This document shows, one piece after another, positions 1-64,000 of a stretch of DNA of 64,000 nucleotides; positions within the stretch are counted from its first letter, which is position 1, and the number at the start of each line of letters is the position of its first letter. The notes below the pieces were generated by a model that was given only the letters and a program-made list of their open reading frames with translations, was not told where the DNA came from and did not search any database. Both the position numbers and the translations under genes were made by a program. This stretch comes from Neobacillus piezotolerans (GTDB lineage: Bacteria; Bacillota; Bacilli; Bacillales; Cytobacillaceae): positions 744,001-808,000 of the forward strand of contig NZ_QNQT01000001.1 in assembly GCF_003362805.1 (NCBI RefSeq), written 5' to 3'.

Positions 1-1
1 G

Positions 2-565
2 GAGCGGGCGGATTTGGTTGGGGAGTATATCGGCCATACCGCACAGAAGACACGTGACCTCGTCAAAAAAGCAATGGGCGGGATCCTGTTCATTGATGAA
101 GCCTACTCGCTCGGGAGGGGCGGGGAAAAGGATTTTGGGAAGGAAGCGATCGATACGCTTGTCAAGCATATGGAAGATAAGCAGCATGAATTCATTCTTA
201 TCCTCGCGGGCTATTCAAGGGAAATGGAGTACTTCCTGTCGCTAAATCCCGGCCTCCATTCCAGGTTTCCGCTCGTAATCGATTTTCCCGATTATAAAAT
301 CGACCAGCTCATGGACATTGCCGGGAGGATGGTAAAGGAAAGGGAATATTCGCTTAGCCACGAGGCGGAAAAGAAATTGAGGGAGCATTTGATCTGGATC
401 AGGTCGGTCCTGTCGCCAAACAGCTTTTCGAATGGCCGCTATATCCGAAACATCATCGAAAAATCGATCCGCGCCCAGGCAATGAGGCTCCTCATGCAAA
501 ACAGCTACGACCGTCATGACCTCATGACCATCCGAAGCAACGACCTTGTTTTCGAAGAAGATTAA
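2..565 (+). CDS. spoVK: Stage V sporulation protein K, AAA+ ATPase (5' truncated by window edge)
   Basis: The C-terminal 187 residues of an AAA+ ATPase are present; the Walker A part lies outside the window. Seen: Walker B 'GGILFIDEAYSL' near residue 25, a sensor-1 region 'ILILAGYS' near residue 65, and an arginine-finger-like 'NPGLHSRFP' shortly after. SpoVK (CbbX-like family) acts in the mother cell during spore maturation. The call rests on the motif spacing and on synteny: hflX, ynbB, glnR and glnA follow in the B. subtilis order. A rho-independent terminator follows the stop directly. Exact role in the spore is family knowledge, not visible here. Confidence 0.9.
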   Translation, partial: ERADLVGEYIGHTAQKTRDLVKKAMGGILFIDEAYSLGRGGEKDFGKEAIDTLVKHMEDKQHEFILILAGYSREMEYFLSLNPGLHSRFPLVIDFPDYKIDQLMDIAGRMVKEREYSLSHEAEKKLREHLIWIRSVLSPNSFSNGRYIRNIIEKSIRAQAMRLLMQNSYDRHDLMTIRSNDLVFEED

Positions 566-568
566 CTT

Positions 569-592
569 GACCCACTTAGGGGTCTTTTTTTT
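569..592 (+). terminator. Rho-independent terminator of spoVK
   Basis: GACCC stem at 569-573 pairs with GGGTC at 580-584 across a 6-nt loop, followed by eight T residues. It starts a few bases after the spoVK stop codon. Confidence 0.8.
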
Positions 593-732
593 GTGTAAAA
601 CCGTAAAAAAAGGGAATGACAATACTGTATCCTTTTTTGCAGATGATTGATTAGAGCAGAATCTTTGACAGCAAAAATGGAAATCGGCCATAATACCTGC
701 AAGGGTATAAAAATGATGAGGAGGCATTAAAA

Positions 733-966
733 ATGAACGAGATTACAGTTTACTCCACCAACACTTGACCGTACTGCACAATGATGAAAAACTTCCTTGA
801 GGCTCAAGGATTGGACTATAACGAAGTGAATGTACAAAACGACCGCGCCGCCGCGGAAAAACTGGTGAACGAAACCGGACAAATGGGCGTGCCGCAAACA
901 AAAGTCAACGGGCACTGGGTGCTTGGATTTGATCCTGAAACATTAATGCAATACGTGAAAGAATAA
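733..966 (+). CDS. Glutaredoxin-family protein with in-frame TGA (putative selenoprotein, UxxC)
   Basis: Reading from ATG 733 gives a 77-residue glutaredoxin: beta strand 'MNEITVYSTNT', then TGA at codon 12 (766-768), then 'PYCTMMKNFLEAQGL', with the glutaredoxin cis-proline motif 'GVPQ' around residue 54 and 'LGFDPE' near the end. The active site would be Sec12-Pro-Tyr-Cys15, where relatives have Cys-Pro-Tyr-Cys. The ribosome site AGGAGG at 719-724 sits 8 nt before ATG 733, so translation clearly starts upstream of the TGA. An internal ATG at 781 would give a protein lacking the active site and has no ribosome site. A hairpin at 794-810 fits a bacterial SECIS, and selC lies in this same window. 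Alternative: a nonsense mutation or sequencing error of a Cys codon. Expected role: cytosolic thiol (or selenol) oxidoreductase. Confidence 0.82.
794..810 (+). promoter_or_regulatory. Putative bacterial SECIS hairpin of the glutaredoxin gene
   Basis: A 7-bp perfect stem, TCCTTGA (794-800) with TCAAGGA (804-810), closes a 3-nt loop GGC (801-803). Thirty-two nucleotides separate the TGA (766-768) from the loop. Known bacterial SECIS elements are short stem-loops inside the coding sequence, with a G in the first two loop positions and the loop roughly 16-37 nt after the UGA. All three criteria are met. Binding by SelB is inference. Confidence 0.65.
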
Positions 967-988
967 AGAGGCCGCGGCCTCTTTTTTT
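967..988 (+). terminator. Rho-independent terminator of the glutaredoxin gene
   Basis: AGAGGCC at 967-973 pairs with GGCCTCT at 976-982 around a GC dinucleotide, followed by a T run. It begins directly after the TAA stop. A tight terminator here suggests a functional single-gene transcript rather than a decaying pseudogene. Confidence 0.85.
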
Positions 989-1068
989 ATGCCGGCCAGG
1001 AGGTCAGAGAACCCGGGAGGCGCCACTTCACGATGGATGAGTTACAACGTCCTGACAAAAAACCGGGG

Positions 1069-1864
1069 AATGTCATGAAAACTACATTTTCGTGACAGTC
1101 GAATGCAAAAAACCATCGGAATGTCACGCAACCCCCATTTGAGTGACATTCGAATGCAAAAATTCAATTGGAATGTCACGCAACCCCCACTTGAGTGACA
1201 TTCGAATGCAAAAATTCAATTGGAATGTCACGTAACCCCCACTTGAGTGACATTTGAACGCAAAAATCCAAATAAAATGTCACGCAACCCCCATTTGAGT
1301 GACATTCGAATACAAAAATCCAAATGAAATGTCACGCAACCCCCATTTGAGTGACAATCGAATGCAAAAATCCAAATAAAATGTCACGCAACCCCCATTT
1401 GAGTGACATTCGAATGCAAAAATCCAATTGAAATGTCACGCAACCCCCATTTGAGTGACATTCGAATGCAAAAATCCAATTGGAATGTCACGCAACCCCC
1501 ACTTGAGTGACATTCGAATGCAAAAATTCAATTGGAATGTCACGTAACCCCCACTTGAGTGACATTTGAACGCAAAAATCCAAATAAAATGTCACGCAAC
1601 CCCCATTTGAGTGACATTCGAATACAAAAATCCAAATGAAATGTCACGCAACCCCCATTTGAGTGACAATCGAATGCAAAAATCCAAATAAAATGTCACG
1701 CAACCCCCATTTGAGTGACATTCGAATGCAAAAAACCAATCGAAATGTCACGCAACCCCCATTTGAGTGACATTCATATTCAAAAATCCAAACGAAATGT
1801 CACGCAACCCCCATTTGAGTGACATTCGAATGCAAAAACCAATTGAAATGTCACTCAACACCAT
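1069..1864. repeat. 52-bp tandem repeat array, about 15 units, each a palindrome
   Basis: The unit is a near-perfect 52-nt repeat; the ATGTCAC landmark recurs at 1121, 1173, 1225, 1277 and so on to 1797, with the two end steps at 51 nt. Each unit holds AATGTCAC ... GTGACATT, an 8-bp inverted repeat around a 15-nt spacer rich in C (CAACCCCCATTTGA type). A block at about 1165-1423 is repeated almost unchanged at 1477-1735, a shift of 312 nt or six units, so the array grew by segmental duplication. No reading frame runs through it. Function unknown; it fills the gap between the glutaredoxin gene and hflX. Confidence 0.95.
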
Positions 1865-2018
1865 ATGATGAACATCCATTCAATTTCCAAAAACCTTATC
1901 CCTAGAGACTAGTAAAAACCCCTTTATGCATTCCCTCTCGCATACCAAGATAGAGAAATCGCCAAAGTTTTGTTATTATGGGGAAAAGAAAAAGATAATG
2001 GTGAAGGAAGTGTGGCGC

Positions 2019-3278
2019 ATGGAAGTAAAGATGGAAAAAGAAAAAGCTATCCTAGTCGGCTGCCAGACCACCGCAGATGATGACCTGCGTTTTCAATATT
2101 CGATGGAAGAGCTTGTATCTCTTACCGAAACTGCGAAAGGGGAAGTGCTCATTTCAGTTGTCCAAAAGCGCGAGCGGATTCACCCCGCAACCTATATTGG
2201 AAAAGGAAAAGTGGAGGAGCTGAAGGGGCTTGTCGGGCAGCTTGAAGCTGATATTGTCATTTTCAATGATGAGCTTTCTCCAAGCCAGAAGCGGAACCTT
2301 GGCCCGGCACTCGATGCCAGGATAATCGATAGGACTCAGTTGATTCTTGATATCTTCGCCCAGAGGGCCCGTTCTAAAGAAGGGAAGCTGCAGGTTGAGC
2401 TCGCCCAATTGCAATACATACTGCCAAGGCTCGCCGGCCAGGGGACGGAGCTCTCCAGGCTTGGGGGCGGAATCGGCACAAGGGGTCCCGGTGAAACAAA
2501 GCTTGAATCGGACCGGAGGCATATCCGCAGGAGAATCGATGAAATCAAGCAGCAGCTTGCAATCATCGTCCAGCACAGGGATAGGTACCGGGAACGCCGG
2601 AAAAAGAACAAAGCATTCCAAATCGCGATTGCCGGCTATACGAATGCCGGGAAATCTACATTGTTCAACAGGCTGTCGGAAGCGGACTCTTACGAGGAAA
2701 ATCAGCTTTTCGCGACACTGGACCCAATGACGAGGAAAATGATTTTGCCAAGCGGCTTTATTTGCCTGATTACCGATACGGTTGGCTTCATCCAGGATTT
2801 GCCGACCTCCCTGATCGCGGCTTTCCGTTCCACGCTTGAAGAAGTGAGGGAAGCCGATTTGATCCTCCATGTTGTGGATATGTCGAACCCGGATTATTTC
2901 CACCATGAAAAAACTGTCAATAGGCTGCTTGAAGAGCTTGATGTGAAAGACATCCCGCAGCTGACGGTCTACAACAAGCGAGACATCCAGCATCCGGATT
3001 TTGTTCCGACAGCTGATACTCCGACAGCGTTCATATCGGCTTTTGACAAAGAGGACCGCGACGCATTGAAAAAGAAAATCGAAGAAACTGCCATCGCGAT
3101 GATGGAGCCTTATAATGTCCTCGTACCCGCGAATGAAGGAAAGCTGTTATCCATGCTGAAAAATGAAACGGTCCTTAGGGAGCTATCTTTTCAGGAAAAT
3201 GAACAGGTGTATAGTTGCAAAGGCTATACACTTAGGGACCACCAGGTTGCGGGGCAACTGCAAAAATTCACAGTATAG
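2019..3278 (+). CDS. hflX: Ribosome-associated GTPase HflX
   Basis: A 419-residue protein with the HflX N-terminal domain (residues about 1-190, including the glycine-rich '[15 protein letters not shown]'), followed by the GTPase domain: P-loop 'GYTNAGKST' near residue 206, 'DTVGF' near 255, 'NKRD' near 318. HflX binds the 50S subunit and rescues or splits stalled ribosomes. The ATG at 2019 is preferred because AAGGAAG at 2004-2010 precedes it by 8 nt; an upstream in-frame start at 1926 would add residues unlike HflX. Corresponds to B. subtilis ynbA, in the conserved position before ynbB. Confidence 0.93.
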
Positions 3279-3289
3279 ATTGGAGCAAC

Positions 3290-4555
3290 ATGATGTTTAA
3301 GCAATTGAAGAACGGTGAACAACTAAGCCTGGCCGCGCGGGAGGTGGAAAATCAAATCGCCCCTATTCACAGGGCAATCGATGAAACGATCGAAGCGAAT
3401 CAATTCAGGGTGCTGCAAAGCTTTCAAAAGCACAAGGTGAGCGATTCGCATTTTATTCCTAGCACCGGCTACGGGTATGACGATACGGGAAGGGATGTGC
3501 TCGCAAGCATCTATGCTGAGGTGTTCGGAGCGGAATCAGGGCTTGTGCGCCCGCAGATCATTTCAGGCACCCATGCCATCTCCATTGCCCTGTTCGGGAT
3601 TTTAAGGCCGGGGGACGAGCTTCTTTACATAACCGGAAAACCGTACGATACACTCGAGGAAATTGTCGGTATCCGTGGAACTGGGAACGGGTCGCTAAAG
3701 GAATTCGGGATATCGTACAATAGCGTTTCATTGACGGAAGAAGGCGGCATCGACTGGGGTGGTGTCGCCGCATCGATTAATCCGAATACGAAAATGATCG
3801 GTATCCAGCGGTCCAAGGGATATGCGACCAGGCCATCCTTTACAGTTGCCGAAATTGGCGAAATGATCAGGATTGTAAAAGAAATCAAGCCGGACGTTGT
3901 TGTCTTTGTCGATAACTGCTATGGCGAGTTTGTTGAATTGGAAGAGCCATGCCACGCAGGCGCCGACTTGATGGCTGGCTCCCTCATAAAAAACCCAGGG
4001 GGCGGAATTGCCAAAACAGGCGGCTATATCGTTGGCAAGCAGGAATATGTCGACGCATGCTCATACCGGATGACATCACCGGGAATCGGGGCCGAAGCTG
4101 GCGCCTCGCTTTACAGCCTCCAGGAAATGTACCAGGGATTTTTCCTCGCTCCGCATGTTGTGGGCCAGGCGCTGAAAGGCGCTGTTTTTACGGCGGCGAT
4201 GCTTGAACGGTTCGGGATGAAATCCTTTCCGAGATGGGACGAAAAAAGGACAGATCTCATCCAGGCTGTCGAATTCAACGACCGCCAGAAGATGGTTTCG
4301 TTCTGCCAGGCAATCCAGTTTGCCTCCCCGGTGAACTCGTATGTAACGGCATATCCCGCGTATATGCCTGGATACGAAGATGACGTCATCATGGCGGCGG
4401 GCACATTTATCCAGGGAGCGAGCATCGAGCTTACCGCCGATGGGCCGCTGCGTCCCCCTTATGCCGCATACGTACAAGGCGGGCTAACGTATTCCCATGT
4501 GAAAATCGCAATCTGCCTCGCGCTTGACCGACTCATTGAAGAAGGATTGGTATAG
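3290..4555 (+). CDS. ynbB: YnbB, PLP-dependent methionine gamma-lyase-like protein (aluminium resistance family)
   Basis: The 421-residue sequence matches the YnbB/Alr family of fold-type I PLP enzymes: 'SGTHAISIALFGILRPGDELL' type cofactor-phosphate region near residue 95, and the likely PLP lysine in 'GSLIKNPGGGIAKTGG' near residue 233. These proteins resemble cystathionine beta-lyase and methionine gamma-lyase, and the true substrate is not established. It starts 11 nt after hflX and is probably cotranscribed with it. A strong terminator follows. In B. subtilis glnR comes next; here 7.4 kb of other genes intervene. Confidence 0.9.
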   Translation: MMFKQLKNGEQLSLAAREVENQIAPIHRAIDETIEANQFRVLQSFQKHKVSDSHFIPSTGYGYDDTGRDVLASIYAEVFGAESGLVRPQIISGTHAISIALFGILRPGDELLYITGKPYDTLEEIVGIRGTGNGSLKEFGISYNSVSLTEEGGIDWGGVAASINPNTKMIGIQRSKGYATRPSFTVAEIGEMIRIVKEIKPDVVVFVDNCYGEFVELEEPCHAGADLMAGSLIKNPGGGIAKTGGYIVGKQEYVDACSYRMTSPGIGAEAGASLYSLQEMYQGFFLAPHVVGQALKGAVFTAAMLERFGMKSFPRWDEKRTDLIQAVEFNDRQKMVSFCQAIQFASPVNSYVTAYPAYMPGYEDDVIMAAGTFIQGASIELTADGPLRPPYAAYVQGGLTYSHVKIAICLALDRLIEEGLV

Positions 4556-4609
4556 AAAATTCTCTTTGTTTCGGTTTTCGAGTACAAAAACTTAATTTGC
4601 ACACAAATG

Positions 4610-4648
4610 AGCAGTCCAATTCGCAACTGAATTGGACTGCTATTTTTT
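4610..4648 (+). terminator. Rho-independent terminator after ynbB
   Basis: A 13-bp perfect stem, AGCAGTCCAATTC (4610-4622) with its complement at 4629-4641, around a 6-nt loop and followed by TATTTTTTG. Confidence 0.85.
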
Positions 4649-4872
4649 GTATATATATTAAGGTTTTCTGTGCATTTAACGATGTTTTAGCTCTAAAATT
4701 CACCTCCCTTCAAGCAAGCTTAGAAATTAGCCAATTGTTAATGATTGGAAGATTTCGATAGATATTACAAAAAATGTCGAATAGAAGTATAATAGGTTTA
4801 TGGAAAAATTGTTGGTTTGTGGATTCAAAGTCGCATTTTACTAAATATATGGTTGAAAATGGAGGGTAATGT
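4649..4872. other. Intergenic, AT-rich
   Basis: Nothing beyond possible promoter sequence for the next gene was found; a TATAAT-like hexamer occurs near 4786-4791 without a convincing -35 partner. Confidence 0.4.
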
Positions 4873-5613
4873 ATGAAGGAAGAAGGCAAAATTTCAAAAA
4901 GTGATTTGGATTATATTGCTAATCAGCTTAAGCAAACTCAAAATGAAACAGCTGCCACTATAGCACTGCAACCAGCTAGAGCTGTTCAACGGCAGCAAAA
5001 AGTACAATCGGTGAGATCTTCGGTTTTGCCAAGTTTAATAGGGATTGCCGTTAGTCTAGTCATTTTATTAGCAGGGTATGCTTATTTACAAAAAGAAGAA
5101 ACATTAAAAAGTGCAACTGTCATTAAGAGGATTGAAAAATTAGCTACATTGGCAACAGCAAGAGCACATATGGAAACAACCTTATCTGATAAAGATAATA
5201 AATTATTTGGCAAAGACATTCCTTTTGGTTTAGATATTCCCGGGTCAAAAAGGACGTTATTTATGGTCGTTCCTGGAGAAGTGACTGCAGGTGTTGACTT
5301 AAAGAATTTGACTAAAAAGGACATTGCTTTGGATACCAAAAAGAAGACGATCCATATCACCTTGCCGCCTGCCACCTTTGTCCAAGCTCCATCTATCGAC
5401 TCAAAGAACATTTTAAAGTTTTCTGATGAAGGCTTGTTTCGCAGTGAACCAAATTGGGATGAAGGGTTCAAACTAGAAGATATTGCTAAACAAAAAATGG
5501 AAAAGGAAGCCAGGCAGAATGGTCTTTTGACAGAAGCTGAAATGAATGCCAGACTTGCCCTCCAAGATATTTTTGAAATCCAAGGTTATTCCGTAACGGT
5601 TACTTTCAAATAA
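4873..5613 (+). CDS. DUF4230-domain membrane-anchored protein
   Basis: 246 residues. A soluble N-terminal 50 residues is followed by one transmembrane helix (about 54-73, 'LPSLIGIAVSLVILLAGYAYL') and an extracytoplasmic domain that resembles DUF4230: 'RIEKLATLATARAHMETTL' start, a central 'ALDTKKKTIHITLPPA' segment, and a C-terminal helix rich in Lys/Glu before 'GYSVTVTF'. Function unknown. GGAGGG lies 8-9 nt before the ATG. First gene of the AT-rich insertion between ynbB and glnR; base composition is clearly lower in GC than hflX/ynbB. Confidence 0.7.
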   Translation: MKEEGKISKSDLDYIANQLKQTQNETAATIALQPARAVQRQQKVQSVRSSVLPSLIGIAVSLVILLAGYAYLQKEETLKSATVIKRIEKLATLATARAHMETTLSDKDNKLFGKDIPFGLDIPGSKRTLFMVVPGEVTAGVDLKNLTKKDIALDTKKKTIHITLPPATFVQAPSIDSKNILKFSDEGLFRSEPNWDEGFKLEDIAKQKMEKEARQNGLLTEAEMNARLALQDIFEIQGYSVTVTFK

Positions 5614-6006
5614 TTGGATGCAGCTAGGGGAAAGAGTTCAAAATGGATTGCTGCGGCGGTCTTTTTTGCTTATTGTTAGAAGGTGGCAGTTTAGTTGACC
5701 AACACTTGTGCACTTTTTACAACGGGGTGTTTAAGGTGCTAAGAGGCTTGAAAAGAGAAATATGTAAACAAGAAGTCATGAGTTAGCTAATTGAAGCCTG
5801 TCCGGGAATGGAAAAACGGAGTACTTATGAGATCCAAAAAATAATAATATGTAGGGACGTATAATGCTCATTCCTTTTCTAAAAGAAGGTTGTAAAAAAT
5901 ATACTTCAACAAAATGGTAGCGGTTATCCTGGAAGGATTTCCGCTTTTTTTGTAGAAGTCCTTATTCAACAAACGGTGCAGTTTAAAAAATAAGGAGGGA
6001 AATAAA
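5614..6006. other. Intergenic with a dispersed repeat copy
   Basis: No gene seen. The stretch at 5908-5975 is a copy of the repeat family described separately; its first half, around 5919-5952, forms a terminator-like hairpin ending in seven T residues. Confidence 0.5.
5908..5975. repeat. Dispersed intergenic repeat, copy 1
   Basis: Hairpin (GCGGTTATCCT ... AGGATTTCCGC), T run, then CTTATTCAACAAACGGTGCA. The last part recurs with small changes near 6395, 8845 and 9760. Confidence 0.6.
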
Positions 6007-6288
6007 ATGAATGCTATTTTTCGTTGGATCGTTTTTATTTTTCTTGCTTTCATTACCGTTTTGATGGTCAATAAAGGATTAGATTTATGGTCTCTTGGTA
6101 CAAATGTGGATGGTGATGGCATTGGAGTATACTTTTTAGGATTAGAAATAAATGACCGAGTGCCAGAAGCAAATATTCCTAGCTATGCAATTGGTTTTTT
6201 TGTTGCAAGTTTTATTAATTTGTTGATTGCCCTTGCACTAGTGGTAAAAACTTTTTTGAAGTTTAGAGGTAACACAACAGCAAGTTAA
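6007..6288 (+). CDS. Hypothetical small membrane protein, two transmembrane helices
   Basis: 93 residues with helices at about 5-22 ('IFRWIVFIFLAFITVLMV') and 60-80 ('AIGFFVASFINLLIALALV'), joined by an extracellular stretch containing 'WSLGTNVDGDGIGVYFLG'. AAGGAGGG lies 8 nt before the ATG, so expression is likely. I do not recognise the family. It stands between two copies of the dispersed repeat. Confidence 0.65.
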   Translation: MNAIFRWIVFIFLAFITVLMVNKGLDLWSLGTNVDGDGIGVYFLGLEINDRVPEANIPSYAIGFFVASFINLLIALALVVKTFLKFRGNTTAS

Positions 6289-6356
6289 GTGGTTGAATAT
6301 ACAACTAACTGGTACGAGTGCGGCCGAGCCTTGGTCGCTCCCTTCTATTCGACTGA

Positions 6357-6415
6357 TCCAGGGAGGATTAACCGCCCTTTTTGCTGAAATCCTTATTGAA
6401 CAAACGGTCGGCATT
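6357..6415. repeat. Dispersed intergenic repeat, copy 2
   Basis: GGAGGATTAACCGCCCTTTTTG followed by CCTTATTGAACAAACGGTCG; same layout as copy 1. Confidence 0.6.
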
Positions 6416-6491
6416 CCTGTAATAAGGATAAAATAAAAATGGCTGTAATTCACCTTATGGAATATAATGTAAGGGAGAGGGGTGTTTTTAT

Positions 6492-6671
6492 TTGGCTGTA
6501 ATTTGGTTTTTTATTATTCTAATTCTCGGCATTTTGGGATTTGCATTAATAATCGACTTGAAACGAAAGAAAAACAATAATAACCCTCATATTCCAACCA
6601 ATCCAAACGCTAAGCCAGGGGATAGTTCAAATTATATAATGGGCGATTATAAAGACACCGGAGGATTTTAA
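6492..6671 (+). CDS. Small single-pass membrane protein (59 aa)
   Basis: TTG start with ribosome site GGGAGAGGGG ending 8 nt upstream. The N-terminus 'MAVIWFFIILILGILGFALII' is a membrane helix, then a Lys/Asn/Pro-rich tail ending 'MGDYKDTGGF'. No family recognised. The helix-plus-polar-tail layout and the good ribosome site support a real gene. Confidence 0.55.
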   Translation: MAVIWFFIILILGILGFALIIDLKRKKNNNNPHIPTNPNAKPGDSSNYIMGDYKDTGGF

Positions 6672-6823
6672 TAATCCTTTGTAACTACCTAAAGTGATTC
6701 TTCAATAGTGGAGGATCGCTTTCTTTTTGAAGTAACGTGAAGGTTAGTTCAATGAATCGGAAGGAGAAAGGGATATAAAAAGGGAATTACTTGATATACC
6801 ATTCTAAATAGGAGAGATATTTT

Positions 6824-7198
6824 ATGAGTAAATCATTTATTGAAGCAGTACATTATATTAGAATTCCCGTAAAAGATTTAGAGCAGTCTGCACAATGGTA
6901 TAGAGATATATTAGGGCTTCAATTATTAACCATTACTGAGGATCCATTTGCCATTATAAAAGTTAATGATGGCCCTTTTTTACTTATCCTAGTACCTACT
7001 GATGATGATACATTTGCACATTTTACAATTGGTAATGTCCCAGCGTTTAGCATTGGTTTTACCAGTCCAGAATTATCTAAATTTCATACACACCTTATTG
7101 AAAATGGTGTTAAGGTTGAGAATATAAAAGAGGATAATGGACATGCCTATTTCCACTTTTTTGATTTAAATGGTAATAAACTTCAAGTGCACTGGTAA
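6824..7198 (+). CDS. VOC (glyoxalase/bleomycin-resistance fold) family protein
   Basis: 124 residues with the VOC pattern: 'AVHYIRIPVKDLEQSAQWYRDILGL' at the start and 'FHFFDLNGNKLQVHW' at the end, giving two beta-alpha-beta-beta-beta modules. Possible metal-binding His and Glu positions occur (His near 10, terminal 'LQVHW'), though the usual final Glu is replaced by His. Substrate cannot be inferred. GGAGAG sits 9 nt before the ATG. Confidence 0.8.
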   Translation: MSKSFIEAVHYIRIPVKDLEQSAQWYRDILGLQLLTITEDPFAIIKVNDGPFLLILVPTDDDTFAHFTIGNVPAFSIGFTSPELSKFHTHLIENGVKVENIKEDNGHAYFHFFDLNGNKLQVHW

Positions 7199-7245
7199 GA
7201 AAAGTATATATAAATGTAATTTAATAAGTCTTACTTAAAAATCGG

Positions 7246-7273
7246 CATTCTTTTTTCAAGGAATGCTTTTTTC
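7246..7273 (+). terminator. Rho-independent terminator after the VOC gene
   Basis: GCATTC (7246-7251) pairs with GAATGC (7262-7267), followed by six T residues. Confidence 0.6.
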
Positions 7274-7373
7274 TTGTTGAAATAAATCGGCAGTAATTTT
7301 CAAAAAGAATACTGCGATATTCTTCATGCTAATACGTCTAATAATCACCAGAGTGTTTTTTGGAGGTGGTCTT

Positions 7374-7796
7374 ATGAGGAAATATTTTTTTCTAATTTTA
7401 TTGTTGGGCAATCTATTTATGCTGTCTGCTTGTGCTGGTAAGGAAACACAAACAACTGGTACGAAAACACAAACATTAGAAGAATTTTATATGGCTGAAA
7501 AAGTTGAAAATGTAGATAAAATAATTATTCAAGATGGTACAACTGGAAACTCAGAATCTATAACTGAGCAGGAGCAAATAAATGAATTTCTTTCTCTAAT
7601 AAAAAATATCGAATTTACTCAAGAAGACAATCAAGAAAAACGTAAAGGATGGCGGTATGGTATTAGTCTTTTTGATGGTAAAAAAGAATTTAAATTTACA
7701 TTAAGTAAAATTGATAACATTTATTACCAGTCGGTCCCAGATATATATCCGATTGTAGATGACTACTACAAAAAGCTTAGCGTTAGCAAAAAATAG
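7374..7796 (+). CDS. Hypothetical lipoprotein
   Basis: 140 residues. Lipoprotein signal 'MRKYFFLILLLGNLFMLSACAG' with lipobox LSAC (modified Cys near residue 20). The mature part is polar and ends 'PIVDDYYKKLSVSKK'. The central 'ESITEQEQINEFLSLIKN' pattern is common in small Bacillus lipoproteins of unknown function. GGAGGTGG lies 6 nt before ATG 7374, which decides this start over an earlier in-frame one at 7326. Confidence 0.7.
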   Translation: MRKYFFLILLLGNLFMLSACAGKETQTTGTKTQTLEEFYMAEKVENVDKIIIQDGTTGNSESITEQEQINEFLSLIKNIEFTQEDNQEKRKGWRYGISLFDGKKEFKFTLSKIDNIYYQSVPDIYPIVDDYYKKLSVSKK

Positions 7797-7973
7797 ATTT
7801 CGAACAACAAAAGAGGGGTTGTTAGTCTGTAATTAATCTTCAGCTCTGTTTGTTGAATTCCTTTTTGTTCTAAAGGGAGGTAAGTGTAAGAACGTATAAA
7901 TTTAAATTGATAGAATACCAACCGATATATGCAACTTATTTTTGAGATAAGAGCCTAATAACTAGGGGGTGTT

Positions 7974-8690
7974 ATGATGACTATTTTTAAGAATATGATA
8001 TTAATTTCAATATTCGCTTTGCTGCTATCTTCTTGCAGTAACTTCACTTCTCTTAAAGGGTGTCCTGATGCAGAAATTGAATGGGTGGATATGTTGATGA
8101 TTGATGATATAAAATACGAGCATCATTTTCCAGAGCCAGCGGATGAAAATCTTCCTATAACGATTGAAAAAGGTAGAGAACTTGGTAAAGTGACATATAA
8201 AATGGCGGACAATGCATGTAGTAATCACAAGATGCAAAATGGTGATGCGGCATATTTAAAAGAAGGAACAACCATTTATGAAATAAAAGGATATCCAACT
8301 TCCTTGATTGTTGCTGCAAATGATGTTGTATATGTAGCCAACACAAATAAAAAGGCGAAAACTGCAGGAGAACTTTACCCTATGGATAAGTTGGTGAAGA
8401 ACATCTATATTGAAAGTACCGATGATGGAAAAAGAATGCATACTTTCTCACAGTCTTCCAAGGATAAGTTCCTAACCGAATTTTATGAGTTAAAATTAGA
8501 AGATGTACAGTCATTGATTGATGTAGGCAAGTTAGAAGGCAATCGTATATTTTTGGAGATTGAACTTAATAATGGCGTTTCATTTAGGCAACTTTATTGG
8601 GGCGATTCTAATACATTCCATAATGGAGCAATTGGAAACGATGAAATAAAGGAAGTTATTAACCATGAAGTATCAAATCTAAAGAAGTAA
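7974..8690 (+). CDS. Hypothetical lipoprotein (238 aa)
   Basis: Signal 'MMTIFKNMILISIFALLLSSCS' with lipobox LSSC. The mature protein has no domain I recognise; segments include 'IEWVDMLMIDDIKYEHHFPEP' and 'EGTTIYEIKGYPTSLIVAA'. Similar proteins occur in Bacillus as single genes of unknown function. GGGGGTG lies 6 nt upstream; ATG 7974 or 7977 are both possible starts. Membrane-anchored on the outer face. Confidence 0.65.
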   Translation: MMTIFKNMILISIFALLLSSCSNFTSLKGCPDAEIEWVDMLMIDDIKYEHHFPEPADENLPITIEKGRELGKVTYKMADNACSNHKMQNGDAAYLKEGTTIYEIKGYPTSLIVAANDVVYVANTNKKAKTAGELYPMDKLVKNIYIESTDDGKRMHTFSQSSKDKFLTEFYELKLEDVQSLIDVGKLEGNRIFLEIELNNGVSFRQLYWGDSNTFHNGAIGNDEIKEVINHEVSNLKK

Positions 8691-8797
8691 TAAAAATTGC
8701 TACTATCACAAGTTGAAGAAGTTGCTATTTATCATATCGAGCTAGCAGAAGTGGTTGTTCAACTAGACAGTCGCTTCCTATTGCTTACTGTAACAGG

Positions 8798-8863
8798 TGT
8801 GTTAAACCATGAAGGAATAGCCGCCTTTTTGTTGAATTTCTTTATTAAGCAAACGGAGCAGGT
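8798..8863. repeat. Dispersed intergenic repeat, copy 3
   Basis: GTTAAACCATGAAGGAATAGC with CGCCTTTTTG, then TTCTTTATTAAGCAAACGGAG. Same order of parts as copies 1 and 2, more diverged. Confidence 0.55.
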
Positions 8864-8896
8864 TTATTTAAGTTCAACTATATTGAGAGGTATCAA

Positions 8897-9199
8897 ATGG
8901 AAAGTTCTAAGTTGATTCCTTTAGCAACCATTAATGACGAATATAAGGTATGGGCAGGTACAAGGGTTAGATTGTACAATGTTGGTTTAAATATTGAGGA
9001 GAAAAAAGATGATTACTATGAATACTTAGTTTCATTTATATACGGCAATGAGAATTTTTTACAGCTAACTAATTTATCACTAGGAGAAGCGGGGAATATA
9101 TTGTGTGTGTTGGAAAAGGATTTTCCAAATCAATATGCTTTAGATAAAAACTTAAAGTATATGATGGGTTTGGAAAATACCTTTATCCTTATTGACTAA
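8897..9199 (+). CDS. Hypothetical protein (100 aa)
   Basis: A 100-residue soluble protein beginning 'MESSKLIPLATINDEYKVWAG' with no signal peptide, membrane helix or recognised motif. The ribosome site (GAGAGG, 5 nt upstream) is acceptable. Low complexity is absent and codon use matches neighbours, so it is probably real. Confidence 0.5.
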   Translation: MESSKLIPLATINDEYKVWAGTRVRLYNVGLNIEEKKDDYYEYLVSFIYGNENFLQLTNLSLGEAGNILCVLEKDFPNQYALDKNLKYMMGLENTFILID

Positions 9200-9291
9200 C
9201 ACTCAATAACTACTTTTCTTATTGAGGGAGTTTAGTTTGACAAGGAATAACCTTTTATTTGGTTTTAATACTATTTTTTTGGGGGGGAAAA

Positions 9292-9693
9292 ATGAACGTT
9301 TTTAAAAGGAAGAAATCACGGACCTTTTATATTGTGGGGGGAATCGTTACTTTGCTTTTAGTTATTAGCTTTATGGGTTATTCTTGGGTCACTAATTCAA
9401 AACCTACAATTAATGATTTTGTAGCATTTATGGAAGAAAGATACGGTATTGAATGTAAGGATTCTGAGTGTACTGAATTTGCTATTGAGGTTACGGAAAA
9501 TGGTCATACCAAATCTATTTCAATGCGTTCACATAGCGGGAGGACGTCAAGAAGATCAACTTCTGTAGAGATTGAAAAAAATTATTTTAGTGTTCCTGGA
9601 TCAAATTACTTTTTAAAAATAGAGCTAAAAGGTGCTTTAGGAAAGTATACAGTTATTAAAGAAGAAGATAATGTTTTTCAGTATATTAAATAA
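9292..9693 (+). CDS. Hypothetical membrane-anchored protein
   Basis: 133 residues from ATG 9292: a basic N-terminus 'MNVFKRKKSRT', one transmembrane helix ('FYIVGGIVTLLLVISFMGYSW'), then an outer domain with a Cys pair 'YGIECKDSECTEF' that could form a disulfide. A run of seven G residues 3-4 nt before the ATG acts as the ribosome site; the in-frame start at 9259 has none. No family recognised. Confidence 0.6.
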   Translation: MNVFKRKKSRTFYIVGGIVTLLLVISFMGYSWVTNSKPTINDFVAFMEERYGIECKDSECTEFAIEVTENGHTKSISMRSHSGRTSRRSTSVEIEKNYFSVPGSNYFLKIELKGALGKYTVIKEEDNVFQYIK

Positions 9694-9751
9694 CCAATTA
9701 GAAGAACCGACCAAAATACCAGTAGGTTTATTTTTCCACTCTATTTTTATT

Positions 9752-9806
9752 AACACTCTTCTTCACAAACGGGTGCGTTGATTCACGAAGGATTAATGCA
9801 CTTTTT
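9752..9806. repeat. Dispersed intergenic repeat, copy 4
   Basis: CTTCTTCACAAACGGGTGCG then GATTCACGAAGGATTAATGC and a run of T. Parts appear in the opposite order to copy 1, consistent with a tandem-type unit cut at different points. Confidence 0.45.
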
Positions 9807-9893
9807 TAAAAGTTATTAAACCAACAAAGCTGAATTGTTAGATAAGGAAGGATTATAATTATTAGTATGATATCAAAAGGTGTGAAATAAAAG

Positions 9894-10421
9894 ATGAATA
9901 TAAAATATGAAATTTTACCGATTGAAAAAGCTTACTTTTGTAAAGAGTTGTGTAATGAACTTATGGTTTTTCAAAAATCAAAGGCAAAAATTACCCCTGA
10001 ATTGTTTGATGACATGAATTTTGAGACAAGGATGCTTCCTTCTATAAAAAGTGCTATAGACAATCAAATCGTGGTTGTAAGAGATGGTGCCAAAATGGTG
10101 GGTTATGTTTATTCAAATATCTCTCCTAAGGAAGCCTACTCAAATGATTTCGCAACTTTTTTTGACCTTTCTTCAGTGAATAGAAACAATGTAGGGTGTT
10201 TATCTCAGTTTTATATAAAAGAAGAATATAGAAAATATGGAATTGGTTCAGTTCTCTTTGATATGTCAATGAAATGGTTGAACCAATTTGATGATATAGA
10301 GGATTATTTTATTTTTGTTTCAAATGGTAATGATGCATTAGAATTTTATAAACGTAAAGGTTTTGCTGTAAGCCACAATATTTTGAATGGGTTTATAACT
10401 GTTTTACGAAACAAAAGATAA
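9894..10421 (+). CDS. GNAT-family N-acetyltransferase
   Basis: 175 residues with GNAT layout: 'VVVRDGAKMVGYVYSN' (beta 2-4), 'LSQFYIKEEYRKYGIGSVLFDMSM' (motif A, acetyl-CoA binding with R-x-x-G-I-G), and 'NDALEFYKRKGF' (motif B). Substrate unknown. AAGGTG lies upstream. AT-rich like its neighbours and monocistronic between intergenic repeats. Confidence 0.85.
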   Translation: MNIKYEILPIEKAYFCKELCNELMVFQKSKAKITPELFDDMNFETRMLPSIKSAIDNQIVVVRDGAKMVGYVYSNISPKEAYSNDFATFFDLSSVNRNNVGCLSQFYIKEEYRKYGIGSVLFDMSMKWLNQFDDIEDYFIFVSNGNDALEFYKRKGFAVSHNILNGFITVLRNKR

Positions 10422-10595
10422 TCAGATAGATAATTGTGAATGTGAAGAATTAGACTTAAACTAACTCAGCTAATGCTAAATTATGTAAAAAATGATCAGA
10501 ATAGCTCCAACCGTTTTTTACGCTAATTTACTTTCCAAAACATCTGCTATTTCTTTTGGATTTAATAGGTAAATATTAATGTAAATTTCAATTTC

Positions 10596-10641
10596 GCACT
10601 TCAAAACCCACCCGGTTAGGTTTGGTCTGAGGTGCTTTTTT
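10596..10641 (+). terminator. Terminator-like hairpin before the MFS gene
   Basis: GCACTTCAAAACC pairs imperfectly with GGTTTGGTCTGAGGTGC (ends at 10635), followed by six T residues. It overlaps the apparent start of the next gene. Confidence 0.6.
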
Positions 10642-11884
10642 GTATTACTTTTACAAAGAAAAATTCCAAGTTTCTGTTAGATACATTTTACTATGGAATA
10701 TTTTGTTTTGTCTTGGGCTAAGTGTGTATACAGTCCTTTTTAACCTTTATTTAAACGAAGTGTATTCAATTCGCACGATAGGCAGCCTGGTGGGGATAAG
10801 CTATCTCTTTTACGGCGCGTTTTCAATCGTTTCCGGCATGCTTTCTGACATGATTGGCCCGAGGCGTGTTTTGCTGCTGGGTATTATTATTTTATCAGGG
10901 GGAATATTTGGTAGTGTGTCTGCTCAATCGATGATGTCCCTGTACCTTTTTACTGTGGTGACCGGAGTGGGGCAGGCATTGACGAATGTGATGTTCGTTC
11001 CGCTTTTGACAGAGCATTCAAATTCGGAAGGGCGGGCGAAGCTTTTCAGTATCGCATACGGGACGGGAAATTTGTTCATGTTCCTTGGGACATTCAGGGC
11101 GGGCGCATCGGCAGACTTTTTTAAAAAATACTACTCTTTGCCGCCTGTGATCATCTTTAAGTTGGTGCTGTTTTCCGCCGCAGCAATCATTTTTATTAGC
11201 ATAATTCCGCTTTTAGCTATTAAAAGAGAGAAAATAGGGAATAAGCCTAAAGGGACAGAAGCGACCGTGGGGCAAAAAAGGAAAGCAACCTCTCCGCATA
11301 TGTGGATTTACGGTCTTGTGAAGCTATTCGAGGGTACCGGCGTAGGGCTTACCCTGCCTTTTATCAATTTATTCCTTTTGGCTCGCTTCGCCTTATCGGC
11401 CGGGACGATCAGTTTTATATTTTCATCAGCCACTCTCTTTACCGTAGTGATGATTTTTGTGAATCCGTTCATTACAAGGAGGGTAGGGGAGAACCGAATC
11501 ATACTAATGTATCAGGCCGTAGCAATTCCGTGCCTTCTGGTTCTGGGTCTTTCAACGAATATGTGGATAACCGTCGCGGTCATCATCTGTTTCAGGGCCT
11601 TGTTCTATGCGATGATGCCAATCCAGTCAAAGATTTTGATGGAAAGAATCCCAGCGACGAGCAGGGGATTAACGAACAGCATTGGATTTATGGCCTCGAC
11701 TGTCGGAATAGGCGCTGCTGGGTTTGCAAGCATGAGGATTGTTTCCCATCTAGGTGAAGGTATGGGCTATTTAAGTTTATGTATTCTTTCCGGAACTCTT
11801 ATTTCGGTTTCGGTCGGAATCTTTTTTAAGATGTCCCGTCCGAAAAAGGAAAAGGAGAATAGCGTTCCAGCACTGGTTTCTTGA
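10640..11884 (+). CDS. MFS transporter
   Basis: 414 residues with about 12 hydrophobic helices and the MFS loop 2-3 motif in 'GMLSDMIGPRRVLLLG' near residue 75. Likely a drug or metabolite exporter, substrate unknown. GC content is nearer to the core genes than to the preceding AT-rich block. The start is odd: the only upstream candidate is a TTG inside a terminator T run with no ribosome site, so the 5' end may have been lost or replaced; the true start could be a few codons further in. Confidence 0.75.
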   Translation: MYYFYKEKFQVSVRYILLWNILFCLGLSVYTVLFNLYLNEVYSIRTIGSLVGISYLFYGAFSIVSGMLSDMIGPRRVLLLGIIILSGGIFGSVSAQSMMSLYLFTVVTGVGQALTNVMFVPLLTEHSNSEGRAKLFSIAYGTGNLFMFLGTFRAGASADFFKKYYSLPPVIIFKLVLFSAAAIIFISIIPLLAIKREKIGNKPKGTEATVGQKRKATSPHMWIYGLVKLFEGTGVGLTLPFINLFLLARFALSAGTISFIFSSATLFTVVMIFVNPFITRRVGENRIILMYQAVAIPCLLVLGLSTNMWITVAVIICFRALFYAMMPIQSKILMERIPATSRGLTNSIGFMASTVGIGAAGFASMRIVSHLGEGMGYLSLCILSGTLISVSVGIFFKMSRPKKEKENSVPALVS

Positions 11885-11920
11885 ATTTTTTGAATGAGAA
11901 AAAATTATTTCGAAAAATCA

Positions 11921-11937
11921 TGTGAGGAAACCTAACA
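11921..11937 (+). promoter_or_regulatory. GlnR/TnrA operator 1 upstream of glnR
   Basis: TGTGAGGAAACCTAACA matches the consensus TGTNAN7TNACA at every fixed position. It lies just upstream of the glnR promoter, as glnRAo1 does in B. subtilis. Confidence 0.85.
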
Positions 11938-11942
11938 TGAAC

Positions 11943-11972
11943 TTGACAGGTGAACTGACATTCAAATATAAT
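11943..11972 (+). promoter_or_regulatory. Sigma-A promoter of glnRA
   Basis: TTGACA (11943-11948) and TATAAT (11967-11972) with an 18-nt spacer. A second, nine-of-ten GlnR-type site (TGACAGGTGAACTGACA, 11944-11960) covers the -35 region, like glnRAo2, giving autorepression when glutamine is plentiful. Confidence 0.8.
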
Positions 11973-12005
11973 TCAGTTTGTAAGTCACGATAAGGAGGAG
12001 AAATC

Positions 12006-12407
12006 ATGGGGGGAAGCAAGATTCGCCGCTCCATGCCGCTGTTTCCAATTGGAATTGTGATGCAGTTAACTGATTTGACCGCTAGGCAAATCCGCTATTA
12101 TGAAGAACATCAACTGATTTCTCCCGCGCGGACTGAAGGAAATAGGCGAATGTTCAGTTTGAACGATATTGACAGGCTCCTTGAAATTAAGGATCTGATT
12201 GACAAGGGAGTCAATATGGCTGGCATCAGGGAACTGTTCCTCGTCAACCAGGCGGAAGGGCAGCCTGAATCCGATAAGCAAAAGAAACCGAAAAAGGAAT
12301 TAACGGAAGTTGAATTAAGGAAGATGCTTCGCAATGAATTGCTCCATGCCGGGCGGTTCAACCGTTCGACCTTAAGGCAAGGCGATATGTCCCGATTTTT
12401 CAATTAA
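12006..12407 (+). CDS. glnR: Nitrogen-control MerR-family regulator GlnR
   Basis: 133 residues: MerR-type winged helix at about 20-85 ('[28 protein letters not shown]'), then a short C-terminal tail ('[31 protein letters not shown]') that in B. subtilis senses feedback-inhibited glutamine synthetase. Represses glnRA and other nitrogen genes. AAGGAGGAG precedes the ATG by 6 nt. Directly upstream of glnA with both GlnR boxes in front of the pair. Confidence 0.95.
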
Positions 12408-12437
12408 TCCGTTGCTATAATTAAAGGAGGAAACAAC

Positions 12438-13772
12438 TTGGCAAGGTACACACGTGAAGACATCGAAAAAATGGCGAAAGAGGAAAATGTAAAATTTGTC
12501 CGTCTCCAATTCACGGACATACTCGGGACAATCAAAAACGTGGAAATCCCAATCTCCCAGCTTGGGAAGGCGCTTGACAATAAAATGATGTTCGACGGTT
12601 CCTCAATCGAGGGCTTCGTCCGGATTGAGGAATCCGATATGTATTTATTCCCTGATCCTGATACATGGGTCATTTTCCCGTGGACAGCCGAAAAAGGGAA
12701 GGTAGCACGCCTTATTTGCGACATCCATAACGCTGATGGAACGCCATTCGGCGGCGACCCGCGCAACAATTTGAAACGAATTCTTAAAGAAATGGAAGAA
12801 CTCGGCTTCACGACCTTTAACATTGGGCCGGAACCGGAATTTTTCCTGTTCAAGCTTGACGAGAATGGCCAACCGACTCTTGAACTGAATGACAGCGGCG
12901 GCTATTTTGACCTCGCTCCTACCGATCTTGGCGAAAACTGCCGCCGTGATATCGTTCTTGAGCTTGAAGAAATGGGCTTTGAAATCGAAGCTTCCCACCA
13001 TGAAACCGCGGCGGGCCAGCACGAAATCGATTTTAAATACGCGGATGCCATCACAGCATGCGATAATATCCAAACATTCAAACTCGTTGTTAAAACAATC
13101 GCCAGGAAGCATGGCCTGCATGCAACGTTCATGCCTAAGCCGTTGTTCGGCGTGAGCGGTTCCGGCATGCACTGCAACCTGTCCCTCTTCAAAGGGAACG
13201 AAAACGTGTTTTATGAAAAAGGCGCCAAGTTGGATCTGAGCGAAAATGCGTTCCATTTCATCGCTGGTATCCTGAAGCACTCAATAAACTTTACTGCAGT
13301 CACAAACCCGACTGTCAACTCTTATAAGCGTCTGGTCCCTGGCTATGAAGCGCCTTGTTATGTTGCATGGTCGGCGAAAAACAGGTCACCTCTTATCCGT
13401 ATTCCTGCTTCACGCGGAATGAGCACACGAGTTGAGGTACGGAGCGTCGATCCTTCGGCCAATCCATACTTGGCAATGGCTGTCCTCTTGAAGGCCGGTC
13501 TTGACGGCATCAAGAACAAACTGACGCCGCCAGCGGCAGTTGACCGCAACATTTACGTGATGACGAAGGAAGAGCGAATCGAAGAAGGAATCGCAGACCT
13601 GCCTGCTACACTTGCACAGGCGCTTGATCTGTTGAAAACTGACGATGTAATCCTGTCAGCGCTGGGCGAGCATATCGTTGAACACTTCCTAGAAGCGAAG
13701 GAAATCGAATGGGATATGTTCCGTACCCAAGTACATCCTTGGGAACGCGAGCAGTATATGAGCACGTACTAA
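12438..13772 (+). CDS. glnA: Type I glutamine synthetase
   Basis: 444 residues, the usual GSI-alpha length. Seen: '[20 protein letters not shown]' (beta-grasp active-site loop), '[12 protein letters not shown]', 'GQHEIDFKY', '[14 protein letters not shown]' (ATP/glutamate site), '[17 protein letters not shown]', 'NRSPLIRIP'. Makes glutamine from glutamate, ammonia and ATP; also the partner that controls GlnR and TnrA. Starts at TTG with AAAGGAGG 8-9 nt upstream, as is common for this gene. Cotranscribed with glnR. Confidence 0.97.
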
Positions 13773-13777
13773 TTGGT

Positions 13778-13817
13778 AAAACCCTCGAGGCTATTAGCTT
13801 CAAGGGTTTTCTTTTTT
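13778..13817 (+). terminator. Rho-independent terminator of glnRA
   Basis: AAAACCCT (13778-13785) with AGGGTTTT (13803-13810) plus inner pairs, followed by C and six T residues. Confidence 0.85.
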
Positions 13818-14166
13818 AGGGCAATTTTTCTTTTTCGTCTTGATTGTTATACTTCCCCGGAATATCCCCGGAATTTCCTGAACGAATCGATATTCCTCGT
13901 ATTTACCTATGGATGCGAACTTCATCTTCTGTAACATGTGACTAAACACTTGTTAAGGCTAACCTTTTTAACAATGAACTAGATAGATTGTACACGGATA
14001 TGTATGCAGTATACGAATTAGCCGCTAACGTAAAAATCCCGGGAGCTAAGGATGGGATCCAAAAACGCTCACGGGATATGTAAGACCATCACTAGAATAA
14101 CAATACAAACCGTAAATGTTTATGTTTGTATAAAATCTTGTTCGAGGAGGGCTAATGGATTGTTGA
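13818..14166. other. Intergenic, no feature supported
   Basis: About 350 nt between two convergent genes. I see no reading frame with a ribosome site and no convincing structure. Confidence 0.4.
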
Positions 14167-14391
14167 CTATCTATTATTCCTATCGTTCCTTCTCAATCCT
14201 AAAAGACCTGCTAGACCAATTAACCCGATCCATCCCCAATCATTATCATCATCACCGTTATTGTTGTCTTGTGCACTTTCAGTAGTTTTGAAAAGGTTTG
14301 TAATTGAATTTTGAGCAAATCCAGTGGAATTTCCCAAAATCATAATAGTAACTAAAAGGGCAAAAAATGAATACAGAATTTTTTTAAACAT
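14167..14391 (-). CDS. WGxxGxxG-type small surface protein
   Basis: 74 residues: signal peptide 'MFKKILYSFFALLVTIMILGNSTGFAQ', a short polar spacer with Asp/Asn repeats, then the terminal motif 'WGWIGLIGLAGLLGLRRN', a hydrophobic helix followed by arginines. This is the WGxxGxxG C-terminal sorting-like signature seen in some Bacillus exported proteins. AAAGGAGG lies 9 nt before the start. The protein is almost nothing but signal, spacer and sorting motif. Function unknown. Confidence 0.7.
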   Translation of the reverse strand: MFKKILYSFFALLVTIMILGNSTGFAQNSITNLFKTTESAQDNNNGDDDNDWGWIGLIGLAGLLGLRRNDRNNR

Positions 14392-15473
14392 ATTTGTTTC
14401 CTCCTTTCGTAATTGCCTTTATTGTTTGTTATCAAAGGAGAAATTATTCAGCAAAAATTTATATAAAATCCCGTGCGAAGGAGTTGAGGACTCTGCTCGA
14501 AGGGAGGCGGTATTTCAGTAAAAGAGATTTTTTTGCAGTATCCATTCCAAGATATTGCCCGAAACTGGATTTAAATTACCCTAACTCAAAAAAGATTTAT
14601 TTCCTAAGCCGCAAATTCATGTAATGAATGGAAACCGATTTTCAGCTTTATAGAACTGGCTGCTATTTTTCAAGGATGAAGCTAGGGAGTATGTATTAGG
14701 CCTTTAATTAAAACAATAATTCCACGTCAGTGACTATTTTAAAAATGTGACAAAATAGTGAATTTTCATTATGACTATCCGGCAAAGGATGGTATATAAT
14801 AGAGGTAATACAACAGCAAATAGCCGCCAAGGGGGTGGGCGGCCATTTTGGGGTATATACAGCATTTTTCAATGCGGTTAAGCGGGCACAGCTGGCAGGC
14901 GGTTGCGAAAACTGCCAGCTGGTCTGGTGTGTTTCTTCGCATAGCTGTCTCTGAGATGCAGGTTCTTGTTGCCTCTTGATGCAGATGGCGGTGTTTGTCT
15001 CTTATGCTGCGATTCGTTGGTGTTTCTAAGCTGAAACCCTGTGTATCTTGATGAAGATTCTTTGCAGTTTCTAGGCTGAATTTGTGTGTGTCTTGTTGAC
15101 AATTCTTAGCAGTTTCTTAGCTGAAATCGTATGTCTCATGCTGCTAATTCTTTGGTGCTTCTAAGCTGAAATTGTCTGTATCTGGATGCCGTTCGTGGGT
15201 GCATCTTGGTGAACTCCCCGTCGATTCCGGATGAGAGATTGATTACCTGATGCATCAAGGCTGCCATTTCTTGCTGAGATCTAGGTGTAAAAGTGATGTT
15301 TGTCTAAGCAATCTCATGGTGACTTGTTTTTTGTGAAGATTGCTGTTGGTGTCTTTCTGTACTTTTAAAATAACAGATTCCAGGTTAAAAATGTTGGTAT
15401 GTTGTTTATGTTCACAAAGCTGTAAAAACAAAGTGACAAACTTTTGAATTTCCGAAACTAGGGGGGTATCAGC
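14392..15473. other. Gene-free stretch with a hairpin and degenerate repeats
   Basis: About 1.08 kb. A GC-rich hairpin AGCCGCC ... GGCGGCC lies at 14820-14847, preceded by a TATAAT-like box at 14793-14798, so a short RNA could start here. The stretch 14985-15205 holds a 45-nt degenerate tandem repeat (separate entry). No convincing coding region. Confidence 0.45.
14985..15205. repeat. Degenerate 45-nt tandem repeat
   Basis: The landmark TTTCTAAGCTGAA recurs at 15025, 15070, 15115 and 15160 with changes; the rest of the unit resembles TTGTGTGTATCTTGATGC. Exact 45-nt spacing keeps a 15-codon frame on the minus strand, but no start with a ribosome site was found. Confidence 0.7.
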
Positions 15474-15698
15474 ATGATTAGAATGGCGATCGCGGGTGCG
15501 GCTGGGTTCGTATTGGTTTTTATTGAATCCTATCTTGTGATGATTCTAAAGGGGTATACAACAATCGAGTTTGGTGGCATCAGCCCATTTGTCAGTGTTT
15601 GGGCAATGAATTTCTTCCTTGTTTTCTCAATCCTTACCCATGCGAAGCTCTGGTATGATGAGCGTGCCCAGGAAAGGGAAGCACAGACAGAGCAATAA
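15474..15698 (+). CDS. Conserved small membrane protein
   Basis: 74 residues with two hydrophobic helices: 'MIRMAIAGAAGFVLVFIESYLVMI' and 'VWAMNFFLVFSILTHAKLWY', then a charged tail. GGGGGG lies 7-8 nt before the ATG. The family is unnamed as far as I can tell. Position next to lexA and a shared bidirectional terminator support a real gene. Confidence 0.6.
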   Translation: MIRMAIAGAAGFVLVFIESYLVMILKGYTTIEFGGISPFVSVWAMNFFLVFSILTHAKLWYDERAQEREAQTEQ

Positions 15699-15718
15699 AC
15701 ATAATAGAAGCAAAGAAA

Positions 15719-15749
15719 AAACAGGCTAACCAAAATAGCCTGTTTTTTT
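15719..15749. terminator. Bidirectional terminator between the small membrane gene and lexA
   Basis: AAACAGGCTA (15719-15728) pairs with TAGCCTGTTT (15736-15745); T runs follow on both strands, serving the two convergent genes. Confidence 0.85.
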
Positions 15750-16368
15750 AATGGATGCTCCTGTAAACGCCGATTACCTTTCCCAAAATGGAAACTTCCC
15801 GAAGGATGATTGGTTCCATTGCAGGGTTTTCCGGCTGGAGGCGGATATAATCTTTTTCTTTATAAAACCTCTTACACGTGGCTTCGTCCTCTTCTGTCAT
15901 CGCGACGACAATATCCCCGTTATTGGCGGTCTTTTGCTGCTTTACAATGACATAGTCCCCATCCAGGATGCCCGCCTCGATCATACTTTCCCCCATGATT
16001 TCAAGCATGAAAACCTGCTCGTCCGATGGGACCATCGTTTCGGGAAGAGGGAAGTACTCCTCGACATTCTCGACAGCTGTGATTGGCTGGCCGGCGGTAA
16101 CGCGCCCGACGACGGGAACATTGACGACCCTGACCTTCGGAATGTAAGCTTCATCGGCCTCGAGAATTTCAATCGCCCTGGGCTTTGTTGGGTCCCTTCT
16201 TATCAGGCCCTTCAATTCCAGCCGTTCAAGGTGGCCATGTACTGTCGAGCTTGAGGCAAGCCCGACTGCTTCTCCGATTTCACGGACGGACGGCGGATAG
16301 CCCTTTCTTTTTACTTCACCTTTAATGAAATCCAGGATTTCCTGCTGCCTCTTAGATATTTTAGCCAT
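15748..16368 (-). CDS. lexA: SOS repressor LexA (DinR)
   Basis: 206 residues from the '[19 protein letters not shown]' start. N-terminal winged HTH (about 1-68, '[20 protein letters not shown]'), Ala92-Gly93 self-cleavage site in 'VGRVTAGQP', and the Ser128/Lys166 catalytic dyad ('MGESM', 'TCKRF'). Represses SOS genes until RecA-stimulated cleavage. GAGGTG precedes ATG 16368; an in-frame start further upstream at 16464 lies beyond the LexA boxes and is not credible. Divergent from yneA, with three LexA-type boxes between them. Confidence 0.96.
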
Positions 16369-16427
16369 AAATGGATACACCTCTTCTGGGAATGTTACCT
16401 TATTATAGCATGGCCTGGACAAATATA

Positions 16428-16441
16428 CAAACATAAGTTCG
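16428..16441. promoter_or_regulatory. LexA box 1
   Basis: CAAACATAAGTTCG, close to the Bacillus consensus CGAACATATGTTCG (three differences), in the lexA-yneA divergent region. Confidence 0.6.
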
Positions 16442-16457
16442 AGTTTCGTGTTGACAT

Positions 16458-16471
16458 CAAACAAATGTTCG
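16458..16471. promoter_or_regulatory. LexA box 2
   Basis: CAAACAAATGTTCG: the right half-site GTTCG is exact and the left has one change. Confidence 0.7.
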
Positions 16472-16494
16472 GCTTATAATTAAATCAAATAAAC

Positions 16495-16508
16495 CGAACA
16501 TACATTCC
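16495..16508. promoter_or_regulatory. LexA box 3, at the yneA start
   Basis: CGAACATACATTCC: exact left half-site CGAAC, ending 15 nt before the yneA ATG, placed to repress yneA-yneB-ynzC. Confidence 0.75.
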
Positions 16509-16523
16509 TAAGGGGTGCGTCCA

Positions 16524-17527
<1,004 letters not shown>

Positions 17528-17581
17528 AGGACTGTATTTTTTAGTATCATGCATGGTAGTCTAACCGAAAGAGGGAGTACC

Positions 17582-17815
17582 ATGCTATCTAAAGAAAAAA
17601 TGGCCCGGATTAATGAATTGGCCAGGAAATCGAAGTCGGTCGGATTGACAGATGCAGAAGCCAAAGAGCAAACCTCGCTGCGGAAGGAATACCTGCAGGT
17701 TTTCCGCTCTTCCATGCTGGATACATTGACCAACACGACCATTATCGACCCGGAGGGGAACGATGTCACTCCGGAAAAAATCAAAGCAAGAAAAAATAAC
17801 AGGCATCTCCACTAA
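17582..17815 (+). CDS. ynzC: YnzC, DUF896 family
   Basis: 77 residues of the DUF896 family: 'MLSKEKMARINELARKSKSVGLTDAEAKEQTSLRKEYLQVFRSSML', a two-helix N-terminal module, and a basic tail. Third gene of the SOS operon with yneA and yneB. GAGGGAG lies 6 nt before ATG 17582. Role unknown. Confidence 0.92.
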   Translation: MLSKEKMARINELARKSKSVGLTDAEAKEQTSLRKEYLQVFRSSMLDTLTNTTIIDPEGNDVTPEKIKARKNNRHLH

Positions 17816-17840
17816 AATGGGATGCCTGTTTGCTTTTTTT
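17798..17840 (+). terminator. Terminator of the yneA operon
   Basis: AACAGGCATC pairs with GATGCCTGTT around an 11-nt loop region that holds the ynzC stop codon, then a T run. Confidence 0.8.
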
Positions 17841-18001
17841 ATCCTAAAATATCCTTATTTCAGCGCTTATTTAAGCATTTTTTCCAGCTGAAAAATAATT
17901 TTTATATGGTAGCGCCTTCATACAGGGCGATTTGTTGAATAATTCACATGAGAGCTTTAATATTAAGAAGGTAGGAAACTGATGACGAAAGGATGTTATA
18001 T

Positions 18002-20008
18002 ATGTTTGATAAAATTGATGATTTGTCCGTTACCTCAATCAGGACGCTGTCAATCGATGCAATCGAAAAGGCCAACTCCGGGCATCCGGGAATGCCGATG
18101 GGCGCCGCACCTATGGCCTATACGCTATGGACCCGTTTCATGAACCATAACCCCAAAAATCCGAACTGGTTTAATCGTGACCGTTTCGTACTTTCCGCGG
18201 GCCATGGCTCCATGCTGCTTTACAGCCTGCTCCACCTTTCTGGGTACAATGTGACAATGGACGATATTAAACAATTCCGCCAGTGGGGCTCCAAAACACC
18301 TGGACACCCTGAATACGGCCACACTGAAGGCGTAGAAGCGACAACCGGCCCTCTTGGACAGGGTATCGCGATGGCGGTTGGTATGGCAATGGCAGAGCGC
18401 CATTTGGCTGCGACATACAATAAGGATAACTACGAGCTCGTAAACCACTTTACATACAGCATCTGTGGAGATGGTGATTTGATGGAAGGCGTTTCTGCGG
18501 AAGCAGCTTCACTTGCCGGCCATCTGAAACTCGGACGGCTTGTCGTGCTTTACGACTCCAACGACATCTCTTTAGATGGCGAACTTCACCAGTCTTTCTC
18601 TGAAAGCGTTAAAGACCGTTTCCTTGCTTACGGCTGGCAATACATCCGTGTGGAAGACGGAAACGACCTCAATGAGGTTGCGAAGGCGCTCGAAGAAGCG
18701 AGAAGCGATCTTGATCGCCCAACAATGATCGAGGTAAAAACAATCATCGGATACGGCTCCCCGAACCTTTCCGGAAAGTCCGATGTCCATGGCGCTCCGC
18801 TAGGAATGGATGAACTGAAGCTGACAAAAGAAGCGTATAAATGGACATTTGAAGAAGATTTCCATGTGCCGGACGAAGTTTATTCCCACTTCCGCAACAT
18901 GATCGAGGAAAACGGCGAGAAAAAAGAAGCGGAATGGAACAGCCAGTTCGAGAAATACAAAAAAGATTATCCTGAGCTTGGCAGCCAGCTGGAACAAGCT
19001 CTTAAAGGCGAGCTTCCAGAAGGATGGGACAAGGACCTTCCTGTATACAGTGAAGGAAAAAGCCTTGCGAGCAGGGCGTCATCAGGAGAAGCGATTAATG
19101 CAATCGCCAAAAACCTGCCGACTTTCTTCGGCGGATCCGCTGACCTTGCAGGTTCAAACAAAACGTTGATTAAAAATGCGGGTGACTTCCTGCCGAATTC
19201 CTACGAAGGCCGCAACATTTGGTTCGGCGTAAGGGAATTCGCGATGGGCGCGGCGCTTAATGGTATGGCACTGCACGGCGGCTTAAAGGTATTCGCTGGA
19301 ACATTCTTTGTGTTTTCCGATTATCTCCGCCCGGCAATCAGGCTTGCTGCTTTGATGGGGCTTCCAGTAACGTACGTGTTCACGCATGACAGCATCGCGG
19401 TCGGCGAGGACGGCCCTACCCACGAGCCAGTTGAACAACTTGCGGCTCTAAGGGCGATGCCGAACCTTTCCGTCGTCCGTCCGGCTGATGGAAATGAGAC
19501 AACCGCAGCTTGGAAGCTCGCTATTGAATCAAGAGACATCCCAACCGCCCTTGTCCTGACAAGGCAAAACCTGCCGACCATCAAAGGTACGGATGAAAAT
19601 GCTTATGAAGGCGTTAAGAAAGGTGCCTATGTGGTATCTCCTTCCTCGAAGGAAACTCCGGACGCTCTTCTCCTTGCTTCAGGCTCCGAGGTTGGTCTTG
19701 CTGTGAAAGCTCAGGAAGAACTCGCCAAGGAAGGCATTGAAGTATCGGTAGTAAGCATGCCGTCATGGGATCGATTTGAAAAGCAATCAAAGGAATACAA
19801 GGAATCGGTTATTCCGAAGTCGGTTAAGAAGCGCCTTGGAATCGAAATGGGCGCATCCCTTGGCTGGCACCGCTACACTGGCGACGAAGGCGAAGTACTC
19901 GCAATCGATACATTCGGTGCATCGGCTCCAGGTGAACTGGTCATGAAAGAATATGGATTCAGTGTTGAGAATGTTGTTTCCAAGGTAAAAGACCTTCTTG
20001 GAAAATAA
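18002..20008 (+). CDS. tkt: Transketolase
   Basis: 668 residues, normal length. ThDP-binding '[20 protein letters not shown]' near residue 155, N-terminal '[21 protein letters not shown]', pyrimidine-domain '[19 protein letters not shown]' near 470, C-terminal '[10 protein letters not shown]'. Transfers two-carbon units in the pentose phosphate pathway, cytosolic. ATG 18002 has AAAGGATG 8 nt upstream. Position between ynzC and sirA is as in B. subtilis. Confidence 0.97.
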
Positions 20009-20021
20009 TAGAGTTACTTCG

Positions 20022-20052
20022 AAGGCCGGGCAGAAATTTGCCCGGCCTTTTA
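20022..20052 (+). terminator. Terminator of tkt
   Basis: AAGGCCGGGCA pairs with TGCCCGGCCTT around GAAATT, followed by TTT. Confidence 0.8.
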
Positions 20053-20305
20053 CATAAGAATCGTTTTGTAAATTCTTTGTTAAGGAGTATCCCTCTAACC
20101 CGTGACAGCCCGGCCTTAAAATAGTATAATGAAAGACAAGGCAAAATTTCACAATAATCGAAATAATAAGCTCTGTCCAGGTTATTTTTGAAAAAGTGAT
20201 TGCAAAAGGGGATACCGACAAACCAGCCACCGTAAATGATCAAGATTCGCTTTTCCTCCGTTACAAGGTAAAAGGAGAATGGAATTGAAGCAGGGAGAGA
20301 ATGGA

Positions 20306-20746
20306 ATGAGAAAGTACCAGCTCTATTTAATTGAAGACGAGTTTGCCTCCCATTACTTCGGAAGAGAGCGCATATTTTTTCATTTATTTAAGGAAAATAG
20401 GCAGGCTGTCGGTGAACTGAAGCAAATAACAGACAAGCAAATCAGCTATATCACAAAACCGCTGCCCGTGCTGCGGATTCATCAGCTGCTCCACAAGAAG
20501 CTGGAGAAGTCGAATAGCCTCAAAGCGGAAAATGGCCTTTATACAATTGAACTGAACAATCGGACAAGCATGGCTGACCTCTCGGTGAAGGAAAACTTTA
20601 TCGTAATCGAGGCGGAAGGCGGATACGAGGCGGAAACGGCATTCTTTGAAGTCCTCCGTAAATGCGAAGCTTCGTTTCTGGCGATTGATTTGGAAAATGA
20701 TAAATATGGGTGGCTGAAACCAATTAAGGAAAGAAAATTTGTCTAA
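20306..20746 (+). CDS. sirA: Sporulation inhibitor of replication SirA (YneE)
   Basis: 146 residues starting 'MRKYQLYLIEDEFASHYFGRERIFFHLF'. SirA binds domain I of DnaA and stops new rounds of replication when cells commit to sporulation. GGGAG at 20294-20298 precedes ATG 20306 by 7 nt; the ATG at 20279 has its AAGGAG too close. Lies between tkt and yneF as in B. subtilis. A Spo0A box would be expected upstream; I did not identify one with certainty. Confidence 0.88.
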   Translation: MRKYQLYLIEDEFASHYFGRERIFFHLFKENRQAVGELKQITDKQISYITKPLPVLRIHQLLHKKLEKSNSLKAENGLYTIELNNRTSMADLSVKENFIVIEAEGGYEAETAFFEVLRKCEASFLAIDLENDKYGWLKPIKERKFV

Positions 20747-20823
20747 AGCCCACGAACTATTGTATAATTACGCTTGGTAAATTACACTGTATTAGCAGGA
20801 CAACATGAAGGAGGAAATATGGT

Positions 20824-21045
20824 ATGGTGAGTACTGGTTATGTAATCCTTATTGCCGTTCTGGCCCTTGTAGCCGGCGTCGCAATCGGATTTTTTATAAC
20901 ACGCAAGTACATGATGGATTATCTAAAGAAAAACCCGCCAATCAACGAACAAATGCTGAAAGTTATGATGATGCAAATGGGCATGAAACCGTCCCAGAAG
21001 AAAATCAACCAAATGATGGCAGCAATGAACAAGCAAACAAAATAA
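20824..21045 (+). CDS. yneF: UPF0154 membrane protein YneF
   Basis: 73 residues: one N-terminal transmembrane helix ('[21 protein letters not shown]'), then '[40 protein letters not shown]', the UPF0154 signature. Function unknown but highly conserved in Bacillaceae. GGAGG lies 9-10 nt upstream. Followed by a terminator. Confidence 0.93.
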
Positions 21046-21050
21046 CACTC

Positions 21051-21083
21051 AAAAGCGCTCATTTCAGAATGGGCGCTTTTTTA
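21051..21083 (+). terminator. Terminator of yneF
   Basis: AAAAGCGCTCATT with AATGGGCGCTTTT (one G-T pair) around CAGA-type loop, then a T run. Confidence 0.85.
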
Positions 21084-21245
21084 TTTCAGGATAAGAGTTT
21101 TCTTTGGCCACGAGGTTGGTAGTTGCAACTCTACTTGACCTGGTTCCGTTGGAATTCAATCAGGCCCGGACTGTGAGCATTAGCAATCCATGAGAAACCG
21201 AGCCTGCTTTTGGATGATAAAATGCAGAGATAAGGAGGCTTAGAT

Positions 21246-21797
21246 ATGGGACGTATTATCCTGATGATGAATGTGACACTGGACGGTTGCTGTGACCACA
21301 CGCAGGTGATTGCGGATGAGGAGCTACACCAGTATACAGCGGATTTGATTGACCAGTCCGATGGTATGCTTTTTGGACGTGAAATCTACCAGTTGATGGA
21401 GGGTTTCTGGCCAGCCATAGCCAGAAGCGGGGACGGACCGCAATTCATGGTCGACTTCGCACGCAAGCTCGATCGGAAACCCAAGTACGTATTCTCGCGG
21501 ACGCTGGATCACGTGTCGTGGCAGAACTCTTTCTTGTTGAAAGGGCCAGTTTCCGAGGAGGTGCCGAAGCTTAAGACAGAAGGGAAGAACCTGGTCGTTA
21601 ACGGAGGTCCCGGCCTCGGTTCCACCCTCGCACAACTAGGCTTGGTGGATGAGTACCACTTCCTTGTACAGCCAATCGTTGCCGGACGAGGCCCCAAATT
21701 GTTAGGTGGAGTAAGTGATCGACTGAATCTCAAGCTGACCGGGACCAAATCCTTCGGCTCAGGCGTCGTCCTGCTCCGCTACACGCCTATTCGTTGA
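21246..21797 (+). CDS. Dihydrofolate reductase-like (RibD C-terminal) family protein
   Basis: 183 residues of the RibD_C/DHFR-like fold: 'MGRIILMMNVTLDGCCD' start, 'DGMLFGREIYQLMEGFWP' near 40, 'KYVFSRTLDHVSWQN' near 80, 'LVVNGGPGLGSTLAQLGLVDEYHFLVQPIVAGRGPKL' near 120-150. Binds NADPH in this family; substrate unknown (many are stand-alone regulators of nothing known). AAGGAGG upstream. Not part of the B. subtilis gene order at this place, so a local insertion. Confidence 0.8.
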   Translation: MGRIILMMNVTLDGCCDHTQVIADEELHQYTADLIDQSDGMLFGREIYQLMEGFWPAIARSGDGPQFMVDFARKLDRKPKYVFSRTLDHVSWQNSFLLKGPVSEEVPKLKTEGKNLVVNGGPGLGSTLAQLGLVDEYHFLVQPIVAGRGPKLLGGVSDRLNLKLTGTKSFGSGVVLLRYTPIR

Positions 21798-21855
21798 CGG
21801 TTTGGCTAATTAAGGGGAATCGCACGGCAAGACGAAGACGAAAAAAAACATGATG

Positions 21856-21878
21856 TAGCCGGCAAACAGTTGCCGGCT
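21856..21878. terminator. Terminator-like hairpin
   Basis: AGCCGGCAA with TTGCCGGCT around ACAG, followed by GCTTCGTTT. Weak T run, so termination is uncertain. Confidence 0.5.
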
Positions 21879-22164
21879 GCTTCGTTTCTCTCATGAAGAG
21901 CACCTCTGGTAGTTATTGCTACCACAGAACAATTTTCCTCCGCTAAGCCGCCTTTGGGACAAAAACACCCTGGTCTTATATAAAAAAATTCCCTGCCAAA
22001 TCCCCCCCAGAAACCGCCTTTTGCCATCCGAACAAGGATTAACAATCTTCCTTATTTTTAAAAAATTTGGTAAAATGGTAATTCCGATGATTGGGTAATG
22101 TGGCTGAAATTGGTGTCAATTTTATCCGGAACCGGATAAAGAGAGAGAAAGAGTGGTGTGGCTT
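21879..22164. other. Intergenic before the ABC exporter genes
   Basis: No gene. A -10-like TAAAAT at 22071 and a CCGGAACCGG inverted repeat at 22125-22135 ahead of the exporter genes could be promoter and operator, but the partner protein is unknown. Confidence 0.35.
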
Positions 22165-23916
22165 ATGAGAATATTTGCTGAATTAAAATGGTTTTTTTGG
22201 CAAGAGAGAAAGGCATACATAACCGGAATCATTTTGCTTTTATTTGTGGCATTCCTTCAATTGATCCCGCCGAAAGTAATCGGAATCGTCGCTGACCAGA
22301 TCAAGGCCGGTTCCATGACTACGGCGACCCTAATTAAATGGGTACTCGTTTTGCTCGGGGCGGGTCTTTCGATGTACATCCTCCGCTATTTTTGGAGGAT
22401 CATGATATTCGGCTCAGCTGTAAAACTGACGCGGAATCTCAGGAACAACCTTTACGAGCATTTCACCAAGATGTCGCCGAACTTTTACCAGAACAGGCGT
22501 GTAGGCGACCTGATGGCGCACGCGACAAACGACCTTTCCGCCATCCAGCAGACCGCCGGTGCCGGAGTGTTGACGCTGGTCGATTCCCTGGCGACAGGGG
22601 GATTTGTCATCTTGGCGATGGCGTTTACAATCAGCTGGAAATTGACACTGATTGCGCTCATCCCGATGCCGTTCATGGCGATGCTGACGAGCTGGTTTGG
22701 GACGATGCTGCACCGCTCCTTCCACAAGGCGCAGGAAGCATTTTCATCGCTCAATGACAAAACGCAGGAGAGCATTACCGGGATTAAGGTCATCAAAACG
22801 TTCGGCCAGGAAGAAGAGGACATCGAGGATTTCCGCAATCAGTCGGAGGATGTCGTCCAGAAAAATATGGTCGTCGCGAAGATTGACTCGCTATATGACC
22901 CGACCATTTCGATCATTGCGGGCATTTCGTTTTTCCTTTCGATCGGGTTCGGGGCAAGGGAAGTGCTGAATGACAACCTGACGATTGGCCAGCTGATTTC
23001 CTTCACGACGTATCTTGGCCTGCTCATTTGGCCGATGCTCGCATTCGGATGGCTGTTCAATATCGTCGAACGGGGCCGGGCTTCCTATGATCGTGTTTCG
23101 CTGCTGTTGCGCCAGCAAGTCGATATCAAGGATAAAGAAAACGCAATCGACGAGGTTCCTGCCGGGAGCATCGAATTTGCGATTGATGAATTTACATTCC
23201 CGGGTGAAAACGCGCCTCTTTTAAAAAATATCAATTTCGATATCGGAAAAGGGCAAACGCTTGGAATTGTCGGGAAAACAGGTGCTGGAAAAACAACGCT
23301 GCTAAAGCTGTTAATCAGGGAGTATGACGTAGAAAAAGGGGAAATCCTCTTTGGCGGACATAACATCTCCGACTACAAGCTAGAGAAATTGAGGCAGGCC
23401 ATCGGCTATGTGCCGCAGGACCACTTCCTGTTTTCTGCGACAGTCGGGGAGAACATCGCGTTCGCGAAGGCGGATGCGACTGAGAAAGAAATTATCGGTG
23501 CCACGAAGCTTGCGAACATCCATGACGATATCCTTGGATTCACCGAAGGCTATGTAACAGTTGTCGGGGAACGCGGGGTATCGCTATCAGGAGGGCAAAA
23601 GCAGCGGATTTCGATCGCTCGGGCGCTTCTCATGAATCCGGAAGTTTTGATTCTCGACGACTCGCTTTCCGCTGTTGACGCGAAGACGGAAAAGGCAATC
23701 CTGTCGGCCCTGAAGCAGGAGAGGGAAGGGAAGACAACAATCATTACTTCCCACAGGCTGAGCGCCATCCAGCACGCGAATCTTATCCTTGTCGTCGAGG
23801 ACGGCGGGATCGCCGAGCGGGGTACACACGAAGAGCTGATGGAAGAAGGCGGCTGGTACAGGGAAATGTATTTGCGCCAGCAGCTTGAAGAGCTCGTTGA
23901 GCATGGGGGGCATTAA
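22165..23916 (+). CDS. yheI: ABC exporter subunit, YheI/BmrC-like, with degenerate catalytic site
   Basis: 583 residues: six-helix membrane domain, then the nucleotide-binding domain with Walker A 'GIVGKTGAGKTT' near 367, signature 'LSGGQKQR' near 474 and Walker B 'VLILDDSLSAVD' near 495. The residue after Walker B Asp is Asp, not Glu, the mark of the degenerate half in heterodimeric exporters such as BmrCD. Probably multidrug or lipid efflux. GTG 22153 or ATG 22165 could be the start. The next gene starts 1 nt after its stop. Confidence 0.88.
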   Translation: MRIFAELKWFFWQERKAYITGIILLLFVAFLQLIPPKVIGIVADQIKAGSMTTATLIKWVLVLLGAGLSMYILRYFWRIMIFGSAVKLTRNLRNNLYEHFTKMSPNFYQNRRVGDLMAHATNDLSAIQQTAGAGVLTLVDSLATGGFVILAMAFTISWKLTLIALIPMPFMAMLTSWFGTMLHRSFHKAQEAFSSLNDKTQESITGIKVIKTFGQEEEDIEDFRNQSEDVVQKNMVVAKIDSLYDPTISIIAGISFFLSIGFGAREVLNDNLTIGQLISFTTYLGLLIWPMLAFGWLFNIVERGRASYDRVSLLLRQQVDIKDKENAIDEVPAGSIEFAIDEFTFPGENAPLLKNINFDIGKGQTLGIVGKTGAGKTTLLKLLIREYDVEKGEILFGGHNISDYKLEKLRQAIGYVPQDHFLFSATVGENIAFAKADATEKEIIGATKLANIHDDILGFTEGYVTVVGERGVSLSGGQKQRISIARALLMNPEVLILDDSLSAVDAKTEKAILSALKQEREGKTTIITSHRLSAIQHANLILVVEDGGIAERGTHEELMEEGGWYREMYLRQQLEELVEHGGH

Positions 23917-23917
23917 G

Positions 23918-25714
23918 GTGGACACACAATTGACTGAAAAGGACCAAAGGAAAATCCTCTTTAGGCTCCTGACCTATACAAAACCGCATAAAAAACTGAT
24001 TATCCTGGCCTTCACGCTCCTCCTGCTGACTACGCTTGGGGACATCGCCGGGCCTTATCTTGTAAAAATATTCATTGATGACTATTTGACGCCGGGCAAC
24101 ATGGCTGTGAAGCCGATGCTTATGCTCGGGTCGATCTATATGGGCATCCAGATCGTGAAAGTGTTCCTGCTGTTCTTCCAGCTTGTGAAGTTCCAGGAAA
24201 TCGCGTTGAAAATCATCCAGCAGCTCCGGATAGAGGTTTTTTCAAAGGTCCAGGCGCTCGGGATGAGGTATTTTGACAAAACGCCTGCCGGGAGCATCGT
24301 ATCAAGGGTGACCAACGATACCGAGGCGATCAAGGATATGTTCGTGACCGTGCTTGCGACATTTATCCAGAGCGGGGTTTTCCTGCTCGGAATCTATGTG
24401 GCGATGTTCTTCCTGAACGTGAAGCTTGCATTGTTCTGTACAATTCTGCTGCCGGTAATCCTCGGCGTCATGACGATGTACAGGAAATTCAGCTCCCGTT
24501 TTTACATGGACATGCGCGAGCGCCTGAGCCAGTTGAATGCAAAACTCGCCGAATCGCTCGGCGGCATGCAGATCATCCAGGTTTTCAGGCAGGAAAGGCG
24601 CCTTCGGAAGGAATTCGGAGACATTAACGAAAAGCATTTCCAGGCTGGGATGAAGAACATTAAGCTGGACGGCCTGCTTTTAAGGCCAGCTATCGACCTG
24701 ATCTACATCATGGCGCTAATCATGGTCTTGAGCTACTTCGGCATTACCTCCATGGAGACTTCCGTGGAAATCGGGGTTCTGTATGCGTTCATCAGTTACC
24801 TCGACCGCTTTTTCGAGCCAGTCAACCAGATGATGATGAGGCTTTCCCTGTACCAGCAGGCGATTGTCGCCGGTTCAAGGGTCTTCAGGCTCCTTGACGA
24901 AAGCGAACACGCGCCAGCCCAGGAAAGCAAACCAGGGCTTGAAATCGAAGAAGGGAAAATTGAAATCCGCAACTTAAGCTTCTCCTATGACGGAAAAACG
25001 GATGTGCTAAAGAACATCTCGTTCACCGCCAATCCAGGGGAAACGGTCGCGCTTGTCGGCCATACCGGGAGCGGAAAAAGCTCGATCATCAACCTCTTGA
25101 TGCGGTTCTATGAGTATGACAGGGGAGACATCCTCATTGACGGAAAGTCCACCCGCGACTATTCAAAGGATGAATTGCGGAAGAAGATGGGGCTTGTCCT
25201 ACAGGATCCATTCCTGTTTTATGGCACGGTAAAAGACAACATCCGCCTCCACAACCACGATATGCCTGAGGAAAAAGTCATCGAGGCGTCGAGGTTCGTC
25301 CAGGCGCATACGTTCATTGAAAAGCTTGACGATAAGTATGACCACAAAGTCGTCGAGCGGGGCTCCTCTTTCTCGAGTGGGCAGAGGCAGTTGATCGCGT
25401 TTGCGAGGACGATCGCGACCGATCCGAAAATCCTTGTCCTGGACGAGGCGACGGCGAATATTGATACGGAAACGGAAGAAGCGATCCAGACGGCGCTGGA
25501 AAAGATGAGGGAAGGGCGGACGACGATTGCGATCGCGCACCGGCTTTCCACCATCCAGGACGCCAACCTGATCCTTGTCCTCCACCAGGGAGAAATTGTC
25601 GAACGCGGCACCCATCAGGAACTGCTTGCGCAAAAGGGCTTGTACCACAAGATGTACCTCTTGCAAAACGGACTCGTTGAGCGGATGGAGGATGCGGTCA
25701 GGCAGGGTTCATAA
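23918..25714 (+). CDS. yheH: ABC exporter subunit, YheH/BmrD-like, catalytic half
   Basis: 598 residues: N-terminal extension 'DTQLTEKDQRKILFRLLTYTKPHKK', six-helix membrane domain, Walker A 'GHTGSGKSS' near 381, signature 'SSGQRQL' near 486, Walker B 'ILVLDEATANID' near 505 with the catalytic Glu intact. Pairs with the preceding Asp-type subunit. GTG 23918 is chosen because GGGGGG ends 7 nt upstream; the ATG at 23903 inside the previous gene lacks a ribosome site. Confidence 0.88.
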   Translation: MDTQLTEKDQRKILFRLLTYTKPHKKLIILAFTLLLLTTLGDIAGPYLVKIFIDDYLTPGNMAVKPMLMLGSIYMGIQIVKVFLLFFQLVKFQEIALKIIQQLRIEVFSKVQALGMRYFDKTPAGSIVSRVTNDTEAIKDMFVTVLATFIQSGVFLLGIYVAMFFLNVKLALFCTILLPVILGVMTMYRKFSSRFYMDMRERLSQLNAKLAESLGGMQIIQVFRQERRLRKEFGDINEKHFQAGMKNIKLDGLLLRPAIDLIYIMALIMVLSYFGITSMETSVEIGVLYAFISYLDRFFEPVNQMMMRLSLYQQAIVAGSRVFRLLDESEHAPAQESKPGLEIEEGKIEIRNLSFSYDGKTDVLKNISFTANPGETVALVGHTGSGKSSIINLLMRFYEYDRGDILIDGKSTRDYSKDELRKKMGLVLQDPFLFYGTVKDNIRLHNHDMPEEKVIEASRFVQAHTFIEKLDDKYDHKVVERGSSFSSGQRQLIAFARTIATDPKILVLDEATANIDTETEEAIQTALEKMREGRTTIAIAHRLSTIQDANLILVLHQGEIVERGTHQELLAQKGLYHKMYLLQNGLVERMEDAVRQGS

Positions 25715-25740
25715 CGAAGCAATTATTTCAATAAAATTAA

Positions 25741-25768
25741 AACAGCCTGGCAATTTGCCAGGCTGTTT
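25741..25768. terminator. Bidirectional terminator between yheH and ynzD
   Basis: AACAGCCTGGCAA pairs with TTGCCAGGCTGTT around a single T. It lies between convergent genes. Confidence 0.8.
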
Positions 25769-25972
25769 CTATGAATGGGTCGGAATTTTTTTTAAAAAGT
25801 CTTTGTCATACTGATTCAGAAGTTGATCCAATTCCTGGCTGTGGCGTATAGCAAGTGTGGAACTCAAGCCGTTTGTGCAAGCGACTTGGATCAATTCCGC
25901 CCTCTTTTGCTCGATCAGGGAGAGCAAGTCCTGTTTCAACACGGCTGTAATTCCTTTCTGGAGTTTCTCCAT
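25769..25972 (-). CDS. ynzD: Spo0E-like aspartyl-phosphate phosphatase
   Basis: 67 residues. Two-helix hairpin with the Spo0E signature 'SQELDQLLNQY' (S-x-E-L-D); N-terminal helix 'LLSLIEQKRAELIQVACTNGL'. This family removes phosphate from Spo0A~P and delays sporulation. Located next to ccdA as ynzD is in B. subtilis, which supports the symbol. Ribosome site GGAG-type lies upstream on the minus strand. Confidence 0.88.
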   Translation of the reverse strand: MEKLQKGITAVLKQDLLSLIEQKRAELIQVACTNGLSSTLAIRHSQELDQLLNQYDKDFLKKIPTHS

Positions 25973-26204
25973 TTATATAGGCGTCTTAATCAGACAAATT
26001 ATAACAAATTTATTAATCTCGACTTAGTATAACTCATTATGGTAATAAATTCAAAAGATTTATGTAAAAAAATATCCATTACTTTTCCAGTGTGAAAATA
26101 AGGAAAAAACCGGGCCACGACACAAAACGTTCAATCAGAATTATATCCTTTTTACCATACGGTTTGATAGAATGGAAGCAACAACATGTTTAGGAGTTGG
26201 ATCG

Positions 26205-26915
26205 ATGGCTACCGACGTTAACTTATTCCTTGCGCTCGGCGCGGGCTTCATGAGCTTCATTTCGCCCTGCTGCCTGCCATTGTACCCGGCATTCCTTTCC
26301 TATATTACTGGAATGTCCGTGAGCGAGCTGAAAAGCGAAAACGGGATGATGCAAAGGCGCAGCATCATTCATACAATCTTTTTCCTAATTGGATTTTCGT
26401 CCATCTTCATCATGATGGGCTTTGCGACATCGTTTATTGGGGAGTTTTTGTTCCAGAACCAGGAACTCATCCGCCGCATCGGCGCGATTTTCATGATCCT
26501 CTTCGGGCTGATGATTGTCGGTGTGTTCAAACCGGAATTTTTGATGAAAGACAGGAAGTTCCAATTTAAAAACAGGCCTTCAGGCTTTGCGGGATCCATC
26601 CTGATTGGGATGGCGTTCGCAGCGGGATGGACGCCATGTACAGGCCCAATCCTCGGCGCTGTCCTTTCAATGGCAGCATCGAATCCAAGTTCGAGCATGC
26701 CGCTCATGATCGCATATGTACTTGGGTTTGCGATTCCGTTCTTCATCCTATCATTCTTCATCGGCCGAATGGGCTGGATCAAGCGCAATTCTCTGAAAAT
26801 CATGAAAATCGGCGGCTATGTCATGATCGTGATGGGAATCATGCTGTTCTTTGACTGGCTGACTCAAATCATTATCGTGCTTACTGAAATGTTTGGCGGC
26901 TTTACGGGGTTCTAA
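26205..26915 (+). CDS. ccdA: Cytochrome c biogenesis protein CcdA
   Basis: 236 residues with six hydrophobic helices. Signature '[19 protein letters not shown]' near residue 20 and '[13 protein letters not shown]' near 140 hold the two redox cysteines that pass electrons across the membrane to extracytoplasmic thioredoxins (ResA, StoA). Needed for cytochrome c maturation and spore cortex synthesis. TAGGAG lies 9 nt before ATG 26205. Confidence 0.95.
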
Positions 26916-27027
26916 GGCAATGTTTTTAAAAAGAAAACCCGCTTACCTTTCGTTTGGCGGGCGTGTAATCCCATCGAATTTGTAGTATAATCATAATGTT
27001 AATCTTACAAGAATGGGATGAAACCTC

Positions 27028-27510
27028 ATGAATCTAGTTCTCGCTTCTTCAATCGGGGCGGTTTGCATGGCAACAGCCGCGATGTTCGTCCGGATGAAGG
27101 CTGCCAAAAAGCCCGCTTCCATCAAAAAAATTATCCTGCCCCCAGTATTCATGAGCAGTGGGGCGCTTATGTATATCGTACCGCAATTCAGGCTGACTCC
27201 ACTCGAAATCGCCGAAGCGGTCATCGTCGGAATGCTGTTTTCAATCCTTTTGATCAAAACCTCGGCGTTCGAAATCAAAGGGGACGAAATCTATCTAAAG
27301 CGTTCCAAAGCGTTTTTCTTTATCCTTGTCGGCCTTTTGCTAGTGAGGATTGTAATGAAGGCAATCTTGAGTACCACGATCGATTATGGGGAAGTATCAG
27401 GGATGTTCTTCCTGCTGGCATTCTCGATGATAGTCCCGTGGCGAATTGCCATGTACAGGGATTTCAAGAAACTCCAAACCAAATTGATGAATAACAAACA
27501 GCTGGCTTAA
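27028..27510 (+). CDS. ccdC: CcdC family membrane protein (YneJ)
   Basis: 160 residues with about five hydrophobic helices, beginning 'MNLVLASSIGAVCMATAAMFVRMKAA' and ending in a basic tail. CcdC is encoded in the ccd locus but is not essential for cytochrome c maturation in B. subtilis. In B. subtilis the response-regulator-like yneI (ccdB) stands between ccdA and yneJ; here only 112 nt separate the two and no such gene is present. Confidence 0.9.
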   Translation: MNLVLASSIGAVCMATAAMFVRMKAAKKPASIKKIILPPVFMSSGALMYIVPQFRLTPLEIAEAVIVGMLFSILLIKTSAFEIKGDEIYLKRSKAFFFILVGLLLVRIVMKAILSTTIDYGEVSGMFFLLAFSMIVPWRIAMYRDFKKLQTKLMNNKQLA

Positions 27511-27565
27511 ATGTGCCGGCTGTTTTTTATTGGAAAATAGAAAAAGCCGCGCAAAATGGCGGCTA

Positions 27566-27991
27566 TTAAAACAAATGCTCAAACGGCGTCATATCTATCT
27601 GCTTTTCCCTAAGATGCTTTTTGAGGAACTTATGGTCACGCTTCGGCGTTGCCAGGATATAACCCCTGATCACCAGGTCCTGGTCAATCCGGTTCACCTT
27701 TTCTGTCAACGCCAGCTCACCAATCTTGCCGGCAATCTTATGCCGTGCGACATCGCGGAACAGCTCGGGAACAGGCATCACCAGCTCCTCGAGGAAATGT
27801 TTCTGCTCCTCGGGCCACAAATGGCGCGACTCGTTCACATAGTGTTCTTCCCAATCCATGATGGATTTCCCATCTTCCTTGGGCAGCTTTTTCAAAAACT
27901 TGCGGAACATGAAATACCCGCCAATAGCAAACAACCCAATTAACGTAAATCCCCAGAAAAAGATAAACCACTGGGCCCAAATGTTTTGCAT
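27566..27991 (-). CDS. yneK: YneK, DUF2621 membrane protein
   Basis: 141 residues: N-terminal helix 'WAQWFIFFWGFTLIGLFAIGGYFMF', then a cytoplasmic domain 'GKSIMDWEEHYVNESRHLWPEEQKHFLEELVMPVPELFRDVARHKIAGKIGELAL'. DUF2621, found as yneK next to ccdC. ATG 27991 (AGGTG upstream) or GTG 28000 may start it. Function unknown. Last core gene before selC. Confidence 0.88.
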   Translation of the reverse strand: MQNIWAQWFIFFWGFTLIGLFAIGGYFMFRKFLKKLPKEDGKSIMDWEEHYVNESRHLWPEEQKHFLEELVMPVPELFRDVARHKIAGKIGELALTEKVNRIDQDLVIRGYILATPKRDHKFLKKHLREKQIDMTPFEHLF

Positions 27992-28103
27992 AACCCTCAC
28001 CTACAGAACGTAATAATCTCCCTCTATTATAGGGTTAAACAGCAAAATATGACAAGACTTAGACATTTGCAGCAAAACTATAGCCGCAATAGGGAATACT
28101 TGA

Positions 28104-28109
28104 TATAAT
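28104..28109 (+). promoter_or_regulatory. -10 box of selC
   Basis: TATAAT at 28104-28109, 18 nt before the mature 5' end of the tRNA. No good -35 hexamer is visible at 16-18 nt upstream. Confidence 0.55.
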
Positions 28110-28127
28110 GAGTACTGTCTTACACAC

Positions 28128-28224
28128 GGGGCTGAATGGGGTACTGGTGTCCTCCACGGTCTTCAAAACCGCTTGTGACCTGCGTGCCAGGTCAGGTGGG
28201 TTCGATTCCCACACAGTCCCGCCA
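28128..28224 (+). tRNA. selC: Selenocysteine tRNA (tRNA-Sec, anticodon UCA)
   Basis: 97 nt with encoded CCA. Acceptor GGGGCTG(A) pairs with (A)CAGTCCC before discriminator G and CCA; position 8 is an A-A mismatch and one pair is G-T. D arm GGGG...CCTC, anticodon loop CTTCAAA (anticodon TCA) on a CGGT/ACCG stem, a long variable arm TGACCTG/CAGGTCA of 7 bp, and T arm GTGGG-TTCGATT-CCCAC. Anticodon UCA, the long extra arm and the 8+5 layout are those of bacterial tRNA-Sec. It reads UGA when charged with selenocysteine and delivered by SelB. The 3' 64 nt form the attachment site of an integrated island. Confidence 0.96.
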
Positions 28225-28225
28225 A
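28161..28225. repeat. Attachment site attL, 65-bp direct repeat (3' end of selC)
   Basis: Identical for 65 bp to 47718-47782. It starts at the anticodon loop and runs one base past the CCA, the usual place for tyrosine-recombinase crossover in tRNA genes. Confidence 0.93.
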
Positions 28226-28266
28226 CCTAGTCATATCAAGGCTTTTAGCTATCATACATAGAGCAG

Positions 28267-28293
28267 AAGACCGAGCGCAATCGGTCTTTTTTT
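28267..28293 (+). terminator. Terminator of selC
   Basis: AAGACCGA (28267-28274) with TCGGTCTT (28281-28288) and a run of T. A variant copy follows the second att site at about 47826-47852, so this terminator travels with the element. Confidence 0.85.
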
Positions 28294-28297
28294 ATTG

Positions 28298-28341
28298 AGT
28301 GGTGCCCAAAATGGTGCCATTTGTACTTTGGTGCCCAAATT
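28298..28341. repeat. GGTGCC repeats at the left island end
   Basis: Three TGGTGCC copies (28301, 28312 and 28331 region) spaced by 11-19 nt. Related pairs occur at the right end (47587-47612), near 49170 and near 62138. Possible integrase arm-type sites. Confidence 0.5.
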
Positions 28342-28585
28342 ACTCAAGCAACCCATTTAAATGGTCGACTGCAATGCCTTCAATCGAATTTGTCAGGTGA
28401 GAATAGAGATCCATTGTCACATTAATTTTGGAGTGGCCTAAACGGGCACTGACAATCTTCGGGTGGACATTCTCCTTCAGCAAGATCGTTGCGTGTGAAT
28501 GCCTCAAGTCATGACACCGAATGTCTGGAAGGTTTGCTACCTTTAAGCACCTTTTTAGCGCTCTAGTTATTTCAGTTGGAGCCAT
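28340..28585 (-). pseudogene. Tyrosine-type integrase, C-terminal fragment
   Basis: 81 residues covering the catalytic core end: 'CHDLRHSHATILLKENV' (His-x-x-Arg), 'SARLGHSKINVTMDLYSHLT' (His and nucleophile Tyr). The N-terminal SAM-like domain and first catalytic Arg are missing; the sequence upstream is unrelated and leads into the next gene. The remnant points at selC, as phage and ICE integrases do at their attachment site. Internal ATG at the fragment start is probably not used. Confidence 0.85.
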
Positions 28586-28732
28586 AAAAAAAGATTAGCG
28601 AGGGTGAGCTACTTCAAATGAACTCCAGCTAAAGATGGTGTAAATTGGGATTCTACGCCATCTTTTCTAGTTTAATCTCTTATAATATACAAAATTTTAT
28701 TTATTTTCATATAAAAATGAAAGGACGAAAAA

Positions 28733-30043
28733 ATGGATTACTTATATATTGATGAAAAAGGACCGCAAGAAACAATTAGGATGACGACTCCCTGTGATGA
28801 AGTAAAGAAAATTAAGTTAGGAAACGACAACATGTATGTTTATGTTGCTAACTTAATCAAGATAAATGACAAAAGTCTCCTTGAGATTGAAGAAAAATAT
28901 AAAATTTTAGAGAGAAAATACATATCTTCCAGAAACTTTCCTGACGATAGAGAATTAAAAGGAAAAGATATTTTGGACAAAAATTTTAAATATGGTATCG
29001 CTAGTCTTAAAGGTCGTGAACTAGATTTTTATCATTCCTTAATTGACATACTCCTAGAAAATCACGTTGATAATTTAATATTTTCAATAAATAAAATGTC
29101 TCTAGTTGCTGACAAAAGATTGACAGGTTGGATTCTAAATTTGGAAGAAAAAAGATATATAGAATCGGCACGGCTTCTAAAATATTCACTTGTTAAATAT
29201 TTGGAGAATGAAGCTAGTAATAGTGTGATTCAATCTATTTTTGACTCAAATAAGGGAAATAGAGAAGTTCTTACAGAAATTCAGAAAGACATGGCAGCTT
29301 TTGTTGAAAAGAACAAAAATATTCCGAGAATGAAGGACCAAATACAGGATTATAGGAATATAATTCAAACGATTAGAAAAGCAAAGCATTTTATTCAAGA
29401 CATTCCTTTTAATGAGGTCTCATTTGATTGGAACAAGGTGTCATTTGACATTGATTTGTGGATTACAGAAATGGGCCTTTCTAATAAATTTAATTTGCAA
29501 TCCTCAGAGCTGATTCTTGATGAAGGTATTCCATTAGAACCGTTCAAGAAATTAAATTTTCCATCAATACAATTAGATGAAGATTCTATAAATCATGTTG
29601 GACTTCGAATTTCTGATGTTTTAGTCGTTATTTCAGGAAAATATATTTCAAAATTAGCAATTGAACACAGGTATGATAAAAACAATCCAGAAAAAAGAAA
29701 ACTTTTGCCAAACGAGTGGTTTCAATTAGAAGAAAAGCAATTTGATTTATTTAAAAAGATGAAGAAGTATTTTTTCCCTACTGGTTCAATGTATTGTTTT
29801 ATAGTTGATACATACTTTGATGATGCACTTCTGTTTGAAACCTATTTTAGTTATATAAGTTCTTATGAGTCTTTTAATGATTATAAAAAACATTTGGAAA
29901 CTCATGTTGAAAAATTTTTTATATTAATGGCTAGGAATCTTAGTACTAAATGGAATACAGCAATAGAAAACGAAAGTGTAATAAGAAAAGTATATGGAAG
30001 CATGATTTCTGGTATTGAAGCTGGAGTTGTCCGTCCTTTATGA
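28733..30043 (+). CDS. DUF3800-like protein (436 aa)
   Basis: The start 'MDYLYIDEKGPQETIRM' resembles the 'YiDESG' opening of DUF3800 proteins (RNase H-like fold, first catalytic Asp), and 'NHVGLRISDVLVVISGKYISKL' near residue 285 resembles the family's late 'qiADfiag' Asp motif. DUF3800 genes are frequent in defence islands. The middle is long and Lys/Glu-rich. AAAGGACG precedes the ATG. The call is tentative; first gene inside the island. Confidence 0.5.
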   Translation: MDYLYIDEKGPQETIRMTTPCDEVKKIKLGNDNMYVYVANLIKINDKSLLEIEEKYKILERKYISSRNFPDDRELKGKDILDKNFKYGIASLKGRELDFYHSLIDILLENHVDNLIFSINKMSLVADKRLTGWILNLEEKRYIESARLLKYSLVKYLENEASNSVIQSIFDSNKGNREVLTEIQKDMAAFVEKNKNIPRMKDQIQDYRNIIQTIRKAKHFIQDIPFNEVSFDWNKVSFDIDLWITEMGLSNKFNLQSSELILDEGIPLEPFKKLNFPSIQLDEDSINHVGLRISDVLVVISGKYISKLAIEHRYDKNNPEKRKLLPNEWFQLEEKQFDLFKKMKKYFFPTGSMYCFIVDTYFDDALLFETYFSYISSYESFNDYKKHLETHVEKFFILMARNLSTKWNTAIENESVIRKVYGSMISGIEAGVVRPL

Positions 30044-30094
30044 TCGAGCAAGTAAATTCGTGGGGACAAATAATGGATGTGGAGGAGAATTTCA

Positions 30095-30247
30095 ATGGTT
30101 GTTCGAAGGTTGCAACGGTATACATCGGAGCTTTACATGTATCCTTCAGAAATGCAATATCCAGTACATCCGGCAACAGATAAAGCTTGGCATGAGTGGG
30201 AGGATTTAGTTCCCTATATCCCAAGAGTTATAGGAATATCCAATTAA
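30095..30247 (+). CDS. Possible small protein (50 aa)
   Basis: ATG 30095 has GGAGGAG 8 nt upstream. Translation begins 'MVVRRLQRYTSELYMYPSEM' and ends 'VPYIPRVIGISN'. No family recognised. It could be the remnant of a larger gene or a short partner of the preceding gene. Confidence 0.35.
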   Translation: MVVRRLQRYTSELYMYPSEMQYPVHPATDKAWHEWEDLVPYIPRVIGISN

Positions 30248-30304
30248 GAACATAACGTTTTTCTCTAATAAAAATGAAGACTCGGGAAAAACTTTTTCCA
30301 TTTT

Positions 30305-30342
30305 AGTCAAAAAGAGTGCGAGAAATCACTTTTTCGCACTCT
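30305..30342 (-). terminator. Minus-strand terminator of the HEAT/TnsA-like gene
   Basis: AGAGTGCGA with TCGCACTCT; read on the minus strand it is followed by TTTTT. Same stem sequence as terminators at 49248 and 53175. Confidence 0.7.
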
Positions 30343-30357
30343 AACTTTAAGTAAGAC

Positions 30358-32307
30358 TTAAGTTCTCTTTTTAATTAAAAATGGACTTTTTTCATAAATT
30401 AAATCATTGTTAATGATAATACTCGAAAGATCCAAGCCAATACTATATTTAGATTTAAATTTTATAAACTCACTCCATCTGAGTGGTCCTTTTTTCAATT
30501 CACTTAGAAGTTCATCCTCAAAGGATTTATTATATGTATGCATTTTAATTTCTTCGAATGAAGTGAAACCATCAGTAACTAAAAACCCATAACCCATTTC
30601 ATTACAAAATGATTCTAATGCTTGGTATTTAATAATGTTTATATTAATTGCCATGTGTATCTTAGGTTTTATTTCAATGATTATCCCACTTCCGTCATCA
30701 AGTACAATAAATATATCCGGTATATATACTCTTTTTCTTTTATGGTAATAGGTTATTTCAAATGGTTGAACCTCATAAAAAACTACTCTAGTACAATTTT
30801 CGATAAGCATCAGAACTTTTCTTTCTAATTCTGATTCGTATTGTATTTCTTTAGATAATTTTTCACTAAAATACTTTCCGCTATTACCAGATAGATCAAA
30901 GTTTACTTCCCTAACTGACTTTACTTCTTGAAAATTAAAATCTTTACATTGAGATTTTTTATTCGGCCATTGAATCTTATTATAAATTCTTTCCTTAAAA
31001 GATTTCAAACTTCTTTCGTACATTCTTTGTAGCTTAAACATTTCATTTTCAGCAAAAATTTGCCTATCTCGATAGTTCTTATACATATCTTGGATATTTG
31101 CACTATTTTCCCGTTCAATAAAAATTATTTCACCTAGAAATTTTAAGAAGAAAGGCGAAGGTGTTTCAAATGCATAATAAAAAAACAAAACAACTCTCTT
31201 CTCCAGTTCTTTAGAACTATTGCTGAAAAGTTTGTTAATGAATTGTTTTAGATAATAATTATCTTCTGTTTCTTTTCTTTGTAAGTAAATTAATAGCTTT
31301 TTTATGGATTTGACTACTATTTGTCTAACACTCTCCCTGGAGATGTTAAATTCATTACCTATTGTCTGAAGAGTTTTAGCACCTTCTCCATAAAAATTGA
31401 GTCTCATAATAAGTATTTTAAAATCCCTGCTATTTAAGCCTAAACCTTCTAAACATTTATATAAAAAATCAATAAAAATATCTCCTAATTGAAGATATTC
31501 TTCCACATACTCATCCGCTAACTCCTCTTGAAGATCATAAAAGGAGCCAATCTCATTATCACTAATATTTGTTACCTTAAAAGAAGCAATTGTAGCTGCT
31601 ATTTCTTCTTCAATCTTATCGTAGTTAATAAATGGTTCTTCTGTTGTTGTAGGGGTAACCTTAATTGATTGTTGCTTTTCTATTTTAAAAATGCTGATAA
31701 CCTTATTAATAGCATAAGAAATCGTTTCAAATATATTTATCTTATAATATGAGAAATTATTAGTAGTCTCTAATTGTTTTTGCTCAGTATAAGTATTAAT
31801 ATTATTTTCTTCTTTTTCGAGGAGTGGCTTCGGTTTCTCAACATTAAATTCACTTTGGGTTAATTTACTATTATTTTGTTCGCTATTAAAATCTTCTTGA
31901 ATTGGAACATTGAATTTAATTAAAGGAGTTCTATTCTCATCCATCAATTTAACAATTTGATGCACAAGTTTTCGATTGTAGTCCTTATCCTCGAACTCAC
32001 AAATTCTCTCAATCTCAATAATTTCTTCGTCTGTTAAATCCATTTTCATTATTGCCTTTAAACAATAATTTCTTACTTGTGGACCATCATGCTTTAAGTT
32101 TTTAATTAGTAACGGTTTTGTTATTTGGCACTCACTTGGATATAAATTATATAATTTGTTCACAGCAGAAGCAGCCAGCCTTCTTTCATTTTTAGTTCCA
32201 GAACCTAGGAAACTAATAAGATACTCTATTGCTTCTACATTTTTTGATTCTCCAAGTTCATAGGGTGACAATTTCGATAAATCCAAACCACTCACCTTAC
32301 CTCGCAT
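30358..32307 (-). CDS. HEAT-repeat / sigma region 4-like HTH / TnsA-like nuclease fusion (649 aa)
   Basis: Three parts. Residues about 15-125 are helical repeats of HEAT type ('LISFLGSGTKNERRLAASAVNKLY', 'KHDGPQVRNYCLKAIMKM'). About 290-345 resemble sigma-70 region 4 ('TLQTIGNEFNISRESVRQIVVKSI'). About 490-600 resemble a TnsA-type restriction-fold nuclease: 'YESELERKVLML', then 'YIPDIFIVLDDGSG' with Asp531 and 'IIIEIKPK' with Glu545/Lys547. A spacer of about 150 residues is low-complexity. Likely DNA-acting; the combination is not one I know by name. Ends on its own terminator. Start at ATG 32307, ribosome site poor. Confidence 0.6.
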   Translation of the reverse strand: MRGKVSGLDLSKLSPYELGESKNVEAIEYLISFLGSGTKNERRLAASAVNKLYNLYPSECQITKPLLIKNLKHDGPQVRNYCLKAIMKMDLTDEEIIEIERICEFEDKDYNRKLVHQIVKLMDENRTPLIKFNVPIQEDFNSEQNNSKLTQSEFNVEKPKPLLEKEENNINTYTEQKQLETTNNFSYYKINIFETISYAINKVISIFKIEKQQSIKVTPTTTEEPFINYDKIEEEIAATIASFKVTNISDNEIGSFYDLQEELADEYVEEYLQLGDIFIDFLYKCLEGLGLNSRDFKILIMRLNFYGEGAKTLQTIGNEFNISRESVRQIVVKSIKKLLIYLQRKETEDNYYLKQFINKLFSNSSKELEKRVVLFFYYAFETPSPFFLKFLGEIIFIERENSANIQDMYKNYRDRQIFAENEMFKLQRMYERSLKSFKERIYNKIQWPNKKSQCKDFNFQEVKSVREVNFDLSGNSGKYFSEKLSKEIQYESELERKVLMLIENCTRVVFYEVQPFEITYYHKRKRVYIPDIFIVLDDGSGIIIEIKPKIHMAININIIKYQALESFCNEMGYGFLVTDGFTSFEEIKMHTYNKSFEDELLSELKKGPLRWSEFIKFKSKYSIGLDLSSIIINNDLIYEKSPFLIKKRT

Positions 32308-32559
32308 GTATACTACAACATTATATTATTCTTTTACAATACCATTTCCTTGATCAAATCTATTGGTAGTTTTATAATACCTCATTTCTATATTGTGGTA
32401 AAATATGTGTGTTACTATTTTATTAGTACGCTTTACTACTACTATTGAAATGTGATTTAGCTGTCTGATGACAATAAGCCAAATCTATAATAATACGACA
32501 TTTCTCTAAAGCAAAATCATGGTAAGAAATGTGAAATTAGTAAACGGTAGGATGTGAAT

Positions 32560-34572
32560 ATGGAAATGATTACAAATTACAAACAAATTAAAGAAGAAGT
32601 TCTTAATATGTACCAGACATTCCTTAGGATAATCGATGAAGTTAATTTTCCTCTGGACAACAAGTCAATGATTGCATTAAAGAACCAAGCTGAAAACATT
32701 CGGAAGGAAAAGTTCCTTTTAATGATTGCTGGAGAAGCAAAGAGCGGGAAATCAACATTTATTAATGCATTTTTAGGACAGGAAATTCTACCAATGGATG
32801 TAAAGCAATGCACAAGTTCTATTGTAGAAATTAAATATGGGGACAACTTCACCCTTATAGCAACTTATGCAAGTGGTAAAACAAAAATGGTGGCTGGAGA
32901 AGAAAAAATAAGAGAGTTTCTTGTGGAAAATGCTGCTCTCAATGATGATTATAGAGAAATTCCTATGACAACCATTAACAATGAGATTCTTATCAAGTAC
33001 AAAGGAAAAATCCCAGAAAGAGTCATTAAAGACATCATAAATGGTGTTCAGCCTGAGAACATATATGGTTTATCGCCAGAAGAATATGAAAAGAGAATTA
33101 GGTCTTATATAACAAAAAATATGAATAATTGGGCAGAAATTGTAACTAAAATGGTCATTACATATCCGTTCAATGATAAAAGTTTACGTGGTATTGAAAT
33201 TATTGACAGTCCAGGAGTTAATGCTAAAGGTCGTGTAGGTGATATCACCAATGACTATATTGAAAATGCAAATGCAATTATGTTTTTAAAGCCTATTACG
33301 GGAGCAGCTTTAGAATCAACATCCTTCATGAGTTTTCTTGATAGCAAAAGTGTGGAACGTAATCGTAATGCATTATTTTTAATATTAACTCGTTCGGCAA
33401 ATGAAAATCCAGAGAATTTGGAACGTTTACAGCAGGAGGCACTGAAATTATACGGAAAGACTGTAAATTCCAGTCATATTATTTCTGTGGATAGTAAGGT
33501 TGAACTTTTTATTAACAAGATATCCAACATGACGGTTGAGGAGATTGAAGCATACTTAGATGAACTGGATAACAGTGGCCGCCTGGATGCTTTTATTACG
33601 CCTCCTCGCTCGATGAGAATATTAAACAAAGAGAAGTACATTGATTTTTTAAAAGCAAAATCCAACTTTCTTGCTGTTGACCATGCAATGAACATATTTG
33701 GACGGAAGACTCATTACTTGGCATTAAGCGAAATGTTGGGACGTATGCTTAAACTCTATCAGCGCATTATGGATGACATTGAAGAACAGATAAAATTGAA
33801 TAAACTTAAAGCAAAAGACCCTACTGAACTAGCCAGGCAGATAGGTGATATAAAAAGAAAGTTAAATGAAATCAATGCAAAAATGGGAAAGACTGTTGAT
33901 GAGATTGTTGTGCGTTACACGGGTGATTCTGGTGTTGTCAGGAAAAAAGCAAAAAGCGCAATAGATGACTTTACTACTTCAGTCGGAGCAATTTCCAACA
34001 ATGATATTAACGAATTGGAGAAGATTTCATTTAGAAAAATTGACGAAGCAAAAAAATTTCAAGAGGAACTGGAAAAAAACATAGTTGCTGAGTGTAATGC
34101 GGCTCTAATTGCTCTCAGCAATGAAAATAAGATAAAATACACCTCCTTAGAGCCTGATTTTACTGCTGAAACATTTGCGGAAATCAAAAAGAAAACAGAA
34201 TCTTCTGCTCAGGTAGAAAAGTCATATACAACTGGAAAAACATTTAAGAAAACGCATTACTACTCAGAGTATTCGAGAACTGAGCATTTTCAGCAAATAA
34301 AGAGCAGTATCCTGACACGCATAAAGTCCATACAAAATGAAGCTATAAACAATCTGATTGACTTCGCCAATCAAACAGCGACAACTTATACTGAAGAATT
34401 GGCAGCAAATGCGAAAGCTAAAAAAGAAGAACTAGATAGAATCATGGAAGAAAAAAAGAATGCAGAGGAAATTCAAGAGACAATTGAGTCGTTGCAAAGG
34501 ATTCTTGAAAAAATAGTACCATTGATAAGGGATGTGAGTGAAAGAAAAGGAGGGATTGATACAAATGTATAA
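32560..34572 (+). CDS. Dynamin-like GTPase
   Basis: 670 residues. G1 'GEAKSGKSTFINAFLG' near residue 58, switch region 'QCTSSIVEIKYG' with the G2 Thr, G3 'DSPGVNAKGRVGD' near 216, then long alpha-helical coiled-coil segments from about 390 ('MDDIEEQIKLNKLKAKDPTEL') to the end, as in bacterial dynamin-like and Lsa/'LeoA-like' proteins. Such proteins remodel membranes and occur in defence. ATG 32560 has GTAGGAT upstream. Its end overlaps the next gene by 8 nt, so the two are translationally coupled. Confidence 0.78.
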   Translation: MEMITNYKQIKEEVLNMYQTFLRIIDEVNFPLDNKSMIALKNQAENIRKEKFLLMIAGEAKSGKSTFINAFLGQEILPMDVKQCTSSIVEIKYGDNFTLIATYASGKTKMVAGEEKIREFLVENAALNDDYREIPMTTINNEILIKYKGKIPERVIKDIINGVQPENIYGLSPEEYEKRIRSYITKNMNNWAEIVTKMVITYPFNDKSLRGIEIIDSPGVNAKGRVGDITNDYIENANAIMFLKPITGAALESTSFMSFLDSKSVERNRNALFLILTRSANENPENLERLQQEALKLYGKTVNSSHIISVDSKVELFINKISNMTVEEIEAYLDELDNSGRLDAFITPPRSMRILNKEKYIDFLKAKSNFLAVDHAMNIFGRKTHYLALSEMLGRMLKLYQRIMDDIEEQIKLNKLKAKDPTELARQIGDIKRKLNEINAKMGKTVDEIVVRYTGDSGVVRKKAKSAIDDFTTSVGAISNNDINELEKISFRKIDEAKKFQEELEKNIVAECNAALIALSNENKIKYTSLEPDFTAETFAEIKKKTESSAQVEKSYTTGKTFKKTHYYSEYSRTEHFQQIKSSILTRIKSIQNEAINNLIDFANQTATTYTEELAANAKAKKEELDRIMEEKKNAEEIQETIESLQRILEKIVPLIRDVSERKGGIDTNV

Positions 34573-35185
34573 TAAGGAAATACTTGTCGGTAAAATAGAG
34601 GATATGTTTAAAGAATTGAGAATCCAGTCCTCCGAGATTATAGCTATTCATTCAGATGCAACCACCGCTTCTAAAATGATTGTTGATGCCGTTTCATCCG
34701 AAACTACTATTCGTAGCAAAACTTTATTAACAGATATGTATGCCTGTCTCTCAGAAAAAACATTGTCTTCTCCTTCTTTTAGTGATGCCGAAAGAAAAAG
34801 TCTATTTTATGGAGCTAATATCAGAGGACAAATATTATCAAAATACCAATTTGATATTACTACTATTAATGCTTTTCAAAACGGTTTAAAATACAAAGAA
34901 TTTGATCAACTATATTCATCCTTAGCAGTAGCGGCTGGAACTGCTGCCATAGGAGGTATATTGAAATATGTGTTGGTTAATGCAATTAATATACCGATAG
35001 TGGTAATTATCGCCGGTGCAGTTACAGCATTTTGTATATCTTTTTTTAAGGGTATACCACTTTTAAACAAAACAGCCTTTCGAAAAGCAATAGATGAGTT
35101 TCTAACTGAAACAAAAAATGAGTTCATTTTATGGTTTGATGAAATTGAAGGATACTATAACAAGTGTATAGACAAGATTGATTAA
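34565..35185 (+). CDS. Membrane protein coupled to the dynamin-like GTPase
   Basis: 206 residues: helical N-terminal half, two adjacent hydrophobic helices at about 115-160 ('LAVAAGTAAIGGILKYVLV', 'IPIVVIIAGAVTAFCISFF'), and a short helical tail. ATG 34565 has AAAGGAGGG about 10 nt upstream and overlaps the GTPase stop. No named family. Best guess: membrane anchor or target for the GTPase. Confidence 0.6.
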   Translation: MYNKEILVGKIEDMFKELRIQSSEIIAIHSDATTASKMIVDAVSSETTIRSKTLLTDMYACLSEKTLSSPSFSDAERKSLFYGANIRGQILSKYQFDITTINAFQNGLKYKEFDQLYSSLAVAAGTAAIGGILKYVLVNAINIPIVVIIAGAVTAFCISFFKGIPLLNKTAFRKAIDEFLTETKNEFILWFDEIEGYYNKCIDKID

Positions 35186-35206
35186 TCGTTATAGAGGAGT
35201 ATAGTT

Positions 35207-38200
35207 ATGGATGATTTAACTCAAACAGATTTTTTCAAAAAAGATACGGACATAATAAGTCATCAAACATATAATCTCTTGACCTCATTATATCCATCTC
35301 ACCTTGTGAATTCTGAAAATCTTTTAGAATTGGTGGAATGTAGTTCGTCCGAGTTGTTGGATGGGTTTACTTATTATCGTATTATGAGTTGCACTATAGA
35401 TAATGTTGAAGACGAATTCGCCTATTTGAATAAAAAAATGGAGAAGCTTTTTACAGCTTTACATTCCATTGATGTCACAATTGCTTATGGAATAATTAGT
35501 TATGATTGTGTCCCAAATTTGGTTATTGGTATAAATCGAAAAAGTAATGCTGATATCCTTAATACAATAATTGGCGGATTATTGTCCGGTGTTGAACTTG
35601 TGAAATTTACTCCTAATTTCATGAAGCATACAATGCATCCTAATCATTTTGGGATATATCCTGCCGTACCAACAACTAAAATAGACGATAAACCTCAGAA
35701 GTTTGATATTGCACCTATGATGAGAAGTCTTAATGGTCAAAACTATACAATGCTTTTTATTGCAAAACCAATGCCCAAAAATGTAATTGCACAAAAGCTG
35801 AATGAATTATTGTCTATACGGGATCAATGCTTTTCTGTTAGTAAAAGAAATATTTCGAGACAAAAAAACACAACAATTACAGCTTCTCATTCTGAGGGGA
35901 AAAGTTGGGGTGTAAGCATCATTTTAGCTAATGGCGGTGGTAATTGGAATGATAGTATTTCAGCTGCAATTTCAGATGGTGAAACTATATCTAGCGATAT
36001 TCAAAATGGCTTTGCACTTGAATTAATGGGCTATGCTGAAAATGGAATCGAAAGGCTTAAGCTTGGGCAGAGTTGCGGGATGTGGCAAACCACAATTACA
36101 TATTCGAGTGATAGTGAAATGGCTAGAAATATTATACAGGCCAGTTTGAATGGTGAAATATCAAAGCCTAATTCGAAATTGCTTCCAGCTAATCCATTCT
36201 CAATAGAACAAAAAAATGGTCAGGCATTGCTTATTCCTAAATATCTCCTTAGCTGTGAAATCAATGAAAATCCTCTTTGTACATTGTTAACTTCTGAGGA
36301 AGTAGGATTAATCTGTACTATGCCTGTTGATAGTGCGCCTAACTTTGAAATAAAACATAATAAGCAATATCCATTAACAGCTATTGGAATTGGTGACAAC
36401 ATTGAGCTTGGTAATATAACTGACAGCGGTAGAGTTATTGAAAATATGCCTTTTGCCTTAAACGAGGAAGACTTAAATAAGCACACATTTATCTGTGGTA
36501 TTACCGGAAGTGGAAAAACAACAACTGTTAAGAAAATTTTAACAAGCTGTAGTAAACCCTTTATGGTAATCGAATCAGCAAAAAAAGAGTATCGAAATAT
36601 CAAGCTTGAAAAAAATGAAACTCCGATAATTTATACTTTAGGGAAGCCAGAGATAAACTGTCTACAAATGAACCCTTTTTACATTATGGCGGGGGTTAGT
36701 GTGCAGACACATATCGATTACTTAAAGGATTTATTCAATGCTGCCTTCTCTTTTTATGGTCCAATGCCATATATCCTCGAAAAATGTTTACAAAACGTGT
36801 ATAAAAACAAGGGCTGGAACTTAACACTTGGATTCCATCCACTTTTAGTTAATAAAGATAACCCTGTAGATTTCTTTGATATAAATGCAATGAAAAGAAA
36901 ATACAAAATTAGTTCACATAAATACCTATTCCCTACAATGTATGATTTGAAATGTGAAATTCAAAGGTATATAGATGAAGAAATGCAGTATGATGGCGAG
37001 GTTGCAGGAAATATTAAAACAGCTATCAAGACAAGGTTAGAGAGCCTTTGTAATGGTGTAAAAGGCTTTATGTTCAATACAAATGAATACGCAGATATGG
37101 AAAAGCTATTAAGTGAAAATGTTGTATTTGAATTAGAGGGATTAGCAGATGACTCAGACAAGGCTTTTTCTGTTGGTCTATTGATAGTGCTTATTAATGA
37201 ATATCGTCAAGTGCATAAAGAAGCTCAAGGAAATAAAAAATCAGGACTTCAGCATTTGCTGGTTGTTGAAGAGGCTCATAGATTATTGAAAAATGTGGAT
37301 ACTGAGCGTGCTTCTGAAAATATGGGTAATCCTAAAGGGAAGGCTGTTGAACATTTTACAAATATGATCGCTGAAATGCGTTCCTACGGTCAGGGGGTTA
37401 TTATTGCGGAGCAGATACCATCAAAACTTGCGCCAGATGTAATAAAAAACTCGTCCAATAAAATTATTCAAAGAGTTGTATCAGCAGATGATCAGGCAAT
37501 AATAGCAAATACAATTGGTATACCTGAAGATGAAGCAATCTACTTAGGTACATTGAAGACGGGTTTTGCCCTTTGTCATAAAGAGGGGATGACACAACCA
37601 GTAAGTGTAAAGATCCACTCAGTTGAAGATATTTTTGTGCCGGATGAAAATTTGTATAATAAAGACTTTCAACAGAGGATGAACTTGGTTAATTCAAATA
37701 TCGTAAAAGATGCTACTACTGATACAATTGAAAGAATGGCCTTCAAACTAATTAATACCTTACTAGTTTGTGACATTGATAGATGTATTTCTTCAATTTA
37801 TTTTTTACAAGAAGAAATAGAAAATGTCTTATGTAAAGAAGGTGTTGATTTAGTATTGTGTCATGATACAAACAAGATTTTAGCAACAGTGATTTCGGAT
37901 ACTGTGAAAATATATCTCATGAGTGGTATATGTAGGGTAGGAAAATTAATTAATGATGATTTAAGTGATTTGATTTTTAATATGCTTAGAACACCCACAT
38001 TAGAGAGAATTAATGAATTTAAGGAGAATGTTAAACAGTTATATGCAAGAGACACAAGAAATATGGGAATTACCATTGTTTCTGAAATGGTAAAATTTCA
38101 ATATGAAAAAGGCATAGATTTTGATGCGTCTATTAGGAATTTCTTCTTAAAGTGCAATAATCAAGATGTGGCAGATGTTATTGATGCCATAAAGAGAGGC

Positions 38201-38212
38201 GGCGAGAGATGA
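35207..38212 (+). CDS. HerA/FtsK-like ATPase (DUF87 type), 1001 aa
   Basis: The first 400 residues are a domain I cannot name. From about 420 comes a HerA-type ATPase: 'FICGITGSGKTTTVKKIL' (Walker A near 431), 'HLLVVEEAHRLLKN' (Walker B near 685), and 'IAEMRSYGQGVIIAEQIPSKL' with the sensor/arginine region. HerA-type hexamers pump DNA or act with nucleases in several defence systems. Lies 21 nt after the membrane protein, and its stop overlaps the next start by 4 nt (ATGA). Confidence 0.78.
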   Translation: MDDLTQTDFFKKDTDIISHQTYNLLTSLYPSHLVNSENLLELVECSSSELLDGFTYYRIMSCTIDNVEDEFAYLNKKMEKLFTALHSIDVTIAYGIISYDCVPNLVIGINRKSNADILNTIIGGLLSGVELVKFTPNFMKHTMHPNHFGIYPAVPTTKIDDKPQKFDIAPMMRSLNGQNYTMLFIAKPMPKNVIAQKLNELLSIRDQCFSVSKRNISRQKNTTITASHSEGKSWGVSIILANGGGNWNDSISAAISDGETISSDIQNGFALELMGYAENGIERLKLGQSCGMWQTTITYSSDSEMARNIIQASLNGEISKPNSKLLPANPFSIEQKNGQALLIPKYLLSCEINENPLCTLLTSEEVGLICTMPVDSAPNFEIKHNKQYPLTAIGIGDNIELGNITDSGRVIENMPFALNEEDLNKHTFICGITGSGKTTTVKKILTSCSKPFMVIESAKKEYRNIKLEKNETPIIYTLGKPEINCLQMNPFYIMAGVSVQTHIDYLKDLFNAAFSFYGPMPYILEKCLQNVYKNKGWNLTLGFHPLLVNKDNPVDFFDINAMKRKYKISSHKYLFPTMYDLKCEIQRYIDEEMQYDGEVAGNIKTAIKTRLESLCNGVKGFMFNTNEYADMEKLLSENVVFELEGLADDSDKAFSVGLLIVLINEYRQVHKEAQGNKKSGLQHLLVVEEAHRLLKNVDTERASENMGNPKGKAVEHFTNMIAEMRSYGQGVIIAEQIPSKLAPDVIKNSSNKIIQRVVSADDQAIIANTIGIPEDEAIYLGTLKTGFALCHKEGMTQPVSVKIHSVEDIFVPDENLYNKDFQQRMNLVNSNIVKDATTDTIERMAFKLINTLLVCDIDRCISSIYFLQEEIENVLCKEGVDLVLCHDTNKILATVISDTVKIYLMSGICRVGKLINDDLSDLIFNMLRTPTLERINEFKENVKQLYARDTRNMGITIVSEMVKFQYEKGIDFDASIRNFFLKCNNQDVADVIDAIKRGGER

Positions 38213-38814
38213 TTGGTGAAATAATTGCAGCAGTTTCTAAAATCGCAGAGGCCGCAGAAACAGTCGAGGTAACTGAGTTTACAAAAACTAAAGAGTATAG
38301 TGAAATTGGAAAGAAAGTTTTAGAACCTAACATTGAAATTGCGAAGTGGAAATCGCTGGAGTCAGTTATACAAACAAACATTGAAAAAGGAATCGAACGA
38401 ATTCCAACACGAAAACAAGATCTTGAGGGTAAGAACCACCCAGATACAGGAGTTCCTTACGTTGTAAAAGTCGTGGAAAATAGTAAAGGCGAATTGGTAG
38501 AGGTTGTTGTACCTGAATTTGATAGTATCTTTGATTTGCACTTGCCAGAGGAATTATATGAAGCTACTGACAATAAGCAGTTTTCAGAATGTAATCGTCA
38601 ATTAAAAGAAGCAGTACAAAACGATCCAGAATTGGCTGCGAAATTTACAGAAGAGCAACTAGAACAAATTATGAATGGTGATACACCTGATGGGTATACT
38701 TGGCATCATGATGCTGAAAAGGGAAAAATGCAATTGGTTGACTCTAAAATACATGCACAAACAGGACACACCGGAGGCAGAGCCATATGGGGCGGCGGAA
38801 GCGGAAATAGGTAA
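38209..38814 (+). CDS. WHH-type HNH nuclease toxin
   Basis: 201 residues. The C-terminus 'DGYTWHHDAEKGKMQLVDSKIHAQTGHTGGRAIWGGG' carries the W-H-H motif of the WHH group of HNH/Endo VII nucleases, found at the tips of polymorphic toxins. The N-terminal 'GEIIAAVSKIAEAAETVEVTEF' is a short helix instead of a secretion domain, so it is probably intracellular or delivered by its operon partners. Overlaps the HerA stop by 4 nt. Followed by a SUKH-type gene that should be its antidote. Confidence 0.78.
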   Translation: MIGEIIAAVSKIAEAAETVEVTEFTKTKEYSEIGKKVLEPNIEIAKWKSLESVIQTNIEKGIERIPTRKQDLEGKNHPDTGVPYVVKVVENSKGELVEVVVPEFDSIFDLHLPEELYEATDNKQFSECNRQLKEAVQNDPELAAKFTEEQLEQIMNGDTPDGYTWHHDAEKGKMQLVDSKIHAQTGHTGGRAIWGGGSGNR

Positions 38815-38828
38815 AGGAGTGTGTAATT

Positions 38829-39239
38829 ATGAGTAAATTAACTTGGAAATATGTTAAACCACTTAAGGATAATGAATCAGTTGAGGGCTTTGAAGCTTTG
38901 AATGATGTGCAATTACCAAAGGATATTACTGACTGTATCAAACAAAATAATGGAGGTAGACCTGATAAAAAAGTCTTTGATACGGACGTGTCAGAAGGAC
39001 GAGTTATGAAAAGTTTACTCTCCTTCAACAAAGATGATTTAGAAACGGTTTATGATGCGATAGATGTGCTCAAAAATGAAAGAAAGAGTCTTGTACCAAT
39101 TGCATCGGACCCAAGTGGAAACTACATTTGTTATAATTTGATCCACAAAGATATCGTGTTTTGGTTACATGAAACAAACATTACTGAAAAGGTTTCGGAT
39201 AGTTTCACAACCTTTTTGAATGGACTATATGTAGAATAA
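38829..39239 (+). CDS. SMI1/KNR4 (SUKH) family immunity protein
   Basis: 136 residues: 'FEALNDVQLPKDITDCIKQNNGGRP' (SUKH core start), 'LLSFNKDDLETVYDAIDVL', and 'LVPIASDPSGNYICYNLIHKDIVFWLHE', the F-A-x-D-x-x-G-N-x-x-x type strand pattern of SMI1/KNR4. SUKH proteins neutralise nuclease toxins, and WHH toxins are common partners. Starts 14 nt after the toxin gene; AAGGAGTG gives the ribosome site. Last gene of the operon. Confidence 0.82.
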   Translation: MSKLTWKYVKPLKDNESVEGFEALNDVQLPKDITDCIKQNNGGRPDKKVFDTDVSEGRVMKSLLSFNKDDLETVYDAIDVLKNERKSLVPIASDPSGNYICYNLIHKDIVFWLHETNITEKVSDSFTTFLNGLYVE

Positions 39240-40134
39240 TTTGTAGAAAGAAAGAGCTTTTCGATAAATGTAATCATACTATACTTTTAAAGACCAAAAA
39301 TTTCTCAAGGTCCTCTAATCTCTATCACGTATGGCGATTGAGGAAACATAGGTCATATCAAAAAAGATTTGGTTAATAATGCATCGATATTCTAATCAAA
39401 TAATAAAAAAGTATTTGCTAACATTTTGCTCACGCAATCCAATGAAAAACGGTAAAATCTCGTTAACGATATTACAGTAAGAATTTAGCAAAACCCTGAT
39501 ATACCGCACTCTCTTCATATGTCGTTAAAGAAATAACACATTCTCACCTTAGGGGCGGCATGATGTACCATAATAGCTGCTATATAGTTATAGTAAAGCC
39601 ATTGCCCGACAGTCCAGAAAAAGTCGCATTTTCCTATGTAGCAATGGTTAGCTAGGAATTATAAGGTTTAGTTGAAACTGTATCACCTTATTAAAGTTAG
39701 GTGACAATAGGCCAGATATAAGTCATTTTGAGTGCAAGATCAGTAGCAGATGTAATAGCCTAATTGTGAAGAACAAATACTATCCCTAATAAAGAGCAAT
39801 TAATAAATTAAAAATCAAGTGAATGAACTGCGTGCCGGTTTCTGTGCCGATAAAATGCCGGTACCACTTAAAAAGGTATGAAATGATTTTAAAACGATAT
39901 TTAAAAAACCTTAATTTTACCGACTTTCTTCTATAATAAAATTCATTTTGAAAACGCCAATTAATCAAGTTCGAATAAGTAAGGTCAGACGGCCCTTCAA
40001 AATAGAGAGGGGCTTTCTTTTTTTATGGGATAGCGCTGAAGTCTCTAAACAAAGTGGTGAAGATTACCGATATATATAAGAGAGTCTCAAACAATAAATG
40101 TAATTTACTAATCATGCAAAGGTGCTGTTGAGTT
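39240..40134. other. Long intergenic stretch, AT-rich
   Basis: About 900 nt with no reading frame that has a ribosome site. A GC hairpin near 39991-40015 (GGCCCTTC ... GAGGGGC) followed by TTTCTTTTTTT could be a terminator. Possibly the scar of lost genes. Confidence 0.4.
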
Positions 40135-41007
40135 TTGTTAAGCTACAAATTAGAAAAAACATTAGTTGATCACAAGGTAAGAGCTGTTGATATTTCACCT
40201 GATGGCCAATATTTTGCAACTGCCGATTTTTTTCATTTATATATTTGGTCATGGAAAAGTAAAGAAAATGAAACGAAATTAAAATTTAATGATTATGTCA
40301 ATGCAGTCGTTTTTCACCCGATTGAGCCTTTGTTAGTCGTTGGCTGTGGAGACCGAATTTTAAGGGTTATAGATTTCCGAACAGGGCAAATTATTGGTCA
40401 AACAAAATTTGAAAAAGCAATTACATCGTTAAAATTTACAAGAGATGGGTCGTTTCTTGGAATTGTTGTTGATGATACTGTTTATTTTCTCAATTGGAAT
40501 GAACAAACTATATTTCCCTATAAAACCTTTAATCAGAGCGTAGAGGGGATAGATTTTCGAGATAAATTGGAATTAGGAGTAAGTTTTGGAAACAATGTTC
40601 AAACTTTCTTTTTTACCGCAGATCACTCAGGTACTAAATTTAAAGTAGGCTATGAAAATCAAAATGCATATTCTATTGCAATGTCACGATTCGGACCTGA
40701 AATAGCAGTAGCTGCAGGAACTACTTTTAAAGTATACGACCATCTTGATGAAAAATTTGTTTTTGAATATGAGGCAAACACCCAAGTACATCATATTAAT
40801 TGGTTTGATAATGGTAAATATATTGCATTCTCTAGTTTCAAAGGAGTAACAATAATAGATGGTTACAGTTATAAAATAGTCCAAACTCTAGAAGGAGAAT
40901 CTGGACCTGTTTTTGCTGTATCAAATGACGGTAGCAAGGTTATTTTAGGGGCTAATGTTAATCGTCATAGTGGCACAACCCATTTATGGAGTATGAGAGA
41001 TTATTAA
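40135..41007 (+). CDS. WD40-repeat protein
   Basis: 290 residues built of WD-like units: 'VRAVDISPDGQYFATADFFHLYIWSW', 'VNAVVFHPIEPLLVVGCGDRILRVIDF', 'ITSLKFTRDGSFLGIVVDDTVYFLNW', and four weaker ones, ending 'GTTHLWSM'. It probably forms one seven-bladed propeller with no enzyme domain. WD40 proteins of this kind occur as stand-alone genes in defence islands. TTG start with AAAGGTG 11 nt upstream. Role unknown. Confidence 0.75.
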   Translation: MLSYKLEKTLVDHKVRAVDISPDGQYFATADFFHLYIWSWKSKENETKLKFNDYVNAVVFHPIEPLLVVGCGDRILRVIDFRTGQIIGQTKFEKAITSLKFTRDGSFLGIVVDDTVYFLNWNEQTIFPYKTFNQSVEGIDFRDKLELGVSFGNNVQTFFFTADHSGTKFKVGYENQNAYSIAMSRFGPEIAVAAGTTFKVYDHLDEKFVFEYEANTQVHHINWFDNGKYIAFSSFKGVTIIDGYSYKIVQTLEGESGPVFAVSNDGSKVILGANVNRHSGTTHLWSMRDY

Positions 41008-41086
41008 AAAAAGCTCTATTTGTATTATGTGGTTAATTTAAATAATTTAACCACTAGTTTTGTAAACTTTTAGTTATAAGGACTTA

Positions 41087-41626
41087 ATGTTAAGAAAACT
41101 GAGTGGTCCAATGAGTATACTAACCTTTGTATTTTTTCATTTTTGTTCAATATTTATAATTTTCAGGGAGAAGTGGGGAGAAGCTTTGAGGTTTTTAAAT
41201 GAAGAACATTACAGTAATTATAAACAGTTAATATCTGTAGAATGTAATTATATTTCGAGTTCAGAATATCGCCGTGCATTATATATTGCCGCAACACCTA
41301 TTGTATTTAATGTATACAAAGAATATATGCTTAATTTTGAAAAATATAATTTGTTCAACACCCTTTCACCAATAATGGACACAGTGACTTATTCTATTTA
41401 TGGCGATACAATGACTGATAAAGAAAAGCAAAATTATGAATATGTGGCGAATATTTTAACAGGTATACGTTGTTACTTATTATGTGAGTTATCTGCGAGT
41501 AGCTTTAATTCGAGTTACGGGGTAAATATATATTCTTTAATTAAGGAGTTTAAAATTTCCGAATTCGATATACCTATGCCAGAGTACTTAATGTTAGTCA
41601 ATGAATTAATAACGGAGGAATTTTAA
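41087..41626 (+). CDS. Hypothetical protein (179 aa)
   Basis: Starts 'MLRKLSGPMSILTFVFFHFCSIFIIF' with one hydrophobic stretch, then a soluble helical region ('ALRFLNEEHYSNYKQLIS', 'ELSASSFNSSYGVNIYSLIKEF'). No motif recognised. The start may be at the second ATG. Follows the WD40 gene by 80 nt and may share its transcript. Confidence 0.5.
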   Translation: MLRKLSGPMSILTFVFFHFCSIFIIFREKWGEALRFLNEEHYSNYKQLISVECNYISSSEYRRALYIAATPIVFNVYKEYMLNFEKYNLFNTLSPIMDTVTYSIYGDTMTDKEKQNYEYVANILTGIRCYLLCELSASSFNSSYGVNIYSLIKEFKISEFDIPMPEYLMLVNELITEEF

Positions 41627-41811
41627 TAAAAGAAATAACCACAAAGACCTTCACAACTCTTCCTGAGATGCAAACCTACTTAAATACGTTCTCTACTTTT
41701 AAGGCAAATGATTTTACCAAGTTCATGAAAAAATATAACCGAAAAGAATAGGTTGAAAAAAGTAAATGAGCCCATAGCCAGAGTAAAGGCTATGGGCGGT
41801 TATTATTATAA

Positions 41812-42606
41812 TCATTTTTGATGTAAATTGAAGACTGTATAAGCCCAACCGTTAATCCAGATTACCTCCACAGCAGCACCCATTTGCTTGCCTGTATAAT
41901 ACTGAATGAAGGAATTTGGGAATGTAAAAACTTCGTTGTTAGAAGAATAGGTATCCCAAATTGGATGGCCAATAGGAATTGGAGTTGTTTTCCTTAATTT
42001 ATAGCGGGTTGAATCTGAATTCCAGGAATTAATCACCTTTATTTCATTTACCCCAATCTTAATAACAGGAAAGAGATGATACTCAGGTTTACATATTGCC
42101 AGGATACAGGGGTGAGCGGCACATTCGGCCAAGCGCCACATAGCCATTTGCTTTGAAGTGCCGAACAGCCTTTCAAGCTCAAAAAGAAGGTTGATGGAGA
42201 ACCCTTTGTCCCGAATCAGCTGCCCGACCATACCTTTAGGAGCAATAAACTCCGAAGCCCCTACATCGCATAGTCTTTCCTCTGCTTCTCTAAACTGCTC
42301 GTCATCTTCATATAAGTCATTTAGAACCGAAAGAAAATCGTCATCTTTCCGTAACAGGCTGTGGCAAATCTCATGGAAGAAGGTAAATCTTTTTCTCTGT
42401 GCATAATCAATATTGTCGTTAATGACGATTACATTGCTATCATGATGAAAAAAGCCATTTACTTTCTGGAGATACCCTCGGCCTGATCTAATTCCCAGTC
42501 TTGTTGCCACTATCTCTGGATCCTTTATGTTGGCAAGTCCATACTCCTGAACTGTTTTATGAACCAGTGACTCCATTCGTTGGCACAAATCAATTGGAAT
42601 CTCCAT
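41812..42606 (-). CDS. ImmA/IrrE-type metallopeptidase
   Basis: 264 residues with the zinc site 'RFTFFHEICHSLLRK' (H-E-x-x-H) near residue 77 and the third-ligand region 'REAEERLCDVGASEFIAPK'. In ICEBs1 and related phages ImmA cleaves the neighbouring repressor ImmR and so switches on the element. The C-terminal half is longer than in ImmA and may sense a signal. Its start abuts the stop of the XRE gene exactly, so the two are coupled. Confidence 0.88.
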   Translation of the reverse strand: MEIPIDLCQRMESLVHKTVQEYGLANIKDPEIVATRLGIRSGRGYLQKVNGFFHHDSNVIVINDNIDYAQRKRFTFFHEICHSLLRKDDDFLSVLNDLYEDDEQFREAEERLCDVGASEFIAPKGMVGQLIRDKGFSINLLFELERLFGTSKQMAMWRLAECAAHPCILAICKPEYHLFPVIKIGVNEIKVINSWNSDSTRYKLRKTTPIPIGHPIWDTYSSNNEVFTFPNSFIQYYTGKQMGAAVEVIWINGWAYTVFNLHQK

Positions 42607-43011
42607 CTACTCATCCTCGCTTGGTAACAATCTATTCAAATAGAGATAAATCTCCTTCCATTCCAATGCTGTCTGAGGCTGTTTTCCACGAAGGGAAATA
42701 CGGCTAAGCGAAAGTAAATCATTGTCCGTAACCGAATGACCGATATCAGGGTCCTCTTTGAGTGCTTTAAGTGCTGGGGGAATAAATGTTTCCTCCGATT
42801 CATCTCCATAACCTTCTATACCTTCGGTTAAAGCTGATACAGAAATTTTGTAAATGCCGGCTAATTTGTTAAGGGTATTTATGGACGGATTGGTTCTACC
42901 TCTTTCTAAGTCCGAAAGGTAAGAAACTGATAGGCCTGTCAAATCCTTCAATTGTGCCAAGGTTAAATCAGCACTTTTCCGAAAGGCTTTTAATCTTTCT
43001 CCTAATTTCAT
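42607..43011 (-). CDS. XRE-family (ImmR-like) repressor
   Basis: 134 residues: HTH at about 5-60 ('LTLAQLKDLTGLSVSYLSDLERGRTNPSINTLNKLAGIY'), then a tail with 'PPALKALKEDPDIGHSVTDNDLLSLSRISLRG'. Paired with the ImmA-like peptidase downstream. Divergent from the gene at 43222, with inverted-repeat operators in between, so it likely represses both directions. GGAGGAG lies just before the start on the minus strand. Confidence 0.9.
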   Translation of the reverse strand: MKLGERLKAFRKSADLTLAQLKDLTGLSVSYLSDLERGRTNPSINTLNKLAGIYKISVSALTEGIEGYGDESEETFIPPALKALKEDPDIGHSVTDNDLLSLSRISLRGKQPQTALEWKEIYLYLNRLLPSEDE

Positions 43012-43051
43012 ATTCTCTCCTCCTACGCTTACAGTGTAACATAAATTTTTT

Positions 43052-43070
43052 TTTACGTTAATTACGTAAA
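43052..43070. promoter_or_regulatory. XRE operator 1
   Basis: TTTACGT-TAATT-ACGTAAA, a perfect 7-bp inverted repeat 41 nt upstream of the repressor start. Confidence 0.7.
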
Positions 43071-43121
43071 TATGTATTGATTAAATTTTTTTCATGCAAT
43101 ATACTAAATCCATACAGGAGA

Positions 43122-43138
43122 TTACGTTATAAACGTAA
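43122..43138. promoter_or_regulatory. XRE operator 2
   Basis: TTACGTT-ATA-AACGTAA, a perfect 7-bp inverted repeat sharing the TTACGT half-site with operator 1; a further AACGTAAA half-site follows at 43154. Confidence 0.7.
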
Positions 43139-43221
43139 AAATGATTGGAGGAGAACGTAAAAAGCGGAATTCATTAAGATTCTAGTTACCCAGCCAATTG
43201 CAAAATCGAGGAGGCATGTAA

Positions 43222-43878
43222 ATGAATATTCAGCTGCAAGATTTAACCGTAACCATTATGGGAACTTCACGTTACAATGGCGGAAGGTACGATATGGCAA
43301 GAGTAGAAACCTTGCTAGTAACAACTGAACCAATCCCAACAGAAATGTCATGGTATGTTCCAGCAGGCGTCAGCATTCCGAATGAAGTACTGGCATTGTT
43401 CAACGCTACAGGGCTGAAAATGCAGCCTACTTTGGAAGAAAACGTGTTGGCGGGCACCGATGATATAAGGGAGCAAGCTCAACAAGGAGAGCTTCAAGAG
43501 GTACAAATGGATGCGGCTAAGTTTCTAATGAGGGCGGTGCTTAAGAAGACAATACTAGTGCCATTACCTGATTCGCCAAACACATACCATTTGTCGTACG
43601 AGCATAAGGTCTACCCGGTTAAGGACAATCCTTCTGCATTTGACTTCCGCATTACATTGCCATTTGACGGTCTGATTCTCAATCCTTCCGGTGGAAGGGT
43701 TCAGGTCAGTGTCCTTTGCCCAATCGGTGCCCAGATTGACCCTAATGAAACACTCGGGATAGACGATCATGGACAAGAGATAGCAGAGCAGGTTGTCCAT
43801 CTTGCAAATACAAACAGATTTGCTGTCAATTTTGGATACCAGATTGACCCAGAATTTATCATTCGCTACCAATATTAA
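43222..43878 (+). CDS. Hypothetical protein under XRE/ImmA control (218 aa)
   Basis: Begins 'MNIQLQDLTVTIMGTSRYNGGRYDMARVE' and ends 'FAVNFGYQIDPEFIIRYQY'. Appears all-beta and soluble, with 'LPFDGLILNPSGGRVQVSVLCPIGAQIDPNE' in the second half. No family recognised. AGGAGG lies 8 nt before the ATG. First gene of a short operon with the next two, divergent from the repressor. Confidence 0.65.
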   Translation: MNIQLQDLTVTIMGTSRYNGGRYDMARVETLLVTTEPIPTEMSWYVPAGVSIPNEVLALFNATGLKMQPTLEENVLAGTDDIREQAQQGELQEVQMDAAKFLMRAVLKKTILVPLPDSPNTYHLSYEHKVYPVKDNPSAFDFRITLPFDGLILNPSGGRVQVSVLCPIGAQIDPNETLGIDDHGQEIAEQVVHLANTNRFAVNFGYQIDPEFIIRYQY

Positions 43879-43900
43879 TAAATATTAAGGAGATTGAGAG

Positions 43901-44071
43901 ATGGCCAGAAACGGACAAGCAGGGAACGGACGGATTGGTGCAGTAAAGGGTCGCTCACAGTTTCTCGCACCGAATGGAAACTGGGTGAAAAGGGACGCGA
44001 AAACTGGTAGATTCATGGATCAAAAAACGTCTAGTAACAAACCATTTAAAGGTGTAAGAAAAGAGAGCTGA
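43901..44071 (+). CDS. Small basic protein (56 aa)
   Basis: ATG 43901 with AAGGAGA 8 nt upstream, 22 nt after the preceding gene. Sequence starts 'MARNGQAGNGRIGAVKGRSQF' and is rich in Gly, Asn, Lys and Arg. No family recognised. Operon position and ribosome site support it. A hairpin GGGGGCACTT/AAGTGTCCCC follows at 44079-44100. Confidence 0.6.
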   Translation: MARNGQAGNGRIGAVKGRSQFLAPNGNWVKRDAKTGRFMDQKTSSNKPFKGVRKES

Positions 44072-44130
44072 AAAAATGAAGGGGGCACTTTCAAGTGTCC
44101 CCTGAAGACTCAATGGGAGGTAAAATAATC

Positions 44131-44961
44131 ATGTTCATTGATCAACTGGTACTAGAGTATAGAAAAAACTTCGGTTTTAAGAAGACAATAAGACGAAACA
44201 TGGAGATAAATAAATGGTTTTCCCTCTACCTCCTATCCCTATTAGTTCTGCCTATTACATTCCTCTACTTTTCCTCATTAAAAGACGAGCCCTATATGCT
44301 CTTAATCTTGTTCATCTTTTGGTCAGTTGTCTTGTTGGGGGGAAAACAACACAAAAAGAAGTTGATTGATTGTAAACCCGCCAATTCATTCGGATACACC
44401 ATAGAACCATTTTTGGGGATGCTGAGGAATAAGTTCGGGATTATTACGAAAGAACAGTTGTTAATAGTTGATGAAATAATAAAGCAGGAAATAGCAAAAG
44501 AGGAAAGGGAGAGCAAATACCCCTTTCAGGAAATGATCAGACAAATGTTTGTCGCTATTCCCATTACCGGTATTTTATCTTATGCCTTTTCAGAAATAAA
44601 GAATGGCAACACTGAAACAGGTAACTCACTCATCGGCATGTATTTCTTTTTGTTTTGCTGCGTTCTGATAATGAGTGGTTTTTTAAAAGTGAAAAAGGAA
44701 TTTGCTAACACAGCATATCTAAGTGATATTTCAAGAAAGATACAAATAGCATTACTTGAACTATCCGTATATGAACATTCGGATATTGGAAAAAAAATTA
44801 ATACCCTTCCCTTCTTACCGCCTAGGGCAGCTAAGAAGAGAGGGGAAATATCGAGGGACCTAACATTGCTGGCTTCTCACTCCTATAATCAGGTAGAAGA
44901 TATGACCGATATCTCAAAAAGTACATTAATAAGAGCAAAGCACAAACAGCCGGCGAGATAA
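44131..44961 (+). CDS. Hypothetical four-helix membrane protein
   Basis: 276 residues. Two helices near 30-75 ('WFSLYLLSLLVLPITFLYF', 'YMLLILFIFWSVVLLGG') and two near 140-190 ('FVAIPITGILSYAF', 'LIGMYFFLFCCVLIMSGFL'), with cytoplasmic regions between and after. The tail 'ASHSYNQVEDMTDISKSTLIRAKH' looks HTH-like. ATG 44131 lies 11 nt after GGGAGG; an in-frame GTG at 44095 sits inside the preceding hairpin. Third gene of the XRE-controlled operon. Confidence 0.55.
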   Translation: MFIDQLVLEYRKNFGFKKTIRRNMEINKWFSLYLLSLLVLPITFLYFSSLKDEPYMLLILFIFWSVVLLGGKQHKKKLIDCKPANSFGYTIEPFLGMLRNKFGIITKEQLLIVDEIIKQEIAKEERESKYPFQEMIRQMFVAIPITGILSYAFSEIKNGNTETGNSLIGMYFFLFCCVLIMSGFLKVKKEFANTAYLSDISRKIQIALLELSVYEHSDIGKKINTLPFLPPRAAKKRGEISRDLTLLASHSYNQVEDMTDISKSTLIRAKHKQPAR

Positions 44962-45543
44962 TCGCTGGTTTTTGTTTTGCCGCGGACAAGGAGAGGAGCC
45001 AATTTTTACAGCCATTTCATACTAATGAGTGAATTGGTCCTGTGAAAAGTGTTCATCTTTTTTTGTTGAAGATTCTATATAAGCTAACGTGGCAGAATAC
45101 TTTAATAGGGGTTTATTAACGAAACAGAAATATGTGGTAAAATATTACTGTTGAGGAGATTAAAAGAGGGAGTTAGGACATTGAGAAAACTTGTAGTTAT
45201 ATTAAAATCTTTAGTCATTGTTTTAGTGGAATTAATTATTTTTGGTTATTTTCATTATGAAAGCCGAGGATAGTTGAAGGCAAAGGAAAAACCGTTCTAG
45301 CAGACTTGTAAGTATAGTAGGCAAAAGGATGGGAAGGTGAACATTGGCAACACTATTCCCTTTATATTACAGAAAGTAGTTTATAAAAAATTTAAAGGAA
45401 ACAAAAGTTTAATACAGAAGCGATAAAAGATGTACATTTAAATATTGATTTCGCAGATAAATTCCTATCAATAAAACCATATATAGAAGTTGCATACAAT
45501 TTCCATAGAAATACCCTATGATTAAAATAAATAAAAAATTGGA
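44962..45543. other. Intergenic with gene remnants
   Basis: A short frame at 45178-45273 starts 'MRKLVVILKSLVIVLVELIIFGYFH' (a membrane helix) and stops after 31 residues. Broken coding-like pieces follow to 45520. Looks like a decayed small membrane-protein gene. Confidence 0.4.
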
Positions 45544-46041
45544 GTGTCTTTTATAAACGAAGTAATAAAAAAAATTGAAGGAGCCATTGGTAAGGCAGAG
45601 TCATACGATTGTTTTAGTTATAGGCAAGAGCTACAAAACATTGTTAATAACTTAGAAGGGGAGCAAAAAAAATCCGTTCAAATATTAATCAATGTTCTTT
45701 CATATCATATGGATTTAAAGCATCCAAAACAGCCGTTTGAACCCTACGCTGTATTTGATGGGAAAAGAACTGCGGCATTATGTGAGTTATCTGACAATGA
45801 CATAAAAATATTAGGTAATATATATTCAGAAATTGATGATTATGAGATAAAAGCGAGAATTGCTGATGTCATTTGGTCAAGAGATAAACAATATAAATTA
45901 GGACAAGCTGCAATTGAAATGTACCTGTTATCAGCAAATAGATTAGAAGACTGGGAGAAATGGACTAATTATCATAACAGTTTTAATGCTGCCAATAAAG
46001 GCAGTTTTTTTATACACATAAAAGGAACTTGTGTTCCATAA
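45544..46041 (+). pseudogene. N-terminal fragment of a DUF7380/DUF4209-type gene
   Basis: About 145 residues resemble the helical N-terminal domain that precedes DUF4209 ('PFEPYAVFDGKRTAALCELSDNDIKILG', 'IKARIADVIWSRDKQYKLGQAAIEMYL'). At about 45985 the frame runs into a hairpin-plus-T-run (45989-46011) and ends with an unrelated tail 'GSFFIHIKGTCVP'. The rest of the gene is gone. DUF4209 proteins are often defence-associated. Confidence 0.6.
45989..46011 (+). terminator. Terminator inside the truncated gene
   Basis: CTGCC-AATAAA-GGCAG followed by seven T residues, lying within the apparent reading frame; supports truncation by a rearrangement. Confidence 0.6.
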
Positions 46042-46298
46042 TATAAAGAAAGAGCTGAAAGGCAGGCTTATTATTATGGGAACATGAGATTGAGGATTAA
46101 GAAAGTGGAGGATGGCAGCTTTGCAATTTTTAGTTTAAGAACTACATGGCTACTCAGATTACTAAATTTAGTAAGTTAAATTAATTAGGATAAAACTGAA
46201 AGTGCTTTAACCACTCAATTAGGAGGTTTTATTTCAACTAAAATAACCAGTCTGCTCGACTGGTATTTTGAGAATTACAGTTTGTAAAGGATAAAGGA

Positions 46299-46937
46299 CT
46301 AATCCGTAATTTGTCCTAGTATTTTAGCGAAATTTAGCTTTATCTTTAAAATTTCATATAATTCGTCGTATGTCATGCATAATATTGACTTTGAATTTAC
46401 TTGAACGTAATTCTTTCTCCAGTTTAATCTTTGTTGTTCTAAGGGTGCTATAAAAGCAGTTCTGCCAATAACTAATAACCCATTAAAATTACTTAAATCA
46501 GATCCATATATAGTCCTAAAGCTACCGCTTTGTCTAAAGTCATTTAATTTCCAAAACCAATCTATTATTTGACTGTAGCCATGTTCAAATCTATAGCTCC
46601 ATTCTAATGTTGCTTTATTGCCATTTTTTTTAAAAATACTATTAGATTTTGCGTTTTCAAATTCAATAAACAAATAATTATTATTAGTTGAATCCCCAAT
46701 TACTAAATCAGATTTAAAGTCACCAAATATATCAAACTCAAATGCATACTTATTTGGAAAGTTCATGTTAGCATCAATGATACCGATAAAGTTGGATAAA
46801 TTAATATTTTTGTTAAAAAATGGGAGTATATGCTTCTTTTCGTCTAATTCAGGGTTTTCAGCTAAAAGCTTACCAAAAAGTTCAAGTTCTTCCTGAACCT
46901 TTTGTGGATCAAATGAAAGGGGAAGGAATTGTTTCAT
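46299..46937 (-). CDS. Shedu-like (DUF4263) nuclease-family protein
   Basis: 212 residues. The centre 'FGDFKSDLVIGDSTNNNYLFIEFENAKSN' fits the DUF4263 core (Asp then E-x-E), followed by 'WSYRFEHGYSQIIDWFWKL', also typical. Shedu SduA proteins are single-gene anti-phage systems whose PD-(D/E)xK-like domain cuts DNA. This one is short, with only a small N-terminal part. The usual Lys is replaced (E-F-E-N-A-K has its Lys two residues late), so activity is uncertain. Its ATG directly follows the stop of the upstream RelE-like frame. Confidence 0.65.
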   Translation of the reverse strand: MKQFLPLSFDPQKVQEELELFGKLLAENPELDEKKHILPFFNKNINLSNFIGIIDANMNFPNKYAFEFDIFGDFKSDLVIGDSTNNNYLFIEFENAKSNSIFKKNGNKATLEWSYRFEHGYSQIIDWFWKLNDFRQSGSFRTIYGSDLSNFNGLLVIGRTAFIAPLEQQRLNWRKNYVQVNSKSILCMTYDELYEILKIKLNFAKILGQITD

Positions 46938-47237
46938 TTATTCATCCCCCTTAAAATAATCTTTTAAATAATCCAATCTACTTCTTTTTATTATGTCCAC
47001 TATTATAATTTTAAATGAATCTTCACTACCTTCTATTTCAACAATCAAACGTAAGTCATTCATTTTCGCAATATATGTATCTGGGATACCTTGCAGTTTT
47101 TTCAACTTTCCAAGTTGTAATAATTGTTGGAGGGTATAACGTGAGAAATTTACTAATATTGATTGAAGTTTCTTTTGTTCATCTTTTTCTAAAGATCTTA
47201 CAGAAATTTCAGCAGTTTTAGACAGTATTATTTCCAG
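46938..47237 (-). CDS. RelE/HigB-like protein with CTG start
   Basis: 99 residues read from a CTG that has AAGGAGAG 7 nt upstream; no ATG, GTG or TTG fits. Sequence 'LEIILSKTAEISVRSLEKDEQKKLQ' then 'LKKLQGIPDTYIAKMNDLRLIVEIEGSEDSFKIIIVDIIKR' has the RelE-fold pattern (Y-x-x-R/K, L-R-x-x-x, V-x-D). The stop TAA is followed immediately by the Shedu-like ATG. No antitoxin is seen next to it; the Shedu-like gene occupies that place. Confidence 0.55.
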   Translation of the reverse strand: MEIILSKTAEISVRSLEKDEQKKLQSILVNFSRYTLQQLLQLGKLKKLQGIPDTYIAKMNDLRLIVEIEGSEDSFKIIIVDIIKRSRLDYLKDYFKGDE

Positions 47238-47586
47238 AAAAATCTCTCCTTAGTTTGGAACCATTATATAGTAAATTATATATCAAATAATTGAAATTAA
47301 CGATTTGGTTTGTAATAGAAATAATAAAAAATAGCCATAATTTATCTTTTAATACATAATAATCCGCAAAGAGAAAATAGTTCTTCACACATTTATTTAT
47401 TGTACAGTAATCAAAAAAACAAACGAGATCGATAAAAAAACTAAATAACGAAGATAGTTGTGAACCGATAGGCAGCGCAGTTGGAAATATATATTAAACA
47501 ATTGGGTAGTTAAAAAGTCTGTTGAGATGTTCTGCTGAACCTTTGATTTACATTTTAATAGACTTTGGCTCAATTTTTATTTAGGT

Positions 47587-47612
47587 GCTTTTGGTGCCAT
47601 GCTTGGTGCCCG
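47587..47612. repeat. GGTGCC repeats at the right island end
   Basis: TTTTGGTGCCATGCTTGGTG followed by CCCGAATTTTT. The same block occurs at 62138-62165 and in part at 49168-49188. Confidence 0.6.
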
Positions 47613-47717
47613 AATTTTTAAAATTAGAAATTACAAGGAAACATTTGAAAGCAAGAAACCTTGATTTATCAATACATCTGGGTACATGAAGGTACTAGAA
47701 AAACAGATGCCAGCAAA

Positions 47718-47782
47718 CTTCAAAACCGCTTGTGACCTGCGTGCCAGGTCAGGTGGGTTCGATTCCCACACAGTCCCGCCAA
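47718..47782 (+). repeat. Second att copy: partial selC duplicate (65 bp)
   Basis: Identical to 28161-28225: anticodon loop to CCA of tRNA-Sec, without the 5' third and promoter, so not a functional tRNA. After it the sequence continues to resemble the left end (terminator 47826-47852, degenerate integrase), meaning a second related element starts here. Confidence 0.93.
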
Positions 47783-47884
47783 ACCAGTTATATCAAAGCT
47801 TTTCGCTATTATATATAGACCAGGAGACCGAGTGAAATCGGTCTTTTTTTTATTGGGGGTGCCTCCAAAGTGGTACCTTTATCA

Positions 47885-48130
47885 TCGGGTTAATCAAGCA
47901 ACCCATTTTAATGATCAACCAAAATACCTTAAATCGAATTTGTCAAAGTGAGAATAGGTGTCCATCGTTACTTAAATTTTGGAGTGCCCAAAACGAGACC
48001 TGACAATTTTTGGGTGGACATTCTCCTTCAGGAGAATCGTTACGCGGAAATGGTGGAGAACGTGAAATCGGATATCCAGAAGGTCTGAAACCTTTAAGCA
48101 CCTTTTAAGAGTTCTGGATATTTAAATGGG
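47885..48130 (-). pseudogene. Degenerate integrase remnant of the second element
   Basis: Aligns by eye along its length with the integrase fragment at 28340-28585 (for example GGGTGGACATTCTCCTTCAG is shared) but has many indels and stops. Same position and direction relative to the att copy. Confidence 0.75.
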
Positions 48131-48265
48131 AGACATAATATTTCCTTTTGTATTTCAAAAGACTAAGTTTTATGAGTTAAGTAAAACGTGAAACTTACAA
48201 TATTAACTTTCCCTAATGTAAAGGTATAATAGATTTAGTAAATATTAGGTAAAAGAGGGACGAAA

Positions 48266-48565
48266 ATGAAATATGGAGATTTTACTCTTTTAAACAGTAA
48301 AAGAATGTTAAAAGATGCTCTCTGGAGTTTCTGGATATCCGAAGATGTACCTACTGGAACAAATATTCCGATGCTAGCAAAAGCATTTGAAATATTAAAA
48401 AAGTGCTGGTTTAAATCTACCAAAACAAAATCAAAAGGAATCCATATTCCAAAAAAAGAATTTGAACAACTTTTAGGTGGGGATTTTAAGGCAATCGAAC
48501 AGACATTACAAGGACACGAATATGCAGACCGACCGAATCTTAAGAAAAATAAAAGGTTCTTATAA
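48266..48565 (+). CDS. Hypothetical protein (99 aa)
   Basis: Starts 'MKYGDFTLLNSKRMLKDALWSFWISED' and ends in a basic tail. GAGGGA lies 8 nt before the ATG and codon use is normal for the region. No family recognised. Confidence 0.45.
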   Translation: MKYGDFTLLNSKRMLKDALWSFWISEDVPTGTNIPMLAKAFEILKKCWFKSTKTKSKGIHIPKKEFEQLLGGDFKAIEQTLQGHEYADRPNLKKNKRFL

Positions 48566-48576
48566 TATGGAGGTAA

Positions 48577-48750
48577 ATGAGAGTCTTGACTCTTTTTGAA
48601 GAAATTGGATTTCCTATTGGAGTAGTAGAGAAAAAAGCTATTAAGACCCGAAACGCTATAATTCATTACAAACAAGGTGGTTCTGATGATCAAATAGATA
48701 TAGACCTTTACAATAATTATTGCCTTAAGATCATGTATTTCTTCAGCTAA
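48577..48750 (+). CDS. Short frame, possible fragment (57 aa)
   Basis: ATG 48577 with GGAGG only 3 nt upstream. 'MRVLTLFEEIGFPIGVVEKKA' then 'YNNYCLKIMYFFS'. May be the beginning of a gene cut short; doubtful. Confidence 0.25.
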   Translation: MRVLTLFEEIGFPIGVVEKKAIKTRNAIIHYKQGGSDDQIDIDLYNNYCLKIMYFFS

Positions 48751-49391
48751 ACTATTTCCGATTTCCTCTTTTTTTCTTATATTAAAATTAACTCCCCTTA
48801 GTTCTAATTCTTTTAAGCTGCCCCTACAGCTTCTATTGCTTCACTTTGTCTTTGGGTACACTTCCCATCCAAACAAATTTCTGAAAAAGGGAGTTCTTAT
48901 TTAATTTTTCTTAAGGAAGTTTCCACTGAGTATAATCAGATTATTTTTGTAAATGGAGGGATGGAAATAATGCCTATTTATCTGAGGATTTACAGGAGGT
49001 AGGAATAGATGGAGAAAAATTCAAAGTAATAAATTTAAAGCATGTGTTGCCACATGCCCTCTGGACACTTTGTCTGTGGGAATATCTATGCTCTTGGAAG
49101 AATAGTATAGCTCAAACAAGATGGAGTTCCAACCAACAATTTCTGGAGCTCCAACACAAATATTATTAGGTGCAATGTGGTGCCATGCTTGGTGGTTATT
49201 GTGACTGATAACTAAGCGGTAACGACTTATTTAAAAAGCGGGTTTTAAAGAGTGCATATATTACGCACTCTTTTTTTTCTATTAAACAGTATCTTTGACA
49301 TATAAATTGAATTATTTGGATTTTTATTTCCAAGAAAATGTTAAAATTAATTACAAATCGTTTAAGTTAAAGTTGAATGGAGGAAACTTAA
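48751..49391. other. Gene-free, decayed
   Basis: Scattered coding-like segments with frameshifts around 48900-49090, a GGTGCC end-block at 49168-49188, and a terminator at 49248-49278 just before the SIR2 gene. No intact gene. Confidence 0.4.
49248..49278 (+). terminator. Rho-independent terminator upstream of the SIR2 gene
   Basis: AAGAGTGC (49248-49255) with GCACTCTT (49265-49272) and eight T residues in total. It isolates the SIR2 gene from upstream transcription. Confidence 0.8.
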
Positions 49392-52300
49392 TTGTATTCT
49401 GATCAACATCATATTGAAAAGATTAGAGAGAGTCTAATTAAAGGTAATGCCTCAGTAATGGTAGGAGCAGGCTTTAGTTTAAATGCAACACATCTTTCAA
49501 AATCAAAAGGCTCTTTCTTAACTTGGTCACAGCTTATTGATAAAATGAAATGTAAACTTTATTTTGATGAAGAGGCTAGAAAATATGCCCCTACAGATCC
49601 ATTGAAATTGGCAGCTGAGTTTGAATTTGAATTTGGCAGAGAAGCATTGGATAAATTCCTTAAAGAGTCTTTACCAGATAATAATTATACTCCTGCACAA
49701 TTACATAAAATGTTATTATCTTTACCTTGGGTTGATATATTTACAACAAATTATGATACCTTAATTGAGAAAACTAGAGAATTTATTTATGACAGAAACT
49801 ATAGCCTTGTACAGACCGTAAGTGATATACCCAATTCGATTAGGCCAAGGATTGTTAAACTGCACGGTAGTTTTCCATCACATAGACCATTTATATTCAC
49901 TGAAGAAGATTATAGGACCTATCCTAATAAATTTTCGCCTTTTATAAACCTTGTTCAGCAAAGCATAATGGAAAATACATTATGCCTTATTGGTTTTTCT
50001 GGTGATGATCCAAATTTTAAAAATTGGATCGGATGGGTTAGAGATAATCTAGGTGATTATGCATCGTCAATATATTTTTGTGGATTCTTAACAGAGTCTC
50101 AGAAAAGAAGTCTAGAAAGTATAAAAATTAGAGTCATTGATTTTGGTAAATTATTTACAGATGAAAAACGAACAAATAATTATAAAAATGCTTTACAATG
50201 GTTCTTTTTAGAATTAATGAAGCCAGAATTTAGAACACCATATTATTGGCCCGAACCAAATAGAAATAATCCTCTTTCTAGTTGGTCAATTTCACAAGAA
50301 GTTAAAGAGAAACTTAGTTTTAATGAAGATAAGCCAACAAAATATAATTCATTTGATTATTATGACTGGCAGAAGGGTCTTTTCTCAACGGAAAGTATTA
50401 TTAATATAGCTAAAATTTGGGAAGAGGATAGAAGTTATTATCCACAATGGGTAGTTGCCCCGCGAAAAGCAAGAAACTTTATTTGGAACGATTTTCATTT
50501 TGACTTAATTCAGTCAATTGTTAACTCTAAAACGACTTTTTCTTTCAAACAATTTCTATTTATTTTACATGAAATATTATGGAGATTAGAGGTTGCTCTC
50601 TTATCCCTTTCAAATCCTAGATTTAACTTACTTTTACCAGTAATTGAAGAAATTGTCGATAAATTTGGGAATTGTATAGGAGATTATGAAAAAATAAAAA
50701 AACTCTATAAAGTGGAAAATAAAGATATCGATGTAATTGAACAACAATGTATAAGACTTTGTTTTAGTTTAGTGAACTACTACAGAGAACAATTAAATAA
50801 TGAAAGAGTATATGAATTATTAGAATTATATGAGCCTCTAATAAACAAAGATGAAGAGCTTCAAGCAGAAAGTTATTATAACCAGTGTCTCATTGAACTA
50901 AATAATTTTAATTACCCGAAAGTCTTTGAAATCCTAAATAATTGGACTGTTAATTACAACATTCCATATTGGCAAGTTAGACGAGCGTCCATCTTAATTG
51001 CGCTTAGAGAAATAAGCGAGGCTGAGAATATATTAATAACCTCATTAAATGAAATCAGAAGAAGGAATGTAGAGGGTAATGATATTGAATTGTTATCTCA
51101 AGAAAGCTGGATATTAAGAATTTTAAACGCTTTAAAAAAGGAAAGAACGTATAAAAATATATACAATAACATAGAGAAGGAGAATTATTTAAAAACAATA
51201 CACTGTGATGCCAATCAGATATATGAAGAGATTGTAACAGCAATAGATGGTTCATTGATTAAGCAACCAAAACAGCTTAATAAATCGTTTGATCCGGGGA
51301 CTGAAATTATTTCTTTTTCTTTTAATAATCAATATGAAGTGGATAATAAAAATGCATTACAATTAATAAGAATGATGGAAAATACCGGACATAGATTTAA
51401 AATTAATAACACAATTTTTGATAAAGAAAGGGTTATCATTGCTTGCGAATTTATACTGCCAACAAATTTTATGCTTGCTCTTATAACAGCTATACAATTG
51501 GAAAATAAGGATTTTATTAAATCTTTATTATCAAGAGAAATTATAGCTACTTTGGAGGAGGATACAGTTTGTGGACTTTTTACAAAAATATATAATTCGC
51601 TTATTTATTTAAATAATCTAAGAATAAATCACCAATTAAATTTATTCGAGGATAAGAGATTTTCAATATTACTTGAAATTCTTTCGCGTTTAACGATAAA
51701 ACTAAGCAGAGAAAAATTAGATGACTGTTTGAGTTTGGGCATAGATATTTTTATGTCAGTCTCTAACCATTCTAATGATAGTCATTTATTTGATACCGAA
51801 CTTAATAATTTATTTAAGAGAACGATATACGCTTTGGATGATGAAGATATCTTAAATAGACTAAAAGATTTGTTAAACTTACCTGTAGCCGCAAATAGTC
51901 ATATAATTGATCCATTCTATTATTTAGATAGAAAGGAATTTAAAAAGAACCAACATTATAAGGAAACTATTAGTTCTCTTGGAATAATCATAGAAACAAA
52001 TGTTTATAGATTGATTGAAGACCTAAAGATGACCAAAGATATTAACACGGAAACTTTATTAAGGTTAATCACATTAGATAATCTAAGTACAATGAGTAAT
52101 ACACAAAAAGTGCAAATAGGAAATTTATTATTAGGTAAAAATAATATAGATAATACTGTCTTTTATTTTAAAAGCCTAATTTCTCACTTTTTTCAAGCAG
52201 ACAGTAAATTTAAAGAATCAATAGAAGCTGGGATAAAAAGTTTATTGGAAAGAAAATTTGTTGATGTATTTGGTGAAGAAAATGGGTATAGATTTTCATA

Positions 52301-53138
52301 TTCATCTAGTCGTGTAAATCTCATTGAACGACATTTAATTGAGTTATCTCAGTTATTGCTAGGCAATTCAGAATGTATTAATTTTACGTACTTTAGAAAT
52401 CAATTTTTATCGTTGATTGACGGTTTAGAAGTATGGTGGACTTTAAATAGGGATAAATTAAAGTCCGATTCAAACAATCAGTTTTTTATTTATTTTAAAA
52501 GGTTTTTATATAAGCTTCTTTATGTGTCCTCTTCTGATAAGCAAATAATAGAAAGAATTAGAATAATGTTAAATGATCTAGAAACACGAGGTTTTTATAC
52601 AGTAAGCTTATTGCCCTTAATTTCCAAAAGAGAGGAAATTGCTAACACTGAGTTAACTATTATTTATTTTCTACACTCTAATAATAAAGATCAAGTATTT
52701 GATGCGTTAGAGGCAATAAAGAATTGGATAGACCTTTATAAAGATGAGTTAATAGATACTATGCCTGAAAAAGCACTCGATGAATTAATTCAAAAAGTAT
52801 TTTTAAGAAGGCTGCCGTATTTAGAACAATCAATCAAGCTATTGATTGAGATTATAAATCTACACTTTTATTCTCTCTCTTCGACACAATTTGAGAAAGT
52901 GATAGAAGCATTAAAGAATATATATGATGAAACGGAAATTAAAGCTCCTTCAGATGAACATTTTGTGACATGGAGAAAAGAAGAGTTTTTATCCTTACGA
53001 GCTGCCGCTACAAAATTAGCTCACGACCTATATGTTAACTTAGTAAGAAATAACCAATCAATTCCCGAGATCCTGAGGGTATACCAAGAAGAGAGTGAGA
53101 ATAACATAATTCCTGACTTACGGAAACAATGGAATTGA
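49392..53138 (+). CDS. SIR2-domain defence protein (1248 aa)
   Basis: N-terminal SIR2 domain, about 1-270: 'VMVGAGFSLNA' (NAD-binding G-A-G-x-S), 'DIFTTNYDTLIE' near 115 with the catalytic Asn, 'RIVKLHGSF' near 155 with the catalytic His, 'CLIGFSGDDPNF' near 205. The remaining 980 residues are long helical repeats with no enzyme motif, as in the DSR/Thoeris-effector-like SIR2 proteins that drain NAD+ after sensing phage. The length resembles DSR1. TTG start with GGAGG 9 nt upstream. Monocistronic between two GAGTGC-type terminators. Confidence 0.85.
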   Translation: MYSDQHHIEKIRESLIKGNASVMVGAGFSLNATHLSKSKGSFLTWSQLIDKMKCKLYFDEEARKYAPTDPLKLAAEFEFEFGREALDKFLKESLPDNNYTPAQLHKMLLSLPWVDIFTTNYDTLIEKTREFIYDRNYSLVQTVSDIPNSIRPRIVKLHGSFPSHRPFIFTEEDYRTYPNKFSPFINLVQQSIMENTLCLIGFSGDDPNFKNWIGWVRDNLGDYASSIYFCGFLTESQKRSLESIKIRVIDFGKLFTDEKRTNNYKNALQWFFLELMKPEFRTPYYWPEPNRNNPLSSWSISQEVKEKLSFNEDKPTKYNSFDYYDWQKGLFSTESIINIAKIWEEDRSYYPQWVVAPRKARNFIWNDFHFDLIQSIVNSKTTFSFKQFLFILHEILWRLEVALLSLSNPRFNLLLPVIEEIVDKFGNCIGDYEKIKKLYKVENKDIDVIEQQCIRLCFSLVNYYREQLNNERVYELLELYEPLINKDEELQAESYYNQCLIELNNFNYPKVFEILNNWTVNYNIPYWQVRRASILIALREISEAENILITSLNEIRRRNVEGNDIELLSQESWILRILNALKKERTYKNIYNNIEKENYLKTIHCDANQIYEEIVTAIDGSLIKQPKQLNKSFDPGTEIISFSFNNQYEVDNKNALQLIRMMENTGHRFKINNTIFDKERVIIACEFILPTNFMLALITAIQLENKDFIKSLLSREIIATLEEDTVCGLFTKIYNSLIYLNNLRINHQLNLFEDKRFSILLEILSRLTIKLSREKLDDCLSLGIDIFMSVSNHSNDSHLFDTELNNLFKRTIYALDDEDILNRLKDLLNLPVAANSHIIDPFYYLDRKEFKKNQHYKETISSLGIIIETNVYRLIEDLKMTKDINTETLLRLITLDNLSTMSNTQKVQIGNLLLGKNNIDNTVFYFKSLISHFFQADSKFKESIEAGIKSLLERKFVDVFGEENGYRFSYSSSRVNLIERHLIELSQLLLGNSECINFTYFRNQFLSLIDGLEVWWTLNRDKLKSDSNNQFFIYFKRFLYKLLYVSSSDKQIIERIRIMLNDLETRGFYTVSLLPLISKREEIANTELTIIYFLHSNNKDQVFDALEAIKNWIDLYKDELIDTMPEKALDELIQKVFLRRLPYLEQSIKLLIEIINLHFYSLSSTQFEKVIEALKNIYDETEIKAPSDEHFVTWRKEEFLSLRAAATKLAHDLYVNLVRNNQSIPEILRVYQEESENNIIPDLRKQWN

Positions 53139-53174
53139 ATAATAAGCGTAATCACTAAATTTAATGTTTAAACC

Positions 53175-53213
53175 AAGAGTGCGAAATAAGATATTATCGC
53201 ACTCTTATTTTTG
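53175..53213 (+). terminator. Terminator of the SIR2 gene
   Basis: AAGAGTGCGA (53175-53184) with TCGCACTCTT (53197-53206), then ATTTTTG. Confidence 0.75.
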
Positions 53214-53370
53214 TTGTGGAAATTTATTCTCATAAATTCTACTACGCATTAAAAATTCCGCTGGACTGCTTACTTGTTTGTTTTTATTTAAAACCTTCTT
53301 GATAACAAGTTGTAATTAGCTTACACAGTTTTAAATACAATTTAGTATCAATAAAAAATGAGGTGTAATT

Positions 53371-53643
53371 GTGATAAATGTAAATTCTCTATTAGCATAT
53401 TATAGGGGTAACTCGAATTATGTTGTAAAATTTGTAAAAGGTACGGATTATAATATTGAATATGTTAAATCCCTGAACTTTCGGAAGAATGTACTAGTAG
53501 AACTTTATCCAAAAACAGGAAGATTCTATTTAAACAAAAATGGTGAATGGGTAAATATAAAAGAATTGCCGGAAGTCCAAACCGATGCTGATGTTATTGC
53601 CTGGATTGAGAAAGATTCTCAAACTTTAAGGAAAAAGAGTTAA
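53371..53643 (+). CDS. Hypothetical protein (90 aa)
   Basis: GTG start with GAGGTG 5 nt upstream. Begins 'MINVNSLLAYYRGNSNYVVKF', all-beta in character, ending in basic residues. No family recognised. Confidence 0.5.
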   Translation: MINVNSLLAYYRGNSNYVVKFVKGTDYNIEYVKSLNFRKNVLVELYPKTGRFYLNKNGEWVNIKELPEVQTDADVIAWIEKDSQTLRKKS

Positions 53644-54144
53644 AAATTTTGCATTGAGGGACTGACGGGTGTTGTAGCAGAACCCTTTTTAGGAAAAACC
53701 TTATTCTTTTCTTATAAAATGGCTAAAAACGTTAATTGAAGTTTCACACAAAAACAAGCAATTGAAGATTTTAAATCGGTGAAAAAATCGGATGAAGTAG
53801 TCCTAAATTGGAAAAAACCTATGATTTAATTACCTTACTGCAAAGAGTAGAATGTAAAGTTGATTTTGAAAAATTAATTAAAATAATTCAAGACCATTCC
53901 TGAAACCTAAACTAATTAATATAACCTGGTCTGAGTAATTTCACTTTTTCGGTTAAATAATTTTTTCCGTTGTAGTAAGCTAGGCTAGAGTTCAGGTTAG
54001 CTGTAAAGACGATAATTTTAGTGAGCGTCCAAATCGGCCTTTTAAGAGTTAACGGTTTAAATATAATACTTTTTTTGGAAATTTACTTTGATAAAATGTA
54101 AGTACCAAATATTTCTAGTTGCTGTGATAAGGGTGGTGTATTAA
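53644..54144. other. Intergenic with a small gene remnant
   Basis: A 32-codon open stretch at 53807-53903 ('LEKTYDLITLLQRVECKVDF') resembles the end of a larger helical protein. Nothing else supported. Confidence 0.35.
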
Positions 54145-54693
54145 TTGAACTTTTTATTAAATATTTTTAAAAGAGTAGTAAGAAGTGTTCCCCAGGCAAG
54201 AAGTGGAGATGTTGAGTTTGAAATTCAAGAACAATTAAGAAATATCCAAAAAGAAAACAAGTTTATTAAAGTTATAAACTTAAAACATAAAAAGGTAATA
54301 TTATATCGAATATTATTCGATGTACCAGAGAAAGAAGAAAAAAGTATTATGTTAAGGTAAAAATTATTACTTCGAAAGGCAAGCTTAATCCAGAACCAAA
54401 ACTAGATGCCTTTTTTATTGATGAACAAAATAATGATATTGACTTAGCTGATATAAATATCATAGAGGAAATGGCAAACGAAGGTTATGGCTCTATTTTA
54501 ATTGAAGAATTAATTAACATAGCTAAAGTAAATAACACTTTAAGAATTAATGGTTGGATTTCTAAAGTAGATGAAAATCATTCATTTTTATCGAAAATAT
54601 GGATTTAAGGTAAACCTTTTTCCGGATTATGAAAAATCGGAAAGTATTAAAATTGGAGAAATATATTCGGTGAATGAAAACAAGTTAAATTAA
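54145..54693 (+). pseudogene. GNAT acetyltransferase, frameshifted twice
   Basis: Three frames join into one protein: start 'MNFLLNIFKRVVRSVPQARSG' to about 54350, then 'LNPEPKLDAFFIDEQNNDIDLADINIIEEMANEGYGSILIEEL' (motif A, G-x-G), then after a shift near 54585 'FYRKYGFKVNLFPDYEKSE' (motif B). Two single-base shifts break the gene. It may also be real gene plus sequencing errors in T runs. Confidence 0.7.
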
Positions 54694-55096
54694 TACCATC
54701 ATTTTTAATGGTTTCAATTTCTTATTTTAGTTTAATCCCAGCAATTCCATTTGGAATGAGAGTGTCGACCATTTTTCGAATCCTTTAAAGAGGACAATGC
54801 TTTATGATGAATATCCAGCCCAAAGTTTAATTGGATGGTCTTCCTTAATAATTCAGGTCCTCGATATGCATATATGAATCGCCTAGTCTTTCTTTTAATA
54901 TATTCTATTTCTCATTTAATTTCACTCCCTCGAGTCGCTTGTACACTCCATCTCCATGAAGAATTCCACTTTATTACTGTAAAGTTACAGTCCTTTAACA
55001 AATCGCATATATAGACAGAATTTCTAAGCTTGTTTCGAATTTTATAGGTATAGAGAAAAATTGGGGGCAATAACCGAAGCTAATGGGGGACTGTAT
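54694..55096. other. Intergenic with an LCP gene fragment
   Basis: Contains the fragment at 54744-54873 described below and otherwise AT-rich sequence leading to the ftsZ paralogue. Confidence 0.4.
54744..54873 (-). pseudogene. Fragment of an LytR-CpsA-Psr gene
   Basis: About 130 nt matches 61394-61523 within the intact LCP gene on the same strand, at roughly 80-85 percent identity by eye (shared blocks ATTCCATTTGGAAT, TTCGAATCCTTTAAAG, CCTTAATAATTCAGGTCCTC). Too short and too mutated to code. Confidence 0.75.
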
Positions 55097-56395
55097 ATGC
55101 TAGAATTTGATACTTATATTGATCAATTTGCCACTATAAAGGTAATTGGGGTTGGCGGCGGCGGAAATAATGCCGTGAACCGGATGATTGAGGACGGTAT
55201 TCAGGGAGTGGAGTTCATTGCTGTGAATACAGATGCGCAGGCGCTTAAGATGTCAAAAGCGGAGGTCACGATGCAAATCGGCGGTTCGCTGACCAGGGGC
55301 CTGGGGGCGGGTGCAAATCCTGAAATCGGCAGAAAAGCTGTCGAGGAAAGCAGGCAGCAGATCAAGGATGCCCTGCAAGGTGCGGACATGGTGTTCGTAA
55401 CTGCCGGTATGGGCGGCGGAACCGGGACAGGGGCTGCGCCGGAAATCGCCAAAATCGCGCGCGAACTTGGGGCACTTACCATTGGAGTGGTGACTCGTCC
55501 GTTCACTTTCGAAGGCCGCAAGCGGGCACAAAATGCTGCAGCCGGGATTGAAGAGATGAAGAAAGCTGTTAATACGTTAATCATCATTCCTAACCAGCGA
55601 TTGCTGGATATCGTTGACAAGAGAACGCCGATGATTGAAGCCTTCCGTGAGGCTGACAATGTCCTCAGGCAGGGTGTCCAGGGCATTTCCGATTTGATTG
55701 CCGTGCCAGGCTTGATTAACCTGGACTTTGCTGACGTTAAAACAATCATGTCCCACAATGGAACGGCGCTGATGGGCATTGGGGTGGCTTCAGGAGAAGA
55801 CCGTGCTGTTGAAGCTGCCAAAAAGGCCATCTCTTCGCCGTTGCTTGAAACAAGCATCGATGGAGCGAAAGGAGTGCTGATGAACATCACAGGCGGCACC
55901 AACCTCAGTTTGTTCGAAGTCCAGGAAGCGGCCGATATTGTCGCGGCTGCAACAGATGACCAGCTTAACATGATTTTTGGATCGGTCATCAATGAAAATC
56001 TGGAAAAAGAAATTATGGTGACCGTGATTGCGACCGGCTTCAATCATGATGAGGAGGAAACTCCGCCGTTGAACACATCGCGCCGTCCTGGAGACATGGT
56101 TGCCAATTCCCGTGAGCATTACCAGGCACAGTCGAGACAGCGGGACCCTTTTGCCCATGCAGAATCGGGGAATTACGGCAGAGCGCAAAACTACAGCCAG
56201 TCCGGCAGCTACAGCCATTCGGGAAACTATGGCCAATTCGAAAACGACAGCCAATCCGATAGCTATGAAGAGTCCGGCTATCACAGCGCACCGCCTGCCT
56301 ACGAAGAGCCAGAGTATTACGAACGGGATACTCAGAAGCAAGACGACTCGCTTGAAATTCCATCGTTCTTTCGGAATCGAAATAGAAGGCGGTAA
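55097..56395 (+). CDS. ftsZ: FtsZ paralogue outside the dcw cluster
   Basis: 432 residues. All FtsZ landmarks are intact: '[16 protein letters not shown]', tubulin signature '[12 protein letters not shown]' near 105, T7 loop '[14 protein letters not shown]' with catalytic Asp near 205, and the C-terminal peptide '[14 protein letters not shown]'. The linker is longer than usual and rich in Gly, Ser, Tyr and Gln ('[15 protein letters not shown]'). Neighbours are not ftsA or other division genes, so this is probably an extra copy. GC content is higher than in flanking DNA. ATG 55097 has GGGGGA 7 nt upstream. Confidence 0.85.
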
Positions 56396-56405
56396 CCTAC
56401 GAACA

Positions 56406-56437
56406 AAAAGGCCAAATCATATGCGATTTGGCCTTTT
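56406..56437 (+). terminator. Terminator of the ftsZ paralogue
   Basis: AAAAGGCCAAATC (56406-56418) with GATTTGGCCTTTT (56425-56437). Confidence 0.85.
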
Positions 56438-56682
56438 ACTATTGATGAAAATAATCTGAAATTCCGCCATTTTAACTGGTAAAGGTAGGTTGGAGAATTT
56501 ACAAAACTGAATCATTATTTTTTCGGCGCAAATTGTGGGCATTTCTTCATTTCTCTTCTAGGTCCAGGATTCATTTTAATACCGTTACATAAAAAACTCA
56601 TAACCATGTCACAAATACTCCTGCTATTCCGTCACAAGGGTGAAAGATAAAAATGGTTGAAAATGAAAAGGAGGCATATTTT

Positions 56683-57498
56683 ATGTCAAATATTCATTCA
56701 TCTTCCAAGGTTGGCTTTGGAAGAAGGCTAGCATTCAAGTTTGCACAATCGAAATTATTAGGTAAATTGGTGGAGAAATACCCCCAATTAATTGATCGAA
56801 TCAGTAAAAAAAGTATGAATTTAGGGAGAGAAAGGAATGGAGATGTTCCCTGGACTCCATTAAAAAGGCCGATTGAGGAAAGTCGGGTGGCTCTCATTAC
56901 CACTGGAGGCATCATCCTGAAAAGCCAACCCCCATTTGACTTGAACGATTCCAAGGGGGATTGCTCCTATCGTGTGATTCCCTCAGATACACCCCCAAGT
57001 GAAACGGTGATTAGTCATTTATTTTATGATCATAGCGATGTAAAGGTTGATTTGGAAATCATGTTCCCTTTAGCCACTCTTCACCGCTTGCAACAGGAAG
57101 GTAAAGTAGGGAGTATCGCTCCGCGTCACTTTAGTTTTCAGGGAGGAATTCATGATCCCTCTCCGTTGGTTGAAAAAACTGCGCCGGAAGTTGCGCGCAG
57201 TCTTGTGGAAGACAACGTGGATTTGGCAATTTTGACTCCCGCCTGAAGTCACTGCCATCGGTCCGTGGGACTGATCGCACGAGAATTGGAAAAAGAGGGA
57301 ATAGCGACAATCACAGTAACCCTGTTACCCGAAACGACAAATGCTGTGGGAGTACCCCGATCGATTTACTTCCCTAACAAACTGGGGAGTCCGATTGGTC
57401 GTGCCAACAAAAAGGGGGAACAGTACTCCGCTTTGTTACAATGTTTGGATGCATTGGCTAAAGCAAAAAAAGGGGAGATGATCACCGGGACGAGATGA
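56683..57498 (+). CDS. GrdB/PrdB-family selenoprotein B-like protein with in-frame TGA
   Basis: ATG 56683 (AAAGGAGG 9 nt upstream) opens a 271-residue protein if the TGA at 57244-57246 is read as Sec188. Before it: 'VPWTPLKRPIEESRVALITTGG', 'DHSDVKVDLEIMFPL', 'DNVDLAILTPA'; after it in the same frame: 'SHCHRSVGLIARELEKEGIATITVTLLPE' and 'VPRSIYFPNKLGSPIGRANKK'. This is the glycine/sarcosine/betaine/D-proline reductase selenoprotein B fold, with a U-S-H-C redox motif at the family's Sec position. Similarity continues without a break across the TGA, and a SECIS-like hairpin follows. As a stand-alone gene it is unlikely to be a complete amino-acid reductase; substrate unknown. Confidence 0.85.
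57257..57275 (+). promoter_or_regulatory. Putative bacterial SECIS hairpin of the GrdB-like gene
   Basis: ATCGGTCC (57257-57264) pairs with GGACTGAT (57268-57275): 8 bp with one G-T, loop GTG (57265-57267). Eighteen nt separate the TGA from the loop. Stem, loop G and distance fit the bacterial SECIS model. Confidence 0.72.
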
Positions 57499-57605
57499 AA
57501 CAATCTCGTCCCAATGGATAGTATAGCCTTATTAGACCTTAAGTTGTGCTAAAATTTAGAAAATAGTGTAATACAGGGTCTAAAAGACAAAAGGGTGTGC
57601 TTTGA

Positions 57606-58523
57606 ATGCCGGACGGCTTTGAATCTAAACATCTTCCTCATGATGATGGTATGACTAATATGACAGAAGTTTACTCTTCTTATAAATCGGTCCTTTTTTC
57701 GCTTGCATATCGTATGTTGGGAAGTGTGGCCGATGCAGAAGACATTGTGCAAGAAGCTTTTTTGAATTTGAATCAAGTTTCTTTGGATTCGATTCATCAT
57801 GTGAAAAGTTATTTATGGAAGGTTACTACAAACCTAAGCATTGACTTCTTGCGTTCTGCCCGAAAGAGGAGAGAAGTGTATGTAGGCTCCTGGTTACCGG
57901 AACCGATCCTTAACCGAAAGGATGCGGATCCGGCAGACCGGGTGATTACCAATGAGGAGTTATCCATCGCATTTTTACTTCTACTTGAAAACTTAAATCC
58001 AGTGGAAAGAGCGGTGTTCCTTTTACGGGAAGTTTACTCTTTTTCTTACGATGAGATTGCACATTTAATCGGTAAATCTCCTGATAACTGCCGAAAAATT
58101 CAAAGCAGAGCGAAACAAAAAGTCGGCGATTTATCCCCTAAAGTGGGGGGAGATAGGAGTAAAAGAGAAGAAACTGTGCGTGACTTTATGGAAGCAGTTC
58201 AAAGCAACAACACTGAAAAACTTTTGTCCATTTTATCTGATGACTTCACTATTTATTCCGACGGAGGAGGTAAAGCGAAAGCAAACTTGCGTCCTATCTT
58301 TGGAATTGAACGAGCCGTCGCCGCTTTAAGGTCTTTCCACCACAAAATCCCATCCAATTTGATTTTCATGGAAGCGGATGTGAACGGACAACCGGGAATG
58401 ATTATGAAGGTGGACGATCAAATTTTTTATGTAATGGCATTTCAATTCGATGAAGATAAACTATCTGCTTTATACAACATCGTTAATCCAGATAAACTGA
58501 AGCATTTGAAAAAGCTGAAATGA
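57606..58523 (+). CDS. SigJ-type ECF RNA polymerase sigma factor with SnoaL-like tail
   Basis: 305 residues. Sigma region 2 ('VYSSYKSVLFSLAYRMLGSVADAEDIVQEAFLNL'), region 4 ('LNPVERAVFLLREVYSFSYDEIAHLIGKSPDNCRKIQSRAK'), then a C-terminal SnoaL/NTF2-like domain from about 185 ('RDFMEAVQSNNTEKLLSILSDDFTIYSDGGGKAKA'). The tail, not a separate anti-sigma, controls such factors. ATG 57606 or a later in-frame ATG (57651 or 57660) may be the start. Lies 107 nt downstream of the GrdB-like gene and may regulate it. Confidence 0.88.
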   Translation: MPDGFESKHLPHDDGMTNMTEVYSSYKSVLFSLAYRMLGSVADAEDIVQEAFLNLNQVSLDSIHHVKSYLWKVTTNLSIDFLRSARKRREVYVGSWLPEPILNRKDADPADRVITNEELSIAFLLLLENLNPVERAVFLLREVYSFSYDEIAHLIGKSPDNCRKIQSRAKQKVGDLSPKVGGDRSKREETVRDFMEAVQSNNTEKLLSILSDDFTIYSDGGGKAKANLRPIFGIERAVAALRSFHHKIPSNLIFMEADVNGQPGMIMKVDDQIFYVMAFQFDEDKLSALYNIVNPDKLKHLKKLK

Positions 58524-58799
58524 CAGTGGGAGTGAAACTTTATAGGGTTTGAACGTTATCTGCGGTGTTTACTGGCTGTACGGGTATAATAGCCTAGGGG
58601 TAAATGCAGAGATGGTTGTCAGCTAGTTCAAAAAATCTTGTTGAAGCAAGGATACTTTCCTTGCTTCTTTTCTATTTGAACGGGGTGGAAGATAAAGGTC
58701 CATTAAACTTACTTTTTTTATTTTTTTGGGATGAATTATCTGCTGAAAAGAGACAGTAAAAAATGGTGGATACTATTTCTTAATAAAGGAAGTGTTTTT

Positions 58800-60848
58800 A
58801 TGGGGTTAATGCTGAAGAAAATAATTTCTTTCTCTTTAGTTGTGTTATTAACGTTTTCTTTATTTGTTCCGCAGGCGGGTGCGGAAAAAAGACAACAAAC
58901 GGCGCAGCCTATAATCGATGCTAGAGCTAAAAAAACATTAACGGTTGAGGGAAAGACCTTTAAGGACTTAAACGGGAATGGACAGCTAGACCCTTATGAA
59001 AACTGGCAGCTTTCCGATAATGAAAGGGCACGGGACTTGATTTCTAAAATGACATTACAGGAGAAGGCGGGTCTGCTGGTTATTCCAGAGTTTCCTAAGT
59101 TCCAGGAAGGGAAGCTGGTCCTCCCGAATAAGATGATTAACCAAACTACCCGTTATTTCATTTTCCGTGAATTCCCGAGCGCGGATGTGATTGCAGGTTA
59201 CAATAATCAGATTCAGGAAGCGGCGGAGGCAACAAGATTAGGAATTCCGGCCGTGATTATTTCAAATCCTAGGAATCATCCGGCCAATGCCCCAAATTTG
59301 GAGGCTGCTGGGCAATTTTCTTACTGGCCAGATCCATTGGGCCTGGCAGCTACACGCGATTTGAATCTGATTTCAGAATTTGCTCGAATTTCCGGAAGAG
59401 AGTTCAGGGCTTCAGGTATACGTAAACTATATGGGTACTCAGCAGATGTGTCGACCGATCCAGAATGGCCAAGGATTGATGAGACCTTTGGTGAAGATCC
59501 TAGGATTATTTCAGATATCATTTTTAGAATTGTTAAAGGGTATCAGGGTGATATCCTTAATGAAAATAGTGTATCAACCACAGTAAGGCATTTCCCGGGC
59601 GGAGGAGCGCGTGAAGAAGGGAAGGATCCGCATTTTGAAGAAGGCCAATACAATATTTATCCGACAAAAGGCAGTCTGGTGAGGTACCATATTCCGCCTT
59701 TTCGAGCAGCGATTGCAGCGGATACAACGTCAATCATGCCTTATTACGCGTATCCAAGCAATAAAAGTGCCGAGCAGGGCTTGCCACGGTTTAGTCCAGA
59801 GCAGCAATTTGAAGAAGTTGGTTTTGCGATGAATAAAAGTTTTATTACCGATTACCTCCGCGGCCAGCTGGGATTTCTCGGCTATGTCAACTCTGATACA
59901 AGTGCTGTCGTTGACAGAGCATGGGGAGCTCTAGATTTACCAGTTGAACAGCGGTTTGCGAAAGCGTTGAACGCAGGGACTAATATTTTCTCAGGTGTTT
60001 CAAATCCAACTCCAATTATTACGGCCGTTAACCAAGGATTGGTAAGTGTAGATAGAATCAACCGGTCTGCAACCTATTTGCTGACTGAGATGATGAAGCT
60101 GGGCCTCTTTGAAAATCCTTATGTTGACCCGAAGAATGCCCTTACCATTGCGAATGACCCAGCATCACAAGAACGTGCTGATTTGGCGCATCGCAAATCC
60201 GTTGTTTTAATGAGGAATGACAACAATTTATTGCCTTTAACAGATGAAAAAATCAGAGGAGTAAGGCTTTATGTAGAGATGTTTCCTGGAGGAACGAATG
60301 GAGCCGCCACACAAAGGCTTAGAGAAACAATCAGAAACTACGATAAGAATATTACGTTAACAGACAATCTGGAAAACGCAACGCATGCTCTTATCTGGAT
60401 TATGCCGAAGCAAGACATATTAAAACGCTTCCCTCAGCTGTTAATCGGGCCTGAAACTGAAGTCAGCCAAATTGCCAGAATCAATCAAATACAAAAGAGA
60501 GTTCCAACGATTACCGCTATCAACTTGAGAAGCCCATGGCTGCTCAATAATATTGAGCCGAATGCCGCATCGTTCATTGGTACTTTTGGAACAAAGCCAG
60601 AAGCATTAATCGATGTTATCCGCGGCAGATTTAACCCTGTTGGGAAACTGCCTTTTACGATGCCGGCCAACCAGCAGGCAGTCGACAATGAAGTGGGGGA
60701 TATCCCAGGATTCAGGGAAGATCCGTCCTATGTTTATCGTGCGAAAAGCGGGGATGCGTATATTTATAATTTCGGCCTCTCCTATAGCACGGCAAGGAAT
60801 GAGCGGAATGGCTTCTTCGATAGATTGAAGGATTTTTTTGGTCAATAA
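58800..60848 (+). CDS. Secreted glycoside hydrolase family 3 protein (beta-glucosidase/N-acetylglucosaminidase-like)
   Basis: 682 residues. Signal peptide to about residue 27 ('MLKKIISFSLVVLLTFSLFVPQAGA'), a calcium-loop-like 'DLNGNGQLDPYENW', GH3 N-domain ('LISKMTLQEKAGLL', 'DPLGLAATRDLNLISEFA', 'TVRHFPGGGA', 'FLGYVNSDTSAV' with the nucleophile Asp), and GH3 C-domain ('HRKSVVLMRNDNNLLPL'). Cleaves beta-linked sugars outside the cell. AAGGAAG sits 7 nt before ATG 58800. Followed by its own terminator. Confidence 0.88.
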   Translation: MGLMLKKIISFSLVVLLTFSLFVPQAGAEKRQQTAQPIIDARAKKTLTVEGKTFKDLNGNGQLDPYENWQLSDNERARDLISKMTLQEKAGLLVIPEFPKFQEGKLVLPNKMINQTTRYFIFREFPSADVIAGYNNQIQEAAEATRLGIPAVIISNPRNHPANAPNLEAAGQFSYWPDPLGLAATRDLNLISEFARISGREFRASGIRKLYGYSADVSTDPEWPRIDETFGEDPRIISDIIFRIVKGYQGDILNENSVSTTVRHFPGGGAREEGKDPHFEEGQYNIYPTKGSLVRYHIPPFRAAIAADTTSIMPYYAYPSNKSAEQGLPRFSPEQQFEEVGFAMNKSFITDYLRGQLGFLGYVNSDTSAVVDRAWGALDLPVEQRFAKALNAGTNIFSGVSNPTPIITAVNQGLVSVDRINRSATYLLTEMMKLGLFENPYVDPKNALTIANDPASQERADLAHRKSVVLMRNDNNLLPLTDEKIRGVRLYVEMFPGGTNGAATQRLRETIRNYDKNITLTDNLENATHALIWIMPKQDILKRFPQLLIGPETEVSQIARINQIQKRVPTITAINLRSPWLLNNIEPNAASFIGTFGTKPEALIDVIRGRFNPVGKLPFTMPANQQAVDNEVGDIPGFREDPSYVYRAKSGDAYIYNFGLSYSTARNERNGFFDRLKDFFGQ

Positions 60849-60869
60849 ATGGAGTAAATCCTTACGATG

Positions 60870-60907
60870 AAAACCCGCACAAGTCATCTTTGACTTGTGC
60901 GGGTTTT
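60870..60907 (+). terminator. Terminator of the GH3 gene
   Basis: AAAACCCGCACAAGTCA with TGACTTGTGCGGGTTTT around TCTT: a 17-bp perfect stem. It can also serve the convergent LCP gene. Confidence 0.85.
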
Positions 60908-60946
60908 AGCCATCAAAAGTGGTAGGTAGAGGTTTCGAAAATATTA

Positions 60947-61891
60947 TCAAGGATTACTTTGTTCTTTTCCTAAAAACTTATCAAGAGCTGCTTTATTTTG
61001 TTCCAAATCCACTTTTAGGACTTCGCCAATTCCTTCATGGCGTTCATTTGTAAAACTTCCATCTTCCGGGATTCGAAGTGTTTGTATTTTTTCACTTTCA
61101 TTGGTCAAAATGTCTTTTCCAATTGTCAAAAGTGTGGCTGCGTCAATGTCTGTATCGATATATGTATGTAAAACGTCTAACAAGTCAGGAAGCTTTGAGA
61201 CACTTTGAAGACTTACGGCCTCATCCTTTAATTTTGAGACGACTTCTTGTTGTCTTTGCACCCGGCCGAAGTCACTTAAACGATCCTGACGGAAACGAAC
61301 ATATCCTAACAGTTCTTTCCCGTGAAGTTGTTGATTCCCTGCCTCTAAAGTCATTCCGATCCCATCAGACATTTCATAGGGTATATCTACTTCAATTCCA
61401 TTTGGAATAAGGAGGTCGACTGCTTTTTCGAATCCTTTAAAGTCGACAATTGCATAATGATGAATATCCAGGCCAAAATTTAATTGAATGGTTTTCCTTA
61501 ATAATTCAGGTCCTCCAATTGCATAAGCAGCATTTAATTTATGCTCTCCATGTTCGGGAATGGTTACATACATATCACGCATAAGCGAAATAAGTTTTGC
61601 CTGATTGGTATCGGGATTATAGTGGGCTACCATTATCGTATCCGTTCTAGCCTGTTTTTCTCCCCGGGAATCACTTCCCAGTAAAAGAACATTAACCGCG
61701 TCTTCTTTACTTTTTTCTCCTTGAAACGTATGCTTCGCTTCAACTTTTTTTAATGGTTGTTTAACCTTTTTTACCGTTCCTTCTATAAACTGGAACACTG
61801 TAAAAAGACCAACAAAAAAAATACTAAATAGGAGAAGGGCAGAAGTTACTCTCATCCATCTTATCTTTTTTCTCTTTCGTGTTTCTGACAT
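60947..61891 (-). CDS. LytR-CpsA-Psr (LCP) family protein
   Basis: 314 residues: basic N-terminus, one transmembrane helix (about 12-34, 'VTSALLLFSIFFVGLFTVFQF'), then the LCP domain: 'NVLLLGSDSRGEKQARTDTIMVAHYNP', 'SLMRDMYVTIPEHGEHKLNAAYAIGG', 'GYVRFRQDRLSDFGRVQRQQEV'. LCP enzymes attach teichoic acids or other polymers to peptidoglycan outside the membrane. ATG 61891 has AGGTGG upstream. A fragment of a related gene lies at 54744. Confidence 0.92.
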   Translation of the reverse strand: MSETRKRKKIRWMRVTSALLLFSIFFVGLFTVFQFIEGTVKKVKQPLKKVEAKHTFQGEKSKEDAVNVLLLGSDSRGEKQARTDTIMVAHYNPDTNQAKLISLMRDMYVTIPEHGEHKLNAAYAIGGPELLRKTIQLNFGLDIHHYAIVDFKGFEKAVDLLIPNGIEVDIPYEMSDGIGMTLEAGNQQLHGKELLGYVRFRQDRLSDFGRVQRQQEVVSKLKDEAVSLQSVSKLPDLLDVLHTYIDTDIDAATLLTIGKDILTNESEKIQTLRIPEDGSFTNERHEGIGEVLKVDLEQNKAALDKFLGKEQSNP

Positions 61892-62137
61892 ACTTGCACC
61901 ACCTAGGCCGAATAATAAATGATGGAACAACTATCTTCAGTTTTTGATAGGGGGAATAAGAAACTGAAGGGGTTGCCATCTTTTTAGCTAGAGATAAATA
62001 TTATCCCATAATAACATTTCAATTGTTGAGATATTGGATTACATTTGTTTAAAATTCTGTTACATTATTTCGTTTCTACACTGGTGAAGTGAGAAAAAAA
62101 GATATAAAGGGAGGGGTTGTAATTTTTTGCTGTAGAA

Positions 62138-62225
62138 TGGTGCCATGATTAGTGCCCGAATTTTTTTGAAAAAAATTAAAAGGAATCTTTAGAAAGCAAG
62201 ATACCTTAATTTATCAGTACTTCCG
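62138..62225. repeat. Copy of the selC-island right-end block
   Basis: TGGTGCCATGATTAGTGCCC plus the following AAAGCAAGATACCTTAATTT match 47589-47670 with few changes. No att core or tRNA follows, so this is probably a scar. Confidence 0.6.
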
Positions 62226-62497
62226 CAATGCCATATAGAGGTCTACCAAAATCTCAAATACTGGTTTCTGGATAGATAAAGCCTCCTACCCCTAAAATAA
62301 AAGAACAATATTGTAATAAAACCATTAACCAATTGTTAATGAATTTGGTCCAATAAGATTTATGCATTTTTCTGTATCCCATTTAAGTTCGATTTGATTG
62401 ACTTCACTTTATACCGGTTGTAAAATTCTGTTAGAAACGTAAATTAAAAGTTCTTTACCACAAAAAGTGGTTTTCAAAAATTTGTTGATTTACTCTC

Positions 62498-62592
62498 TCG
62501 TCCGACTCGCTTTCCGCAGGCGTTTCGGGGAGCTCCTCGACGACAATTCCGCCCAAAGGGTATCACTTGACCCGTTCATCCCGCCAGGACGT
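62498..62592. repeat. Degenerate copy of a widespread Bacillaceae intergenic repeat
   Basis: GACTCGCTTTCCGCAGGCGT, GGGGAGCTCCTCG, then CCGCCAGGACG. This resembles the GC-rich 'cgctttccgcgggcg ... cctcggcg' element common between Bacillus genes. Recognised from memory; incomplete here. Confidence 0.5.
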
Positions 62593-62826
62593 TAAATAAT
62601 CATCCTTAAAAATTACTGCAAGAGAAAATGCTATAACCAAAGGAAGGCTTCAGCGAACTTTCTTCGAACGAACTTATGCGGTAGCATAATGGATGATGCT
62701 TGAACTCTTTCTTCATTCCTTCAGCTCCAATCGTCATAAAATAAAGTCTAAAAATATACCAGCATATATGGTGATAAACCTATTTAAAGTAATGCTCCTA
62801 CTAAAAAGTAAAGGACTGATTTATCA

Positions 62827-63159
62827 ATGATTCATCAACTCGAATGTCCAATTGAGACAGTCATTCATGTATTAGGCGGTAAATGGAAGCCGGTTATTTT
62901 ATGGCATTTGATGGAATCAACCAAGCGTTTCAACGATCTGGAAAAACTCATTCCTGATGTTTCCCAAAAAATGCTTACGCAACATCTACGAGAATTGGAA
63001 CATGAAGGGGTGATTAAAAGGACGGTATACCCAACGGTCCCTCCAAAAGTAGAATATTCACTAAGTGAATATGGGAAAACATTGATTCCTGTAGCGGAAG
63101 TAATGTGTGCTTGGGGAGAAAGTCATAATGAGCGAAAACGTGAAGAATCAGCGTCTTAA
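62827..63159 (+). CDS. HxlR-family transcriptional regulator
   Basis: 110 residues, winged HTH: 'LECPIETVIHVLGGKWKPVILWHLMES' with the conserved Cys7, 'RFNDLEKLIPDVSQKMLTQHLRELEHEGVIKRTVYPTVPPKVEYSLSEYG'. Members often sense aldehydes, quinones or disulfide stress through that Cys. The gene after it encodes an NAD(P)-binding protein, the usual kind of target. AAAGGAC lies upstream. Confidence 0.92.
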   Translation: MIHQLECPIETVIHVLGGKWKPVILWHLMESTKRFNDLEKLIPDVSQKMLTQHLRELEHEGVIKRTVYPTVPPKVEYSLSEYGKTLIPVAEVMCAWGESHNERKREESAS

Positions 63160-63499
63160 AGCTGGTTTTTTTTTGCGAAAAATGATTAAGCAACACATTC
63201 CTTTCATTGTATTGGTTAAAAACTTGTCTTTGTTAAAAAAGGACCACCTCGGAATGTTGGTTTACCACGGGTTCAAAACTCATCCCCATCAAGAAAGCGC
63301 ACTACTATGAGGTTTAAAAAACGGACAGAAAAAATCAACGAATGCTTCTACGATTCCAATTAACTCTTCAAACCATACTTACTTTCAAGTTAGTACCCTA
63401 CTTTAAAGTGCGTTCTTACGTGATTGAGTGACCGATGTTATTCTTAAGTCAATTCAAAGTAAATAAAACAATTTGTTCAAAGAAAGAAGGAAGTGAACA
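63160..63499. other. Intergenic between hxlR-type and NAD(P)-binding genes
   Basis: About 340 nt; no supported gene. The promoter of the next gene is expected here but no clear box was found. Confidence 0.35.
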
Positions 63500-64000
63500 A
63501 TGAAAATTATTGTTTTCGGAGCAACGGGTAATACAGGAAAAAGAGTGCTTGCCTTGGGGGTAAAAAAGGGACATGAAATGACCGCTTTCGTGCGAAGCCC
63601 GGAAAAGCTTTACGAACAGCAAGGGGAGCAGATCGCCAGGCAAGTAATGATAGTTAATCATAATATCATGGACCCGCAGAGTGTCTACGAGGCACTTAGT
63701 CACCAGGATGCCGCCGTGATTGCGGCCGGTAATGTCGGCAATGGCGAAGAGTTTATTCGTATCGTCGATAACATTGTTACCCAATGCGAAGACCATCCCT
63801 TGTTCTCTGGCCGTGTATGGTTAATGGGAGGTGCGGGATTACTCGAAATTCCACATACAAACATTATGGGTAACGATCTGCCTGGCTCTCCTCCTATTTT
63901 CCAATATCATAACCAGAATCTGAATCGTCTTAAGCAGACCAAGCTAGATTGGTCCATTATGTGTCCCGGAACAATGATGGATGCTACGGAGGAATCCAAG
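63500..64000 (+). CDS. NAD(P)-binding SDR/NmrA-like protein (3' end beyond window)
   Basis: 167 codons visible. Rossmann start 'MKIIVFGATGNTGKRVLALGVKKGHEMTAFVRSPEKL' (G-x-x-G-x-x-G), then 'GRVWLMGGAGLLEIP' and 'LDWSIMCPGTMMDAT', the atypical SDR/NmrA pattern. Probably an oxidoreductase or NADPH sensor controlled by the neighbouring HxlR regulator. AAGGAAG lies 7-8 nt before ATG 63500. Confidence 0.85.
   Translation, partial: MKIIVFGATGNTGKRVLALGVKKGHEMTAFVRSPEKLYEQQGEQIARQVMIVNHNIMDPQSVYEALSHQDAAVIAAGNVGNGEEFIRIVDNIVTQCEDHPLFSGRVWLMGGAGLLEIPHTNIMGNDLPGSPPIFQYHNQNLNRLKQTKLDWSIMCPGTMMDATEESK

Follow-up and report, generated by a model that had tools for sequence, protein, structure and literature searches.

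A predicted selenocysteine glutaredoxin with a conserved bSECIS hairpin in Neobacillus and related Bacillales

Introduction

Glutaredoxins that contain selenocysteine (Sec) are already known as a kind. A UxxC glutaredoxin is tabulated among the known selenoproteins, above the 'Predicted' part of the table (PMC13188914, PMC9312934), and cGrx1 of Clostridium oremlandii is described as a native selenoprotein that carries its catalytic Sec in a U/CPxC motif and is proposed to serve a Sec-containing MsrA (PMC7642778). The Sec-glutaredoxins reported from Geobacter, Alkaliphilus and the Sargasso Sea also combine UxxC with a downstream bSECIS element; their sources are deltaproteobacterial, clostridial and marine, whereas the gene described here belongs to the Bacillales (PMC1088965, PMC1794560, PMC13188914). 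The published bSECIS criteria are a loop of 3–9 nt, a stem of 4–16 bp, a G in the first two loop positions, a distance of 16–37 nt from the UGA and a minimum free energy of −7.5 kcal/mol or lower (PMC13188914). In 2006 the Bacillales were credited with three selenoprotein families and three selenoproteins (PMC1794560). Within the accessible parts of PMC13188914, PMC1088965, PMC1794560, PMC9312934, PMC5029168 and PMC7642778, supplements aside, no Bacillaceae Sec-glutaredoxin is mentioned, and a prior mention elsewhere is possible; the words bacillus, bacilli, firmicutes and bacillota do not occur in the accessible part of PMC13188914.

The gene at issue lies in a 64,000-nucleotide stretch of DNA from Neobacillus piezotolerans (the window), and it is a new branch of this known family. 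The best PDB sequence match for its product is cGrx1 (5.8e-13), which has the same fold; we tied cGrx1 to PDB entry 7c10 through the entry title 'Dithiol cGrx1', and to 7c12 and 7c13 by the name cGrx1. The two proteins are ~35% identical, whereas the nearest Cys relatives of the window protein within its own order reach 83% identity. These identity levels suggest that Sec was gained separately in cGrx1 and in the window gene. Compared with the YruB (TIGR02196) and NrdH (TIGR02194) glutaredoxins, the window protein has Sec in place of the first Cys. The UXX-star proteins (NF041212, NF041114, NF041211 and NF047338), judged by their names, are likewise small, glutaredoxin-like and Sec-first; as their name also indicates, they are without a second active-site Cys, which the window protein retains (UPYC).

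Results and discussion

The gene and its product

The candidate gene spans positions 733–966 on the + strand and would encode a YruB/NrdH-like glutaredoxin of 77 amino acids with a UPYC active site. The original prediction had placed a TGA where a CPYC glutaredoxin has its first catalytic Cys, in a frame that is otherwise intact, preceded by a ribosome-binding site and followed by a terminator, and this description is borne out by the frame and by its homologues. Translation yields MNEITVYSTNT-U-PYC...KE, with a single TGA at codon 12 (766–768, + strand; predicted Sec12) and an open frame up to the TAA at 964–966. The ribosome-binding site AGGAGG (719–724, + strand), read from the sequence, stands 8 nt 5′ of the ATG. 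At the end of the gene, an inverted repeat that resembles an intrinsic terminator and leads into a run of Ts (965–984, + strand) comes after the stop. The promoter-like sequence TTGACA-18-CATAAT (665–694, + strand) matches at 11 of 12 positions and is weak, with one found against 0.9 expected in shuffled sequence. An in-frame ATG at 781 lies 3′ of the active-site codons.

For profile searches and structure modeling, Cys was substituted for Sec12. The protein matches the glutaredoxin family PF00462 (7.6e-18, 64.9 bits against a gathering score of 22.9). Its best NCBIfam model is YruB (TIGR02196), at 87.2 bits just below the curated cut-off of 88.55. Scores for NrdH-redoxin (TIGR02194, 50.8 bits; cut-off 85.75) and for the glutathione-dependent glutaredoxin 3 (TIGR02181, 57.2 bits; curated cut-off 90) fall short as well. 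The same holds for all of the UXX-star families (NF041212, 45.7 against 66; NF041114, 23.0 against 72; NF041211, 28.6 against 100; NF047338, 33.7 against 97), from which the protein is also set apart by the presence of Cys15.

The AlphaFold2 model (mean pLDDT 92.4, pTM 0.79) has the order strand-helix-strand-helix-strand-strand-helix, with residue 12 situated immediately before helix 13–24. The top Foldseek match is cGrx2 (4tr0), further matches are glutaredoxins and an NrdH-redoxin, and comparison with dithiol cGrx1 (7c10_B) gives TM scores of 0.86/0.91 and an rmsd of 1.1. Among 25 members chosen for alignment, residues 12–15 (with C for U), Val53-Pro54, Trp62 and Gly65 do not vary. Pro54 would correspond to the cis-proline that faces the active-site residue in glutaredoxins, and the W-x-L-G-F-D-P stretch resembles NrdH.

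A conserved hairpin downstream of the TGA

The segments TCCTTGA and TCAAGGA (794–810, + strand) can form a 7-bp stem closed by the loop GGC (801–803), with the stem beginning 25 nt and the loop 32 nt after the UGA. In all respects this hairpin lies within the published bSECIS criteria (loop 3 nt, stem 7 bp, G at loop position 1, 32 nt, −7.6 kcal/mol), with an energy only just under the limit of −7.5. As stand-alone evidence the hairpin of this single gene was rejected: when the protein is recoded at random with synonymous codons, 1375 of 20000 sequences (~7%) have a 7-bp stem under the same rules and 259 of 3000 are equally stable over 787–817, and the fold z-scores are weak (−0.89 over 60 nt and −2.06 over 31 nt for the window gene; −0.41 for another Sec gene, L030). 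Nor does the stem offer compensatory covariation that could be used, its columns being nearly invariant in the 25 Sec loci aligned of the 72.

The comparison with relatives is more telling. Held in a fixed register, all seven pairs and a G-first loop are present in 43 of 43 distinct Sec genes (loops GGG in 21, GGC in 17, GTC in 4 and GGA in 1), compared with seven pairs in 2 of 88 Cys genes and the stem plus a G-first loop in just one; this test drew on the 131 distinct genes, L046 excepted. Since the Sec rows share ancestry, the 43 are not independent, and the control is accordingly the remainder of each gene within these rows. Synonymous difference was counted as different codons among comparisons of sequences that share the residue at that codon, in 42 Sec and 51 Cys distinct genes that are full-length and at least 62% identical. 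At codons 21–26 it amounts to 0.9% in Sec genes, against 43.8% in the rest of the gene; the corresponding values in Cys genes are 58.6% and 56.6%. Leu22, for example, is CTT in 42 of 42 Sec genes and is spread over CTG, TTA, CTT and others in Cys genes. Codons 13–20 are also quieter in Sec genes (19.5% versus 53.8%). Because synonymous change at codons 21–26 has almost ceased in Sec genes and is unrestrained in Cys genes, the hairpin appears to be under a constraint additional to that on the protein. On these sequence comparisons, its conservation among relatives far exceeds chance, even though a single such hairpin could be chance. The original prediction had cited the 7-bp hairpin with loop GGC 32 nt downstream as support in itself; its position stands, and its evidential weight passes to the relatives.

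Selenocysteine machinery and other TGA-containing genes

The window also contains selC, as originally pointed out: the tRNA-Sec gene with anticodon TCA is at 28128–28220 on the + strand (Rfam RF01852, 65.2 bits; also called by ARAGORN). The search of the genome for selA, selB and selD that had been proposed as a check found all three, with profile matches of 560.6, 362.2 and 396.3 bits, respectively, each above its curated cut-off. Two of the genome's genes carry one in-frame TGA at a Sec motif: selD, which reads GUGCK, and the gene for the formate dehydrogenase alpha subunit, with the motif UHAP, UHxP being a motif of formate dehydrogenase as well. In the published table, selenophosphate synthetase has the motif UxxK, and dehydrogenase subunits (TIGR01553, formylmethanofuran dehydrogenase) have UHxP (PMC13188914). 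Another match to formate dehydrogenase, split into several pieces (G000:C12:210354-213158), also holds one TGA and is a possible further selenoprotein of this genome.

Distribution and the state of codon 12

Some glutaredoxin match at 0.001 was found in 54 genomes of a first set of 61. All 8 genomes searched in the genus, the source genome included, carry the gene with one TGA. At the family level, 91 of 193 genomes have a match at 1e-18 or better and 40 have a match with one TGA; the family's selA count is 172 of 193 and includes all 40 TGA carriers, which is a moderate test only, selA being so common there. A draw of 397 genomes from the order gave matches at 1e-24 in 92, with one TGA in 13 of these; ten of the 13 belong to the family, and the three outside it (G039, G314 and G564) all have selA. 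Random stops elsewhere in the gene of close relatives had been named as evidence that would speak against Sec, and no second stop occurs in any of the 40 matches with TGA from the family.

The expectation that homologues would have C or U at position 12 was likewise confirmed. Across 152 loci drawn from the two collections, in which some organisms occur twice, codon 12 reads TGA in 72, TGT in 56 and TGC in 23, leaving one misplaced partial match; the site thus shows only TGA, TGT or TGC in 151 of 152 loci. The same TGA is present in separate assemblies of other species, among them Bacillus sp. FJAT-27245, FJAT-27445, FJAT-27225 and EB01, Neobacillus mesonae, N. kokaensis and N. terrae, and Mesobacillus subterraneus and M. 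selenatarsenatis SF-1.

In four Sec loci the reading frame appears to be broken at another point of the gene. The pairs L143/L180 and L078/L156 are probably two organisms seen in two collections, and their breaks reflect either decay or assembly error. Separately, two distant Cys-type homologues, L041 (genome G016) and L106 (genome G063), have an in-frame TAA; at the position of the TAA in L041, the related L042 has CAA for Gln. Both may be pseudogenes.

Alternative readings and proposed mechanism

We put the probability that the TGA at codon 12 is read as Sec, and that 733–966 is a selenoprotein glutaredoxin, at about 0.96, and the selenocysteine interpretation of the original prediction is supported on sequence grounds. 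One objection is that a Cys-glutaredoxin gene is decaying here and has acquired a nonsense mutation, or that the TGA arose by sequencing error. Events of this sort do occur in the wider family, as seen in the apparent frame breaks of L143/L180 and L078/L156 and the TAA-containing Cys-type genes of G016 and G063. They would nevertheless have to account for an identical TGA across separate assemblies of many species, for the lack of a second stop in any of the 40 family matches, and for a gene in which the remaining protein is conserved and the hairpin is under extra constraint, and we regard decay or error as exceedingly improbable.

Translation might instead restart at ATG 781 (or 784) to give a short product that lacks the first catalytic residue, and Met17 and Met18, in frame after the TGA, are each kept in 42 of 42 Sec genes. 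Met17, however, is equally invariant in 51 of 51 Cys homologues, in which the frame is open upstream; AGGAGG precedes ATG 733, and codons 1–11 are mostly conserved as protein in both the Sec and the Cys sets, codon 3 least. Such a restart is thus very unlikely. The identity of residue 12 is itself read from sequence, which leaves room for the UGA being decoded as another residue, for example Trp or Cys by a near-cognate tRNA, with the hairpin acting as a read-through or regulatory element rather than as a SECIS. Against this, the catalytic Cys site swaps only with Cys codons in the aligned loci, the genome encodes all of the Sec machinery and has TGA at Sec motifs in two more genes, and the hairpin fits the bSECIS model; decoding as a residue other than Sec is almost certainly not what happens here.

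If the codon is read as Sec, SelB carrying Sec-tRNA-Sec would bind the hairpin and insert Sec at the UGA, as in the E. coli mechanism, and translation would continue to the TAA at 964. By the chemistry of glutaredoxins, the Sec12 selenolate would attack a disulfide (or a sulfenic acid or persulfide), and the resulting selenenylsulfide would be resolved by Cys15. Bacillithiol serves as a low-molecular-weight thiol in Bacillaceae. The likeliest electron donor would be thioredoxin reductase or a small thiol that is not glutathione.

Genomic locus and Sec/Cys turnover

The window gene is flanked upstream by the 3′ part of spoVK (14–565, + strand; TIGR02881, profile positions 85–261 of 261), which starts before the window and is followed by a terminator-like site at 569–584, and downstream by hflX (1926–3278, + strand; TIGR03156, 479.7 bits). 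In fetched flanks, hflX follows the Sec gene in every one of the 8 genomes of the genus, and spoVK precedes it in 7 of them; the contig of the remaining genome, G004, extends only 270 nt upstream. A genome of another genus (G196) has the same spoVK-Sec gene-hflX order. Among Cys loci, 23 have spoVK nearby, and in the genus g4 it is close to 9 of the 10 Cys paralogues that were fetched and to no fetched Sec copy. Neither neighbor is found at 57 Sec and 57 Cys loci, many of them with only 500-nt flanks. This pattern of neighbors at both Sec and Cys loci argues that the ancestral gene was probably a Cys form located between spoVK and hflX. Where Sec copies lie away from spoVK, 9 of the 36 loci examined share a signal peptidase I-like neighbor, as judged by eye.

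In a first protein tree of 109 rows (L046, sequences under 50% identity, duplicates and those with fewer than 60 residues before a stop left out), 39 Sec rows and the Cys rows L079, L061 and L026 form one well-supported group inside the Cys-glutaredoxins (100/94). In a second protein tree the Sec group has lower support (91/72) and also contains L171. The free protein trees place three (L079, L061 and L026) or four (with L171) Cys rows within the Sec group or at its base, and the state changes needed number 3 in the first protein tree and 4 or 6 in later trees. The later trees comprised 105 rows (without L046, L169 and rows under 60%) and, for the second protein tree and the topology test, 88 rows (without rows under 67% and L143, L180, L078 and L156). 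A single clean Sec clade is not rejected (p-AU 0.087 for protein, 0.21 for DNA), so that reversion to Cys is unproven by the trees alone. The DNA trees also draw long-branched Cys rows into the Sec group (both trees: L146 and L192; first tree: L152), and for this reason they were given no weight.

The four Cys rows differ in what they retain. L061 has TGT at codon 12, the stem and a GGC loop, in a selA-positive genome; L171 has TGT and the stem with a TTC loop, and no match to selA was found in its genome; in L026 codon 12 is TGT as well and the hairpin is broken, and its genome has selA, as does that of L079. Remnant bSECIS elements in Cys forms have been described for other selenoproteins (PMC1794560). 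Most likely, a Bacillaceae Cys-glutaredoxin changed to the Sec form once, perhaps at the spoVK-hflX place; the Sec gene would later have spread to other genera, and some lineages would have gone back to Cys. For the full series, comprising a single gain between spoVK and hflX, moves to new places and to other families of the order, at times beside a Cys paralogue, and several reversions, we consider the odds slightly better than even. As part of that series, L061 (intact bSECIS), L171 (loop G lost) and L026 (decayed hairpin) would represent living stages of reversion.

These data would add a whole branch of predicted selenoproteins to the Bacillus-group spore-formers (Bacillus, Neobacillus and Mesobacillus), one in which a standard gene caller would probably truncate the active site. 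Close Sec and Cys versions coexist, at times in one genome, and some of the Cys versions carry relic signals; the gain and loss of Sec can therefore be tested in near-identical proteins and hosts. The family looks like a record of selenium use gained, and perhaps lost, in evolution. Defining the bSECIS by frozen synonymous codons rather than by fold energy provides a yardstick for other candidates.

A plasmid or phage origin of the gene was considered and not adopted. Matches on mobile elements, counted with any codon at the Sec site, comprise one distant plasmid match by DNA, 5 plasmid records found with the protein (E 1e-15) and 45 phage records, each of these phage matches less than 60% identical. 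On a plasmid of Mesobacillus foraminis (L197, 1026–5766), a distant glutaredoxin gene sits among genes for TusA, DsrE, rhodanese, a metallo-hydrolase and TauE, apparently a sulfur-transfer operon. These neighbors hint at persulfide handling for this plasmid paralogue.

Other features of the window

The 3′ part of selC, 65 nt from the anticodon loop onward (28161–28225), is repeated exactly at 47718–47782, ~19.5 kb downstream. Related stretches follow both copies, and the first holds a C-terminal phage-integrase fragment (28340–28585, − strand). The arrangement resembles an attachment site, and one or two islands have probably been inserted at the tRNA-Sec gene with selC left intact. Between the repeats are genes for a protein with TnsA-like and sigma-70 region 4 matches (30358–32307), a dynamin-like GTPase (32554–34572), a HerA-like ATPase (35207–38212) and a protein with a colicin-DNase/WHH nuclease domain (38209–38814), and this cargo (30358–38814) is possibly a defence cluster. 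Just past the second repeat lies a gene for a SIR2 protein of 1248 residues (49392–53138; PADLOC Dsr2, 641 bits).

Between the glutaredoxin gene and hflX, positions 1085–1859 are occupied by a 52-bp tandem unit in 14.9 copies with 91% matches. The consensus unit contains GTGACATT and AATGTCAC, which are able to pair, and the distance between the glutaredoxin gene and hflX differs among relatives.
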